Source: Phanerodontia chrysosporium
Taxonomy: Eukaryota; Basidiomycota; Agaricomycetes; Polyporales; Phanerochaetaceae
Direction of reading: 5' to 3'
Assembly (NCBI GenBank): GCA_001910725.1
Contig: MJGA01000046.1
Span: forward strand, 1-64,000
Length of the DNA stretch: 64,000 nucleotides
The notes under the pieces are model-generated. The model worked only from the letters and a program-made list of their open reading frames with translations, was not told where the DNA came from and did not search any database. Made by a program: the position numbers and the translations under genes. Positions within the stretch are counted from its first letter, which is position 1. Each line of letters begins with the position of its first letter. This document shows positions 1 to 64,000 of this stretch, in pieces.

Positions 1-118
1 TCGAACCAAGCGACGTTCGTCCCTTTGTTCGCGCTTTGGAAACACCCGTTCGTCCTGGGCGAACCTCACGACCCCTTTCCTCTCGACAGTGCTCTCATCT
101 CAAGCTACAACGGCCGCG

Positions 119-150
<32 letters not shown>

Positions 151-2510
151 CGTTCATGCTTGTGGTCTCGCTCTAGGCACTGCGCGGACGTCACTACCAG
201 CGATGCCTCGATCTGAAGCGTCTGAATCCACGTACCCCGAGTCGAACCCTCGGGCCTGCCAGCCCCATCTTTGGCACGGCGTCCTTCTCGACATTCACCG
301 CCACTGCTTCTCACCTCGTTTGTGGCCGGGCTCACGAAGAAGTGCGTGCCTCTGTCTCTCATGCAATAATATAACCTCATTTGCGATGTAGACCAGTCCG
401 AGAGCTCGTCGTGTGTCAGCGACGGCGCTTCTGTCGTCGAGAACGACCGCGTCGAGACCAGTACGCTCCGCGACAGCTCTTCCCAACTGACGACGTCTTC
501 CCGCACATACGGCAGCACTCCTACTCACGGAGCTCTGGCAGCGTTACTGAACGCGAACCATACTCTTACCCATCTACCAGCACCTCTCGAGCTCGTACCA
601 TGTCCGCTCATCGACCGATCCCTATGCCGCCACGTCTTCCCAGCCTCGCAAAGCTTCACGAACAGCACCTCTACGCCGGTCAGCTCTACGTCCCAGTCCC
701 GAACCGTCTCCTCCCCGTCCTATGATCCGTCACAGAGCACGTCCTCGCGCCACACGGCCTCTGCCGGCCACTATACCTCGACGCTCTCGTCTTCTCAACT
801 ACACTCCCACCCCTCCACCACGAGCAACACCGGCAGCGTCTCCCGGCGGACCGCCGGAGAACTCATCGCCTTGTACGAAGAACGTGCAGCAGGCCAACGC
901 TCGTCGTCCCCCTCCCCCTGCCCGCGTCCATCAACCAGGCCCTGCACTCCCGCACGCCGTCGCTCCCGAGTGAGCGCCCCGGCTCCCGACGAAGGCCCCG
1001 ACCGTGAGCACCGCGACGCTCGGCATGCCCGGCGCGCTCTCCAGGAGCATCCGCGGCCCGCCTCGAGCGCCGACTCGCGCTCGCGGAGCGACGGCAAGTC
1101 CGAGATCTCCGCCTGGAGCTTTGGCAGCGGCAGCGGCAGTGCGACGCAGACGCGCCAGACGCGCTCGCGCTCGCGCTCGCCGACGTCCCGCACGCGCTCG
1201 CCCACCTCGCGCACACGCTCGCGCGGCAGCAGCCCGGGCAAGTCTGCAGTGTCCAGTTGGACGTACTCCAGTGGTGGTGCGGGCTCCGGCGGCGGCGGCA
1301 TCCTCGGCGCGATCTCCGGGTTCGTCGGGTTGTCCGGTTCACGCACCACTTACTCGTCTTCTGCGCGGACGTCCTCGCCTTCCCGGACGTACACCAGGAG
1401 AACCACCAGCAAGAGCCGCAGCACCAGTCGCAGTGGGCGCTCGCCCTTCAGTACTGCGCGCCGCGCGCGGAGCAGGAGCCGTACAACAGGACGACGGAGC
1501 GTGCGCGGAGCCGCTCGGTGCCTGCGAGCCCGCCGAGGCGACGGACCGTCGAGAGCGAGTCCACGTCTGAGGAGGTCGACCTCGCAGCGATGGACCCCGG
1601 GCACGATCAGGAGGTGCGTGTACGCTGCCAGCGTCTGACTCCGCGTTTCTGACGACAGCCCGGAATGCGGCCACACAGCCGGTCTACGAGGCCCCGGTCT
1701 GGTACTACAACGTCCACCGGCTCTCGGACTACACCTGGCAGCTCGGGCACGCGCAGCTCTTCCCGCACATGCTCGTCGTGCGCTGGACGGAGCCGTCGGG
1801 CCTCATCGCCGAGGTGAAGCTCGATCTGCTCTCGTGCGTCGAGGTGCGCACCGTCCGGCCGAGTGGCATGGAGAGGGACGTGCGGGTCACGGTCGAGCGG
1901 GACGACGGGCGCGTCGAGAACGTGCGCCTGATGACCTTCGAGCTCGGTTACAGCGACAGCCTGGAACGACTTGGCGCGGAGACGCGGACAGAGATGGGGG
2001 CTTGGTTCGACGCCATCCAGTGAGTCTTCCACGCTGTGCATCTCACGCGCGTTCTCATTGTCCGCAGGACCGTGTTTACGGGGAACATGTCGCTCTCATC
2101 GGGCTCACATGCACACGAGCGTTCCGCCCCGACGGCTACGAGGACGAGGCGCCATCTCCTGCCGACGACCCCGAGGAAGAGAACGCGTCCGACATGCAGA
2201 TCGGCTCGCGTTCCACCATCTACATCTCCAGCAGCCCGCGCGCGCCGCCCCGGGCCCCGCTCGTGGAGGAGGTGGTGCAGCCGCGCAGCCTGACACCCCC
2301 GATCGACGTCACCGTCAGCAGCTGGCGGGCGCGCTCCGAGATCTCGACGCTGTACGAGCGCACCTCCCGCTCGTCTGCTACCTGTACGAGCGCATCAACG
2401 CGCAGCGCGACAGGCTCGTGCAGGAGATGGAGGAGAAGGGCATCCGGCTCACGCCCGAGGAGATCCGCGAGCTCGGAGACCGCGCGCCCGACTTTCGCTA
2501 CACGCTGTAG
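1..2510 (+). pseudogene. chimeric pseudogene: 5' part of giant coiled-coil gene fused to tail of MFS transporter gene
   Basis: Positions 1-2366 align almost base for base with 12159-14487, which covers the 5' flank, exons 1-2 and the start of exon 3 of the large gene at 12534-23909. At 2367 the sequence switches to that of the last exon of the MFS gene at 29748-32404 (from 32261) and ends with the same C-terminus (APDFRYTL and stop). The three bases CTC at the switch are shared by both parents. The copy is broken: the ATG matching 12534 reads ATT, there are indels near 320, 340, 640 and 900, and a TGA follows at about 971. A 15-base deletion lies near 2330, and an Arg-Ser-rich expansion at 1168-1224 is absent from the other copy. 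The duplication probably continues left of the window. Confidence 0.85.
121..150. repeat. GCTCCT hexamer microsatellite (5 units)
   Basis: Five perfect GCTCCT units. The same array occurs at 12279-12308 in the intact copy, about 225 bp upstream of its start codon. Both copies therefore inherited it before duplication. Confidence 0.9.
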
Positions 2511-2702
2511 ACACGAACGCTACGAATCTCATTTCAGGCTGGATAGACAAGTTTTCACATTTGGAAAGCAGATCGCGTCGACATACCGCTTGCGACGACG
2601 CGCGTCTGCTTACATAACGCCAGCGCAGCGAACTGCGAGGGCTCCGCGACGCTCGCTCGATCGTCACGACCTACAAACGACACTCTGCCAGCTTATTTTT
2701 GA

Positions 2703-2784
2703 GATATCCCGCCGGCAGCTGAGTTCACAAGATATCCTGTCGGCAGCTGAGTGTTCAGGATATTCCGCCGGCTGCAACAACTCG
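2703..2784. repeat. 28-bp tandem repeat, three units
   Basis: Three head-to-tail units start with GATATCC/GATATTC and share CGGCAGCTGAG. They lie at 2703-2730, 2731-2758 and 2759-2784, and the third is degenerate at its 3' end. There are no spacers, so this is not a CRISPR array. Confidence 0.85.
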
Positions 2785-3221
2785 TTCTCGCGCCCTCGCT
2801 CCCGATTGGCCCCCTCTTCGTCCCCGCCCAAGCCCTGTTGCTCGCGGCACACGCAGTGCGTTCCATCGCCGGCATAGCGCACCCTTCAGCCTGCACGTCT
2901 TCAAACGGCCGCCACGCTTCGGTGAGTGTTCAGACTCGTTCTATCCGTTTCCCATGGCTCACAGACCGCTCTGGCTAGTGGAACCGCGCCCTCTACCACC
3001 AAATACGCCAGCGAAAGACCCCGCTCGGACGTCTCTTTCCTTGGAGAGACCGTTAGCATGACTCTGCACGGCCAGTTGGGGGACGCACCCGTGAGTCGTC
3101 CTCTCCACTCTGCCCGTTTGCGCTCTCCCTCATGTGTCAGCCACGCAAAGGCACCAGCACCGGCGTGCACGACGACGCCCGCATCCATACATGCCCTACA
3201 GAACCTCAAAACCTACATGCC

Positions 3222-3730
3222 CCGACCCCGTTCGCGGGAACGCGATATGTCGCGTCGCAGCACAATAGACGCCCATCCACCGACCTCGACAACTCTTGCT
3301 GTGGCTTGGCCGCCGCTCCTCTCTTGCACGCTGCGATGGTGCGTGCATTTGCACAGAGTTGTTAGCTTTGCCAGCTGACGCTCTTGGTTGCGCCAGCCCT
3401 CTCCAGCCGTGCCCCGGGCTGTACTGCTGTTAGTGCTCGCCAGCGCGGCTTTGAAGACGCAGGACGCACCTCCAGAACACCCGACGCACCAGGAGACGTC
3501 GCACACCCGGCCACCGGAACGCGATACGTCGTCTCGGCGCAAAATAGGCACCAGTCACCGGAGGTCTCGCCGCTACACGACCCGCGCGGCTCTTCCGTCC
3601 ATCGGCGATGCTGGCACGCCGTTTCGCGCAGCGCACGACGCCAAACGCGTCCCGCACACCGCCCTCGAGACGCCCCCAGTCGAGCCTCACCCGGTCGCCG
3701 GACGGCGATACGTCGTGTCGGCGCGGACGC
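3222..3730. repeat. three degenerate copies of a ~45-bp motif
   Basis: Copies at about 3222-3272, 3504-3558 and 3687-3730 share the core ACGCGATACGTCGTCTCGGC with substitutions, preceded by a CACCCGG-like block. A weaker fourth copy may lie near 3850-3895. Spacing is uneven (about 282 and 183 bp). Confidence 0.6.
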
Positions 3731-4205
3731 GCGGTGAAGACCGCCATTCATGTACACCAATGGGACACCCCGCAGCCGTCGCCTTGTGCGTCCAATGCTG
3801 CTGCAGACGCGCCTCGTGCGGCGCCGGGCAGAGTCGACGCCGCGGGCACGTCGGCCGCGGGAAGTCGATCCGTCGTCTCGAGACACGGCCCCTCGTCCTG
3901 GCACGCGGCGAGACCGCCTGTCTCCCCTGCTGGCGACACGCCTCGTCGGGCCAGGGAGGCCTCTGCGACGTCGGCGGAAGCAGCTGGCGCGAAGGGCAGG
4001 ACGATGCCCGCGGTTGGGGCTTCCTGGGCGACAGCACGGGCCCGTCCACGGCAGACCCGTCGTGAAGGCTCGCCTGCTCGTTGGAGCGCGGGGACGTCGA
4101 CCGGCGGCTGCGAGTCGACCCGGCGAACACACCTGCACCGCGACAACGACGGTCAGCCTCGGACGCGGACCTTGCACACCAGCAGTGAGACTCACCAGGA
4201 ACCCA

Positions 4206-4232
4206 GCCGCCGCCGCCGCCGCCGCCGCCGCC
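4206..4232. repeat. GCC trinucleotide microsatellite (9 units)
   Basis: Nine perfect GCC units in an otherwise unannotated stretch. Confidence 0.95.
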
Positions 4233-5257
4233 TTTGCCCGTAGTCGTCCCTCGCCGTCGCCGTCTCCATCGCGTAGTGAGTGTTTTCACCGCCGCTACTG
4301 TCGCCGCCCCGTCGCTTACGCCCGTACTTCTCCCCGCAGTAGCATTCGCCATCTTCGCAAGGACTGTCTCGCCCGGGCGTCGGTGTCTCGCAGGGCGGCC
4401 GAGCCGCGAGGGCGCTGAGCAGGAGACGGCGCGCCGCGGCTCGACGGGGAGGCGGCGACCCCGGGAGCACGCCCGCACGCCGGGCGTACGTCGGATGGCG
4501 GGAGACGCGACACGGACGGCCGCAGCGGGAGTGATGCCCCGCGCGAGCCGGGTGCGCGCGCGACGCGCCCGAGAGGAAGTGGTGTCCTCTCGGGCCTGCG
4601 TCCTAGTGGAACCGCGATGAATGATGCGCGTGCGTTGCTGTCGTGCCCGCACTGAGACGAAAGGCCGCATGGTGGGCTCGCTGGGAGGTGGTCCATGGGT
4701 GCTCGGCGGGCGGCCACTTGCGGCGTGAGGCGGTCGGACATGAAGACGGCGTTCGCGGACTCGTGCCTGCGCGTCGCCGAGTGGTGCCCTTGTGTGCGCG
4801 CGGGCGGTCTTCGGGTGCGAGAGAGGGTGGCAAAGGTGTCGGCGCCGTGGTAGGTAGACAAGAACATGGGTGTGAGCCCGAAGAGTGAGATGTCTGTAGT
4901 GAAGTAAGACCACGAGCAGTGAGAAAATGAGCAGCTACGAGGCGCACTTACTGAGGCCAGCATGGCTGGTGTGAATGAGAGTCTGAGCCTGTGTGCACGA
5001 AAGGGAGGAGAACAGGGAGACAGCCTGCCCAGGACTGTCTCTCTGCTCTCCGAGGGCCTGGGCATCAGTAACACGATCAGAAAAAATTCACTGCAGTGCA
5101 CTCGGGCGTCGTCAATCCCACGCTAAGGTCACCATCAGTCAAAATTTAGGCTCGCACTAGCAACGGCGGTTTCTTGTCCCGCTGCGATCCAGAATTCTGT
5201 CCAGATCCGGGGTGAGTTTCAGGCTCTCGCAGTGGTTTCTGGTCACCGTCCGTCATT

Positions 5258-5332
5258 GAGAATTTGACAATGAGAAATTATCTGGCCAAAGGGCATCCCT
5301 CTCGCCAGATGATTTCTCTCTGCCAATTCCTC
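5258..5332. repeat. long imperfect inverted repeat (hairpin)
   Basis: The arms GAGAAATTATCTGGC (5272-5286) and GCCAGATGATTTCTC (5304-5318) pair at 14 of 15 positions around a 17-nt loop. Weaker pairing extends outward to about 5258 and 5332. The surroundings (5100-5450) are more AT-rich than their neighbours. It could be a small inverted-repeat element remnant or a structured RNA. No target duplication was recognised. Confidence 0.65.
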
Positions 5333-7169
5333 ACAAATCTGATTTTCTGTACGCTTTTCCGCATTTTATTATTACCCCAAAAACTGTCTACCTAGGGGTA
5401 CCTATACATGCAACCTCGGAAAGCAGACTCTGTCTAGAACATCACATTGTTGTCTTCAACCAGAATCTGTCAAAAACTGCTGTGCCCATCGGGAATGTTG
5501 CCAGCAACACTGCCCGCCGTTTACGCACCCAATCCGGTGCCTCGGGAACGGTGCAGCAACAAGCGTGCGGTAACGTCCGCTGTTACTCAGAGGCGCGGGG
5601 TCGGACATGCCCTAGCGCACTGCCACTCACCGACGTGGATCTTTGCCGGCCAGCGCAGCGGCTGCATGTTTGTAGCGGCATGCACTCGGCGCCGAGACCA
5701 GTGCCCCATCTGTCGAGCCGGGATTAGCAGGAGGACGCTGGAGGTGAGGTGTAGATCCGTGCGCACCAAGCCCGCCCTGAGCTCCGGTCGCCGCTTGGGC
5801 GGCGGAACACACTCGCGCGGCGACTGGTTGAGGTACGCTCGCGACTGACAGGCCCGCGCCGCATCAACGGCTCTCCAAAGCCGCCCACCCTGGATCCGTG
5901 CTATCCTGCACCGAGATTGAGCGCGGTGACGTCGGGCATGCTACTCAGTAGACGTACGAACGAGCCGGAGGCTGTCGAGGGCATGGTTCACAAGTCAGTC
6001 CTCAGTGTAATGGGACAGACAGAGGCAGCTGTCTCGCAGGCATGTCAACCAGTAGCACATGCAGAGCGATTCAAGAGCTGTACCTGCCATAATCAGGAAG
6101 GTATTCGGGCACAAATCGAGCACATCAGAGCCAGATGCCCACGTACGAGTGACTTGAACTCGGAATACATTGCGGTCACTTGCCGTCTGCAGGCCCCGAT
6201 CGCAGCTGATCACCATTCTCGCTACACTCAGGAGTGGTAGCGTACGACGACATTCTTGCCACTTTCCGTGGCTCTCCAGCATGCGTGGTCCAAAAATGGT
6301 GTCGCGGCCGTGGAGGTCGAGAGCGAGAACACGATGGGCGCTTTGCCGCCAGAAATGGGAAGACGCCACAAAGCTTCCGGCGCTGCCGCCTGCTTTGCGC
6401 TCGTCCACCACTTCTGCCTCGCGCTGACCAATGTCAGCCACGCAAAAAGGTATGCAAAACCCTTTCTTACGCCAGCCAGGTACTCAAAACCGTCAAAAGT
6501 CATTGTACGGCACGCGCGTTTCGGCGAAAACGCGTAGAAAATGCGCAAGCTCCGTTCAGAGCCTCGGCGAGGACTCGACGGGCTAGCGCAACGGAGATGG
6601 CAGAGGTGCGTGAGACAGCCATCAGACGGTGTCATGGCGCCAAGACCCTGCAAACTAACCCCTCAGATTCGCTCCCGAACGCGGATTCCTGCGGAACCGC
6701 GGCGTTCATGCTACATGGCGGCGCTGTGACCTGGCACACCCAGTAAAAGACCAATGGTACGTTAACTTGCTGTCTCGCCTGGCTGACGTGCTATGTAGAC
6801 GCTGAATGACTGCTCTTTTGCTGCTTAGATGGCCCAGCTCTGACGCAGGACGCAGGAATCGCGTCAAAACGCGTGCCGGCACATCCTCTCCTCCTCCCTC
6901 GTTACGACACTCACCGCGAGCCCCGCACAACCGGACGGGTAACCAAGAGCGCCCATCAGGCAGCGCCACCATCTTTCCGGCACCCCTGACATCGCGTCGT
7001 AGCACGCCGAGCGTGTTACGCGGTGGACTAGGACGAAAGGGACACGGGCAAGCCCGCTTCCGTTTCGTCCTTGTCCACCGAGGGACCGTTCGCGCGTAGC
7101 CCGGCACGGGCAGGACACCGGGAAGGGGGGCGAGTGACAGTTCTGGGGTGTGCCCGGCCCTGCTGCGTG
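5333..7169. other. no recognisable gene
   Basis: This stretch holds no family I recognise, no convincing exon chain and no clear repeat beyond the hairpin to its left. The open frames are short and overlap one another on both strands. Confidence 0.5.
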
Positions 7170-7176
7170 TATAAAA
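7170..7176 (+). promoter_or_regulatory. TATA box of a possible transcription unit
   Basis: TATAAAA sits upstream of a pyrimidine-rich tract (about 7190-7260), a layout common in strong fungal promoters. No confident coding region follows. The first plausible exon starts with the ATG at 7390 and runs into a GTAAGT donor at 7431. Confidence 0.5.
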
Positions 7177-7375
7177 GGTGAGCAGTCCGGGCTGGTCTCT
7201 TCATCCCGCTGTCCGCTTCTCACCCTCTCTAGACTCCCTCCCTCCCTCTCGCTCATAGTCTGCCCTGTCTCGTCCTCATGCTCGACGCCTTCTAAGGCTG
7301 TCCTTTCGAAGCCCCTCTCGTCATCGCCATCACCGTCGCCGTTGACCTTTCGGCCCTGAAGGGGTACATTAGCAG

Positions 7376-7474
7376 AAGGACTGGCCGGTATGCCCGACCT
7401 CCTCTCACCTATCGAAATGTATACGTCCCAGTAAGTGTCCAACTTGTTGAAGCACACAATAGCTCGCTTACGAT
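7376..7474 (+). repeat. ~99-bp direct repeat, copy 1 (possible first exon with donor site)
   Basis: Similar to 8031-8129. Both copies carry CCCGACCTCCTCTCACCTAT, then GAAATGTATA, a GTAAGTGT donor and the same ATAGCTCGCT acceptor-like end. This copy has ATG where the other has GTG. Confidence 0.6.
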
Positions 7475-10400
7475 GCTCTCGGAAAAGGTACTGTACATGT
7501 TATTCATAGTTTTTTAGCCTCGGCGATGCTTACGGAAGGCCAGGCACCAGGAATGCGACCCACCCGCGGCACATTGGGAGTCAACGGAGGCCATAGCCCA
7601 CCGGTAGTGCCGCTGGATCTCTGCGAAAATGCTGACCGAACACCCGGACGTCGGCTCCGCACGACCGTCCTCGTTCCTGATCGTAAGTCGTCGGGTGCTC
7701 CGCCGCAATGTCAATAGATAACCCCGACCCCACTGCAGGTCTGTAGCGGTGTATCTGGAGATCTGCCCGGCCACTTCCCGCGGCGTTAGATATTGACCGC
7801 TGGAAGCCTCGACTGCAAGGTCGTTGTTCGGCCTTGCTGTGAACTATACATGCGGTCAGTTTTAAGGCCTTAGTTCCCGCCACCTCACCTGTTCAACGAA
7901 GTCTTACTTTCCTCTCTAGCCGGCACGCTCGAGTAACACTGTCATTCACCGGTAAACGGACATCGTCTCACCAATGACGTCCGACCTCATTGTTTGTTCA
8001 TGGACTGACTCCCGTAAGGGTCACTACCGAAAGGACATGTCGGCGTGCCCGACCTCCTCTCACCTATCGAAATGTATATGTTCGCGTAAGTGTTCAAGTC
8101 ATTGTAACACGCCATAGCTCGCTAATGTCGGTCTCACAAAGCTAGATGGCTGACACTCACGCTTGATCGGGAGATGGGACGGTAAGTGTGCTATTGTCCG
8201 AGGTAGTTCGTATATTGACTGAAACTCAATGCTACGACAGATCACTCGACTTGCACGAGCGGCCCTGACATCGGTCCTTTTGGGACAGAACTCCTTAAAG
8301 TACGTCACCCTCCATCTTCGTGGTCTGTCTTACTGACATCGCCTCAGATTAGGTGCGGCCGAGCGAGGCACCCCTCCTCGTTCACCGTCATCACTTCGAG
8401 TGGAGGAATAACGGCGCCACGGACTCGCCCGTGGCCTTTGCACGTCCTCATCGCCAATTCGGGACCCTGCGCGGTGAGCTTCGAGTTGCCGGCTGGCCTT
8501 TCGTATACACTTGCTCAAGGCCGGTCTCCAAGGCTCGCCGCTGCTCGGGGACGCGCCGACATTGAAATTTGCTGCAGCGCGGACAATACCGGCGTGCGGA
8601 GGCGTTGTCGCTCTTCGGCAGTCCCGAGGTATGCGATTACTCGCTAGCGGCGTGTCTGCACCGTACTAAGTGCTTTGCCTGACGCGCAGGCCATGTCGGA
8701 CGAGTAGCCGTCCGGTGCTTTCGCGTGCCACGATCGCGCCAGCTCGCGAGATTCACTGACCCGAAATCCACGGCGACATTTGCGTTCTTGACGATCTGTC
8801 CGCTCTGTCGGTCCTCGCGATCCGAGCCGCGCTGTCCGGGACGCTTTCGGTGGTACGGCTGGACGCCGGGGAGTGGTCGCTGCCGGGTCTTCACAAGCGA
8901 TCGTTATCGGGAGCTCGCGCTCAGTCACCAACGATCCAAATGAATTAGTAGTGTCATTGCATGCCTAGTAGTAGTACATCTGCAGGCTCTGTAAGCCTCG
9001 CTCACATCCTAGTAACGCATCCATTAAGGAACCGCACCTTTTATTTGTCCCCCTCTGCCTCGCGAAGTGCACACGCGGCGTACTCGCCCTTGTCCCACCC
9101 CCGCGCTGACCCTAACCTGACAGCTTCCGTCGACCCTCTCGCTCGGCGACGCTGGGCGAGATTGCCGTCGATCCACCGGCGTCGTCAGCTTGTGTGCGTC
9201 TCGTCGAAGCCGGCCCGCTGTCGTCCGACCATGCAGACCCGCGTCCGTCGTTGTCCCCGTCGCCGCCTCAGGCAGGCTAGCCTTCCGCAAAGGTGCGTCT
9301 GGCTTACCGCTAGACTTTGTCGATGCCGTGCCTCACGCTCGCGTTCAGGCCGATTTCCAAGGCGCCGCCTGTCCTCTTTCGCGGTGAGAGTCCATTCGGA
9401 CGGCGGCATTGTCCACCAACCCGACCGAAACCGGAGCTCTCCGCCACGCCCGCGCCGCCGACTGTCGAGTACGGGTGTCGGCTTGACCTGAACGTCTAGA
9501 GGTACGTCTGTGCCCTCGTCGCCCTCGCCGTGCACCGCTGTAACGTCTGACAAGCCTCTTCACAGGGCCTGCTCTTCCCCGGGCTGTCGTACGCTCCTCG
9601 CCCGAGTATCCTGACCGGTCCTCGCCGCGGCCTTGTTGACGGCGACTGGACGTCGCGATCCGTCGTCCTCATTGTGAAGCTATTTCGTGTAAGTGCTTTT
9701 CCGGTCCATCCGTATGGACGTGCTGCTGACGTTTTCGGCCGCTCACCAGTCTACCACGAGGCCGTCGATGCAGCAAAATTGGGTCAGTGAGTCTCCCTTG
9801 TCCGCTCGCAGAAGGCGTCCGGCAATGAGGTTTATTGATTAACTATTTTACAGAGGCCTACGACACCTGCCTAGAGGAAGCTGTCAGCCGATGCAGCTCG
9901 ATCACACTCGCTGCCAGACTCACCGACGCCTTTTCGCACTCGTGCGTACCAGCTTCCCCCTCGCTCCCTCTCCGTCCGCAGATGCGCTTCGCCAGCGGCA
10001 CCGTCTTGGCAACATCCTCGCGGCGCTGCTTTCGCCACCAGTCAACCGAGAGCGGCAGGCTCTCGTTGCCGTGTGATGCCTCGCGTTCGACGTACGGTGT
10101 ACGACGTCGGCCGGACAGCCTGTCCCGCGTTCGACCCGCCAAGGGTGCGACCCGTCGGGTTCTCGCGCGTCGCCGCAAGGTACGTCGCCCATGGCCTTCA
10201 GATGCACTTGTGGCTCATTCACGAGCCCAGAAGGCCGTAGCCTACGCTGCAGCCTCCTCGTCGCAAGACGCAGAGCGCCGCGTCACGGTTCTCGCCGTCT
10301 GGAACGCCTATCGCCAACCCGCCGCGGAGGGACCAGTGCGCGGGCAGGCGTCTTCGGCGTGCTGGCGCACTTGCAGTCGTATGCCGCAGCTCCCTGGCGG

Positions 10401-10522
10401 CATGTTCTCGAGCGCCGCGCCGCGTCTTTGACCGTCCGGAGTGCCTCTCGTTCATGCAGGAAAGAGTGCGTGATGAGCACTCGAACGCATTCCGTGCCTC
10501 GCTGACCGTGCACGAACCTAGC
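7475..10522. other. unidentified region with possible degraded or unrecognised exons
   Basis: There is no family match. Between about 9750 and 10505 an exon chain stays open across plausible GT-AG introns: TCTACCACGAG after 9759, then from 9855, from about 9982 and from about 10202 to a TGA at 10503-10505. The predicted peptide matches nothing I know, and its upstream start is unclear, so I do not call a gene. The rest shows only chance open frames. Confidence 0.35.
8031..8129 (+). repeat. ~99-bp direct repeat, copy 2
   Basis: Second copy of the segment at 7376-7474. The putative start codon reads GTG here. The donor-like GTAAGTGT and acceptor-like end are retained. Confidence 0.6.
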
Positions 10523-11671
10523 CCCTGTCGTGCACCGACGGCATGCACGGTGTTTTCGCGCTTGCTGGTCCGTCCAATGACGTCTGGCTTCTGCTGCCGG
10601 TGTGCCGGACCAAGACTACAAACGCGAGCGGCGCCGCCATCCGCACGAACGGCATGAACGGCGGCAGTTCGTGCCTCCCGCGAGTAGACGGCAAGCTGCG
10701 GCGGCAACGCGCGTCCGCGATGGGCCCAGGCAGCGCGGGGGCTGGTGGCAATTTTGAGCAGGCTGGGAGCCGCCGCCCGCGGACATCAAAGCCGCTTCGC
10801 GCTGGAGTTGAACCCGGCGTGATCACAGGACACTGGGCCGTGGGAGACGTGTTGCAGTTCGCTGCGAGCTGCCGGTTTGCGGCGCGCGGCGTCATTTCGA
10901 GTCTGAATGCCGCGTCTGAACGGGATAGAATTTTGGTGGCTAGCTCGTAAGCGACGGAGCCGTGGGGATGCCACCGCGAGTGCAGGGGCGGTCACGCCCG
11001 CAGGTTCACTGGATGGGCTGGGCGGGCGTGTCGAGAACGGCCATGGGAGTGATTTCGACTTGAAGGCGGCCGCGAGAGGGCCAAGGTCCCAGCCGAGGGC
11101 TCAGCCAAGGCACGGCGGGCGAGACCGGGGACTGCTCGCAGGGCGCCGGACAGACAGCCGTGCCCGGATTGCTGGTCGCCGCCCTGGCGTCCGCGAACCG
11201 TTCTGATGGTGGCACACGCGTGTGGGAATGGCTGGTGAAAGCCAGTGGTGGTTGGAGGCACGGCGGCGAGACACGGCGGGGCAGACCGGCCTCTGTGGCT
11301 GCGATGACGACGAGGGCAAAGTGAGCGGGTAGCTCGCGGGGACAGGAACAGCATACGCACCTGATCCAAGGCGTACCGCGCCTGTGCAAGCTGCCACTCT
11401 CCGTTCGCCTGGGCAGAAAGCCTCGCGAGTTGAGAAGCTCGGCGTCGCGTTCGCGTGGTGCACCGGCCTGCGTATCGCTGGCTAACGTGTCCGCGCGTCG
11501 CCGTTGTTTGCCGCGGCGACAGGACACGGGCGGCGGACGGTGCCGCAGGGCATGCTGGAGGTCGTGGTTGGGGATGGAGAAGACGAACGGCGCGAAAGAG
11601 TCCGGGAAGCGCGGAACCGTGGCGGGCGCCTACGCATGCAGTGCGTCGCCGGCACGCAGCCCGTTGTGGAT
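10523..11671 (+). repeat. 1.15-kb dispersed repeat, copy A
   Basis: Direct repeat of 26815-28018, roughly 90% alike by eye. It begins near CATGCACGGTGTTTTCG and ends at CCGTTGTGGAT. The reverse strand keeps a 172-173-residue open frame in both copies (11006-11527 here), with scattered substitutions and no frameshift, but it resembles no known protein. Copy B has about 45 extra bases near 27030. No terminal repeats or target duplications were seen. Confidence 0.75.
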
Positions 11672-12276
11672 CACACGCACACTGTAATGGATGGACGACC
11701 AGGAAGTGCTCGAGTCTTCGCGTCGCGTCGCGTCGCGCTCCATGACGTTGGGTCGCACCCGCGCTACTCTGAACCAGACTCCGCCGGGCGCTTGCGCGGA
11801 TCCGCTGACGAAGCCCGGATAGCTGACGGTAGATGCAACACCCACGGTGGACTCCAGTGACCCGGCGCAGAACGGGTTTTCACTGGGGGTGACGCGTCGA
11901 CATCTCTCACGCTCGTCCCCGAATAGATACAACCTGCAATGCGGGAGGAATTCCAAGAGTCCTCTCTTGCTCCTTCTACCATGCTCTCGCTGACAACCCG
12001 TGGATGTCATCTACTTTCTCATGAACCTGCACGCCGACGTGAAAACCTACTCACGAACGTTCGCGTCGTTCATAGCGTCACGAGCGCGAATCAAACACGC
12101 TCACGTGCATAGCCACGCTCAGCGTTACCCACGGTCTCATTGGGCGCCGGAACCGAAGTCGAACCAAGCGACGTTCGTCCCTTTGTTCGCGCTTTGGAAA
12201 CACCCGTTCGTCCTGGGCGAACCTCACGACCCCCGTCCCCTCGACAGTGCTCTCGTCTCAAGCTACAACGGCCGCG

Positions 12277-12308
<32 letters not shown>

Positions 12309-12533
12309 CGTTCATGCTTGTGGTCTCGCTCTAGGCACTGCGCGGACGTCACTACCAGCGATGCCTCGATCTGAAGCGTCTGAATCCACGTACCCCGAGT
12401 CGACCCTCGGGCCTGCCAGCCCCATCTTTGGCACGGCGTCCTTCTCGACATTCACCGCCACTGCTCTCACCTCGTTGTGGCCGGGCTCACGAAGAAGTGC
12501 GTGCCTCTGTCTCTCATGCGATAATCTAAACTC
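11672..12533 (+). other. 5' region of the giant coiled-coil gene
   Basis: Non-coding as far as can be judged. From 12159 on it is duplicated at the left edge of the window, including the GCTCCT array. CATTGGGCG at about 12138-12146 contains a CCAAT-like element. The short Leu-rich open frame over the hexamer array is an artefact of the array. Confidence 0.5.
12279..12308. repeat. GCTCCT hexamer microsatellite (5 units)
   Basis: Same five-unit array as at 121-150, upstream of the start codon of the large gene. Confidence 0.9.
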
Positions 12534-15500
12534 ATGTGCGATGTAGACCAGTCCGAGAGCTCGTCATGCGTCAGCGACGGCGCTTCTGTCGTCGAGAACG
12601 ACCGCGTCGAGACCAGTACGCTCCGCGACAGCTCTTCTCAACTTACTACGTCCTCCCGCACATATGGCCATCACACCTATTCACGAAGCTCTGGCAGCGT
12701 CACTGAACGTGAACCATACTCCTACCCATCGACCAGCACCCTCTCGAGCTCGTACCATGTCCGCTCGTCTACTGATCCCTATACCGCCACGTCTTCCCAG
12801 AGCGTCACGAACAGCACCTTTACGCCTCTCAGCTCTATGTCCCAGTCCCGAACCGTCCCCTCCCCGTCCTATGATCCGTCACAGAGCACGTCCTCGCGCC
12901 ACACCGCCTCTGCCGGCCACTATACCTCGACGCTCTCGTCTTCCCAACTACACTCCCACCCCTCCACCACGAGCAACACCGGCAGCGTCTCCCGGCGGAC
13001 CGCTGGAGAACTCATCGCGCTGTACGAGGAACGCGCCGCGGGCCAGCGCGCGGCGTCGCCGCTGCCGCTGCCCGCGTCTCTCCACCACGCGCTGCACGCC
13101 CGCACGCCGTCGGCGCCCAGCGCGCGCCCCGGCTCCCCGACGAAGGCCCCGACCGTGAGCACCGCGACGCTCGGCATGCCCGGCGCGCTCTCCAGGAGCA
13201 TCCGCGGCCCGCCCTCGAGCGCCGACTCGCGCTCGCGGAGCGACGGCAAGTCCGAGATCTCCGCCTGGAGCTTTGGCAGCGGCAGCGGCAGCGGCAGGGC
13301 GACGCAGACGCGCCAGACGCGCTCGCGCGGCAGCAGCCCGGGCAAGTCTGCAGTGTCCAGCTGGACGTACTCCAGTGGTGGTGCGGGCTCCGGCGGCGGC
13401 GGCATCCTCGGCACGATCTCTGGGTTCGTCGGGTTGTCCGGTTCACGCACCACTTACTCGTCTTCTGCGCGGACGTCCTCGCCTTCCCGGACGTACACCA
13501 GGAGAACCACCAGCAAGAGCCGCAGCACCAGTCGCAGTGGGCGCTCGCCCTTCAGCACTGCGCGCCGCGCGCGGAGCAGGAGCCCGTACAACAGGACGAC
13601 GGAGCGTGCGCGGAGCCGCTCGGTGCCTGCGAGCCCGCCGAGGCGACGGGCCGTCGAGAGCGAGTCCACGTCTGAGGAGGTCGACCTCGCAGCGATGGAC
13701 CCCGGGCACGATCAGGAGGTGCGTGTACGCTGCCAGCGTCTGACTCCGCGTTTCTGACGACAGCCCGGAATGCGGCCACACAGCCGGTCTACGAGGCCCC
13801 GATCTGGTACTACAACGTCCACCGGCTCTCGGACTACACCTGGCAGCTCGGGCACGCGCAGCTCTTCCCGCACATGCTCGTCGTGCGCTGGACGGAGCCG
13901 TCGGGCCTCATCGCCGAGGTGAAGCTCGATCTGCTCTCGTGCGTCGAGGTGCGCACTGTTCGGCCAAGTGGGATGGAGAGAGACGTACGGGTCACGGTCG
14001 AGCGGGACGACGGGCGCGTCGAGAACGTGCGCCTGATGACGTTCGAGCTCGGTTACAGCGACAGCCTGGAACGACTTGGCGCGGAGACGAGGGTCGAGAT
14101 GGGTGCTTGGTTCGACGCCATCCAGTGAGTCTTCGACGCTGTGCATCTCACGCGCGTTCTCATTGTCCGCAGGACCGTGTTTACGGGGAACATGTCGCTT
14201 GCGTCGGGCTCACATGCACACGAGCGTTCCGCCCCCGACGGCTACGAGGACGAGGCTCTATCTCCTGCCGACGACCCCGAGGAAGAGAACGCGTCCGACA
14301 TCCAGATCGGCTCGCGTTCCACCATCTACATCTCCAGCAGCCCCCGCGCGCCGCCCCGGGCCCCGCTCGTGGAGGAGGTGGTGCAGCCGCGCAGCCTGAC
14401 ACCCCCGATCGACGTCACCGTCAGCAGCTGGCGGGCGCGCAACCACCAGGCGCGCTCCGAGATCTCGACGCTGTACGAGCGCACCTCGACCACCGACACC
14501 TCGCGCACCGCGAGCTCGCGCCCGACAGGGACGGTCACGGACACGCTGTCCTCGCTCCTCTCGCGCCCGAGCGACCGCACGCTCCTCGAGATCGGCTCCA
14601 GCACCGGCACCGACGTCGTCGCGTCGACCCTCTCCCTGCGCAGCTCCGCCGCGCGCTCCCTCCTCGGCGACTCGTGCGCCAGCGCCGCGTCGTTCGAGAC
14701 CCCGCCCTCGCCGGGCACCGTGCGCGCACACGAGACGGGCCAGAGCCTCGCGACGGTCACCCCCGCGGACGCGCACCGCGCGCCGCACCCGCCCCCCGCG
14801 CCGCACGCGCTCGCCGGCGGCGACGTGTCGCAGGACGAGAGCGAGTACGCGACGGCGCCGAGCCCCGACGCGTCCTTCGTCTCGCTCGACCCGATGGAGC
14901 ACCTCCCCGACGCGGACCTCGACGCGATGTTCCGCGCGGACGACGCGCGCAGCGAGGGCCGCTCGAGCCGCGCGGGCTACTACGGCGTCGTGTGGGACGG
15001 CGACCAGATCCTGTCGCGCGCGGCGAGCGAGGTGGGCGGGATGCTGGAGGAGGAGGAGGAGGATGCGGAGGAGGAGGAGGCGGACGAGGTGCCGGAGGAT
15101 GGCCTGGAGACGCCTGTCCCTGTTCCGCCCCCACAGGAGCCAGAGGGCGTCCCGGAGGAGCTCGCGTCAGAGGTGGCATCAGAGGCGGCGTCCGAGGTCG
15201 CACCAGAGCCGGATCCCACAGCGCAGGCTGCGCAGGTGCCCCTTCCGCCGTCCGTGTATACGCCCTCCGCCGTCTCGCAGGTGCTCCCGCCCACGCCGCC
15301 GACCGAGAGCGCGCACTCCGACTCCCTCTCGTCCCTGTCGCTCTCCGGGCCCGAGCTGACGCAGCTGCCCTCCTCCCAGTGCGAGGACCACACCGACCAC
15401 GGGTCCGACTCGATGCCGACGCCAGCGATCCTCGACGCCGTGAGCGCGCGGCTGGCTGGGGAGCTCCCGCCGGCGTCGGAGTCGGGGTGCCGCTCAGAGG

Positions 15501-18500
15501 TGTCTGACGCGGCATCGCAGCCGGCGTCAGAAGCGCAAGAGCCCGAACCCGAGGAGCAGCACCGCGCTTCCGAGGCACACGAGGACCGCCAGTCAGAAGC
15601 GCACGAAGAACAGCCGTCGGAGCGCAGCGCGAGCGCGGTCTCGGAGCCCGCGGACGCCTCTGAGCCGCCAAAGAGCCCGTCCGTCGCCACGTCGTGGGGC
15701 GCCGAGACGGACGGGACGTACGACTCCTCCGTCCTCCACGCGTCCCCGTCCCTCCGCTCGTCCGGCGCGCGCTCTGCGCTGCCCGTGTCCGCGCACTCCA
15801 CGCGTGCTGAGACGGCGTCGGCCGCGTCGCCGCCCTCCGTGTGCACGACGTCGCTGCTCGGCACGGAAGAAGACGAGGACGAGGACCCGGCGCGCACGCC
15901 CGTCGTGCGCGCCGCCAGCCTCGCCGGCGACGTGTCCACGCTGGCGATGAGCGGCTGCACAGAGAGCGAGTGCGCGTCGCGGGCCGCGCCCTGCGTGCCG
16001 TCCAACACGCTGTACACGCTGTCGGACGCCGGGCGCCGCGCACGCTCGCTGTCGATGGCGTCGTCCCTCCTCGAGCCCTCCTCGCTGGACAGCACCAGCA
16101 GTGCTGCCTCGAGCATCGGCGTCGAGCCGGTCGAGCCCAAGGAATATGTTGAGATTGCGGTCAGTCAGGTTCCGAGCGTCGAAACCCAGCAGCGCTGACG
16201 GACATTCCCTCGCAGATATCACCGCACCTGTCGGGCATCTTGATTTCGCGCCCGCCTTCTACGCAGTCTGTCGGTGTCGCTGCAGGGCCAAGTGTTGGAC
16301 ACAAAGCGGTCGCCGCAGAGCCGTCTGTCGGACACAAAGCGGTCGCCGCAGACGACACGAAGTTCGACCTCGTGGAGCTGTCGCCGCGCTTCAGGAACCT
16401 CAGGGCTGAGTTCAAGACGATGCTCAGCGAGGAGACGCAGAGGCTGCTGTCGTACTTTGACGAGCGTGGCTCCCTCAACAGCAAGGGCCTCGAGGACATC
16501 CGCGGCGCGCAGAGCGAGCTGCTTGCGCTCCTGCGCGAGGCCCAGTCCAAGCCTGAGACCGCGCCAGAGGCGACAAAGGTCGACTTTGCGACGTCTCCGA
16601 TTCTCGTCGCGCGCATGGAAGCGAGCACGTCGCCTATCCTGAGCAAGGGCGTCGAACGCGCGCTGTCTCCGGTGCGCCTGGCCGCGTATGCCGATGCACA
16701 GATGGCGACGTCGCCGCTCGCTGGCAAGAGCCACGTCCGGATCACCCTGCTCTCGCCGCCCCGCAAGCGCGCTGTGACGCCCGAGAGCGTCGCGTGCTCG
16801 TACCTGTCGTCGCACCATTCGGACGAGGCATCCGAGCACCCTGCGGACGCCCCCGAAGCACTGTCCGTCGAGCGTGTCTGGGACGAAGCGGCGTCGCCGC
16901 TGTCCCTCTCGTCCGTCCTCTCCGACACCGCGTCCAGTGCCTCCCTGGAGACCATCCTCCGCGCCGCACCGTCGAAAGCGTCCACCAGGCGGCGCCTGTC
17001 CTCGCCGCCGGCCACCATCCCCGGGTTCAACGCGCCCGACGTCGACGACGTCTCGCCCGCAGACTCGGTGTCGAGTGTCGGCTTCGCCCCGCCGGCGCCC
17101 GTCGTCGCGCAGACCGTCGAGCAGCGCTCGCTCCTGCTCGCGCCCGTCGGCGCCGGCGGCAGCGTCCACAGCGCCATCCACGCGCCCGTCCCGCTCCGTG
17201 CGGTGCCGTTCGAGGGCTCGCTTGCGGCCTTCATGGCGACCCACGTCCCCCCTGCGGAACCGGAGAGAGCCGAGACGGTGCTGCCCCCTGCGCCGCCGGT
17301 CAGCGCGAAGGTGGACCAAGGGACAAGCCCGCTCGTGTTCGAGAGCGCGCTCCTCGAGAAGACGCCTGTGCCGACGGCCTGCGAGATGGCGGAGGTGCCA
17401 GAAGAGGCATCAGCAGTGGCAGCAACCTCCGAAAAGGCCATATCGCCTTTCGTCCCGTCAACTGAGGCCCTATCCGAGCCAGGGGACGTCGAGAACGACA
17501 TGATCTCCACGACGGAGAAGGCTATCTCGCCCTTCGTCCCACCAACAGAGCCATTGGACGTGGAAGACGATGCTGTGTCGACTACTGAAAAGGCCGTCTC
17601 TCCGTGGGTCCCCCCGACGGAGCCCGTGCCGGCCGATGTCGAGGACGCCGCGGCGTCGACGGCCGAGAAAGCCATTTCGCCGCTGCTCCCGGGGGCCGCG
17701 CCTGTCGCGGCACCGCCGGAGAAGGTCGAGGCGGGCACGTCGCCGCTGGTCTTCGCCGCCACGCCCGCGCCGCACGCGGTGGACCTGCCCGATGCGCCGC
17801 TCGACGCGGCGCCGGCCGCAGCCGCGGGGGAGGCGCTGGCTGACGGCGCAGCTCCGGAGCCAGGCGAAGAGCCCCTTGCTGAGCCCCCGCAGGAGGCTGT
17901 CGCAGCGAAGGTCGACCAAGCCATCTCGCCCATCGCTCCAGTGCCCGCGCTGAGCGAGGCCGAGGGCGCTGACGAGAGCGCAGAGGAAGAGGCGGACGCG
18001 GAGGAAGAGGAAGAGGTCTCCCCCGCGACGACCGTGAAGCCCCTCCCTGCAAAGGTCGATGTCGCGTGTGGCACGGAGCCGCCCGTCGTGGAACCCGAGC
18101 CGGTTGTCGAGGCCGCAGCGCCCGTCGAAGAGCCCCCAGTAGACGAAGTGGCTGCTGAGGCGATTGCAGTCGAGGAGGCGGTAGTCGAGGAAGTCGCCGT
18201 CGAGCAAGCCGTGGTCGAGGGAGTTGCAATGGAGGAAACGGCAGTCCAGACGGTCGAGGCCGCTGCTGAGGGAAACGTTGCAACGCCTTTTCTGAATACC
18301 ACGGTGAGTATGATCATCCCGTCTATTCTGAGACTTGCTCAGATGGTTGCGCAGGAGTCAAGTGAGGAGCTCGCCCCCGCGGAGGAGCTTCCCGACACTG
18401 CCGATGCACCGGCGACACCCGAGAAAGAAGCTCCAGAGCTGGTGCAAGACGACGTCACGCCTCCCGATAGTCCGGCACCTGTAAGTCAGAACTGATACCG

Positions 18501-21500
18501 GTGGATGTCCCCGCTAATATCTGTGAACAGGCCACTCCGCAGCTCTCATCTCCAGCCGAGCTTGGCGTTATCCTCGAGGTAGGATCCGTATTTACCTCAG
18601 TTGATTGTATATTATTCACTATCACCTCACCAGGAATTGCGCAAATCACGCGAGGAGTCGCAGTACTTCAAGGAGAAATGGGAGCAAGCCCATCAGGATG
18701 ACGAACGACGTTTCGAACAGCGCTTCGGGGAAAGCTTGACCGTCCAGAAGGAACTGTCCGCCAAGGTCGACAAGATGATGGAACTGTTCGAGACGTTCTC
18801 CAAGCAAGACTTCGGTACGCTATGCTAGTAGTGTTGCTGCGTCCCTTTACTAATGCGGATGGGGATAGCGTCAAAGTTCACAGGCTCAGGACAAGCGTTT
18901 CCTCCGGGCTTCGTGCCCCAGGCACACGCACAGATGGTGAGTTTCACGTCCTCGCTGGGCCGCGCATGACTTACATCATTCCTAGCCTTGGTTGTATCAT
19001 CCCCAGAGCGTACAGGTCTACCCTATGATGGCAGGCATCTCACCTGCGCAGGTGCCAATCCCGCCAACGCCGGCGTGCGCTGGAGCAATCCCGTCCGACC
19101 CGTCATCTTCGGCTTCTTCGAGCTCCTTGTCTAGCCGTTCTTCGACGCCCTCGACGCTACGGACCACAACCGACCTCCCGCTCCCATCGCTGAATATGCC
19201 ACATCTGCAGTCAACGTTCCCGATGCCCCAGGCTCAGCTGCCCATCAGTATGAACGAGGTCATCCCTTCTCCGCCCGTCTTCCATGCGCCTCCAATGCAG
19301 ATGCCTACTCCGTTCGTTCCTCCGGTTATGCCAGAGTCAGTCGTTCCGCCGACTCCTTCTGACACCACGTTCGAAGCGCGTAACCGCTCTATTGCTTTGA
19401 GCGACGCTCCTCTCCCTCATGACTTTGAATTTCCTCCCGAAGCTACCCGTACTCCGGCCAACGTGGTAGTCGAGACCCCGCGCACAATCTCTCCCCCACC
19501 TGTCATTCCTCCGGAGCCCTCGCCGGCGCCTCAAGCACGGGATGTAGTAGAGGAGCTCGTCGTGCAGCCTGTTGAGGAAGCGCAGAATACGCCTACGCCC
19601 ACAGTAAAGGAGGTTGCTGAACCCACACCCACCACCGACGTTGTACCCGACCCGCCATTCGTGGTGGAAGATGCCCAACCAGCCCCGGAGCCATTGGCCG
19701 ACGACAGCCCGGCAGAGGAGACGGCGAACCCGGTACCCGAGCCCGAGTCCACGGTGATCGACGATGCGCCTTCAGGTGACTACCTAAAGGTTTTCCCTTG
19801 CTTGTTCGTTTGCTCATGACATGACATTCTAGATCCCAGCGACGAGCAAATCCAGGATGCCGATAATGACGGCGCTGCAGATATCTTTGTATCGGCCCCT
19901 GCTACACCAGTCACTGCCCCCATCGTCGCCCCATCCCCGCCCCAAGGAAGTCCTCATCTGGTCCCTCTCCCTCCTAGCCCGTCTCGTTCGAACATCGGCG
20001 ATGGCGAAGTCATTGTGCAACAGATGTGGGATGCCGCGAACGATCTCCGCCTCGCTGTCCAAACCACCCTCAGCGCTGCGCAAGGAGCCGAAGCGTACTC
20101 TCGTCAAGCGCAGGAAATCCTTGGTATCGTCCGGCAACAGGGCGAAGAATGCGCTCGTCAACTGGAGGAATGCACCCGTCTCCGCGAAGCCGCAAAGGCC
20201 GACAAGGACGAGGCCAGGGCCGACCGGGAGCAGGCGCAGACTCTCCGCGAGGAAGCCGCAGTCGAGCGAGACCGTGGGATCTCGGAGCGGGATGCCAGGA
20301 TTGAGCAGCTTGAGAAGGAGCTCGCTGAGCTTCAGGCTCAGATCGAGGAGGGGAAGCAGCTCAGGGACGCCATGGATGCCGAGAGGGAAGCTGCGAGGGC
20401 CGCCGCCGAGGCCGAGCGAGACGCTCGCATTCAAGCCCTCGAGGAAGAACTCGCTGCCGCTCGCGCCGAACGTGAGCAGGAGCAAGAAGCGAGAGCTGCG
20501 GAGGATGCAGAGCGCCAAGCGGCTGCCGAGGAGCGAGAGAGGGCGATTCAAGAGCTGACCGAAGCCAAGGCCGAGTACGAAGCCCGCGTCGTTGCCCTCG
20601 AGGAGGAAAAGACGGCTGCCATTGCTGCGCTCGAGGAGGCTAAGGCGCTCGAACTCAGTGCGCTCGAGGAAGCAAAAGCTGCGGAACTCGCCACGCTTGA
20701 GGAGCAAAAGGCGACGGAGCTCGCCGCGCTCGAGGAGCAAAAGGCTGAGGCGGTTGCCGCACTGGAGGAAAAGTCTTCCGCTCTTGCCGTTCTCGAAGAG
20801 GAAAAGGCTGCTGCTCTTGCTGGTCTCGAAGAGAAGGTCGCTGCTATCGCCGCTCTCGAGGAGGAGAAGGTCGCTGCTATCGCCGCTCTCGAGGAGGAGA
20901 AGGTCACCGCTATCACCGCCCTCGAAGAGAAGGCCGCTGCTTTGAGTGAACTCGAGGAAGCTAAAGCGTCAGCGATCGCTGCGCTCGAAGAAGAGAAGGC
21001 CGCGCTCATCGCTGCCCACGATGAAGAGAAGGCCGCTATAGTCGCTTCCCTCGAGGAGAAGTCCGCTGCGATAGTCGCTCTTGAGGAAGAAAAGGCCGCT
21101 GCCATCGCCTCCATCGAGCAGGACAAAGCAGACACCATCGCGCGTGTGGAAGAGGAGAAGGCTGCAGCGATTGCGGCTTTGGAGGCGGAGAAGGAGTCTA
21201 TCGCGGCAGAGTTCGACAAGGCCAAAGAGGAACATGCCGCTACTCTGGTAGAACGTGACCAGGAGAAAGAGCGCATGCAAGCCGAGGCGCAATCCGAAGT
21301 CGAGAGACTTACCAGCGAACTCGAGGACCGTATGAAGGAGAAGGAGGAAGAAATCAGCCTACTTCGGATACAACACGAGGAGACTCAGCAACGCCTTGCT
21401 GACGAGCAGGCCCAGCATGCGCAGGCAGCCGCAGATCGCGAGCAGGAACTGGTAGCGTCTGTTGCGGCTGGTGAGGAACGGATCAAGGTTTTGGAGGAAG

Positions 21501-23909
21501 AACTCTCTTCCTTGAACACGACGCTCCAGCAAGAAAAGGATGCCTACACTACCGCCCTTGCAGAGCGCGATACGGTCCATGCCGCGGAGAAAGAGTCATT
21601 GGAGGCAGAGGCGCTCGAACGCGAGCAGGCTTTGTCGGAGAAGATAGCTGCGCTGGAAGAGGAGCTCTCCGCCGCCCGGGATGCATATATGGTCGAGCAC
21701 GACCGCTTAGTCAACGAGCACGCAGGCCTTCAGGCGTCTTGGGCTGAGCGGGAGCAGGCTCTTGCCGAAAAGGAAGAAGAGCTGAAGACGCATATCACAG
21801 AGCTTGAAGAAGAACTCGAGGCTAGTCGGCAACAATACGAGGCGGCGCAGCAATCGCTTGCCGACGCCACTGCAGCCCACGAAGAGCGCGTCGCAGCTCT
21901 AGAAAGCGACCTCGCTTCTGCAGCGGAACGCCAAGCCGATGCTGAGCGAGCACTCACGGACGCGACGACGGCGCATGAGGAGCGCGTCGCAACTCTGGAA
22001 ACCGAGCTGGACTCCGTGCGCACGCAACACGAAGATGCGAACCGAGCTCTCACCGAGTACATGGAAAAGGAGACCGCGTGGACAGAGCGTGAATCCACAA
22101 TGCTGGCCAGTGCGGAGGAGCGCGACTCTCGTATCAGAGCTCTCGAGGACGAGATAGCCGCATTGCGCGAGGAGCAGGAGCAGGAGCGCCAGAGACGGGT
22201 CGCCGAGGATGGCGAACGGGCCGAACGAGAACGCATCGCCGCAGAGGCATCCCTGGATCGCGAACGCGCCATCGCCGAGAGCCACGACGCACGCATCAAG
22301 GAACTCACTGAAGAACTCGCTGCGCTGCGTGCAGAGAGAGAACAGGAGCGGGCGAAGCGCGAGACTGAAGACGCGGAGCGGAGAGCGACTGACAAGGCGG
22401 AGGCGAAGGAAATCGCAGAGGCTCAGTCCGCTCACCTTGCCTCCATCGAGGAGAAGCTGGCGAAGCTGCAGGATCACACTGTTGAGCAGTTCGCTCACCA
22501 GGATGTCCAAGTACAGGAGGTCACCGTGCGGCTCGATCGAATGGAAGACACCGCGAACAAGCGCTGGGAGCAGCTCGAGGCGGAGAAGGCGGAAGCTGCT
22601 GCTAAGCCAAGTAGGTCGTTCCTACGTGCATGGTGCTAGCCGCTGATCACTGCCCCAGCGATGGAGAGTATTCTCGAGTCCCACAGGGACGAACTTCGAT
22701 CGTACATGCAAGCTCAGCTAGAATCCCTCGAGACGGGTAGGTTTTCGTACTTCTCTTATATGTGCATGTAGCTGACGCTTCGCAGGCTTGAAGGAGGATG
22801 GTGCGCAAAAGCACGAAGAGATCATCGCTCATATCAAATCGATGATTGAAGAGCACACTGCCGCAGCAATTACCAACGTGCGTGCTACGTTACTTGACGA
22901 GCTTTCAGGGGCTGATTCCTACGTAGTGTGTCGGAGAGTTCAGCACGATGCTTGAGTCTCTCAGCTCAGCTCAGCAAGCGGAGATTCTGAGCGCGCTACG
23001 GATAGCGATCCAGGAGCAGGTCACATTGAACATTTCCTTTGTACGTCATCGTGACGCCTCTTCAGTCTTGTGACCATCATCTCATCATCGTCCTTCAGTA
23101 TATCGAGGAGCTGAGCAAGACCTGGGATGCTCATGGAACCCGTCTATTGGCGGACGTTCTCAGCACCGTGCGCTCGACAAATCGAGACGTAGTCGAGTTC
23201 AACACGGACAATGTGAGTTTCGCAGGCGTCGTCACGACTCGATAGCCTCTGACGTTTCGCAGCATTTGACCGATTTCTGCAAGAATCTAGCACCTGAGAT
23301 GCTTCAGCTCTTCCACGAAATCAGGGAGAAGGAAGAAGAAAAGCAGAAGCTCGATCGGTATGTCGTGTCGCCTTTGGCCTTTGGCGAGGCGCGCATCGCT
23401 CACTGTTCGCTACCAGCCAAATCGATATCCTTCGACGACACAAGACGGACTACGAGTCTGGCGACCTTGCGTATGTGTTTCCGCATGATACCAAGCTTTC
23501 GTACACTCATCTAGATCGCATACACTTACAGCGGAAACGATGCTGCGCCGGAAGAGGTCCCGATGAAAGGCGCGTGGCGCGGAAGGTCTCACGGTCGTCG
23601 CAGAGCTGCGGAGCCTCCCACCCATTCGCTTCCCGTACCTCCTGAGCAACTGTATCCCTCTCCTCCTCCGCCATCGACAAGCAGGCGAGCTCCTAGTTAC
23701 CAGGACCCGTCGCGGCCGGTGTCATCTTGGGGCTCATGGCAAGGTATGGTTCTTGCGCCTTGTGTTCTGCATCCATCTAATCCTGGAATTGCCGTGCAGT
23801 CGACTCTGCAAACCAACCAACCGATCCCTCAGTGCAGCTTGCGATCATTCCGCCTCCGGTGCACGGTAGCGAGTATGGTGGATCACAAGCGCCGTACTAC
23901 CACCATTAG
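12534..23909 (+). CDS. giant scaffold-like protein: PH-like region, Ser-Pro repeats, long coiled coil (~3,511 aa)
   Basis: Seventeen exons stay in frame through sixteen GT-AG introns: 12534-13722, 13764-14124, 14173-16159, 16216-18480, 18531-18578, 18634-18814, 18869-18936, 18986-19775, 19833-22610, 22659-22736, 22786-22877, 22927-23040, 23099-23212, 23263-23357, 23417-23470, 23532-23743, 23800-23909. The N-terminus (1-396) is Ser-rich and probably disordered. Residues about 397-520 look PH-like: alternating beta-type segments, then a final helix ending WFDAIQ. Residues 520-1180 are Ser/acid-rich. About 1300-1730 hold repeated K-V-D/E-K...(T/I)SP motifs. Residues 2360-3220 form an almost unbroken Glu/Ala/Lys coiled coil with EEEKAAAIAALEE-type repeats. 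The tail is Pro-rich. I do not recognise a named gene; a membrane- or cortex-linked scaffold is inference. The first intron is only 41 nt, so that junction is less certain. Confidence 0.85.
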
Positions 23910-24238
23910 GTGTCCCCTCCCAAGCGTCGTATATAATACCCATGGTCCCCGTCTCGTCGAGACCTCGTCTTTCCCTACGTCAGCCACTGTTACTCACATC
24001 TGTCTTGCTGCTTGATTTACGACACTAATGCGCATGACCCATTTCGCTCTCATATCCGTATAATTCGCAATCAGTATCTGGAACAGCTTGTCGAATAATG
24101 TGTAAGGTAGTCTACCAATAAAAAATTTCTGATCGCGAAGCTTGCTCGCTACCGAATCTCGACGTTGTCCGTCTCAAGAGTGCATGAGATTTTATACTAT
24201 TCTTACTCACCTTACGGAGACGTCTTCAAGAAGAGCCG
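23910..24238. other. intergenic, 3' flank of the giant gene
   Basis: AT-richer than the genes beside it. AATAAAAAATTT near 24118-24129 could serve polyadenylation. Nothing else recognised. Confidence 0.5.
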
Positions 24239-24575
24239 CTCATTGGTACCAGAGGGCGTGCATTTCCTGGACCCAAGTCGGGAGATCGAACGGAAAGGAT
24301 CCGCGTCGAGCGACATCCCAGTGATATTTGGAATACTTCTGCAGCCACATCATGGTATTAGAAGGGAAGGGCTCGCTCAGACTCGTTCAAAATGCGCGAA
24401 GCTCCACACCCGCCAGTAGTTGTCAAAAAGTGGGAAGCTGAGCTTGCTGCAAGGGATATGATGTGTTGAAGTGAGCCCCGATTATCGCGCCCATCGCGTT
24501 GAGATTAACGTCCACTTGCTGCCAAAGCTCCTCGGTCTTTGGCTCATATTGGGAGAACTCAGAGTCACTGGCGTA
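24239..24575 (-). pseudogene. internally deleted, inverted pseudo-copy of the APH-like kinase gene
   Basis: The reverse strand encodes KTEELWQQVDVNLNAMGAI, matching VQELWDSANVDLSAMSAI at the N-terminus of the neighbouring kinase. After about 20 further residues it jumps to FDNYWR, AGVELRAF, SLSEPFPSN and WLQKYSKYHWDVARRGSFPFD. These match FANYWR, RGVEPRAI, NVSEPFPGN and WMNEYERYGWDSQRVPFPFD near the kinase C-terminus. The whole catalytic core (about residues 45-385) is missing, and one frameshift and several stops are present. It lies head to head with the intact gene. Confidence 0.85.
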
Positions 24576-24713
24576 GGTTGCGGAAATGCCTGCCGTGCGG
24601 AGGGTTCGAAACAACCTTGTGCTGCATTTGGCAGGCAGAGCCCTCGGATCCTAACACGCGCAAACAAAGGCTGGCTTGGACGCCCGCGAACACAACTCGT
24701 CCTCTTCCACATC

Positions 24714-26187
24714 ATGCCACACACTTCTGCTTCCTCTGGCTCTGACTGGGACGACCCACGTGTCCAGGAGCTATGGGACAGCGCGAACGTCGACCTCTCT
24801 GCGATGAGCGCTATAATTGAGTCCCATTTTCACTCTCCGTGTCTTTCCCAGGTGCAAATCGGCGGCGGGGGCTACGCTCGAGTGTTCCTGCACAAACTAG
24901 AAACCCAGATCCAGGTGGTTGCTAGGCTCGTACTTCCCGTGAACGACAAGATAAAGACCGAGGCCGAGGTTGCTACCATGGACTCGCTCAGAGGTGAGCC
25001 GTCTTGCGACCTCATCGCGCAGCAAGTTCATGTAATCCACGATAGCTCGCACCTCGATCCCTGTGCCGAAGGTCCATCTGTTCTGCAGTACAGCGAATAA
25101 CCCAGTTCACGCAGAGTGGATTCTTATGGACTATCTACCCGGTAGGCCCTTCTGCCAAACGTGGGCAACCCTCACCTGGGAGCAAAAGAAGACTACGGCG
25201 CAGGATATCGCAAAGGTCATGGCGGAGACATTCTCGCTCACTGCGACTGCCTGCGGAAGCATGATAGAAGACTGCAGCCTACACGACGATCAGCGCGCTC
25301 TGCGCTATATCGCCGACTCTGGTGTTGCGCCACAATCATTCTACCGCACCGTCACCAGCGAAACCCCGTCCGGCGCGTTTGTGTTGGGACCCGTGAACGA
25401 TGTTGTGTTTCTTGATGCAGATATCGGGCTTGTTCCACCCTCCTCCCGTGGCCCATTCGCTACCGAGCGTGAGTACATGGAGGCCATGGCGTTCCGTGGC
25501 ATTCCGGGCACGCGCTCGCAGGGAAGGTCAGAGCAGTGGGCTTACGAAAGGGCCCTGGAGCTCTACGATGTCGTTCGTCCCTTCTACCGCGATCTCGATG
25601 ATGCACCAGACACCTTTGCTCCTGCTCCCTTGTTCCACTTCGCACACAATGACTTCAGCGCACACAATATCTTAATCGACCCCTCCACCGGTCACGTCAC
25701 AGGCGTCCTCGACTGGGAGATGTCTGGATTCTGCCCGAGCTGGGTAGCTGCGTCCCCCGCGGCCTGGTTCAACGATGACAACCGCCGGTTTATTCTCAAG
25801 GGAAGACAGACTGCGCCCGAGGGCTTCGGTGACGAACCGGCAGAGGCGGCGGAGGTCCGTGAGTACTTCCGCAGCGAGCTTTGCAGGCTCGATCCGTCTC
25901 TCTTCGCAAACTACTGGCGTGGCGTGGAGCCCAGGGCGATATACTACAATGTTAGTGAGCCCTTTCCCGGGAACGTCATCGGATGGATGAACGAGTACGA
26001 GAGGTATGGCTGGGACTCCCAGAGGGTTCCGTTTCCTTTCGATTTCGAGGGATGGCTGCGCGATCTCGACGCCCTGCGGACGTACGTGTTTCACGCGATC
26101 ACCAGATACCCATTTCGCTCAACACCTGATATAGTTCGACGCAAGATGCCTCTTCCTCCGCAGCCTGAACATCACCACGCAGCCTAG
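24714..26187 (+). CDS. APH-like (phosphotransferase/aminoglycoside-kinase fold) protein
   Basis: Two exons, 24714-24993 and 25046-26187, joined by a 52-nt intron, give 473 aa. Seen in sequence: a Gly-rich loop GGGGYARVF near residue 47, the Brenner-type catalytic loop HNDFSAHN near residue 292, and LDWEMSG as the metal-binding Asp motif soon after. This is the layout of the fungal APH/choline-kinase-like superfamily (PF01636-type), which is greatly expanded in Agaricomycetes. The fold transfers phosphate from ATP to small hydroxyl compounds, but for most fungal members the substrate is unknown. The start was chosen because it aligns with the pseudo-copy next door and precedes the conserved VQELWDSAN block. 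Probably cytosolic, with no signal peptide. Confidence 0.88.
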
Positions 26188-26814
26188 ATAATCTTACGTA
26201 TCTTTCCCGTGCTCCACGCATCCCGTGTATTAGCATCTCATTCGGAACAATGAACAATCATCGAGCTCGTATGGAAAGCTAGGCGAGGCCTCAGAGGCTG
26301 TCACTTCCGGGAGACAACAGTGCCTCCCAAACAGAGATATTTCACGGTTTGTGCCAGACACGCTTTGCTGGTGTCTCCATTCTACTTACACGAGGTGATG
26401 GAAGGTACCTTGTGGTGACTCAACGTGCCAGGACAGAGGACGATAATGGATTAGGAACCCGTCTGGTGTGTCAAATTTCGACGCGGCATCGATGCGCTCT
26501 GGTCTAGGAGAGGAAAGCAGGCAGTTGCGCGTCCTAGCATAATACCCAGGACCAAAAAAGGTGTATCTGAGCTGTACATAAGGCGTTCGGCTCAGAAGGT
26601 ACATGCATCCGAACCCCCCTCCACATTTCAATCATGCAAGGCGACCAAAACCACCACTCAGGCGCCACCTTATCTCTCGCATACTCCCACCCCCGCCTCT
26701 TATCTCCATGCATTGTGGCTGGCCTGTCTGATTGCCCGCAAGTGGACATGACAGGCCCGTGACTGCTTGGTCATCTTTAAGCTGTCTGCGACGTCGCTTG
26801 CTCTCGACCAGACC
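26188..26814. other. intergenic
   Basis: Separates the APH-like gene from repeat copy B. No gene, TATA box of note or repeat recognised. Confidence 0.5.
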
Positions 26815-28018
26815 CTCCTGTCGCGCACTGAGGGCATGCACGGTGTTTTCGTACCCGCCGACCCGTTCAACGATGCCCCGCCTCTACTGCCGGTGTGCCG
26901 GACCAAGACTACAAATGCGAGCGGCGCCGCCACCTACACCAACGGCGTAGATGGCCGCAGTTCAGGCCTCCTGCGAGTAGACGGCAAGCTGCGGCGCCGA
27001 CGCGCGTCCACGATGGGCCCGGACACTGGCGACCGTGTTTGCCTTTGCAGAAAGCTTTCCGGTAGCGCGGGAGCCAGCGGCGATTTTGAGTAGGCCCGTT
27101 GGGAGCCGCCGCCGCCCGTGGACATCAAAGCCGCTTCGCGCTGGAGAACGCAGAACGGGCCCGGCGCGATCACAGGAGCCTGGGCCGCGGGAAGACGTGT
27201 TGCGGTTCGCTGCGAGCTGCCGGTTTACGAGGCGCGGCGTCGTTCCGAGTCTGAAAGCCGAGTCTGAACGGGGTTGAACTCGTTGGCTGGCTTGTAAGCG
27301 ACGCAGCCGTGAGACTGTCACCGCAAGTGCAGGGGCGGTCACGCCCGCAGATTCACTAGATAGGCTGGGCGGGTGTGTCGAGAATGGCCGTAGGAGTGAT
27401 TTCGACTTGAAGGCGGCCGCGAGAGGGCCGAGGTCCCAGCCGAGGGCTCAGCGAAGGCACGGCGGGCGAGACCGGGGACTGCTCGCAGGGCGCCGGACAG
27501 ACACCCGTGCCCGAATTGCTGGTCGCCGCCCTGGCATCCGCAAACCGTTCTGATGGTGGTACGCGCGTGTGGGAGTGGCTGGTGAAAGCCGGTGGTGATT
27601 GGAGGCACGGCGGCGAGACACGGCGGGGCAGACCGGACTCTGCAGCTGCAACGACGACGAGGGCGAAGTGAGCGGGTAGCTCACGAGGGCATGAACAGCA
27701 TACGCACCTGATCCAAGGCGTACCGCGCCTGTGCAAGCTGCTACTCTCCGTTCGCCTGGGCAGAAAGCCTAGCGAGCCGAGAAGCTCGGCGTCGGGTTCG
27801 CGTGGTGCAACGGCCCGCGTATCGCTGGCTAACGTGTCCGCGCGTCGCCTTTGTTTGCCGCGGCAACAGGACACGGGCGGCAGACGGTGCCGCAGGGCAT
27901 GCTGGAGGTCGTGGTTGGGGATGGAGAAGACGAACAGCGCGAAAGAGTCCGGGAAGCGCGGAACCGTGGCGGGCGCCTACGCGTGCAGTGCGTCGCCGGC
28001 ACGCAGCCCGTTGTGGAT
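26815..28018 (+). repeat. 1.2-kb dispersed repeat, copy B
   Basis: Direct copy of 10523-11671. The reverse-strand open frame is conserved at 27356-27874 (172 aa). Homology with copy A stops exactly where the hAT element is inserted (28019). The last shared bases are the TTGTGGAT that forms the left target duplication. Confidence 0.75.
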
Positions 28019-28762
28019 TAGTGTTGCGGAAGAAAGTCAGGTGTAACTTACTGTCTGTAAGAAAGTCGGTAAGTTACTGGTAACTTACATTACTTACAGC
28101 GGCACCCTGAAAAGAGGTGTAAGTAAGTGTCGGAAAGTCACAATGCGCATGGCCCTTCGAGTGCTCCAAGGACAGAATGTGCCAGTTTAAGCAGCACCCA
28201 TAGAGCAGGCCTTAAGCTGACGAATACTGTAGTGGTTCATCGGGAGGGTGAATATAGCCTGCCATGTCATTTCCAAGGCTCGAAACCCTAACGGCCTTGG
28301 TGTACATGCCTGTGGTACTAGCCAAGCTGCCTGAGCCTTCCTGAGATGTGCTGCACGCCAGTACATATAAACGTAACCCTTGCGCCGTCTTAGCCTGTGT
28401 CTCACGTCAATAACTTGAGGCCGCCCATCGCCTCTCGGTCCCCCTCCGCTAAGTTGCTCCTGGTCCAACTCCCCCAGCTGAGCAAACTCGTGCCCCGTAA
28501 GGCAGAGTTAGTCCTCATTTATCAGTAGGCCCGCCATGACCAATGTATTATTGATGCTCCTGTTTCTTTTTGGCATGGTGGTGTGGGTTTACTGACAACT
28601 TACCTTGTAACTTACATGACTTTCTTACCTTTACTTACTGTAACTTATAGATTAGACGCCTATGTAAGAAGCTGGAACTTACACCCTTTACTTACAGGCT
28701 TACGGCCTTTACTTTCTGACATCTGTAACTTACACTCGCCGGCATTTTCTTCCGCAACACTA
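28019..28762. mobile_element. non-autonomous hAT-type element (744 bp)
   Basis: Perfect 17-bp terminal inverted repeats TAGTGTTGCGGAAGAAA at both ends, flanked by an 8-bp duplication TTGTGGAT (28011-28018 and 28763-28770). The 8-bp duplication and TA(G)NG-type ends are hallmarks of the hAT superfamily. Both subterminal zones are packed with GTAACTTAC/GTAAGTTAC-like words in both orientations, as expected for transposase binding sites. No transposase is encoded, so mobility would need a related element elsewhere. Confidence 0.92.
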
Positions 28763-29634
28763 TTGTGGATCGAGGCGAATATTGTGTTCCCAAAGACATG
28801 GAGCTGAACCTTTGTCACCCTTTCGATGTCCTGCGTCAAGATGGACCCGCGAGTGAGTTCCTTTCAGCGCCATGGCTTGACCCTGACATGGACCGTGAGA
28901 ACACGGGGTCCAAAGATCGTAGAGCTGCTGCTGACGATTGATGCATACATACCTGATCATGAACAAGCCTTGTCAACGGAAGACACGGAAGTGATCGACT
29001 GGGTGACTCCCACGTGTCGCTTGCGTGGCTGCTGATGCAGACGCTGCCCCGGGCCAGGAGCACCCGTCCACTCTCCACACGGTCGACAGTCGTTCGGTAG
29101 GGACACCGGTGCCACCTCGTATGGATGACCATTCACTGACTCAGTATAGGGTCCCTATCCACAGTTTTCATCCATGGGGTTGAAATTTAAGCTGTCATCT
29201 CTTCAAAGGCTGCCAAGCAATAACAGGCCGCGTGCAGCACGAGAGTCCCCGACTCCCCGTGACCGGCAGCAGAGACAGCAAAATGAATTTTCCAAGGTGC
29301 GTTGTCTCGTTGCGTCTATCTCGGGAATGTCAAGGCTCTGACACGAGCATCCTGGCACAGTGGCCGGCGGGTCTGCCGCCTGGCTGCCCACCAACGGCTC
29401 CTCGACTGCGCGACAGTCATGGGCGGCGCATGAAGGCATTCACACGCGGGGTGCAGCGCACAGGCTGGCCGGCTGCCTATGCTGGACACTGGCTCGCAAG
29501 AAGATGCGGACGCCGTGGAACCGTTCTCACAGGCCCAGCGCCTCGGGCCTCCGCACCATCCTGCGGGGCCTGCCATCGGGGCTCGCGCACCCCACATGAT
29601 CCCAGGGCCCTGAGACACGCCATCGGACGCCATG
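28763..29634. other. intergenic, upstream of MFS gene
   Basis: Begins with the right copy of the hAT target duplication. No gene recognised. It ends at the TATA box of the transporter gene. Confidence 0.5.
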
Positions 29635-29641
29635 TATAAAG
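29635..29641 (+). promoter_or_regulatory. TATA box of DAL5-family transporter gene
   Basis: TATAAAG 107 bp upstream of the ATG at 29748, followed by a pyrimidine-rich stretch (29661-29700), which fits a fungal core promoter. Confidence 0.65.
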
Positions 29642-29747
29642 GGCGCACGCCCGCGCGCAGCCCCCAGGCCTCCTCTGTCTGCGCCCGCCCTCGCTTCTGC
29701 TACGCCGCACCGCGCACCGAAACCCGCGAAAAAGCCCTGCCCCCAGC

Positions 29748-32404
29748 ATGCCCGAGAGCCCGCGCGCGCCCGACAAGGCCAGCGTGGACGAGAAGGCGAT
29801 ACCAGAGGAGGCGATCGAGACCGTCTCGACGGGGGCGCACTCCCATGACCTCGACTTTGGCGGCGACAGCAAGCTCCCGCCGCCGCCGAAGCTCACGCCC
29901 GAGCAGGAGAGGGCGCTCTACCGCAAGGTCGACCTGTGGCTCATGCCCATCCTGACCCTGATGTACCTCTTTTCGTTCCTCGATAGAGGAAACATTGGTG
30001 CGTCTCGCTGGCGTTTACGACGCAACATTGGCTGAGGTGTTTGCACAGGCAATGCGAAGCTGCAAGGCTTGACGTCCCAGCTGCACTTGACCGGCAACAA
30101 GTACAATATTGCATTGGTATGCTCTCAATATCGTAGGCCAATTTTTGCACCTCACCTGTGCACTAGACAATGTACTTTGTCGTACGTTTGACCGCACGAC
30201 TGGCAGATCGTCTTCTCACAGCGACTTTACAGCCCTACTGCATCTTCGAATGCCCAGCAAAGTGAGCTCTGACATCTCCTCCGCGCACGAGACCCGTCCA
30301 CTCAGCGGTGGCCTTCCCACGCCGACAGTCTAGTGTTGAAAAAGTTCCGCCCATCCAGGTACGTCCCGCGGGAACCCCTCGTGCGCCTGTCACTTCTCAT
30401 GTGCGGCGGCCCCGCGCAGGTGGCTTCCGGGCATCACAGTGCGTCTGCGCGCATCTCTGGATTGGCGCGCTGCCGCTGACAGCCACGACAGATCGTGTGG
30501 GGCATCATCGTGTATGTCGCGCCGTCACACTCCCGTGCAGAATCTGCAGCTGACACGTCCCTGGGCTGGCCCGCAGCACGCTCATGGGGCTCGACAAGAG
30601 GTGCCGTCCCCGTCCGCCATGCTGCCCGCGCGCCGCGACTGACGCACGTGCGCACGCAGCTACGCCGACCTCGTCGGGACCCGTGTCGCGCTCGGCATCG
30701 CCGAGGCAGGCCTGTTCCCCGGCGTGGTGTACTAGTGCGTCCCCGCGCCTCCGCGTGACGCGCGCCCACACCGTGCTGATGCGCACCGCCAGCCTGTCGA
30801 TCTGGTACCCGCGGCACATGCTCCAGTGGCGCATCGGGATCTTCTACGGAGGCGCGACCGTCGCTGGTGCGTGCGGCTGTGACAGACACTAAGAAAACGC
30901 ACACTGCTGACTGTGTGTGGCTCTGCAGGCGCGTTCTCGGGTCTCCTCGCGTTCGCGATCTCGTTCATGAGTGGCATTGACGGCAAGCTCGGCTGGTCGT
31001 GGATCTTTGTGCGTTCACATGATCAGTCGCGAGACGCGTTCTGAACCGTAGCGACCCCGCAGATCATCGAAGGCGCAGCGACGGTGTGCGTCGGCATACT
31101 CGCATTCTTCAGTGCGTGCCTCCCTTTCTTTCTGCCTCCGCGTCTCAGCGAAACTGAATACCCGCCAGTCCTCGTCGACTTCCCGGACACGGCCAAGTTC
31201 CTCACGCCCGAGGAGAAGGCGTACGTTATCTGGAAAAAGAGTGCGCCCCCTGCCCCTGTTGTGCGCGGCGCCCCACTCACCGCCCCCGCACAGAGTACGA
31301 CAACTCGTCCGTCGGCGAGACCGAGACGTTCGCGATGCGCCATGTCTGGGCGGCGTTCATGGACTGGCAGGTCTGGCTGCAGATCCTGGTGTACATGTCG
31401 ATCATTGGGCCGCGTAAGTCGCTGTAGAGCTCCGCCTGCTCTTGAGTGGCTGACCTCGGGCCGCAGTGTATGGCATCTCGCTGTTCCTGCCGTACGTGAC
31501 GACCTCATCTGGTCGCATTCCTGGATTACTGACGTTTACCGCACCGGACACAGGTCTATCATCAACGGGTGCGTTTGGGGATCGTGACAGGTGCGCCAGC
31601 ACGCGCATGCTGACCGGCCCTCTAGCTTCGGCTTCGACACCGCCATCAGCCAGCTGCTCACCGTCCCGCCATACGTCTGCGCCAGTACGTCCCCTCCACC
31701 TCCTACCCCCTCCACCCCTGACCGAGCATCCCCAGCCATCATCCTGCTCGTCTTCGCCATCTGGTCTGACCGCGTCAAGAAGCGGTACCCGTTCATCCTC
31801 GCGGGCCTCGTGATGTGCCTCATCGGCTTCGCGATCAACATCTCGCACGCGCCGATCGGCGTCAAGTACTTTGGCACGTTCTTCTGCGTGTCCGGGTCCT
31901 ACGCGGCGTTCCCCGGTGTCGTCGCCTGGTGCGTCCAATATAGCCGGCCAGGGCGGGTGTGTCGCTAACGCAGCGTGGCACAGGCTCGGGAACAACCTGG
32001 CGGGCCAGTACAAGCGCGGTGTAGGCATGGCGCTGCACATCGGCATTGGGAACTTTGCGGGAGGTACGCGTTCTAAAAGCTCGGTGCGCCCCTTGCTGAA
32101 CACGACGCAGCCATCGCGTCGAACATCTACCGCTCGCAAGACGCGCCACGATATGTACTCGGCCGTACGCTTGTCATCGTCTCTCCGCGCGTGCAGGCTT
32201 GCTGACACTCGCACAGACGGCCTCGAGCTCATGTTCGTCGGCATCGGCTTCGTCGCGCTCCCGCTCGTCTGCTACCTGTACCAGCGCATCAACGCGCAGC
32301 GCGACAAGCTCGTGCAGGAGATGGAGGAGAAGGGCATCCGGCTCACGCCCGAGGAGATCCGCGAGCTCGGAGACCGCGCGCCCGACTTTCGCTACACGCT
32401 TTAG
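29748..32404 (+). CDS. MFS transporter, DAL5/allantoate-nicotinate permease (ACS) family, paralogue 1
   Basis: A membrane symporter of about 500 aa in 14 or so short exons. First junctions: 29748-29997, 30049-30116, then a 15-nt exon TMYFV. The N-terminal block KVDLWLMPILTLMYLFSFLD, then GNAKLQGL, ECPANLVLKKF, GTRVALGIAEAGLFPG, YPRHMLQWRIGIFYGG, the central-loop FPDTAKFLTPEEKAYV, MSIIGPLYGISLFLP and the tail EEIRELGDRAPDFRYTL are all readable in order, as in fungal anion:cation symporters taking up allantoate, nicotinate or vitamin-like acids. The substrate cannot be read from sequence. The gene appears intact. Its last exon was also copied into the pseudogene at 2367-2510. Confidence 0.88.
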
Positions 32405-32938
32405 ACACGAACGCTACGACTCTCTTGTATTCCTTCCATTTCCAGGCTCCTTATATCAATGATCTTGGATCATCGTTCCATACCACCTTCGTTTACTACC
32501 ATTCTTGGTAGCACAGGGTATCAGACCGCCGTGGTGGTTGTGCAAGACCTCCCACGGAGTCGGATAGTGCCATGGGAGGCACGCTAACAGTGTAACGGAT
32601 ATGTCGGTACCATTTGACCTCGCTGCCCTTCGAATGTACACGTACATGACACATTCTGTCCTTCCGCGAGACTGGCTATGGCTGGTTTCAGAAGGCCGTC
32701 AGACATACATAACAACAGCTCGCGCAGTAGAGAAGCTTTCAGAGCCCGCCTGCTGACATCTGCCCTTGGCCCAAGACAGGAAGAGGAATAACCATTTGTG
32801 AGTCGGAAGCTCGCTATCTCGGGAACTCCCTTGTATCTAGGTTTACTCTCATGCGCTATATGATCCTCAGACACACTAGGCACGCACGCTCGCACACCCC
32901 TGTCTTGCGCTATTCGTTGTGCCCTCGACGTGCTAGCG
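32405..32938. other. intergenic
   Basis: Only the first ~16 bases after the transporter stop are shared with the chimeric pseudogene's 3' flank, which marks the end of that duplication. No gene seen. Confidence 0.5.
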
Positions 32939-33917
32939 ATGGTTCACTACTCGCCTACAAAAGCCGAAGTGCTGGAGGCAGCGACCTCTGCGATCTCGAT
33001 CTTCGCGATACATGGCCTGTCATGCTACCTCGTTGGCGGCGTAGCATGTGCTCTCTATGGAAACAGTCGCACCCCAGAGGTGCGTTCCGCAATCTGCGTA
33101 ACTGGAGCAGAGATTGACGCAGGTGCAGGACGTGGACCTCGTCGTCAACACACTGAGCTACAGCCAGGAAGCCCTGAAGAGGCTCCTCGAAGATCACCCG
33201 GGATCAAAGTTCTTCACCGTCGCAGCGCGCACACCCGGGGCGACGTACAGGGTGTGCATACTCGCCCTGTCATATTTCGTACGCTGACATCTCCACACTG
33301 TTCAGGTTCTACGGTACACGCTCTCGGGCAGCTACAGCACCTATCCCAGCTGCAAGGTCGATGTCCTGCAGCCTGGGATCATGAACATCCCCTCAGTCGC
33401 TTCTGCGCGCGTATTGCGCATCAACGGTTTCCCCGTCATGCCCCTCATCCCCCTCATGCTGCTCAAGCTGCAGGCATGGGAAGACCATCGCCGCGCCACG
33501 CAAGCCTACCAGATCCAAAAGCAGTACACCGATGCGCACGACCTGGCGCGCCTGCTCCCGATAGCCGTCCGTCGCGGCGACAGCATGGCTACCGCGAGCG
33601 GGATGCCAGAGGCGTTTGTGAGGGAGGCGCAGCGGCGGATCACAACGTACCTGGTGCATTATCCAGAGCAGGAGAAGCACTGGAAGGCGGTCGGACTGGA
33701 GGCCAAGCCCGGCCCCGCTGTCAAGGCCACACCTCGCACTAGCAGTGTGGCGCGGCCGCAATCCGGTACCGCAGGAGCAGGCCCACGTCGGACCGCACCC
33801 GAAAGGAGTGCAATACGTCCTCTGGGCACATGGCTTGCTGGCATGCGCGGGTCTACGATGGACGCGACGCCCACCACGACAAGTCTTGCTTCCGATTTTG
33901 ACAACCTTAGGCTGTGA
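32939..33917 (+). CDS. nucleotidyltransferase-fold protein (minimal NTase-like), 293 aa
   Basis: Exons 32939-33079, 33123-33251 and 33306-33917 give 293 aa. The motif LVGGVACALYG (residues 31-41), followed by VQDVDLVV just after the first intron, is the G-G...D-x-D signature of the polymerase-beta-like nucleotidyltransferase fold, closest in feel to AbiEii/MNT-like proteins. A helical C-terminal half follows (LMLLKLQAWEDHRR, KQYTDAHDLARLL), typical of this group. The last 75 residues are low-complexity. Such proteins may transfer NMP to proteins or RNA, or may be inactive scaffolds; the role here is unknown. In this reading the D-x-D starts right at an exon boundary, so the splice choice matters for the call. 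Confidence 0.7.
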
Positions 33918-34310
33918 GATCTTGGGATCGGACGAGGCAGACGGAATGTTGCCAAGATATGATTGTATCTATCATGTCAGCCTCGTGGGTTTGCGAACAG
34001 AATTTCGGCCGCAAGGTGACTGTTGGTTTGAACCCCGGCGAAGGCAAGGACCAGCAATCCAAAGCCGCTCACTTGAGCGTCGCTCCTCCAGACGCGAGCC
34101 CAATGCTTCGATGCCATACCCTTCAGGGACCCAAACAGAGTAAAACGAAACAATCCAGAGCATTGCAAGCTAGTATACAACAGCAATCATGAGTACACAA
34201 CATCGTAAGCGGGCGTGGACAGCAAAAGTGCAGCAGGATCCAGGCGTATTATGCGGTTACAGTACATGTGCGGGCGTCGCGGCGCAGGAGGCAGGGGAGA
34301 CACGGGGCCC
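33918..34310. other. intergenic between convergent genes
   Basis: Short 3'-to-3' spacer between the NTase-fold gene and the sugar transporter. No gene recognised. Confidence 0.5.
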
Positions 34311-36307
34311 TCAGGCCTTTTCGCTGTCGCTCCGGACGGAGACCTCGTCGTGCGGCAGCGCGTGCGCGATCTGGCGCTCCTCCTTCTCGATGTCGGCGCG
34401 CCGCTTGTCCGCCTGGACGGCGCCGAAGATGATGTCCATCTCCTCGAGCGAGCGGCCCTTGGTCTCGGGGATGAGCCTGGGCAGAGGTGTGCGTCAGCGA
34501 CATCCGCCCTGTGTTTCCTGCGGGGCCCACTCACAGGCTGAAGACGGCCATGCCGCCGATGTTGATCGTCGCAAACATGAGGAAGATCTTGTAGCCGAGC
34601 GCGGTCTTCATGTCCGGCGTCCACTTCGAGACGATGAAGTTGAAGAACCACTGCGACGCGCTCGCCGTCGCGAGCCCAAAGTGGCGCGTGCGCGTCGGGA
34701 AGATGTCCGCGACGTACACCCACGGGAGCGGGCCCCAGCCCATCGAGTAGAAGCACACGTAGATGTAGAGCATCGCGGCCATCGCCTTGCTCGCCGTGGG
34801 CGGCTTGAAGCCCGGCGGCGGGTTCGCGGGCGGCGGGAACGACTTGAGGAGCGCGCCGATGATGAAGAAGAGCGTGCCCATGCCCATCGCGGAGATGAAC
34901 AGCGAGAGCTTGCGCCCGAGCGTCTCGACGAGGAAGAAGACGAAGAGGCTCGTCGCGACGAGCTTCACGATGCCGTAGATGCCCGACGCGAGCAGCGAGT
35001 TCGACGTGCCCGTGTAGCCGATCTGCGCGCAGCGGCGCGGGTGAGCGCGCGCACATCATGGGAGCGGGGGCGGAGGCGGCTCACCGACGAGAAGATCTGC
35101 GGCGCGTAGTAGCTCACGCTGTTCTGGCCGCACCACTGCTGGAAGAGGAAGATCACGATGGCGATGACGAAGCGAATCCAGTTGCCCTTGCCGAAGAAGG
35201 CCTCCTTGAGGCCGAGGCCCTCGCGCGCGGCGCGCTCCTCCTTGATCGCGGCCTCGATCTCGGCGTATTCGTGTAGGATCGACTCGTGGTACCGGCCGTC
35301 GGCGGTGAGCGGGAGGCGGCGGAGGTACGAGAGGGTGCTGAGGGCCTCGTCGTTGCGGCCCTGCTGCGCGAGCCACCGCGGGCTCTCCTTGACCGTGAGC
35401 AGGCCGACCGCCATGATGCCGGACGGCACGAGCTGCATGCCAAGCGGTATCCGCCAGACGTTCGGGCCGGTCTTGATGTGCAGAGAGATGCCGACTGGAT
35501 GGGAACCACCGTCAGCTGCCGCGTCAGAACAGGGGTGGTGCGGGAAGGCGAGCTTCGCGTGGTGATTGCGGTAGGGGGCGGCACCGAAGGGGATTTACTC
35601 ACGGTTGATCCAGTAGCTGAGCATGACTCCGATGGCGACCATGATCTGGAAGAGACCAGTGATACGCCCGCGCACCTCCTTGGGCGAGCATTCGGACACG
35701 AAAGCAGGGGCGACGGCGGAGATGGCACCGATGCCGAGACCAGCAATCACACGGCCGGCGTAGATGTAACCCAGGCCGCGCGAGCCGCCGGCCACGGTTT
35801 GGAGGATCTGCGAGCGAGGGATTTGAGCGAGCAAGGCCTTTTGCGGAGCTAGAGGTACGCACCGCTCCAACAGCGAAGACGAGGGTGAACGCAAAGAGCG
35901 TCCATCGCCGGCCGATGTACGAGCTGATGGGCGCGCTGCCGAGGGCACCGAAGAACGCGCCCGCTTGGAGGACAGAGACGATATTCGAGGAGATGTCGTT
36001 GGCTTTCTTTGTGTTCCCTGCGTAGCCAAAGTGCTCTTCAAAGTACGGCTGTGTGACGACGCCTCCGCCGACACCGCTGTAAATTCGGAGAAAATGGGCT
36101 TCTGTCGCGGGACGGGCTGTAGCGCGGGAGTATGACGTACGTATCGTAGCCAAAGAGGACGATGCCCCAGTATACGACGAACGCGAGCCCTGCCGGCCAA
36201 GCAGGTGTGAGGAAGGTGTCGTGCGAGGCAAACGGCTACGTACAGTAGACCCTTATGTTCTGGAAGACGCCTTGCCTGGACGAGCCAGAGTCAAAGTAAG
36301 TGTCCAT
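34311..36307 (-). CDS. MFS sugar/quinate-type transporter (SP family)
   Basis: Several exons on the reverse strand encode about 510 aa. Readable in order: NIRVYW and LAFVVYWGIVLFGYDTGVGG, SSYIGRRWTLF, GRVIAGLGIGAISAVAPAFV, VRGRITGLFQIMVAIGVMLS, VKESPRWLAQQGR, FLFQQWCGQNSVSYYAPQIF, GYTGTSNSLLASGIYG, VETLGRKLSLF, YVADIFPTRTRHFG and the end signature IPETKGRSLEEMD. These are the classic sugar-porter signatures. The VSYYAPQIF...GTSNSLLASGIYGIVK block resembles fungal quinate permeases (QutD/Qa-y type) more than hexose transporters, so quinate or another plant-derived acid or sugar is a fair guess. The start at 36307 opens MDTYFDSG and is joined by a short intron. Twelve membrane helices are expected. 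Confidence 0.85.
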
Positions 36308-38799
36308 GTTCGACGAGTGCCCAGGTATCGCCGGGTGCGGTGGCGAAGGAGATGGAAGAGGGCGGGGAGAAAGTCAATCTCGCAAGCCTGTCCATCTGAC
36401 CGTGGGCCTTATGTACCGGGCACTGATGCGAGGTTGATGGGCCATCGCTGTCCAGGGGAGCACATGCTCCCTTTCCCCGTTTCCCCGCAGGCGCGCGATC
36501 AGAGACCGAACTGAATGTGGGGTACCCCCGCGCGCTAGAAACAATTAGCCGGGCCCTCGTGAAGGGGCCTGGCGGCCCGGCCAGGCACGCCCCCTGCACT
36601 TGCTGCATGGCCCTCCTCCAACGGCAACGCTCGAACGGCTGCAGAGACATGACGGCGGGTCTGCCGTAGCGGGGGAGTACGGCCCTTACGCTCAGCCTGT
36701 TGCTCCTCCCGCGCGTGATAGACTCTGCGTGCCAAAGTCTATTCTGCAAGGCTCTGGCCCTTTCTCAGGGTGGGCCTTGCACGCCTTGCACGGGGCAAAC
36801 GATGCCCTCGAACGCAAAGCAACGGCGTGATGCCCCAGCGTTTCCCCGCGCGCGCGGCAACACACCAAGCGGGCGCGGCCATCGACGCCGCGTCCCAGGC
36901 GCACCGCTATTTCCCGTGGAACAGCACGTCCGTGTGCGCCTCGACGCCGCGAGCCGCGGCTGCACTGGATCCGAGCGGCGGCGGAGCGAGCTTGCACGGT
37001 GGCATGGTGGCGGGCGCACAGCGCGGAGCTGCGCGAGGCACCGGAAGGCCTCACCGCCGGGCCGGCCGTCGATCTTGAACATGTGTAAAGGCGGTCTCGA
37101 GACCCAGCGAGTCTGCGAACGCTCTGGTTGCGGCTCCGCAGACTGCAGCTAGCGGTGGACGGCTCGGAGGAGCAGTGTAGCGGACGTATCGCAGTGGAAG
37201 CACCGTGTGGTTCTGGGATTACTCAGGTCTCAGCGTGGCAAAAACGTCTCTCATGAGGCCCCGCTAGACGTGGGTGTGGAGCGAGGACCTGGTGTCCCAG
37301 ACTCGAAGGACCAGCCCCGCCGTGCCGTGGACTTGTCCATGTTCGTAGGCCCCGTGCACATCATGCAAGAAGCATCCACTTACGGCATATCTCGAGAAGC
37401 GAAGAGCTTCTTTCGCATCGTAGCAGAGAAGCATTGCGGTTCCGAACGTGCGGGACGTGTGGATCGCCCATTCTAGACATCAAAGATGTCAACGAGACGT
37501 CTGTAAGAGATAGAAGCCCACGGTTCTTTACTACCACGGTGTACGGTCGGCCGAGAGCCAGTGCAAGTACCACCAGGTACGACCCAGGATTTGCAGAAGG
37601 CCCGCCGTGCGGGGGTCGCGCCTTGCTGCTCGACGATCGGCTGCCCCACGCTAATCAGCTCATTTGCAATAAAATAGGCTTTCTCAGGTGTATCAGGGAC
37701 GTCCGTACCTTTCATGATGTGATACTTTCATGCCTCTCGGGGTGTGCGCGGTGGCACGTCGGCGAAACCAGCACTTAGTCACTGTTCGCGTAGTTCTGCG
37801 AAGGGTTGCTCTGCGGAGGGAACAGACGGTGCTAGCACTTACCTTAAAATGCTGCACCTAATGGAATATTGAAGCACTGTGTCCTTCGCTGTTGGAAGCA
37901 AGGCTACAGCTTCAATCCGGGGATTTGCGGGGCTCGAGCCCGTGTTGCGACGATGGCCTACCAAGTCGACATCGAGTGCCTCAAACATATGAGCTGAGTG
38001 TACCGACACCTCTGCATCCTGATATTCTGGGGATACCAGGCAAAGCACGCAACAAGCATGTGACGTCCGTAGGTGAAAGCAGCAAAGCCTCGTGCAATTC
38101 CCACGGCGGCAGACCCGGCGCTTCGGAAAGCAGGCGCATCAAAGCCGACGTTGTCCAAGAACGGAAGGCGGATCAAAGCTTCCTCATCCTCGGGCCATTG
38201 CAGCGACATTTCTACACAGACATATCGCTGTGCGAGTCGTAGCGGTCTCTGTTTTCTCCCCCTCCAACGCAACCTCGCGTGGCACGGATCACGTGGTTAG
38301 AGACGCGGGATTCGTGCTGCAGTGATTGGTGCCTACCGCTACTCGCACAGCTGCACCAGCACGGTTCACCAAAATATCCGATACGACAGCCCCTTCCCTG
38401 GATATGCATCTGCCGCTCAAGGACCGGGGACTTGCGGCCCGACGACTCCACATGCCAGAGGCACACTCGCCGCCCCGCTCGACGGGGACAGGGGCTGCAC
38501 ACGACCTCATCGGAGCCGAGCACAGGTAGACTCAGAGGGCTCGTGCAACGGAGGAGCGGCCCGGCGCGCGATCTCTCTCCGGGCGATCGTTGCGGGGTTG
38601 GCACCTCCCGATTGTGCGTCCCTCGCGGGAGCATCTGGGTGGCGACACGGGAGATCTGAGTCTTCGCAGGTAGCTTGATGTACAAACCGCTGCTTCGCGC
38701 TTCTTCGTTGCCCATTCGACATCTTGTCCACCGCATGACGGCATTCGCGCATCGACGCATGCAGGCCGCTGTTCACTCTATCCGTACATCCGCACCGCA
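36308..38799. other. 2.5-kb intergenic region
   Basis: Upstream of the sugar transporter and downstream of the second DAL5-type gene. No gene, repeat or tRNA could be supported. A GGCTCGAGCCC palindrome near 37930 resembles a tRNA T-arm but has no matching A box. Confidence 0.5.
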
Positions 38800-41518
38800 T
38801 CAGAGCGTATACCTGAAATCCGGCGCACGGTCGCCCATCGCCCGGAGCTGCGCGGTGCCGTACCGGACGCCCTTCTCCTCCATCTCGCGCGCCCGCGCGT
38901 CCCGCTGCGCGTTTATCCTGCGGTAGACGAGCACGTTCACCGTGAGCACTGTGATGCCGATGCCGGTGAACATGAGCTCTAGCGCATCTGCGTACAGCGT
39001 CAGCGGGCACAGCGAGGCAGCGTTCGTGGGCCGACGGACGTACCGCCGAGCACGTAGCGCGGAGCGTCCTGTGTCCGGTACAGCACGGATGCGATGGCTA
39101 GCATTGCAGCGTGGTCAGCGAGGTAATGCACGGAGAGAGAGAGAGAGAGAGAGCGCCGCGACCCACGCACACCCGGCAAAGTTCCCGAACCCGATGTGCA
39201 GCCCGATGGCAGCACCGCGCTTGTACTGCCCGGCGACGTTGTTCGCGAGCCTGCCCGCGCATCCGATCAGCAGCCCGCCCCGCCCCGCCCCGCCCTCGCA
39301 CGGCCAGACGGCAGGACGCACCAGGTGATCACGCCCGGAAACGCCGAATACGTGCCCGCGACGCAGAAGAAGGTGCCAAAGTACTTGACGCTGAACGGCG
39401 CGCCCGAGACCTGGATGCCGAAGCCGAGGATGCACATGGCGTGCCCCGCGAGGATGAACGGGAAGCGGTGCCGCGTGCGGTCCGACAGGAACGCGAAGCT
39501 CACCGTCACCAGCGCTGCGGTGCGCTGTCAGCGTTGGTCGGAAGAGGTCGGGGGAAGAACGTACTCGCAAAGACGTAGGGCGGCACGGTGAGCAGTTGGC
39601 TTGCTGCGGGGGTGAATCCGAATCTGGGGTGGTGTTTGAGATGTGAGAAGACTACGCCCGTGGGGAGACTCTACCCATTGATGATCGATCTGGTGATTCT
39701 GAGTCAGTAGAGTTGAGTGCTTGCCATGCTGGATGCTACGCACGGTAAGAAAAATGAGATCCCGTAAACTGCAAACCATTGTCAGCTCTAGCACAGCATT
39801 CTGAGAACGCACACGTACGTGGTCCGATGATGGACATGTATATCAATACATGTGTCCACAGCTGCCAATCTGTGAACGCATCCCAGAGATGCTTGAATGC
39901 CCAGTTTTCATCCTCGCCAACGAGAGAATTGTCGTATTCTGCAGGAGCCGGTGTCAGTAAACACCTAGGCGCACAGAAGACGGGCCGCACTCTTGCGCCA
40001 AATCACGTAGGCCTGCTCCTCTTGCGTGAGGAACTTTGCACTAGTCGGAAAGTCGATTAGGACTAAAGCAGGACTATGTCAGGTAGGTGGCAGACGCATG
40101 GAAGAAGGTCACGCACTGAACAGAGAGACAAAGCCGACGAGAATGGTGAAGCAGCCTTCCAGTATCTGCGAACGATGAGCGCACCACGGGATGTATGGCA
40201 TGCAGGCCGACGTACGAAGATCCACGACCAGCCGAGCATGCCGCCGACCCCAGACATGAACGAAATTCCGTACGCCAGAATGCCGGAGAATGCGCCTGGG
40301 GAATCATGTGAGCAATGGCGGTCACATACATGGGGAATCGGCTCACCAGCCACAGTGGCGCCGCCCCAGAAAAGCCCTATGCGGAACTGCAGCTTGTGTC
40401 GGGGATACCACATTGAGAGGCTGCCGTGGTGGGTCGTGGTCGGTTCTTTGGCGCGACTGATGCAGGTGGCGACTTACTACCAAGCTACACCTGGAAAGAA
40501 GCCCGCCTCTGCTGCTCCGAGAGCGACACGGACACCGACTAGTTGTGGGTATCTAATGCATACATTCAGCAGAGGGTACCGCAAGAATGGGGGAGACGTG
40601 CGTCTTCACTAGACCCATGAGAGACCTTTTGACAGAAGAGTGGTTCAGCCATGTTCTCTAGCGGGCAGAGCCAGGAACGATATGTACTTACATGATCACA
40701 CCCCAGGTCATCTACAAAATGCAAGCAATCAATCGTCGCGCTCGTGCAATAGCACATAGAGCCTCACAGTGATGACCGGCAGCCAGCTTTCGCCCAGTGT
40801 CAGCTATGGGCGTGCCATGGTATTGAGTATGAACGTTACCGTGACGGCCTGAACTTCTTCGTTACCAAGCTAGCGAGAATGTGCGGTCAGATAACGGTCT
40901 CGAATCACCAAAAAGAAGGACTGACCTAGCTGGAAAGTCGACGAGACAGTATGGCTGCATCAACGTGAGAGTGGAAACGCGATGCTGCGCTAGACGGGCG
41001 TACCACGAAGTACAATGCCTGAAATGAACCATGAACTCATGTAAACGAGCGGGTCGACAACATGCACACTGACCAAGGCGATGTTATACTGGCTGCCAAC
41101 AAGATGGAGCTGCGTCGTGAGCCCTTGAAGCTTTGCATTGCCTGCACGTAGGTGAGCCAAAATCCAATTGGCTCGGGAGCCGATGAATGCTCACCAATAT
41201 TACCTGTCCACACCGCGTGATTCAGACAACGCGAGGCACGCCGAGCCACCAGGGTGACGCACCGCGGTCCAAGAACGAGCAGAGGTACATCAGCGTCAGG
41301 ATCGGTATGAGCCGCAGGTCGATCTTGCGGTAGAGCCTCCTCTCCTCTGCCGCGGAGAGGCTCGGCGCCGGCGGAAGCCTGCGTTCGAGGCCGGTCAGAT
41401 GGGGAAGAGGTGCCGCTTCGAGCCCTGCGTGTGCTTCCTGCGCGTCGTAGCTGCGCTTGCCCTCGCCGCTGGACGTCCGCGGCGCGCTCGCGGCGCCTTC
41501 AATGTCCCGCGTCGCCAT
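38800..41518 (-). CDS. MFS transporter, DAL5/allantoate-nicotinate permease (ACS) family, paralogue 2
   Basis: A reverse-strand paralogue of the gene at 29748-32404, likewise spread over many small exons. Readable blocks: YRKIDLRLIPILTLMYLCSF, NAKLQGLTTQLHLVG, MWYPRHKLQFRIGLFWGGAT, GAFSGILAYGISFMSG, WDAFTDWQLWTHVLIYMSII, ILAGHAMCILGFGIQVSGAP, VKYFGTFFCVAGTYSAFPGV and the end GDRAPDFRYTL. A 9-nt microexon (41195-41203) restores the conserved LDRG-N-I-G junction. Paralogue 1 has no intron at its 5' side. A GA dinucleotide run (39133-39153) lies in an intron near the 3' end. All conserved blocks seem present, so it may be functional. The substrate is unknown. Confidence 0.82.
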
Positions 41519-42030
41519 GATGCGTACGCGTATGCAGCCTGGCCGTCGTGGGTACGAAAGACGAGAGAGGGAGGGGTGGTTTCTGCTCACATGTAGCTCC
41601 GGCTATTGCTTGCTCGAGACATGGCGCAAGCGTGTTCTCACAGATGTCGCGACAGCAGAAGCCCCGCTGACGTGCTCGCGTGCGGAGGCCTCATCAAAGA
41701 TATGCATCAAGTCTGGAAGTGAATCGCTCGTGTGGGTGTCGTTTATGCGACCTTTGCAGGTCGTAAAGTGATATTCGCTCCGCATACGAGGCCGCGAAGA
41801 TATCCGAGCGCAGTGTGTCGTGGGCGGGAGGAACGAGCGCATCATTGATGGGAGGCCGCATGCGGAAGGCAATCGCCTCGAGTGCAAACAGAACCAAATA
41901 AAGACCGCGCAAGCATCCATGAGGCCGCTGAGTTGCACAACGTCTACCCCCTGCGAAAATACAACAACTCTGCAACAGCATGCAGCATGGCAGACACGTG
42001 AGATAAGCGGTAATATCCTGCACACACCCG

Positions 42031-45000
42031 CCCTAGTCATACCCTCCCGTAGACAACGAAGGTGGCAAAGCATCCGCAGTCTTACCACAAGATACGTTGA
42101 TATCATCCGTGACCTCTAGTTCGATCGTGGACCCAGCCCTGAAAGCATCCCACTCGATAAAGCAGTTGGACTTCCAGGGCTCGCCATCAATAGTCACAGA
42201 CTGCAGTCACGTCAGCACACGCCTCTTGAATGGCTGCCTGCGGACGAACCTTAACGAAGACCTTCCCACCTGTACCCGTCGCGGGGTTGCCGCTGAAGTT
42301 CTTCACACGTATGGTAGTCGCGTTACCAAATATCGGGTTTGAAAACGAGATCTCCCGGAAGTAGGGCGAGGAGAGCAGGAATTGACGAGTCGCTGGGAGC
42401 GGATAGAGGCCGGCGAGGTAGAAGGCGACGTAGCTGCCCATCGCACCAGAGTCTGGGAAGATGGCGTTAGCGTCAGAACCGACCAGCCTCCCAGAGACGC
42501 ACCATCGTTACCAGGAAGCCCGTTGACCGAGGTGTTGAAGAACTGCGCGATGGTCTGGCGGGATGCTTGCGTACTCAGGCCGGGACGGTCAGCGTAATGG
42601 TACATGAACGGGATCTGCTGCGACGGCTCGTCTGTCGAGTCGAAGTAGTTCTGGTATGGATCGAAGTCAAGGCTCGATGTATAAGTTGCGATGTAAAGTT
42701 GTCTCACGTCTTCAAAGATGAAGTTCAGCCTGTCGATAAACTTCTGAGGACCGCCTTGCAGCTCGATGAGCTTCGCCGTGTCTTGCGGAACGTACTGTAG
42801 CACATAGATCAGAGTCGCGCACCTCGTTGGAACCAGAGCTGCTTACTTGAGAATACTATGAGAAGACTAGAATGAGCGAGGACACGGTAGAGGCGACAGT
42901 GCAACGCACTGTAATCGGAGACCCCTCGTAGAACCCGTCGGTATTGACAGCATTCAGGAAGCAGAACGAGTGCAACGGATCGTTGACGCTGCAGTGCCTC
43001 GGGTCCGTGAAGTTGAACGTGCCATTCAGGAAGCGCGGCTGCGTACGAGCACAGGTGAGCACGCATGGCCCCGACGTATTTGGAGAGCCCACTGACCTGC
43101 ATCATGCCTTTGATGTCTTCGCGCCCCGGGACGGTGACGTTCGGGTTCCAATGGTTGAGGAAGTTCTGCGCGCGTTGTGCATACTGCGGTGCTCATGAGG
43201 GCTTTGCACGGACAAAACGGAGACGGTGTGTACCTTGGCGCCGTCCGCGGTGTTCCCCATGATCTTGGCAACTTGGGATATGGTGAAGTCGTCGAAGGCG
43301 TACTTCAATAGTCATTACTTGGGGCGGGCGGTAGGTATTCGTGAACTCACCTCCAAGGCTCGTGAAACCTGTTTGGTATTGGTCCCGGACGGCTCCCAGA
43401 CATCACTGGGTATGTAGCCTAACGCGCGTGGTGAGACCACAGGGCTCATTTCAGTCAAACATTGCGACTTACCGAGGCTCTTCCAAATATTGACTTGGCG
43501 TCCCTGGAGGTCCCAGTTGGGCGGTTGCTCCTCTGCGTCGGCGATGAGAGCAGCATACAGAGCCGCCGCGGACACGTTGAGCGCGTCGAGGTGCTCGTGA
43601 TATCTAGCACATTGTCAGGACAACGCTCAATATCACAACCAATTGGCGCACTTGACGAAGAACTCGGCGACGATCGGGTCTCCATCTGCGAGACCGCGTA
43701 GTGAGAAACAGAGCGTCACCCTCGAGGTATGAGTATGCTCACTACTGCCGCCCTGTATGAAATGCATGTCGGTGGCGCCACGACACTCTGGGAGCCATCC
43801 TGAAAACCGCGCCTCTGTTGGCAAGACTGATATCTAGCTCGGAACGCGCTCACGAACCTTCGTGCTGTTGGATGTTCAGTAGCCCGCGGACGATTCGTGA
43901 GAAGTTGACTGGGTCGTGGAGGGCCATGATCGAGTAGAGCGTGCGATACGTGTCCCACTCCACGCTCATGTCAGTAGGAGGCCGCTTGCATGCAATGGTG
44001 GCCATGCTCACATTGCAATAGAACGAGTCGTAATAAGGCTCAGTCGAGTTCCACCTCGGGTTCTCGCCAGTATCTATCCAAACGTCAATCGGTCCTTCCT
44101 ATACCACACGCGAGAGCGCAACTCACAGTCCGCCGGAGAAATATGCGTCCTGTACAACGAGCTGTAGAACAGCTCCGTCGTGTTCGCGTCGACGCCGGTG
44201 GTGTCGACCTGGATACGCCCGAGGAGCTCGTCCCACTCATCAAACGCCGCTGCGCGGACGCGTGCGAAGCCAAAGTCGGGTATTTCTTCTTCCGCGTTCG
44301 CACACGCTTGGTCCGCCGAGATGAATGAAACGCCGACGCGGGCGAGAATGGACGTGGGGCCCGCGCCGGGCGCAGGTGCGAACGTGAAGAGCGCGCCGAG
44401 TTCCTCGCGGAAGCCTGTAGCCACGGGGTCAATCTGAACGGAGCTGGCATCGGAGTATAGAAGGGTGCTTGCCGAAATAGAGTTGCTGGAAGTTGGTCGA
44501 TTGTTGGATGCCGGAGTTGCCTAGCCAGGCGCCAGATTGTCTCGGGGTGCCCTACCATGCACACTTAGTTCCCAGAGGAGTTTCGTTCACGTTGAGCACG
44601 TACTAGCTCGAACCCGTCTCCTCGAAAGTCGACACAGGTAAATGCGCGATATCTTCCCGGACCGAATGAAGCTGCAAAAGACGCAGCTCCTACAGCATAC
44701 GGAAGTCAGTAACCGACCCAAAATAATGCAAAAACCTTACCCGTCACTCGTGCAGTCGTGGCGTTGAGCACCATTGCAGGGTCGGTGCTGCTTTGTTGGC
44801 CGTCATTCGTTATATCGACCATAATTCTTGGATTCACGGTTCCAGTGGGAAATGTGTACCTAGAAACGGCTCGTTTACGACGTTTCATAGACATGTGACA
44901 GTCGTTTACCTGTGCAACGCAGTACGCCGCGTAGCCGTAAGCTCGACACGCAGGCCGGTAGACTGGCAAATGAGGCTAAGGACTGTGTGTTGCAGACCTC

Positions 45001-45769
45001 TGATGAGAGCGTACCAGATTGGTTGAGAAGTATCCAGGCTCTGCGAAATCGTCTGGAGAACCTGTGCCTGATGTTAGCACTACAGCGTGTTCCGAAATGA
45101 ATGGTAGCCCACCGTTTCCGAGGACTTTACGCAGAACCTTCCGCCCAGCCAAAGATGTGGGACATTCTTCGAACTTGTCGTCGGCTCCGCACGATGGAAA
45201 TGCAAAGAGTTTGAACAGGGAAAGCGGAATAGACTGAAGGCAAGCACGTGAGTATATGTAGTATGAACGCGGTACATCCAACGTACACCTCCAGTCCCTG
45301 CGGTGGCCATGTTGTGGTCAGACAGAAGGTATACCTCTGTGTGAACACGAACCGTCATCATGCAACTGCGAAAATCCGGTAACATTAAAGGTCGGGTCCG
45401 CATCGTAACCTGCGTGCTGCGGATCTTTAGCAATTCAATTCTCCAACGAGATTGAGCAGGCGACAAACATTTCCCGGAGAGTCCGTATCCATTCCTGCTT
45501 TGACCATCCCATGAGGCAAAGTCACACCTGTCGCCGCACGTTTCTGAGCGATTTATTCTCACACCGTCATCTGTACTGCACATACCAGGAAATACATGTC
45601 CGCCGTTCGTCGTCCCGATGAACAGGTTCACAAGACTTGCGGGATGCGTGACGAGGTTTGTCGACTGTGCTGCGACAGCTGCCAGAGTTATAGGAGCATA
45701 CGGCAATACCAGCAGCGAGGCATAGAGCGCGATGGCTGGGCACAGCCCGAGAGTAGCTCGTCCAGTCAT
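42031..45769 (-). CDS. secreted glycoside hydrolase family 92 alpha-1,2-mannosidase-like protein
   Basis: Many short exons on the reverse strand. The N-terminus has a hydrophobic signal-peptide-like segment (LYASLLVLPYAPITLAAVAA), then the GH92 start LVNLFIGTTNGGHVFPG and, across an intron, LPHGMVKAGMDTDSP. Further family blocks: GYDADPTFNVTGFSQLHDD, ILARVGVSFIS, FYSSLYRTHISPAD, VEWDTYRTLYSIMALHDP, RIVRGLLNIQQHE, WLPECRGATD, NTDGFYEGSP, YSQYVPQD, and PGND plus DSGAMGSYVAFYLAGLYP. The last carries the Asp pair region of the calcium-dependent inverting active site. The gene ends near INVSCGKT. Family members trim alpha-mannose from glycoproteins or mannan outside the cell. A 9-nt microexon lies at 42847-42855. 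It appears intact. Confidence 0.9.
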
Positions 45770-45824
45770 CGGGTTAGACTCCTCCGTCTGCGAGCTGGGG
45801 CTCTCATAACGCGTCGAGGGCGGC

Positions 45825-45831
45825 TTTTATA
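45825..45831 (-). promoter_or_regulatory. TATA box of the GH92 gene
   Basis: TATAAAA on the reverse strand, about 56 bp upstream of the GH92 start codon at 45769. Confidence 0.65.
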
Positions 45832-46620
45832 GTTCACTGGGCGGAACGGCGGACAGACGGACCAGACCTTCTCCGCTGCAGCTTTGTACGAGGGCCGGGG
45901 GAAGCAGGCTGGACCATGCGGGCCGTCTCAGCTGACTGAGGGCTCCTTCGAGAAATGCAGTACGAATGCGGCGGTCGCTGACGAGAGAAGACACGTGTAG
46001 TATCTGGTGATACTGAGCGAGAAGCACCTGTTCGCCTGTGTGCATAGATGAGCGACATGCTGCTAACTGACTTGGGTAAGGACGCGTAAGTAGGCATAAG
46101 CTGGTGGGAGCGGCAGTAGTCGATTAAGGACTGACTAGTCTTTCGACAAGATTACCGAGACCTTCCTCCGCGAGCACTCAGACATCGCCTTCGCCTCGAG
46201 CGAGCTACGTCATGAGGAGACACAGTGAGGCACCGTATGACCATGCTCATCAAAAACGAAGGAGCGCAAAGGCTTCTGAACTTCTGGACAGAGCGCATGG
46301 GAATTAGCTTCCTCCTAACCCAACTAACATCGATTTCTGAATGCATTCCACTGTCACGTAAGCTTATGGGTGCAAGAGTCATTCTACGACCACCGGATTT
46401 CGATTAACGGGTTTCGTTCTCGAGCAGTCACAGCATGCCTGCAGCCTGAAAGTCTTGTGGTCGAACACGCTAACGCCGCCGCTCAAATCAGCAAAGATAC
46501 TGCCGTATTGTCATCGTTCACTTGCCAATGTCTTGTTGTCCTGCAACAGCGCATACATGTGCAGTGCAGGGATGCGTAACTTTCGTCATAACAAAGCGGA
46601 AAACAGAGACTGCAGATGGT
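45832..46620. other. intergenic between GH92 gene and large transposon
   Basis: Presumed GH92 upstream region. No other gene recognised. It ends with the 9-bp target site of the transposon. Confidence 0.5.
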
Positions 46621-46629
46621 GGGTATCGC

Positions 46630-46771
46630 CAGACTCCAGCCACCCGCCCGTGGAGGTTGAAAACCAGCGTCCTCCAGCCTGGCGGCTGATGAGTCATCGT
46701 AATTACTCAAACTCAAAGAACGCTGTAACCTCCACGGGCGACTGGCGGCAAATATATGTAAACAATCCGGC
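46630..46771 (+). repeat. left terminal inverted repeat of the large transposon
   Basis: 142 bp, identical by eye to the reverse complement of 60833-60974. Contains an internal 14-bp inverted pair (46645-46658 with 46727-46740). Confidence 0.95.
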
Positions 46772-48193
46772 GCTTGTGTCAGCGGTCCTCGAAAATAATG
46801 TTGTGATGGATAGATCTCAAAAAAAAAATCGGATGAGATATTCTGTGAAAATGTATTGCATGAGCGCGCGCGCATAGCAAGCTGGCACGCTGTTTCCTCC
46901 TCGAAGTTCTCTGATGGCACATCCGAACACACCAGCTTCCCAGACAGGAAACTCTTCAGCATCAGCAGGAGAAGGTTACCCTTCCTTGGATGAGGCCCGT
47001 AAGGAAATACAGAAGGTGTTCGGACAACGGCTATGCAACTGGCAGTACCTGGTGACGAAAAACCTGCTTCAAAGGAAGCACGTCTTTGCCAGCGCCGCGA
47101 CCGGTATGGGCAAGACTCTGGCATTTCTGGCATCCATCGCATTCCGCCCAGGCGGGACACTCGTGATCGTCGCACCTCTCAACGTCCTAGGGAACCAAAT
47201 GGAAGAGCTCCTCACTAAGGCCGGGATATCAGCAATATCGATTAATGGAGACACTGCAACGGAAGCAAACTACCAGGTACATCCATCTCGATCCCACGGA
47301 AAGCGCAAGCTTGAATGTCCTTCTAGAATATGCGGAAGGGGCGGTTCAGGGTAGTCATCATCAGCCCTGAGCAGGCGATGAAGGAAAGGGGCGGCTTCCA
47401 GAAGCTCCTCGGAGACGCAGAGTTCTGTGCACGGCTGATTGGCATCGTCTTCGACGAGGCGCACTGTATCAGTCGCTGGTGTAAGTTTCGAGAGGAGTAC
47501 ATTGATATTAAACAGTTACGTCACCAGCTGCCAGACACACCACTAGTTTTCGTGTCGGCGACATTGACAACAGCTGCTGTTGAAGATATCAAACGCCTCT
47601 TCGCCCTCCCACCGGACAAGATTGTCGAGGTTCGGCGCCCGAACGATCGGCCGAATGTCTGCGTCGGGATACGGCAAATAAAGCATCCCGTCGAGAGCTG
47701 TCTTGACCTGGCGTTTCTCGTGCCGCAGAAATGGAAGGCCGGGGACGATCCTCCTGCGAAATTTGTTGCGTTCTTTAACAGCATCGCAGAGACCGTTACC
47801 GCGGCAAAAATGCTGAGAGCGAGACTACCGCCTGCGTACCGTCATAAAATTGTCTGGTTCAATTCCAGTTGCAGCGATGTGTTCAAGGCAGAGCAAGTCG
47901 AGCGCCTCAAACGCGGAGAGATCTGGGGTCTCTGCGCGACAGACTCATTCGGGTTGGTGAGTGGCCCGGGTCGTGTCATCTGGAAATGAGTACCTACTAA
48001 TGACGTGAGAAAGGGGGTGGACTTACCCAACATTATCCTGATAATTCAGTACCGAATTTCGGGGCTAGACATCGATACACTCTGGCAGCGGATCGGACGT
48101 GCAGCAAGGAACCGCCTATTACAGGGAACGGCGTTAGTCTTTGTTGAGAAGAAATACTTTGATGAAGTCAAGGAGAAGAAGGCGAAGAACAAA

Positions 48194-48793
48194 TGTCACA
48201 GTTTTTCGTCTTAACCCTTAGGGTTAGGGGCAGCAGGTGACAGAAGCGACTACTCCGAACTGTGACATGCAGAAGCGCTGGAGTGACAGCCCTAGGCTCG
48301 GGGCTGGTCACGTGATACGGCGGTCACGTGATGCGCACACGTGCGGTATCCCAGGGTCACATGGTCGAAGGTCTAGAAGCAGGCAAGGGTCTGGAAGCGC
48401 CGAGACACTCCGGAATGGACTAGAAAGTCCTGGAGGTCTCTGGACAGGTCCGGACAGTGCTGGAACGTTCTGGAGGTATCTGGGACATCGTAGGAACATT
48501 TAGGAACGTGTAGGGGAATGTAGGAATGCCTGTAGGGCACTAGCCAATAGCGTAGTAGGTATTAGATAGCTAGGACCCTGAACACCGGTCCCTGGGGACC
48601 TGGTACACATGTATATAAACCCTGAGGGCTGGGGGTGCCTCCCCAGCTTCAATCTCATCGCATCTCACCTCTCTAGTCTCTATACCTCGTCTTCAAGCTT
48701 GGCTACACCCTTTGTAGTCCAAGTAAACCTTTACCAGTGAGTATTGCTGGTTGGTTTGGTGTATAGGCGCTAGGGCGGCGCATTTTTGTGATA
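48194..48793 (+). repeat. 5' LTR of chromovirus
   Basis: 600 bp. U3 carries two TCACGTGA palindromes (48308-48315, 48324-48331), a further CACGTG (48338-48343), a run of CTGGA-type words including GAACGTTC (48463-48470), and a TATA box (48612-48619). The likely RNA start is near 48645. Confidence 0.95.
48612..48619 (+). promoter_or_regulatory. TATA box in 5' LTR
   Basis: TATATAAA, 33 bases upstream of AGCTTCAATCT, the segment that is complementary to the primer-binding site. That spacing fits a transcript starting there. Confidence 0.75.
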
Positions 48794-48795
48794 GA

Positions 48796-48806
48796 AGATT
48801 GAAGCT
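48796..48806 (+). promoter_or_regulatory. self-complementary primer-binding site of the retrotransposon
   Basis: AGATTGAAGCT, two bases after the 5' LTR, is the exact complement of AGCTTCAATCT at 48645-48655 in the LTR. This is the arrangement of Tf1/sushi-type self-primed elements, in which the 5' end of the RNA folds back to prime reverse transcription. Confidence 0.75.
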
Positions 48807-49102
48807 AGCCAACCTACTCCACCTTTGGTGGCCTAGGTTATTGCTTTGGGTTCTGGGGGCTTGTTTGAACAAGTGCTTTTGCGCTTTGTTCAGTTTTTTG
48901 CCGATCCACAGGCGTAAGTGGGCACTATAGTACCTTTTTAGGTACAGACAGGGGAACGTGGTGTAACCCACCTCAGAGGGCTTTGCCTGCGGACGAGTAA
49001 CCCCTGTTGTAGTGCTGGACTAAGGGTGTAATACCCTGTCCAACCAGTTTTAGCTGTGTGGCGTGGAAACCCACAGTAATACCCCTTTCTCTTCGTTGAG
49101 GG

Positions 49103-49915
49103 TTGGCTGGCAGGAAAGCCTTGCGCTTTGCCTGTGTGGAGAAGTTTTCTGGCTTGTGTACACAGGCTGACCCGTGTTTACTAGTGCCTAAAGCTGCTAA
49201 GAACCGTTTTGTCCTTGCTAAGGACGAGAGCTCTGGCAAACCCTTGCTTGAGCGCATCAAGATCTCGAACCTTCACCGCTTCAAAGACGTTGGGAAGCCG
49301 CGCCCTGCGTACAAACCTCGCACTACACCCTACACCCCTGTCCCTGGTCGTCGTGAAAGGCTTGCTCGTGAAGCAGACTTGAACGACTTCAAGCACCAGC
49401 TTCAGCTCGAAGACTATCGCAACGAACAGCGCAAGCGCCGCCTACTCGATCGCATCGCGAACGCCCCTCCCCCTCTACCCCTCATCGAGCGTATTGAACC
49501 TCCCCCTACTCCCCCTATCGAAGTCAAACCCATTCCCAAGGACCTTCGCTTTCACACCAACACTCAGGTCCATCAGCTGCGCGACTACGGACGAAAGTTC
49601 AACGGCGCCCTTAACCACTTGGGTCCGTTCTTTCAGAAGCTAGACGAGCAGCGTTTTCGAGTTGGGTTGACTGAACACGAGCTCTACATCTTGGGCTTGT
49701 TCAAGGAGAGGTTCGATAACATTCGCAAACACCTTCAGACCATCGTCGAGACGAAGGAGTACACCACGAGGGAGTGGAAGAAGATTTCGAGGGATTTGAA
49801 GAAGGCAGGCGCACATAGCTTGACTGAGCTTAAGCCACGCTTCGCTGAGCATTGCAGGGAGCTGATTCAGGAGTTGGGTGAAGATTGGTTGTTTTTGGAG
49901 AAGAACCTCGATTAG
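49103..49915 (+). CDS. Met-less ORF between 5' LTR and gag of the chromovirus, function unknown
   Basis: An open frame of 270 codons after an in-frame TGA at 49097-49099, without a single ATG. The first listed codon is TTG. The translation is basic, then Pro-rich (ANAPPPLPLIERIEPPPTPP), then helical and charged, ending GEDWLFLEKNLD. The composition and length suggest a real, selected coding region rather than leader noise. Translation would need a spliced leader exon, a non-AUG start, or fusion by frameshift. No family recognised. Its end is 30 bases before the gag ATG. Confidence 0.55.
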   Translation: MAGRKALRFACVEKFSGLCTQADPCLLVPKAAKNRFVLAKDESSGKPLLERIKISNLHRFKDVGKPRPAYKPRTTPYTPVPGRRERLAREADLNDFKHQLQLEDYRNEQRKRRLLDRIANAPPPLPLIERIEPPPTPPIEVKPIPKDLRFHTNTQVHQLRDYGRKFNGALNHLGPFFQKLDEQRFRVGLTEHELYILGLFKERFDNIRKHLQTIVETKEYTTREWKKISRDLKKAGAHSLTELKPRFAEHCRELIQELGEDWLFLEKNLD

Positions 49916-49944
49916 TTTTTGTATCCGCGCGTTTTTGAATCAAG

Positions 49945-51525
49945 ATGTCGCTCAATTCAAATCCTGTTGACTTTGGTTTGCGTTCTGCTTCGAGTTCAAG
50001 TGGCATGGACCCTTGGGGAGCGTTAGAACTTGGCTCTATGGCTGAGGGAGGCCCTACCCCAGTTTTGGCCGCTGCGCCGCTTTCGACCTCTTACGAAGAG
50101 TACAGCCAGTCATGGGTACAAGCCGCTCAGGAAGGACTGACTCCTGGCGACTTTAAGGCCCTCGTTGACAGCCTGGGTAACTGGGTAAAGGCTGAAATAG
50201 CTCAAGTAAGGTCGGAAATGGGTTCAGAAGTCCTTCGCTTGAAGGAAGCCCTTCGCAAACGCAAAACCGAGGCCAAGACACTTCAGGAGCAGATAGACAT
50301 TCTTGAGCAGACTAGACAGCACTTGTCTGCGCAGATAGCAGAGGCTCAGAACCAAAATCGCATTTTGCAGAATGCTATGCAGGTGCTGAAGCAGGAAAAC
50401 GAGAGCTTGAAAGTGTTGGTTCAGCAAGGCACTAGTGGAGGCAACGTTGGGTTGTCTCAGTCTTTGTTCCCTACCATGAAGGAGCCTGACACCTTTAATG
50501 GTAATAAGGCTAGCAAGCTGGATGACTGGCTCGAGTCGATGGCACTCTGGTTGCGCCACCGTGGCGTAATGGACGACGAAAAGAAGATAGAGACGGCGAT
50601 GACTTACCTGCGAGGTTCAGCAAAGAAGGTCATGCAAGAGTACTTCGACAAGGTGGCAGACTCAAAGCCACTTGGTACTTGGACCAACTTTGTGAACGAA
50701 CTCCAGAAAGGATTCCAACAGACCGACAAGAAGGACAGGGCAAGGGCAGAGTTTGAGCAGCTCGTCACCAAGAAAGGGACGAACGAGAAGACTTTCAACG
50801 AGTTTGCCGCTCGTTTCCGTTCGCTGGCTTGCCAAACTGGCTTCTCCAACGAAGAACTGTTGGTTAAAGCCTATGCCCATACCCCTCGTGCCGCTGCCGA
50901 TGTACTGGCAGCCCGTGGTCGTGCTCAGTGGGCTACGACCTGGGATGGTTGGTTGAAGGATGTTCAGGAGATTCTGCAGGATCAACGTCTCTTGACGGGC
51001 ACCGTACTCTCTGGACAGCCTCAGTCGTCGAAAGACCCTGACGCTATGGATGTCGACGCCTTGAAGAAGGGCTCAGCCCAGGGCAAAGGCAAGACAGCCA
51101 AAGTTCAGAAGGTTGCCATGTCGTTCGAGGAGGCGAAGAAGAAAGGCTGCTGCGCTCAGTGTGGAGGCAAAGGCCATATCGCCAAGGAGTGTCCATCGAA
51201 GAAGAACAACTCAGGTTCTTCGACGTCGTCGAGTAAAACCACCAGTGCACCGGTGGCCAGTTCATCAAAGGCTTCGCCTTCAAAGGGAAAGGAGAAGGAT
51301 AAGGGCTCTCGCCACACGAAGAGCAGTGTGCGCGAGGTGTACGCCAGCGACTCGGAGAGATTCCAGGAGGTAGCCTCTGACGAGGAGTCGAGCTCAGATA
51401 GCTCAGAAGAAGAAGATACCCCCAAGACCAAGCAAAAGAAGAAGTCGTCTTCGAAGGAGAAGGCGCAGAAGATTAACCGCGTGGTGTTCTCAGACGATGA
51501 GGATTTTCTGCAGGGACCGATGTAG
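49945..51525 (+). CDS. gag: retrotransposon Gag (capsid/nucleocapsid) protein
   Basis: 526 aa from the ATG at 49945. A coiled-coil-like segment (about residues 75-165, EALRKRKTEAKTLQEQIDIL) precedes the conserved capsid region (PDTFNGNKASKLDDWLESMA ... GTWTNFVNELQKGFQQ). A CCHC zinc knuckle CAQCGGKGHIAKEC (about residues 396-409) binds RNA. The C-terminus is Ser/acid/Lys-rich. Gag packages element RNA into virus-like particles. It ends in the -1 frame relative to pol with a short overlap. Confidence 0.93.
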   Translation: MSLNSNPVDFGLRSASSSSGMDPWGALELGSMAEGGPTPVLAAAPLSTSYEEYSQSWVQAAQEGLTPGDFKALVDSLGNWVKAEIAQVRSEMGSEVLRLKEALRKRKTEAKTLQEQIDILEQTRQHLSAQIAEAQNQNRILQNAMQVLKQENESLKVLVQQGTSGGNVGLSQSLFPTMKEPDTFNGNKASKLDDWLESMALWLRHRGVMDDEKKIETAMTYLRGSAKKVMQEYFDKVADSKPLGTWTNFVNELQKGFQQTDKKDRARAEFEQLVTKKGTNEKTFNEFAARFRSLACQTGFSNEELLVKAYAHTPRAAADVLAARGRAQWATTWDGWLKDVQEILQDQRLLTGTVLSGQPQSSKDPDAMDVDALKKGSAQGKGKTAKVQKVAMSFEEAKKKGCCAQCGGKGHIAKECPSKKNNSGSSTSSSKTTSAPVASSSKASPSKGKEKDKGSRHTKSSVREVYASDSERFQEVASDEESSSDSSEEEDTPKTKQKKKSSSKEKAQKINRVVFSDDEDFLQGPM

Positions 51526-54500
51526 AGTCTGCGACATCTGGTCCGTTTTTAGATTTCCTTTACCCTCCCGACTCAGTAGAATGTATTAGATCAGTTTTGG
51601 AATCGAGAAAAGTCTCTAGTTTGCCCTCTAAATCGAGCTTTATCGTTCCAGTAACTTTGAGTCAGGGTAAGGAAATCAGAGTGCAGACTACCGCGCTGGT
51701 TGATTCGGGGGCCTATGCTGTGTTCATTAGCCATCGCTTCGTCAAGAAGCATAAGCTGAAGACGAACCAGCTGGCCAGGGAGATACGCGTTTACAACGCA
51801 GATGGCTCCAGGAACAAGTGTGGCAGTATTGAGGAGTATGCTTGGCTCGACGTAGCCGTAGGGGACCATGTCTCCAGACAAGCATGCCTCATTACAGATC
51901 TAGATGGAAAGGACATGTTCCTCGGCTTTAGCTACTTGAAGAAGCATAATCCTGAGATAGATTGGGATAAGGGCGAGTGGAAGTACTCCAGATGCCCAGA
52001 TTCTTGTCGCTTCACCAGCCACAAGGCTCAAGTAGCACAAGCAGAACTCGAAGAACCTATGGATGAGGACTTCGAGGAGGAAGAAGAGGAGCCTTGGCTT
52101 CAGTGGGTCGATCCTTCCACCCCAGATGGCCGCGTTTTGGCAGTAACCTGCCGGAAGATCGCAGCGATGTGCAGTATCCGTTCGCTGGAGGGAATCGAGG
52201 GCTGGGAGCAGCTTGTCCCTGCACAGTATCAGGACTATGGGGACGTGTTTTCGAAGCGTGCAAGCGAACGGCTACCCGTACGAAAGCCTTACGACCACGC
52301 TGTCGAGTTTATCGACGGAGCTACCCTACCTCGACCAGCTCGTAATTACTCGCTGTCGCCAGAAGAAAGGAATTCTCTGGACGAGTGGATTCAGGAAAAT
52401 CTCGCCAAGGGATACATCAGACTGAGTAAATCCCCGTTGGCAGCACCAGTCTTTTTCGTGAAGAAGAAGGACGGTTCATTGCGCTTGGTGCAAGACTACA
52501 GAAAGCTGAACGAAGTCGTCAAGAAAGACCGCTTCCCTATACCCAAGATCTCAGACCTTATAGATCGACTATCTAAGGCCAGTATATACACCAAGATTGA
52601 CCTTAGATGGGGGTATAACAACGTCAGAATCAAGGAAGGAGACGAGTGGAAGCTGGCCTTCATCACACCTTTCGGTTTATACGAACCTACAGTGATGTTC
52701 TTCGGCCTCAGCAATGCACCAGCAACCTTTCAGCGCATGATGAACCATATTCTCGATGACCTGATTCGAGAAGGGCATGTCATGGTCTACCTAGACGACA
52801 TTCTCATCTTCACGAACGACTTGGACCACCATCGGCGATTAGTTCGCGAGGTATTGCAGCGGCTACGTGACAACGACCTGTTCGCTAAGCCAGAAAAATG
52901 CTTCTTCGAGACGGATAGCATCGAATACCTCGGAATGATCATCAGCAAGGGGTCGGTTCAGATGGATCCATCCAAGGTAGATGGCGTTTTATCTTGGCCC
53001 ATACCCAAAAGGGTCAAAGATGTCCAGGCTTTCCTGGGTTTTGCCAACTTCTACCGACGGTTTATTCGAGACTTTGGCAAGATTGTTCGCCCATTGTCAG
53101 AGCTTACCCGCAAAGGCAAAGAGTGGGAATGGGGGCCTGAGCAGCAGGATGCCTTCGATACACTCAAAAGAGCGTTCACTACTGCGCCTATTCTCAAGAT
53201 TCCAGACGACGAGCACCCTTTTAGGCTCGAATGCGATTCGTCAGACTTTGCTACGGGGGCTGTACTTGAGCAACTGGGCAAGGATGGCCTTTGGCACCCT
53301 GTCGCGTTTTACTCCAAGGCGCTAGGCGTACACGAGCGCAACTACGAGATATACGACAAGGAGATGCTAGCCATTATCCGCGCGCTGAAGGAATGGCGCC
53401 ACCACTTGGAGGGACACCCTCTACCATTCGAAATATGGTCAAATCACCAGAATTTGACCTATTTCCGCAAGGCACAAGACTTGACGCGACGTCAAGCACG
53501 TTGGAGTCTTTTCCTCACACGTTTCCACTTCAAGTTGGAGCACAAGCCTGGAAAGACGATGAAGCGGGCTGATCCAATGTCCAGGAGGCCAGATCATGAA
53601 TTGGGGGTGGATTGTGACAATCGTGAAAAAGTCCTTTTGAAGCCAGAATATTTCGCGATTCGAGCCATGCAACCAACCCATTCATTGATAGTGGACGATA
53701 GCAAACTGCTAGAAAGGATCAGAAAAGCCTTGCTGAACGACGAAGTCACCAAGTCATACAAAGACCTGATGTTGAAAGGACCAAGAGAGTTCGGGAAGGA
53801 CTTAGCGGAATGGCACCTCGAGGACGGGCTACTACTGCACCGAGGCAAGGTGTATGTGCCCAAGGACGACAAGATTAGGGCGGATCTACTCAAGTTACAC
53901 CACGACTTCCCTGGGGCTGGACACCCTGGACGATGGAAGACGTTGGAGTTGCTGTCGCGCAACTACTGGTGGCCAGGAATGTCAGTTTACGTCAAGAAGT
54001 ATGTCGCAGGCTGCGAAGTATGCCAGTCGCATAAAAACGTCAACCAGAAGCCTGCTGGCCTGCTACAACCGAACGAGGTTCCGTCGGAACCCTGGGAGAT
54101 AATCTCATGCGACATGATCACGGACTTGTCTGAGTCGGACGGTTACAACGCTATCTTCGTAGTCGTTTGCCGCTTAACCAAGCGAGCACATTTCCTCCCC
54201 ATCACCAAGGAGTTTTCAGCCAAGGATCTGGGAAATTTGCTCTATGAGCGTGTTTGGCCTTTGCACGGCCTACCCAGACAGATCATTTCGGACAGAGGAA
54301 CGCAGTTCGCCGCGAAACTCTTCCAGGAATGGTGCAGACTCTTGGGGATCAAGTCAGCGATGACTACAGCGTTTCACCCTCAGGCAGACGGTCAGACTGA
54401 GCGAGTTAATCAGTCATTGGAGCAGTATCTGCGCTGCTACACAAGCTTTAGGCAGGACGACTGGGCATACCTTTTGCCCTCTGCCGAGTTTGCGTACAAC

Positions 54501-55658
54501 AACCAGGTGCATGAAAGCACCAAGAACTCGCCATTCTTCGTTGAATATGGCCGTCACCCGCGCATGTTCCCAGAGCAGGACCGTGTTTCAAGGTTGTCAG
54601 AACTGGACGACTGGACGAAGCTTAGACAGGAGGCCCAAGATCAGGCAAAAGCCGCGCTCGTGCTGGCTGCAGAGCGAATGAAGTGGTACTACGACCAGGG
54701 TAAATCAGAACCCTTGTTCAAGGTCGGAGACCGTGTTTGGCTTGACGCAAAGGATCTGAACCTTCGGGTTCCCTCCAAGAAACTGGCACCAAAGCGAGTA
54801 GGCCCCTACGAGATCGTAGAGCAGCTGGGACCGGTCACCTTCAAGCTGAAGTTACCAGCCCATGTGAAGATTCACCCGGTCTTCCACGCGAGCAAGCTCA
54901 CGAAGCACGTCGAGGATGAGGTTGCCAATCGCACGCGCAAACCCCTGCCACCCATTCGTGTGGGTGATGACGAGGAGTACGAGGTCGAGCAGATCGTAGA
55001 TGCACAGCCAGACTCTAAAGGCTGTGTCATGTACCGAGTACGGTGGAGAGGCTACGACGAGCATAGCGACACATGGGAATACTTGCCCAATCTCAAGCAC
55101 GCTATGGCAAAGGTCAAACAATTCCACAAGAAATACCCAGATGCGCCGAAGGCAATTTTCCTTCTGCAACGCCACCACGACGAGGAGGATGAGTTTTTCG
55201 TGCGCGAACTCGCGCTGCTCCAATCTTGGGGAGCAGACGACCAGTTCGAGGTCGAGCTCATGAATAAGGACGCAAAACTCCCCTCACGTGGTTCGCCAGA
55301 AAGCGCAGGGTTGGATCTTTTCATCACGGAAGACCTTACACTCAAGCCCCATGATCGCAAGCTAGCGCCAACTGGCCTTCGAATGTGTACTCCACCGGGT
55401 ACCTACGCTCGAGTCGCACCACGGAGTGGCCTCAGCCTCAGAGGCATCGACATAGGAGCAGGCGTTATTGACCGAGATTATCGAGGAGAGCTCAAAATTC
55501 TACTCATCAACAACTCGCCCGACACCTTTACATTCCACAAGGGTGATCGTGTCGCTCAACTCGTGCTCGAAAGAATCTCCTACGCCGAACCAACTTCGGT
55601 TTCTCGCCTCGACTCAACCATTCGCAACAGCGATGGTTTTGGCTCCACTGGTATTTAG
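51501..55658 (+). CDS. pol: retrotransposon Pol: protease-RT-RNase H-integrase-chromodomain-dUTPase
   Basis: The frame opens after a TGA at 51498, overlaps gag by 25 nt in the -1 frame and runs to 55658 with no internal stop. Domains in order: aspartic protease (ALVDSGAYAVFIS, near 51696); reverse transcriptase with YLDD (near 52788); RNase H, whose usual T-D-H-K/Q motif reads WSNHQNLTYF (53432-53461); integrase zinc finger H-H-C-C (LHHDFPGAGH ... CEVCQSHK) and core (SCDMITDL, SDRGTQF, QTERVNQ); chromodomain (YEVEQIVDAQ ... RVRWRGYDEHSDTWE, 54978-55085); and a C-terminal dUTPase with all five motifs: SAGLDLF, PRSGLS, GVIDRDYRGEL, GDRVAQLV, RNSDGFGSTG. The chromodomain probably directs insertion to marked chromatin. 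The dUTPase would keep uracil out of the cDNA. Confidence 0.94.
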   Translation, partial: GFSAGTDVESATSGPFLDFLYPPDSVECIRSVLESRKVSSLPSKSSFIVPVTLSQGKEIRVQTTALVDSGAYAVFISHRFVKKHKLKTNQLAREIRVYNADGSRNKCGSIEEYAWLDVAVGDHVSRQACLITDLDGKDMFLGFSYLKKHNPEIDWDKGEWKYSRCPDSCRFTSHKAQVAQAELEEPMDEDFEEEEEEPWLQWVDPSTPDGRVLAVTCRKIAAMCSIRSLEGIEGWEQLVPAQYQDYGDVFSKRASERLPVRKPYDHAVEFIDGATLPRPARNYSLSPEERNSLDEWIQENLAKGYIRLSKSPLAAPVFFVKKKDGSLRLVQDYRKLNEVVKKDRFPIPKISDLIDRLSKASIYTKIDLRWGYNNVRIKEGDEWKLAFITPFGLYEPTVMFFGLSNAPATFQRMMNHILDDLIREGHVMVYLDDILIFTNDLDHHRRLVREVLQRLRDNDLFAKPEKCFFETDSIEYLGMIISKGSVQMDPSKVDGVLSWPIPKRVKDVQAFLGFANFYRRFIRDFGKIVRPLSELTRKGKEWEWGPEQQDAFDTLKRAFTTAPILKIPDDEHPFRLECDSSDFATGAVLEQLGKDGLWHPVAFYSKALGVHERNYEIYDKEMLAIIRALKEWRHHLEGHPLPFEIWSNHQNLTYFRKAQDLTRRQARWSLFLTRFHFKLEHKPGKTMKRADPMSRRPDHELGVDCDNREKVLLKPEYFAIRAMQPTHSLIVDDSKLLERIRKALLNDEVTKSYKDLMLKGPREFGKDLAEWHLEDGLLLHRGKVYVPKDDKIRADLLKLHHDFPGAGHPGRWKTLELLSRNYWWPGMSVYVKKYVAGCEVCQSHKNVNQKPAGLLQPNEVPSEPWEIISCDMITDLSESDGYNAIFVVVCRLTKRAHFLPITKEFSAKDLGNLLYERVWPLHGLPRQIISDRGTQFAAKLFQEWCRLLGIKSAMTTAFHPQADGQTERVNQSLEQYLRCYTSFRQDDWAYLLPSAEFAYNNQVHESTKNSPFFVEYGRHPRMFPEQDRVSRLSELDDWTKLRQEAQDQAKAALVLAAERMKWYYDQGKSEPLFKVGDRVWLDAKDLNLRVPSKKLAPKRVGPYEIVEQLGPVTFKLKLPAHVKIHPVFHASKLTKHVEDEVANRTRKPLPPIRVGDDEEYEVEQIVDAQPDSKGCVMYRVRWRGYDEHSDTWEYLPNLKHAMAKVKQFHKKYPDAPKAIFLLQRHHDEEDEFFVRELALLQSWGADDQFEVELMNKDAKLPSRGSPESAGLDLFITEDLTLKPHDRKLAPTGLRMCTPPGTYARVAPRSGLSLRGIDIGAGVIDRDYRGELKILLINNSPDTFTFHKGDRVAQLVLERISYAEPTSVSRLDSTIRNSDGFGSTGI

Positions 55659-55693
55659 GCTTCACCAGGAGGTTCAGCTAGAATTGGGGGTAA

Positions 55694-56293
55694 TGTCACA
55701 GTTTTTCGTCTTAACCCTTAGGGTTAGGGGCAGCAGGTGACAGAAGCGACTACTCCGAACTGTGACATGCAGAAGCGCTGGAGTGACAGCCCTAGGCTCG
55801 GGGCTGGTCACGTGATACGGCGGTCACGTGATGCGCACACGTGCGGTATCCCAGGGTCACATGGTCGAAGGTCTAGAAGCAGGCAAGGGTCTGGAAGCGC
55901 CGAGACACTCCGGAATGGACTAGAAAGTCCTGGAGGTCTCTGGACAGGTCCGGACAGTGCTGGAACGTTCTGGAGGTATCTGGGACATCGTAGGAACATT
56001 TAGGAACGTGTAGGGGAATGTAGGAATGCCTGTAGGGCACTAGCCAATAGCGTAGTAGGTATTAGATAGCTAGGACCCTGAACACCGGTCCCTGGGGACC
56101 TGGTACACATGTATATAAACCCTGAGGGCTGGGGGTGCCTCCCCAGCTTCAATCTCATCGCATCTCACCTCTCTAGTCTCTATACCTCGTCTTCAAGCTT
56201 GGCTACACCCTTTGTAGTCCAAGTAAACCTTTACCAGTGAGTATTGCTGGTTGGTTTGGTGTATAGGCGCTAGGGCAGCGCATTTTTGTGATA
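55694..56293 (+). repeat. 3' LTR of chromovirus
   Basis: 600 bp, equal to the 5' LTR at all rows compared except 56277. Preceded by GAATTGGGGGTAA, a weak polypurine-tract candidate. Confidence 0.95.
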
Positions 56294-57953
56294 ACAAAGC
56301 CGTGAGAGAGGAGCGGCTGAAGCAGAAGCGGGAAGGTGTCATGAAGAACATACCTGTGTCCAAGCGCCAGAAAGTGGACGGCGACGCTGTTGATCGTCAG
56401 GATGCAGTGCCGACGACTACAGCTGATAGTGAACCTGAGGACGGGGAGGAGCTAGATGACGAAGAAGTATCAGACGAAAACGACTCGGACGAAGAGAATG
56501 ACACGGGCGCACCTCAGGAAAGTCAGAGACAAGACGAGGTGCGCCCATCACTAGTGCAAGGCCCCCCCACAACTGCAGAAGAGGCCCCCGACGAGGGGGA
56601 ACATACCCTGCTGATGCCGGATGATGAAGTCTTGGAGGAGCGACAGGCGATTTACCTGGAAGCGGCGCGTGAGCAGATGGTGACCAAACCGAGGATACAG
56701 AAGGCGAAGGCACCAGCAAAAGAGCCTGGGCCCAAGCTATTAGACATGGTGAATGCGGAGAGACGAGGGCTACAGTGCCGTCATGTTCCCGCGAGGCTGG
56801 CCTTCAATAGTGATCGCGCAGGTGGGTACATGTTACCGGAATTGGCATCAGGGTCACTGCCGCTCATCTTTCGCAAGAGCCCGATCCTCGCGTCTGCAAC
56901 CCCACGTCCCCCTCAGGATGCCATCGCTGTGCTTTCCCCCCTCCCCGTATTTGCTGCAATTTGCACCACCCATCACACTTCCAACAAGCCGTATTCCAGC
57001 CAGCTACCGACGTCTCAGCGAAGAAGCAGCCGCGCCGGTCCGCAATGCCCAAGGACTATCGCCGCCCAACAAATGCCGCTGCGCTCATCACCGCCCTCAG
57101 AACCTGGCGAGACTCCAAGACCGCCGAGGTCTTTGGTACGGACAGCCGGGATCTCATCGGAGGATGCATGGTGCTGCCGGAGGAAGTCCTGGACCGGATT
57201 GTTGACGGTGCGTATGCTGGGATTATCGTCTCTGCCCACGACATCGTCAAGCAAATCAACTGGACCGACTCATCGCTCTACGGCGATGAGTTGTCCGAGC
57301 TTATTCGCCGTCACGTACCCCTGATGCCCAACAGTGCTGTTACATCTGCAGCTGGCTGAGGTACGTTCATGCTATCGCTCGGCGGGCCCATTCATTCATA
57401 TCCCCCCCTTAGCTCCCAGCACACAGAAAGTACACGGCGGTACTGTGCAGAACGCAAAGCCTAAGAGCACTAGGAACGGGAGGGCCAAGCCTCCAAAGCC
57501 CACAAGCATCACGTCGGATTCCACCTCTGCTACGCAGCATCCGGGGCCAGGGCAAGGGGCACGGCAACGTTGTGGGCACTGCCGCATGCCTGGTCACAAC
57601 AGTGAGTTCGCCTCATCCCACTCGTCTGCTTATTCATGTCCCCGTCAGAACGAAGCTGCCCTCCTCTCAAGGTCACCATATCCGAGCCTGCGCAAGACGA
57701 AAATATCCCACCTCCAGATCTATCGGCTGAAATTCTCCGTCAACCGTCGCATCCATCCACGGCAGCACACCCATCCCCTACTAACATCGAGCAGTCTGGC
57801 TCCGTGCCTGCGTCAATACACCATGAGCTGGCGACAAGAATCGATGGACCGCCGATTACGGAGATGTCAGCGTTTTTTTGAGGCTTCCCCGTTCTCGTGC
57901 ACCACGCAGGGGTCGTCTTCGACGTATCCGATTGGATAGTCTATGGTAGGTAT

Positions 57954-60641
57954 TTACATGTCCAACTCAACATTAAGGTCGTCTAATTCCGGTACTAGGA
58001 CGCTCTCATCCTCGTCGTCTTCAGCTGTCGCCGCCCCCTTACTCTTCATCAGCGCCATGAGCCCTTTGTTTACCATGTTCAGAATCGGATAGTGACTCTT
58101 CCTTCCCGGCTGCGCCTTGTGTGGCCGCGTCTGGTCCATGTGCTTCTGTATGGCCCAGTAGGTATGGCCCATATTCGGCTCAGTATGGTGCGTGGAGATA
58201 TGGTTTAGCACCAGATTCCTCTCCAAGTTGACATGGCAGCTTCTGTAGACCTCCGTAAGCGTTGACTCCTTCGTAATAGCATCTATGGTTCTGTTAGGAC
58301 CCTTCTCGACATGTACGGTCTGTGTGTACGGTGAGTATGCTTCATTTACGTGGCTGATGATTGGCTCATACCTTGTTGAACTTGTTATAGAATTCAACCA
58401 CCCAGTCTACGCCTCGAAACTTGCCAGCGTGCCCCGTTGGGTTGATCAACATACTGTGTCGCACGGCGCGACTGCTCGGTAGACAGGCGCTCGATCAGCG
58501 GGGCACACACGGAGCAGCGCAGCGACATACCTCAAGCCAGGGTCATAGTAAAAGTGTACGTTCATGATGTGCTTGATTATTTCGGCTGCATACTTATGTT
58601 TCCCAGTCGCTTTGAAGATATAGGCCCACAGCTCCATACACAACTCTACTCGCCCTATATCACCGACATTCATAGCGTATGTGAGCTCCTCATATAGAAG
58701 ATAGATCTGGTTGATGATGAGGCAATTTTCTAGCTCGAAATCTCGGTCTTGAGCGCCTTGCGACCTCATCTCCTCTAGGTCCTTCGGCCGCGCGACATAA
58801 TTCATTGCAAGGTACTCCGAAAGGCTCATGATGTCTTCGATCGTAGGTTCTGACTTTGCCCACTCTTCTAGACTGGTATGGACGGCATTCCGCTCGTGAA
58901 CGAGCTCCTTCCAGCAGTCGAGGCGACGGCAGATGCCGTCGTGCTGGATCACTTGGTGCGTACGCCGGAATCCTATCTGTTTCGATGCAATCTTACCGGT
59001 CTCCTTCGGCCGTAGGATGCCGACGTGCGCCATGACTGACGTCGTGTCTTGATGGGTTGCAGTCGGCAATACCACGATCCTGTGCGTTGCTTCGCCGGCC
59101 GCCATTTTGAGGTGAAACAAACCAGCGACATAGACAGCAAATTGGAGGCAACGGACAGCGGTCCCTTCAAGACTCCAGACATTCTGCGCCCCCGCGATCC
59201 GCTCCCCAGTCCCGAGATCCCCGTGGAAGAGGATAAGATACTTGCGCATGTCTTCAATGAGTGTGGGATCTTCGACCTCATCCAGGTTGCCAACTCCTGC
59301 CTGCGCGAGCAACCTCTCCAAGGCCTCGATATTTCCGCTCACGGTCGAGTTCTCAATGTCCATGGTGCACACGGGAATGGTCTTTGTCTATAACAGGGGG
59401 ACTTGCTCGATGATCTCCGGCTTCGGTAAGTGCTCCTTGAATTTACGGAAATACTCTGGCCCTGAGTGCACCAGATCATAGGCAAACTTCAGCTTGTTGA
59501 AGCGGTCGCGCCAGTACATGCCGGAGGAGTCTGCTTTCCGATGCTCGGGATGCATCTGCGCAAGATTCTTCCAGTCTGGTGGCGGCGCTCGAGGCGTGCG
59601 GGCATCGGGGAGGGTGTCGTTCAATCGAGACTGCGACCACATCTTCGAGGAAATCCGTAGGTGTTCCTTCGTTATCCCTGGTGGGAGCGGGAAGACTAGC
59701 CCTGACGTCAAATGCTTCAGGGACATGGATTGAGCAGCTTCGCGTGTGAATTTCGCACTTTTCAAGTCTATATCGATGTTGTTGTACGCCCACGCAGCGG
59801 TGAGTGATTGCCCAAGTGTCACGATAGCTTTGTCAACATCTGCAGACAGCGATCGGATGGCCTTATTCGTCGTATCGACAGATATACTGACTCCGAGGTG
59901 TGACAGGACAGCAAAGACCTTCTCCGAGGTATTGTTGGCATGTGCGTGTATACCAATAATGCTTTGGAATGCGTTTGACATCTGATTCACCGTCATCATC
60001 AGGATGCTCAGAATACCAGTGATCCTCTAGGAAATATGTAAGCCGCTTCTTTCCTCTCCCGATGGGCTCCATTTACTCACGATCCTTCGAATAGCCTCTC
60101 GTCGCTCATCTATCACCCTCACTTCCGCGCGCTCTCCCTCGGCCAGGCCAGTCCGTGGTACAAGATCCTGATAGGCCAACCCGTCCGCTCCACTTCCCAG
60201 CGCCATCTCCACCATTCCATCCGGTCTTCCGCGCTTTCGCTTTGATCTCACGTCTCCGGCCCTGACCAAGTCGTTCAGCAGCTTCACGAGGCCCGGCGCC
60301 AGCTGTTGCATGCGCGTGTGCATTTTCCCAAGCTCGAATTCCTCAACCTGGCCCACGGTCGCTGTCGACGCGCTGAAGTGCCACCCAGCATCTGCGCTTG
60401 AGAGCGCAAGTAGCTCCTTCCGGTGTAAGTCGCTCTGCTTCTCTGCTATCCATTCTGCCATTACAGAGTGCTGATGCAGGCTTGACAGAAGATCTTGGGC
60501 CCGAGCGATCACTTCACTTCGAAATCGGCCCGCCGTTGTATGCTCTAGATGGTGCTGGTCAAGGATATGCAGTATAAGATCAGGAAAGGAGCCGATATTG
60601 TAGAAATTCAGCAGGTGCTGCAAATCTTCATAGAGAGGCAT
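57954..60641 (-). pseudogene. DUF6589-like protein, candidate transposase of the large transposon, broken by one stop
   Basis: Exons on the reverse strand: 60641-60081, 60026-58531, 58453-58372, 58304-57954, about 829 codons. An in-frame TAG at 59390-59388 (about codon 400) lies between VPLL and TKTIPV with no possible intron, so it is a nonsense mutation or a programmed stop. Blocks seen: VDTTNKAIRSL, YNNIDIDLKSAKFT, LKHLTSGLVFPLPPGI, YLILFHGDLGTGERI, LQFAVYVAGLFHLKMA, VGILRPKETGKI, INPTGHAGKFRGVDWVVEF. They resemble the basidiomycete DUF6589 family (recalled, not searched). The acids in NIDIDL, HGDLGTGERI and later YAAEIIKH could form a DDE-type site, but that is only inference. It lies tail to tail with the helicase (72 bp apart). 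Confidence 0.75.
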
Positions 60642-60832
60642 CGGCAGGGCACAGACGTGGGTATAGTCTACACTACGGCGGCGACATCGCGAACCGCAAC
60701 GCGCTCTGATGCATTACTGTCCTAATTTGGTATCCGCCCGCACACGAGATATTCGAATTACTCGAAAATGAGGCATCAATTATGCACGGCCGTCGCCGAA
60801 TGCGCGACCTCAGATATTCACTGCCAAGGGAT

Positions 60833-60974
60833 GCCGGATTGTTTACATATATTTGCCGCCAGTCGCCCGTGGAGGTTACAGCGTTCTTTGAGTTTGAGTA
60901 ATTACGATGACTCATCAGCCGCCAGGCTGGAGGACGCTGGTTTTCAACCTCCACGGGCGGGTGGCTGGAGTCTG
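60833..60974 (-). repeat. right terminal inverted repeat of the large transposon
   Basis: 142 bp, identical by eye to the reverse complement of 46630-46771. Followed by the GGGTATCGC target duplication. Confidence 0.95.
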
Positions 60975-60983
60975 GGGTATCGC

Positions 60984-61414
60984 TTGATCCATGCGAGATG
61001 TAAGGTAGGAAAGGAACATGATACTGACTGTGGGAATGTTGGGTATTTGAGTAATTACAATGCTCGTACTTACTACGTACTTACTTCATCAGTAGCGTTA
61101 GCGCTCGAGCCAATAAATGGAAGACCGCATGCGCGCTTCCACGACTCAGGTTGCTCTCGACGAGCACGACAGACTCTGGTCCCTATCACGTCCGCCGCCG
61201 CCTGCGTGTCTGCTGAGTTATTTCCAGCCAAACAGTACGCCTTTTTATCTTGTGTGGCTCGTTTTTCGCACTCTATAGGATTGAGACACGTGCGTTCGAG
61301 CTCGACCTCCGCGGCGTGCTGCTAGGTTCAGCAGATAGAATAGGCCCAGGAAGCGACTGCACCGTACTGAAACAATGTCACAGGCATACGTGTTTTGTCG
61401 AAGACTCTGCTCAT
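60984..61414. other. intergenic between transposon and AAA ATPase gene
   Basis: Presumed promoter region of the ATPase gene. No TATA box stands out and no other gene was seen. Confidence 0.5.
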
Positions 61415-64000
61415 ATGGCTAATCATTTGCCTGTCCGCGCTGGCATAACCCGCGGAGGAGTAGCACAGATTCAACTTGACGGTACTACGTGTAATAACTC
61501 ATTTGCTCATGCCCTAACGTGTATATGATATTGTAGAGCTTCTTTACATGCATCGTCGAGGGTCGCATGCTGCTCCAAACCTGGCCATACCTGTGGCTCC
61601 TGGCGAGACGACCAGCGAGGTTCCAGGCACAGTAGACCCTGCAAACCCATCAGATCCTCCTGCAGAGGATGATACCATTCCCACAGGCGAACCCGGCAGT
61701 ATCTTGGAAATACGTCGCTTGGATGAGGTCATGGATCTACTCACAGGATCGTTGACAGTGAAGCCGACACCTGTCAGCACGGACCAGACATCCTCTTCCA
61801 AGCGTAGTAAATACGATGTTTACATCTTCACTGTTGTGCGCCGCTTCACACCAATTGGGCAATTCAGCAAACGAGACAAGGCGAAGTCTTTCAAAGTCAC
61901 GAGAACGCTTGATATTCAGAGCAGCGAGCTGCGTTCGGTCGGCGCTCAAGTAATTGGTCAGGTCAAGGGAGTCTCCTGGGCTGCAAAGCCGCTACGAGTA
62001 CGTTTCCTCTATGAGCTATAACCTGACGTTAATACTCCATGTAGGTAAACCCTCAAATCTTCCTCGCTTGGCTTCCAGAGCTCGAGGACCACCTCGAGAC
62101 GCTCTCCGCAGCAGAGGACTCACCCACACCGACGCGACACGAACATCTCTTGTTCTTGACAAAATGGCTCAAAACGGAGTACAGCCAGACTCTGGAGACA
62201 CTTGACTCCCTCGTCTCCAATGGAGAGATCACGTTTGATCTTTTGTGGGCGATATATGTTCCATCCCGAACGATCATCTACACCCGCTGCCCTACGACAT
62301 CCGAACCACACGCAGTGCGCCTCATTCACGCGGAGAAATGCTTGAAGCCGGAGCTAGTCGCGTCTGCAGCTGACCACCTCGACATCTCTGGCCTGTCCAA
62401 CCATCTTGCCGCTGGCAACGATGGGGATAACTCGAAGTTCGTCTACCGTCTTCACGTGCAGTACCTAGAGGTCGACATCGGGCCAAACGGTGCTCGATAC
62501 GGATACGCGAACCTCGGATCCATGCTCGATATCCCGGGTTTCTCTGGTGCGCAAAAGATCACATCTCTCGGCGCGTATCCGCTCCAGTACTATGCGGGCC
62601 CTGGCGGGCCTGAGGGGTTGAAGACTAGACTTGTGGAGAGAGCTAGGAAGTGGGCAAACTTGGCAGGCGGCGTGCACCACCTCGCGTACAAGGGCGTCGC
62701 GTTCCTATGGCAGGCCGTGGGCGGTCAGTGGGTGGTCACCAAGCACAGCGTAAAGCATCCATGTTTCTGACATACGATGGTGCAACTGATAATGCTTGCA
62801 GGTGGATTCGCGGATTATGATAGACAGGCGTGAGTGTGGCGTCGAATCGCAATGGCGTACGCTAACCTTGCTTGTCCAGAAACGTTTGCGGAGAACATGC
62901 CAAACTACGAAAAAATGGCGTTTGTCTCACGGACCCTCAAAGGCCGTGACGTAGACAGGTATATACTGCGAACAGACACCTCATTCGCTCAAGACGAGAT
63001 GCCTAGCGTTAAGGATTTGAATGACGAAGTTCTCATGCTGGCTCCGCCGGCCGTGCACGGATTCAGTCTGGCGGATAAGGAATGGCGTGCGTCGTCCTTA
63101 GCCTGCCTGTTCCCTCTTACTCACTGCATCTTACAGTGGAATTCGCGGTAGAACTGGTGCAGCCATTCACGTGGAATACTGAAGCTTACCAGAATCTCGT
63201 CATTCCACCCGACCACAAAGCGGTATTGACTACCCTTGTCGAAGCGCATGGCTCAATCCCTGCCGCCAAGGTCAACGACTTCGTCAAAGGCAAAGGTTTA
63301 GGCCTCGTCATCAACCTATATGGGAATCCCGGAACAGGTAGGATGTGGTCTGCATCTTCGTTGCGACGTCGTTGATGTCTGTACGCAGGGAAAAGTTTGA
63401 CTGCGGAAGCTATGAGCGAACGTATGCCTTCTCCTTCATTGCGTACGATACTACCTGAGTTGGGCTGACACGTATATCACTAGATCTGAAGAGTGCGCCG
63501 GCCGGGCTCGATGTAACTGTCACTTATCGTAGTACCTAACCACATCACTGTAGAGCCTTTGTACGTCGTTGGTGCAGCTGATCTCGGTACCGCCGCGCCG
63601 CACGTCGATCAAGCTCTGTCAAAGATCCTCAAGATCTCTGCCACATGGGGAGCTGTGGTCCTCATCGACGAGGCCGACGTCTTTCTCGAAGAGCGTGCTC
63701 TGCATCACATTGAGCGAAACGCCATGGTCGCTGTGTTCCTTAGGCACCTCGAGTACGTTGCCTCCTTATCTCGTGATCATTCTATCAATAACTGCCTTAC
63801 GGTATCCAGATACTTCCGCGGCATCCTATTCCTGACGACGAATCGCGTCCGCGTCTTCGACGAGGCCTTCCAGTCGCGCATCCACGTCTCGCTGCGGTAT
63901 CAGGACCTCACGTCCGAGTCGCGCCGCACCATCTGGGTCGCCTTCCTGCGCAAGGTGCACGGCCCAGACGCCGTCGACGGCGGCTTGACGCACGAGGAGC
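61415..64000 (+). CDS. AAA+ ATPase of the fungal DUF7025-type, 3' end outside window
   Basis: Exons: 61415-61481, 61537-61997, 62045-62749, 62802-62829, 62880-63086, 63137-63337, 63389-63421, a 9-nt exon 63484-63492, then 63554 onward. The N-terminal half contains YDVYIFTVVRRFTP and DLLWAIYVPSRTI and resembles the domain (DUF7025) that usually precedes such ATPases in fungi. The ATPase core has Walker A GNPGTGKS split by an intron, EAMSEHLKKPLYVVGAADLG assembled across the microexon, Walker B VVLIDEADVFLE, sensor LFLTTNR, and an arginine-finger region FDEAFQSRIHV. The start at 61415 was chosen because it splices in frame; 61548 is an alternative. Members are thought to remodel proteins, but the target is unknown. 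Confidence 0.88.

What the first reader, a model, noticed from the sequence alone, without database searches (positions are those of the whole stretch)
46630..60974. Large DNA transposon carrying a RecQ-like helicase and a DUF6589-like gene
Identical 142-bp inverted ends and a 9-bp duplication GGGTATCGC enclose two convergent genes, a RecQ-like helicase with a CCHC knuckle and a DUF6589-like protein. No known transposase family is recognisable, so DUF6589 may itself be the transposase and the helicase its partner. I know of no described superfamily with this pairing, but I could not search.
Basis: partly seen in the sequence, partly recalled or inferred. Interest (0 to 1): 0.88.

Follow-up and report, generated by a model that had tools for sequence, protein, structure and literature searches.

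The report
Helicase-carrying mushroom transposon with DUF6589 transposase

The parts
46621..46629 (.). left copy of the 9-bp target duplication GGGTATCGC
46630..46771 (+). left terminal inverted repeat, 142 bp, starts CAGACTCC; contains an internal inverted pair (positions 10-29 and 98-117)
46914..48193 (+). RecQ-type helicase gene, 5' part: exons 46914-47276, 47327-47956, 48014-48193, cut off by the nested retrotransposon
48194..56293 (+). nested Ty3/Gypsy chromodomain retrotransposon with dUTPase, a later insertion: LTRs 48194-48793 and 55694-56293, gag 49945-51525, pol 51597-55658; 5-bp duplication ACAAA at 48189-48193 and 56294-56298
56299..57938 (+). RecQ-type helicase gene, 3' part; acidic linker and C-terminal region with the CCHC zinc knuckle (about 57571-57659, across an intron). 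End of the gene not fixed
57954..60641 (-). DUF6589 gene, the likely DDE transposase, several exons; main frame about 58524-59999 interrupted by a TAG at 59388-59390
59781..59783 (-). codon at the place of the first catalytic Asp (YDN motif); reads Asn in this copy, Asp in the C57 copy
   Evidence: read; the YDN motif is not found in the window copy
59217..59219 (-). second catalytic Asp (HGDLGT)
58393..58395 (-). proposed catalytic Glu (DWVVEF)
   Evidence: read; conservation
60833..60974 (-). right terminal inverted repeat, 142 bp, identical to the left
60975..60983 (.). right copy of the 9-bp target duplication

Best explanation
This is a cut-and-paste-type DNA transposon of the helicase-carrying AcademH kind. 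The DUF6589 protein is its DDE transposase (RNase H fold closest to P element and hAT transposases). It recognises the long inverted ends, whose internal inverted motifs are its likely binding sites, and joins them to target DNA with a 9-bp stagger. A self-encoded RecQ-type helicase works with it. Shown here: ends, duplications, copies, empty site, constant pairing of the two genes, fold match and conserved triad. Inferred: that DUF6589 cuts and joins the DNA, that the end motifs are binding sites, and that the helicase melts or clears DNA at ends or target, or helps repair. The window copy is a dead relic: Asp-to-Asn at the first catalytic place, a stop in DUF6589, and a retrotransposon in the helicase gene. 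Its intact ends could still be moved by proteins from other copies, as the short derivatives presumably were.
For: Identical 142-bp ends and a 9-bp duplication. 10 of 10 insertions with both ends read have perfect 9-bp duplications, in three families (seven re-checked by assertion in 68). Dispersed near-identical copies with different flanks, C124/C135 and C1/C113. Empty site at C71, 97.4% identical over the 3.4-kb joined flank. 15 of 15 helicase loci found lie beside a DUF6589 locus, median gap 2.7 kb, largest 19 kb. Helicase is RecQ type. DUF6589 models of two subfamilies: pLDDT 86.1 and 86.7; the best structural matches are DDE transposases, P element, Hermes and ISCth4. Triad conserved: 73 of 75, 75 of 75, and 50 of 54 with 21 gaps in one set; 26 of 26, 26 of 26, and 24 of 24 with 2 gaps across both subfamilies. 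Purifying selection between the window and C57 copies, dN/dS 0.08-0.15.
Confidence: 0.82

Rival explanations
1. DUF6589-plus-helicase elements are a DDE superfamily of their own, not Academ, which acquired a RecQ-type helicase independently (as KolobokH did).
For: No Academ sequence was compared; the fold is closest to P element and hAT; families differ in gene orientation, 12 of 15 convergent and 3 of 15 divergent; termini vary (TAGTCTCG, TAGGCTCG, CAGACTCC).
Against: Duplication length, a self-encoded helicase and the fungal host all fit what is published for AcademH.
Confidence: 0.15
2. A KolobokH element: a Kolobok transposase with a RecQ helicase, known from fungi.
For: KolobokH carries a RecQ helicase and was reported only from fungi (PMC9587614, passage).
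Against: Kolobok makes TTAA 4-bp duplications; here 10 of 10 are 9 bp of varied sequence. The C/DxxH signature is not met: the histidine is kept (74 of 74, 1 gap) but the residue three before it is Gly in these alignments.
Confidence: 0.01
3. DUF6589 is only a DNA-binding or accessory protein and the helicase, or an unseen host or trans-acting transposase, moves the element.
For: No activity data; Foldseek scores alone are weak.
Against: DDE folds rank first for both models; D-D-E triad conserved down to 20-22% identity; C124/C135 and C1/C113 are near-identical recent copies whose largest listed frames belong to DUF6589 and the helicase (the last 1.8 kb of C124 was not listed for frames); both genes under purifying selection in the window family.
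Confidence: 0.05

Closest known systems
AcademH lineage of Academ DNA transposons (Kojima 2020, Mob DNA 11:15; paper not held, known here from citing passages)
   Same: Helicase encoded by the element; 9-bp duplications within the published 9-10; inverted-repeat DNA transposon; low copy in Basidiomycota.
   Different: Transposase sequence not compared. Here the transposase is tied to Pfam DUF6589 and a P/hAT-like fold, and gene orientation varies between families.
KolobokH (Kolobok with RecQ helicase, fungi)
   Same: DDE transposase plus RecQ helicase in fungi.
   Different: TTAA 4-bp duplications and C/DxxH signature (PMC9587614, passage); both differ here.
P element and hAT (Hermes) transposases
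   Same: Best structural matches; RNase H fold with a large helical insert before the last acid; by counting from the alignment ends the third acid falls on or next to the Hermes and P-element Glu (their residue numbers recalled).
   Different: No RecQ helicase and 8-bp duplications in those families (recalled); no sequence similarity detected.
Plavaka and other CMCT transposons of fungi
   Same: DNA transposons found in Agaricomycetes.
   Different: CMCT elements make 2-5-bp duplications (PMC12730594, passage); no helicase was mentioned for them in the passages read.

Membership tests
AcademH | 9- or 10-bp target duplication | tested here: met
   10 of 10 insertions with both ends read have 9 bp
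AcademH | element-encoded helicase | tested here: met
   RecQ type (54, 55); present in three families with defined ends and beside 15 of 17 DUF6589 loci
AcademH | inverted-repeat ends | tested here: met
   142-bp identical ends in window and C57; C1 and C124 families have short inverted tips (TAGTCTCG; TAGGCTCG/TAGTCTCG) plus subterminal inverted repeats of 66 bp (89%) and 69 bp (77%)
AcademH | Academ-type DDD/E transposase by sequence | not testable with these tools
   no Academ reference sequence on hand; Kojima 2020 not held
AcademH | low copy number in Basidiomycota | tested here: met
DDE transposase (general) | RNase H fold | tested here: met
DDE transposase (general) | three conserved acids at the fold's catalytic places | tested here: met
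   D277, D473, E728 of P0014 (95); D298, D457, E721 of P0134: 61 of 61, 61 of 61, 53 of 53 with 8 gaps. Spatial closeness not measured: no coordinates available
KolobokH | TTAA 4-bp duplication | tested here: not met
   9-bp duplications of varied sequence, 10 of 10
KolobokH | RecQ helicase | tested here: met
KolobokH / hAT / P / MuDR / Dada | C/DxxH motif between second D and E | tested here: not met
   H508 74 of 74 with 1 gap; the residue three before it is Gly (GLFH)
hAT / P superfamily | 8-bp duplication (recalled) | tested here: not met
   9 bp (22, 41)
CMCT (EnSpm, Plavaka etc.) | 2-5-bp duplication | tested here: not met
   9 bp; family description from PMC12730594 passages

The most novel reading that the evidence does not exclude
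DUF6589 defines a DDE transposase superfamily separate from Academ, with a P/hAT-like fold, widespread in mushrooms and co-inherited with a RecQ-type helicase that sets its long 9-bp stagger.
Probability: 0.15. Interest if true: 0.65.

Novelty: new member of a known kind. Interest (0 to 1): 0.4.

Why it matters
It gives a probable function (DDE transposase) to DUF6589, a Pfam family of unknown function with hundreds of relatives (633 and 299 hits in two capped searches). Many mushroom 'hypothetical proteins' would then be transposon genes, not host genes. It also offers young, near-identical copies (C1/C113, C124/C135) in which to test why a cut-and-paste transposon carries its own RecQ-type helicase.

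Tried and rejected
Rejected: (a) that the CCHC knuckle comes only from the nested Gypsy gag. The gag has one (ORF 49945-51525), but the helicase also has one, shared with C57 (45). (b) KolobokH, by duplications. (c) D280 or D282 of P0014 as the first acid (the NIDID idea): 10 of 26 and 6 of 26 keep Asp, against 26 of 26 for D277 (111). (d) E636, E650, D659 and E664 as the third acid: E664 is not kept across subfamilies (10 of 26); the others are well kept (25, 24 and 24 of 26), so conservation alone does not exclude them. E728 was chosen because it also falls at or next to the catalytic Glu when counting back from the ends of the structural alignments.

Led nowhere: DUF6589 in IMG/VR viral contigs (167 pattern stretches, no relative); profile search of solved structures (8 matches, E 0.13 or worse, none a transposase); BFVD fold search (no match at E <= 0.001, 94); a first helicase protein search with one exon, which found a single relative; paper search for DUF6589, 0 papers in the held library. 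Families not listed by VIA-align are not thereby excluded.

Full report
OBSERVATION. The element runs 46630-60974. Its 142-bp ends are 100% identical as inverted repeats and the 9-bp GGGTATCGC flanks it. These are the only two matches of that word in the window; shuffles reach two matches in 10 of 100, but here they abut the two ends. Without the nested retrotransposon and one copy of its duplication the element is 6,240 bp by subtraction, close to the 6,195 bp of the C57 copy.

ANATOMY. The left gene is a RecQ-type helicase: best solved relative RecQ E 2.6e-27, with WRN, RECQ1 and BLM among the hits; recQ_fam E 4e-37 but 128 bits against a curated cut-off of 219.8, the query being only the 5' part of the gene. 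It has small introns and ends with a charged linker and a CX2CX4HX4C knuckle present in both long copies, spliced by eye. The right gene, on the other strand, matches Pfam DUF6589. Between positions 48194 and 56293 lies a Ty3/Gypsy element with gag, protease, reverse transcriptase, RNase H, integrase, chromodomain and dUTPase, LTRs 99.8% identical over the 602 bp aligned, and a 5-bp duplication. It splits the helicase gene.

COPIES. In the host genome (39.0 Mb, 145 contigs, unnamed) the ends occur in 14 matches that resolve into six insertions: the window; a second long copy at C57:586439-592633; three short derivatives at C80, C54 and C122 (1.4-1.7 kb); and one at C33 whose ends lie 42 kb apart, split by later insertions. 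All six have a perfect 9-bp duplication: GGGTATCGC, TGCACAGCC, GAACGTGAT, GGTTCCATG, GTCTGGCGG, GTGTGGATG. Window and C57 share 98.6% identity in the ends but 75-81% over the aligned long stretches. dS is about 0.7-1.1 and dN/dS 0.08-0.15 over three stretches, so both genes were kept by selection over a long time.

OTHER FAMILIES. DUF6589 gives 43 matches in the genome (a lower bound), which I grouped into 17 loci. Two further families have boundaries fixed by pairs of near-identical copies at different places: C124/C135 (7.7 kb, 98.9-99.3% identical over the stretches compared) and C1/C113 (6.1 kb, 99.9-100%). Their duplications are GGGAAGAAC, ATTTTGTGG, ATCATCCGC and ATGGGGAAG, again 9 bp. 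Both carry a RecQ-like helicase beside DUF6589. So 10 of 10 insertions with both ends read have 9-bp duplications; the ends of the remaining DUF6589 loci were not read. Tips are CAGACTCC, TAGTCTCG and TAGGCTCG.

PAIRING. Three helicase searches with one exon each (14, 15 and 13 matches) give 15 distinct loci, the weakest at E 1e-4 to 1e-6. All 15 lie beside a DUF6589 locus, median gap 2.7 kb, largest 19 kb. Of the 17 DUF6589 loci, 15 have a helicase; C73 and the fragment at C83 do not. A random place falls within 20 kb of such a locus with chance 1.7%. In 12 of 15 pairs the genes converge; in 3 of 15 (C124, C135, C2:943) they diverge. So the pairing is nearly constant but the arrangement is not.

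EMPTY SITE. The joined window flanks match C71 over 3.4 kb at 97.4% with a single target copy, GGGCATCGG. Differences cluster at the junction: 9 of the central 20 columns differ, 6 of them one gap, against a mean of 0.51; 12 of 3,383 overlapping windows reach that number. A scar of excision would look like this, but one site does not decide. Five other flank pairs (C57, C113, C1, C135, C54) have no empty site in the assembly; C124, C80, C122 and C33 were not tested.

TRIAD. The strand order fits an RNase H core: an Asp on the first strand, an Asp after a later strand, then a helical insert and a Glu in a late helix. Conservation is D277 73 of 75, D473 75 of 75, E728 50 of 54 with 21 gaps. In 26 rows that I chose from both subfamilies it is 26 of 26, 26 of 26, and 24 of 24 with 2 gaps; in the second subfamily alone 61 of 61, 61 of 61, and 53 of 53 with 8 gaps. 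Counting back from the alignment ends without gaps, the Glu falls on Hermes 572 in 5 of 6 Hermes rows for each model, and on P element 531 in both rows of the second model (530 in both rows of the first). The Hermes and P-element residue numbers are recalled, gap-free counting is an assumption, and no coordinates were available to measure distances.

STATE OF THE COPIES. In the window copy the first Asp (YDN) reads Asn (YNN), the main DUF6589 frame has a TAG, and the helicase is interrupted. The C57 copy keeps the Asp but has an apparent frame lesion in each gene, judged by eye, and SEAH in place of the helicase DEAH. Neither looks autonomous now. Intact ends and the short derivatives suggest movement by proteins supplied from elsewhere.

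COMPARISON. In the held library, AcademH is named in 7 papers (one is an unrelated medical paper). I looked at passages in five: two say something of substance, three only cite Kojima in their reference lists. A passage of PMC10045372 says AcademH makes 9 or 10-bp duplications and AcademX 3 or 4, and links this to helicase and nuclease. A passage of PMC10799480 says AcademH is low-copy in Basidiomycota, Ascomycota and Mucoromycota. The founding paper, Kojima 2020, is not held. KolobokH also carries RecQ (passage of PMC9587614) but Kolobok makes TTAA duplications. No held paper names DUF6589. Hence: a new member of a known kind, with the transposase now tied to DUF6589; membership by transposase sequence remains untested.

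MECHANISM. Most likely the transposase pairs the two ends, cuts them, and joins them to target DNA with a 9-bp stagger that host repair fills in. The helicase, present beside it in all three families with defined ends, would open DNA at the ends or target or clear repair intermediates. The cutting and joining follow from the fold and the duplications; the helicase step is inference.

Noticed in passing
48194-56293: Young Ty3/Gypsy chromodomain retrotransposon with a dUTPase domain at the end of pol (E 5.6e-38) and near-identical 600-bp LTRs, nested in the helicase gene. A paper on Tcn1-like chromoviruses that uses the word dUTPase appeared in a search listing (PMC2864245; not read).
   Followed up: partly
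49103-49915: A 270-aa open frame between the 5' LTR and gag of that retrotransposon has no Pfam match.
   Followed up: no
46621-46629 and own-genome contig C71:175373-175765 (L055): The empty-site allele differs from the filled one in a cluster exactly at the junction, including a 6-base gap; possibly an excision scar.
   Followed up: partly
46630-46771 and 60833-60974; L009: The ends are far more alike (98.6%) between the two long copies than the long stretches between (75-81%), and left and right ends are identical within each copy: selection on the ends, or copying between them.
   Followed up: partly
46639-46658 and 46727-46746; C124 right end; C1 left end: Ends carry internal inverted pairs or self-complementary stretches in all three families (4 of 6 ends of the window, C124 and C1 elements), candidate protein-binding sites.
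   Followed up: partly
L048 (C2:940500-948500): In the C2:943 element an 8-kb gap separates DUF6589 and helicase; open frames there look by eye like a hAT transposase. Not tested.
   Followed up: no
own-genome contig C33:21928-63931 (L013-L015): One copy is split by later insertions so that its ends, with the same 9-bp duplication, lie 42 kb apart.
   Followed up: partly
P0002 and P0121 (public proteins): A DUF6589 relative and a DEAD-helicase relative both come from a contig of 11,363 bases, suggesting the same pairing in another genome.
   Followed up: no
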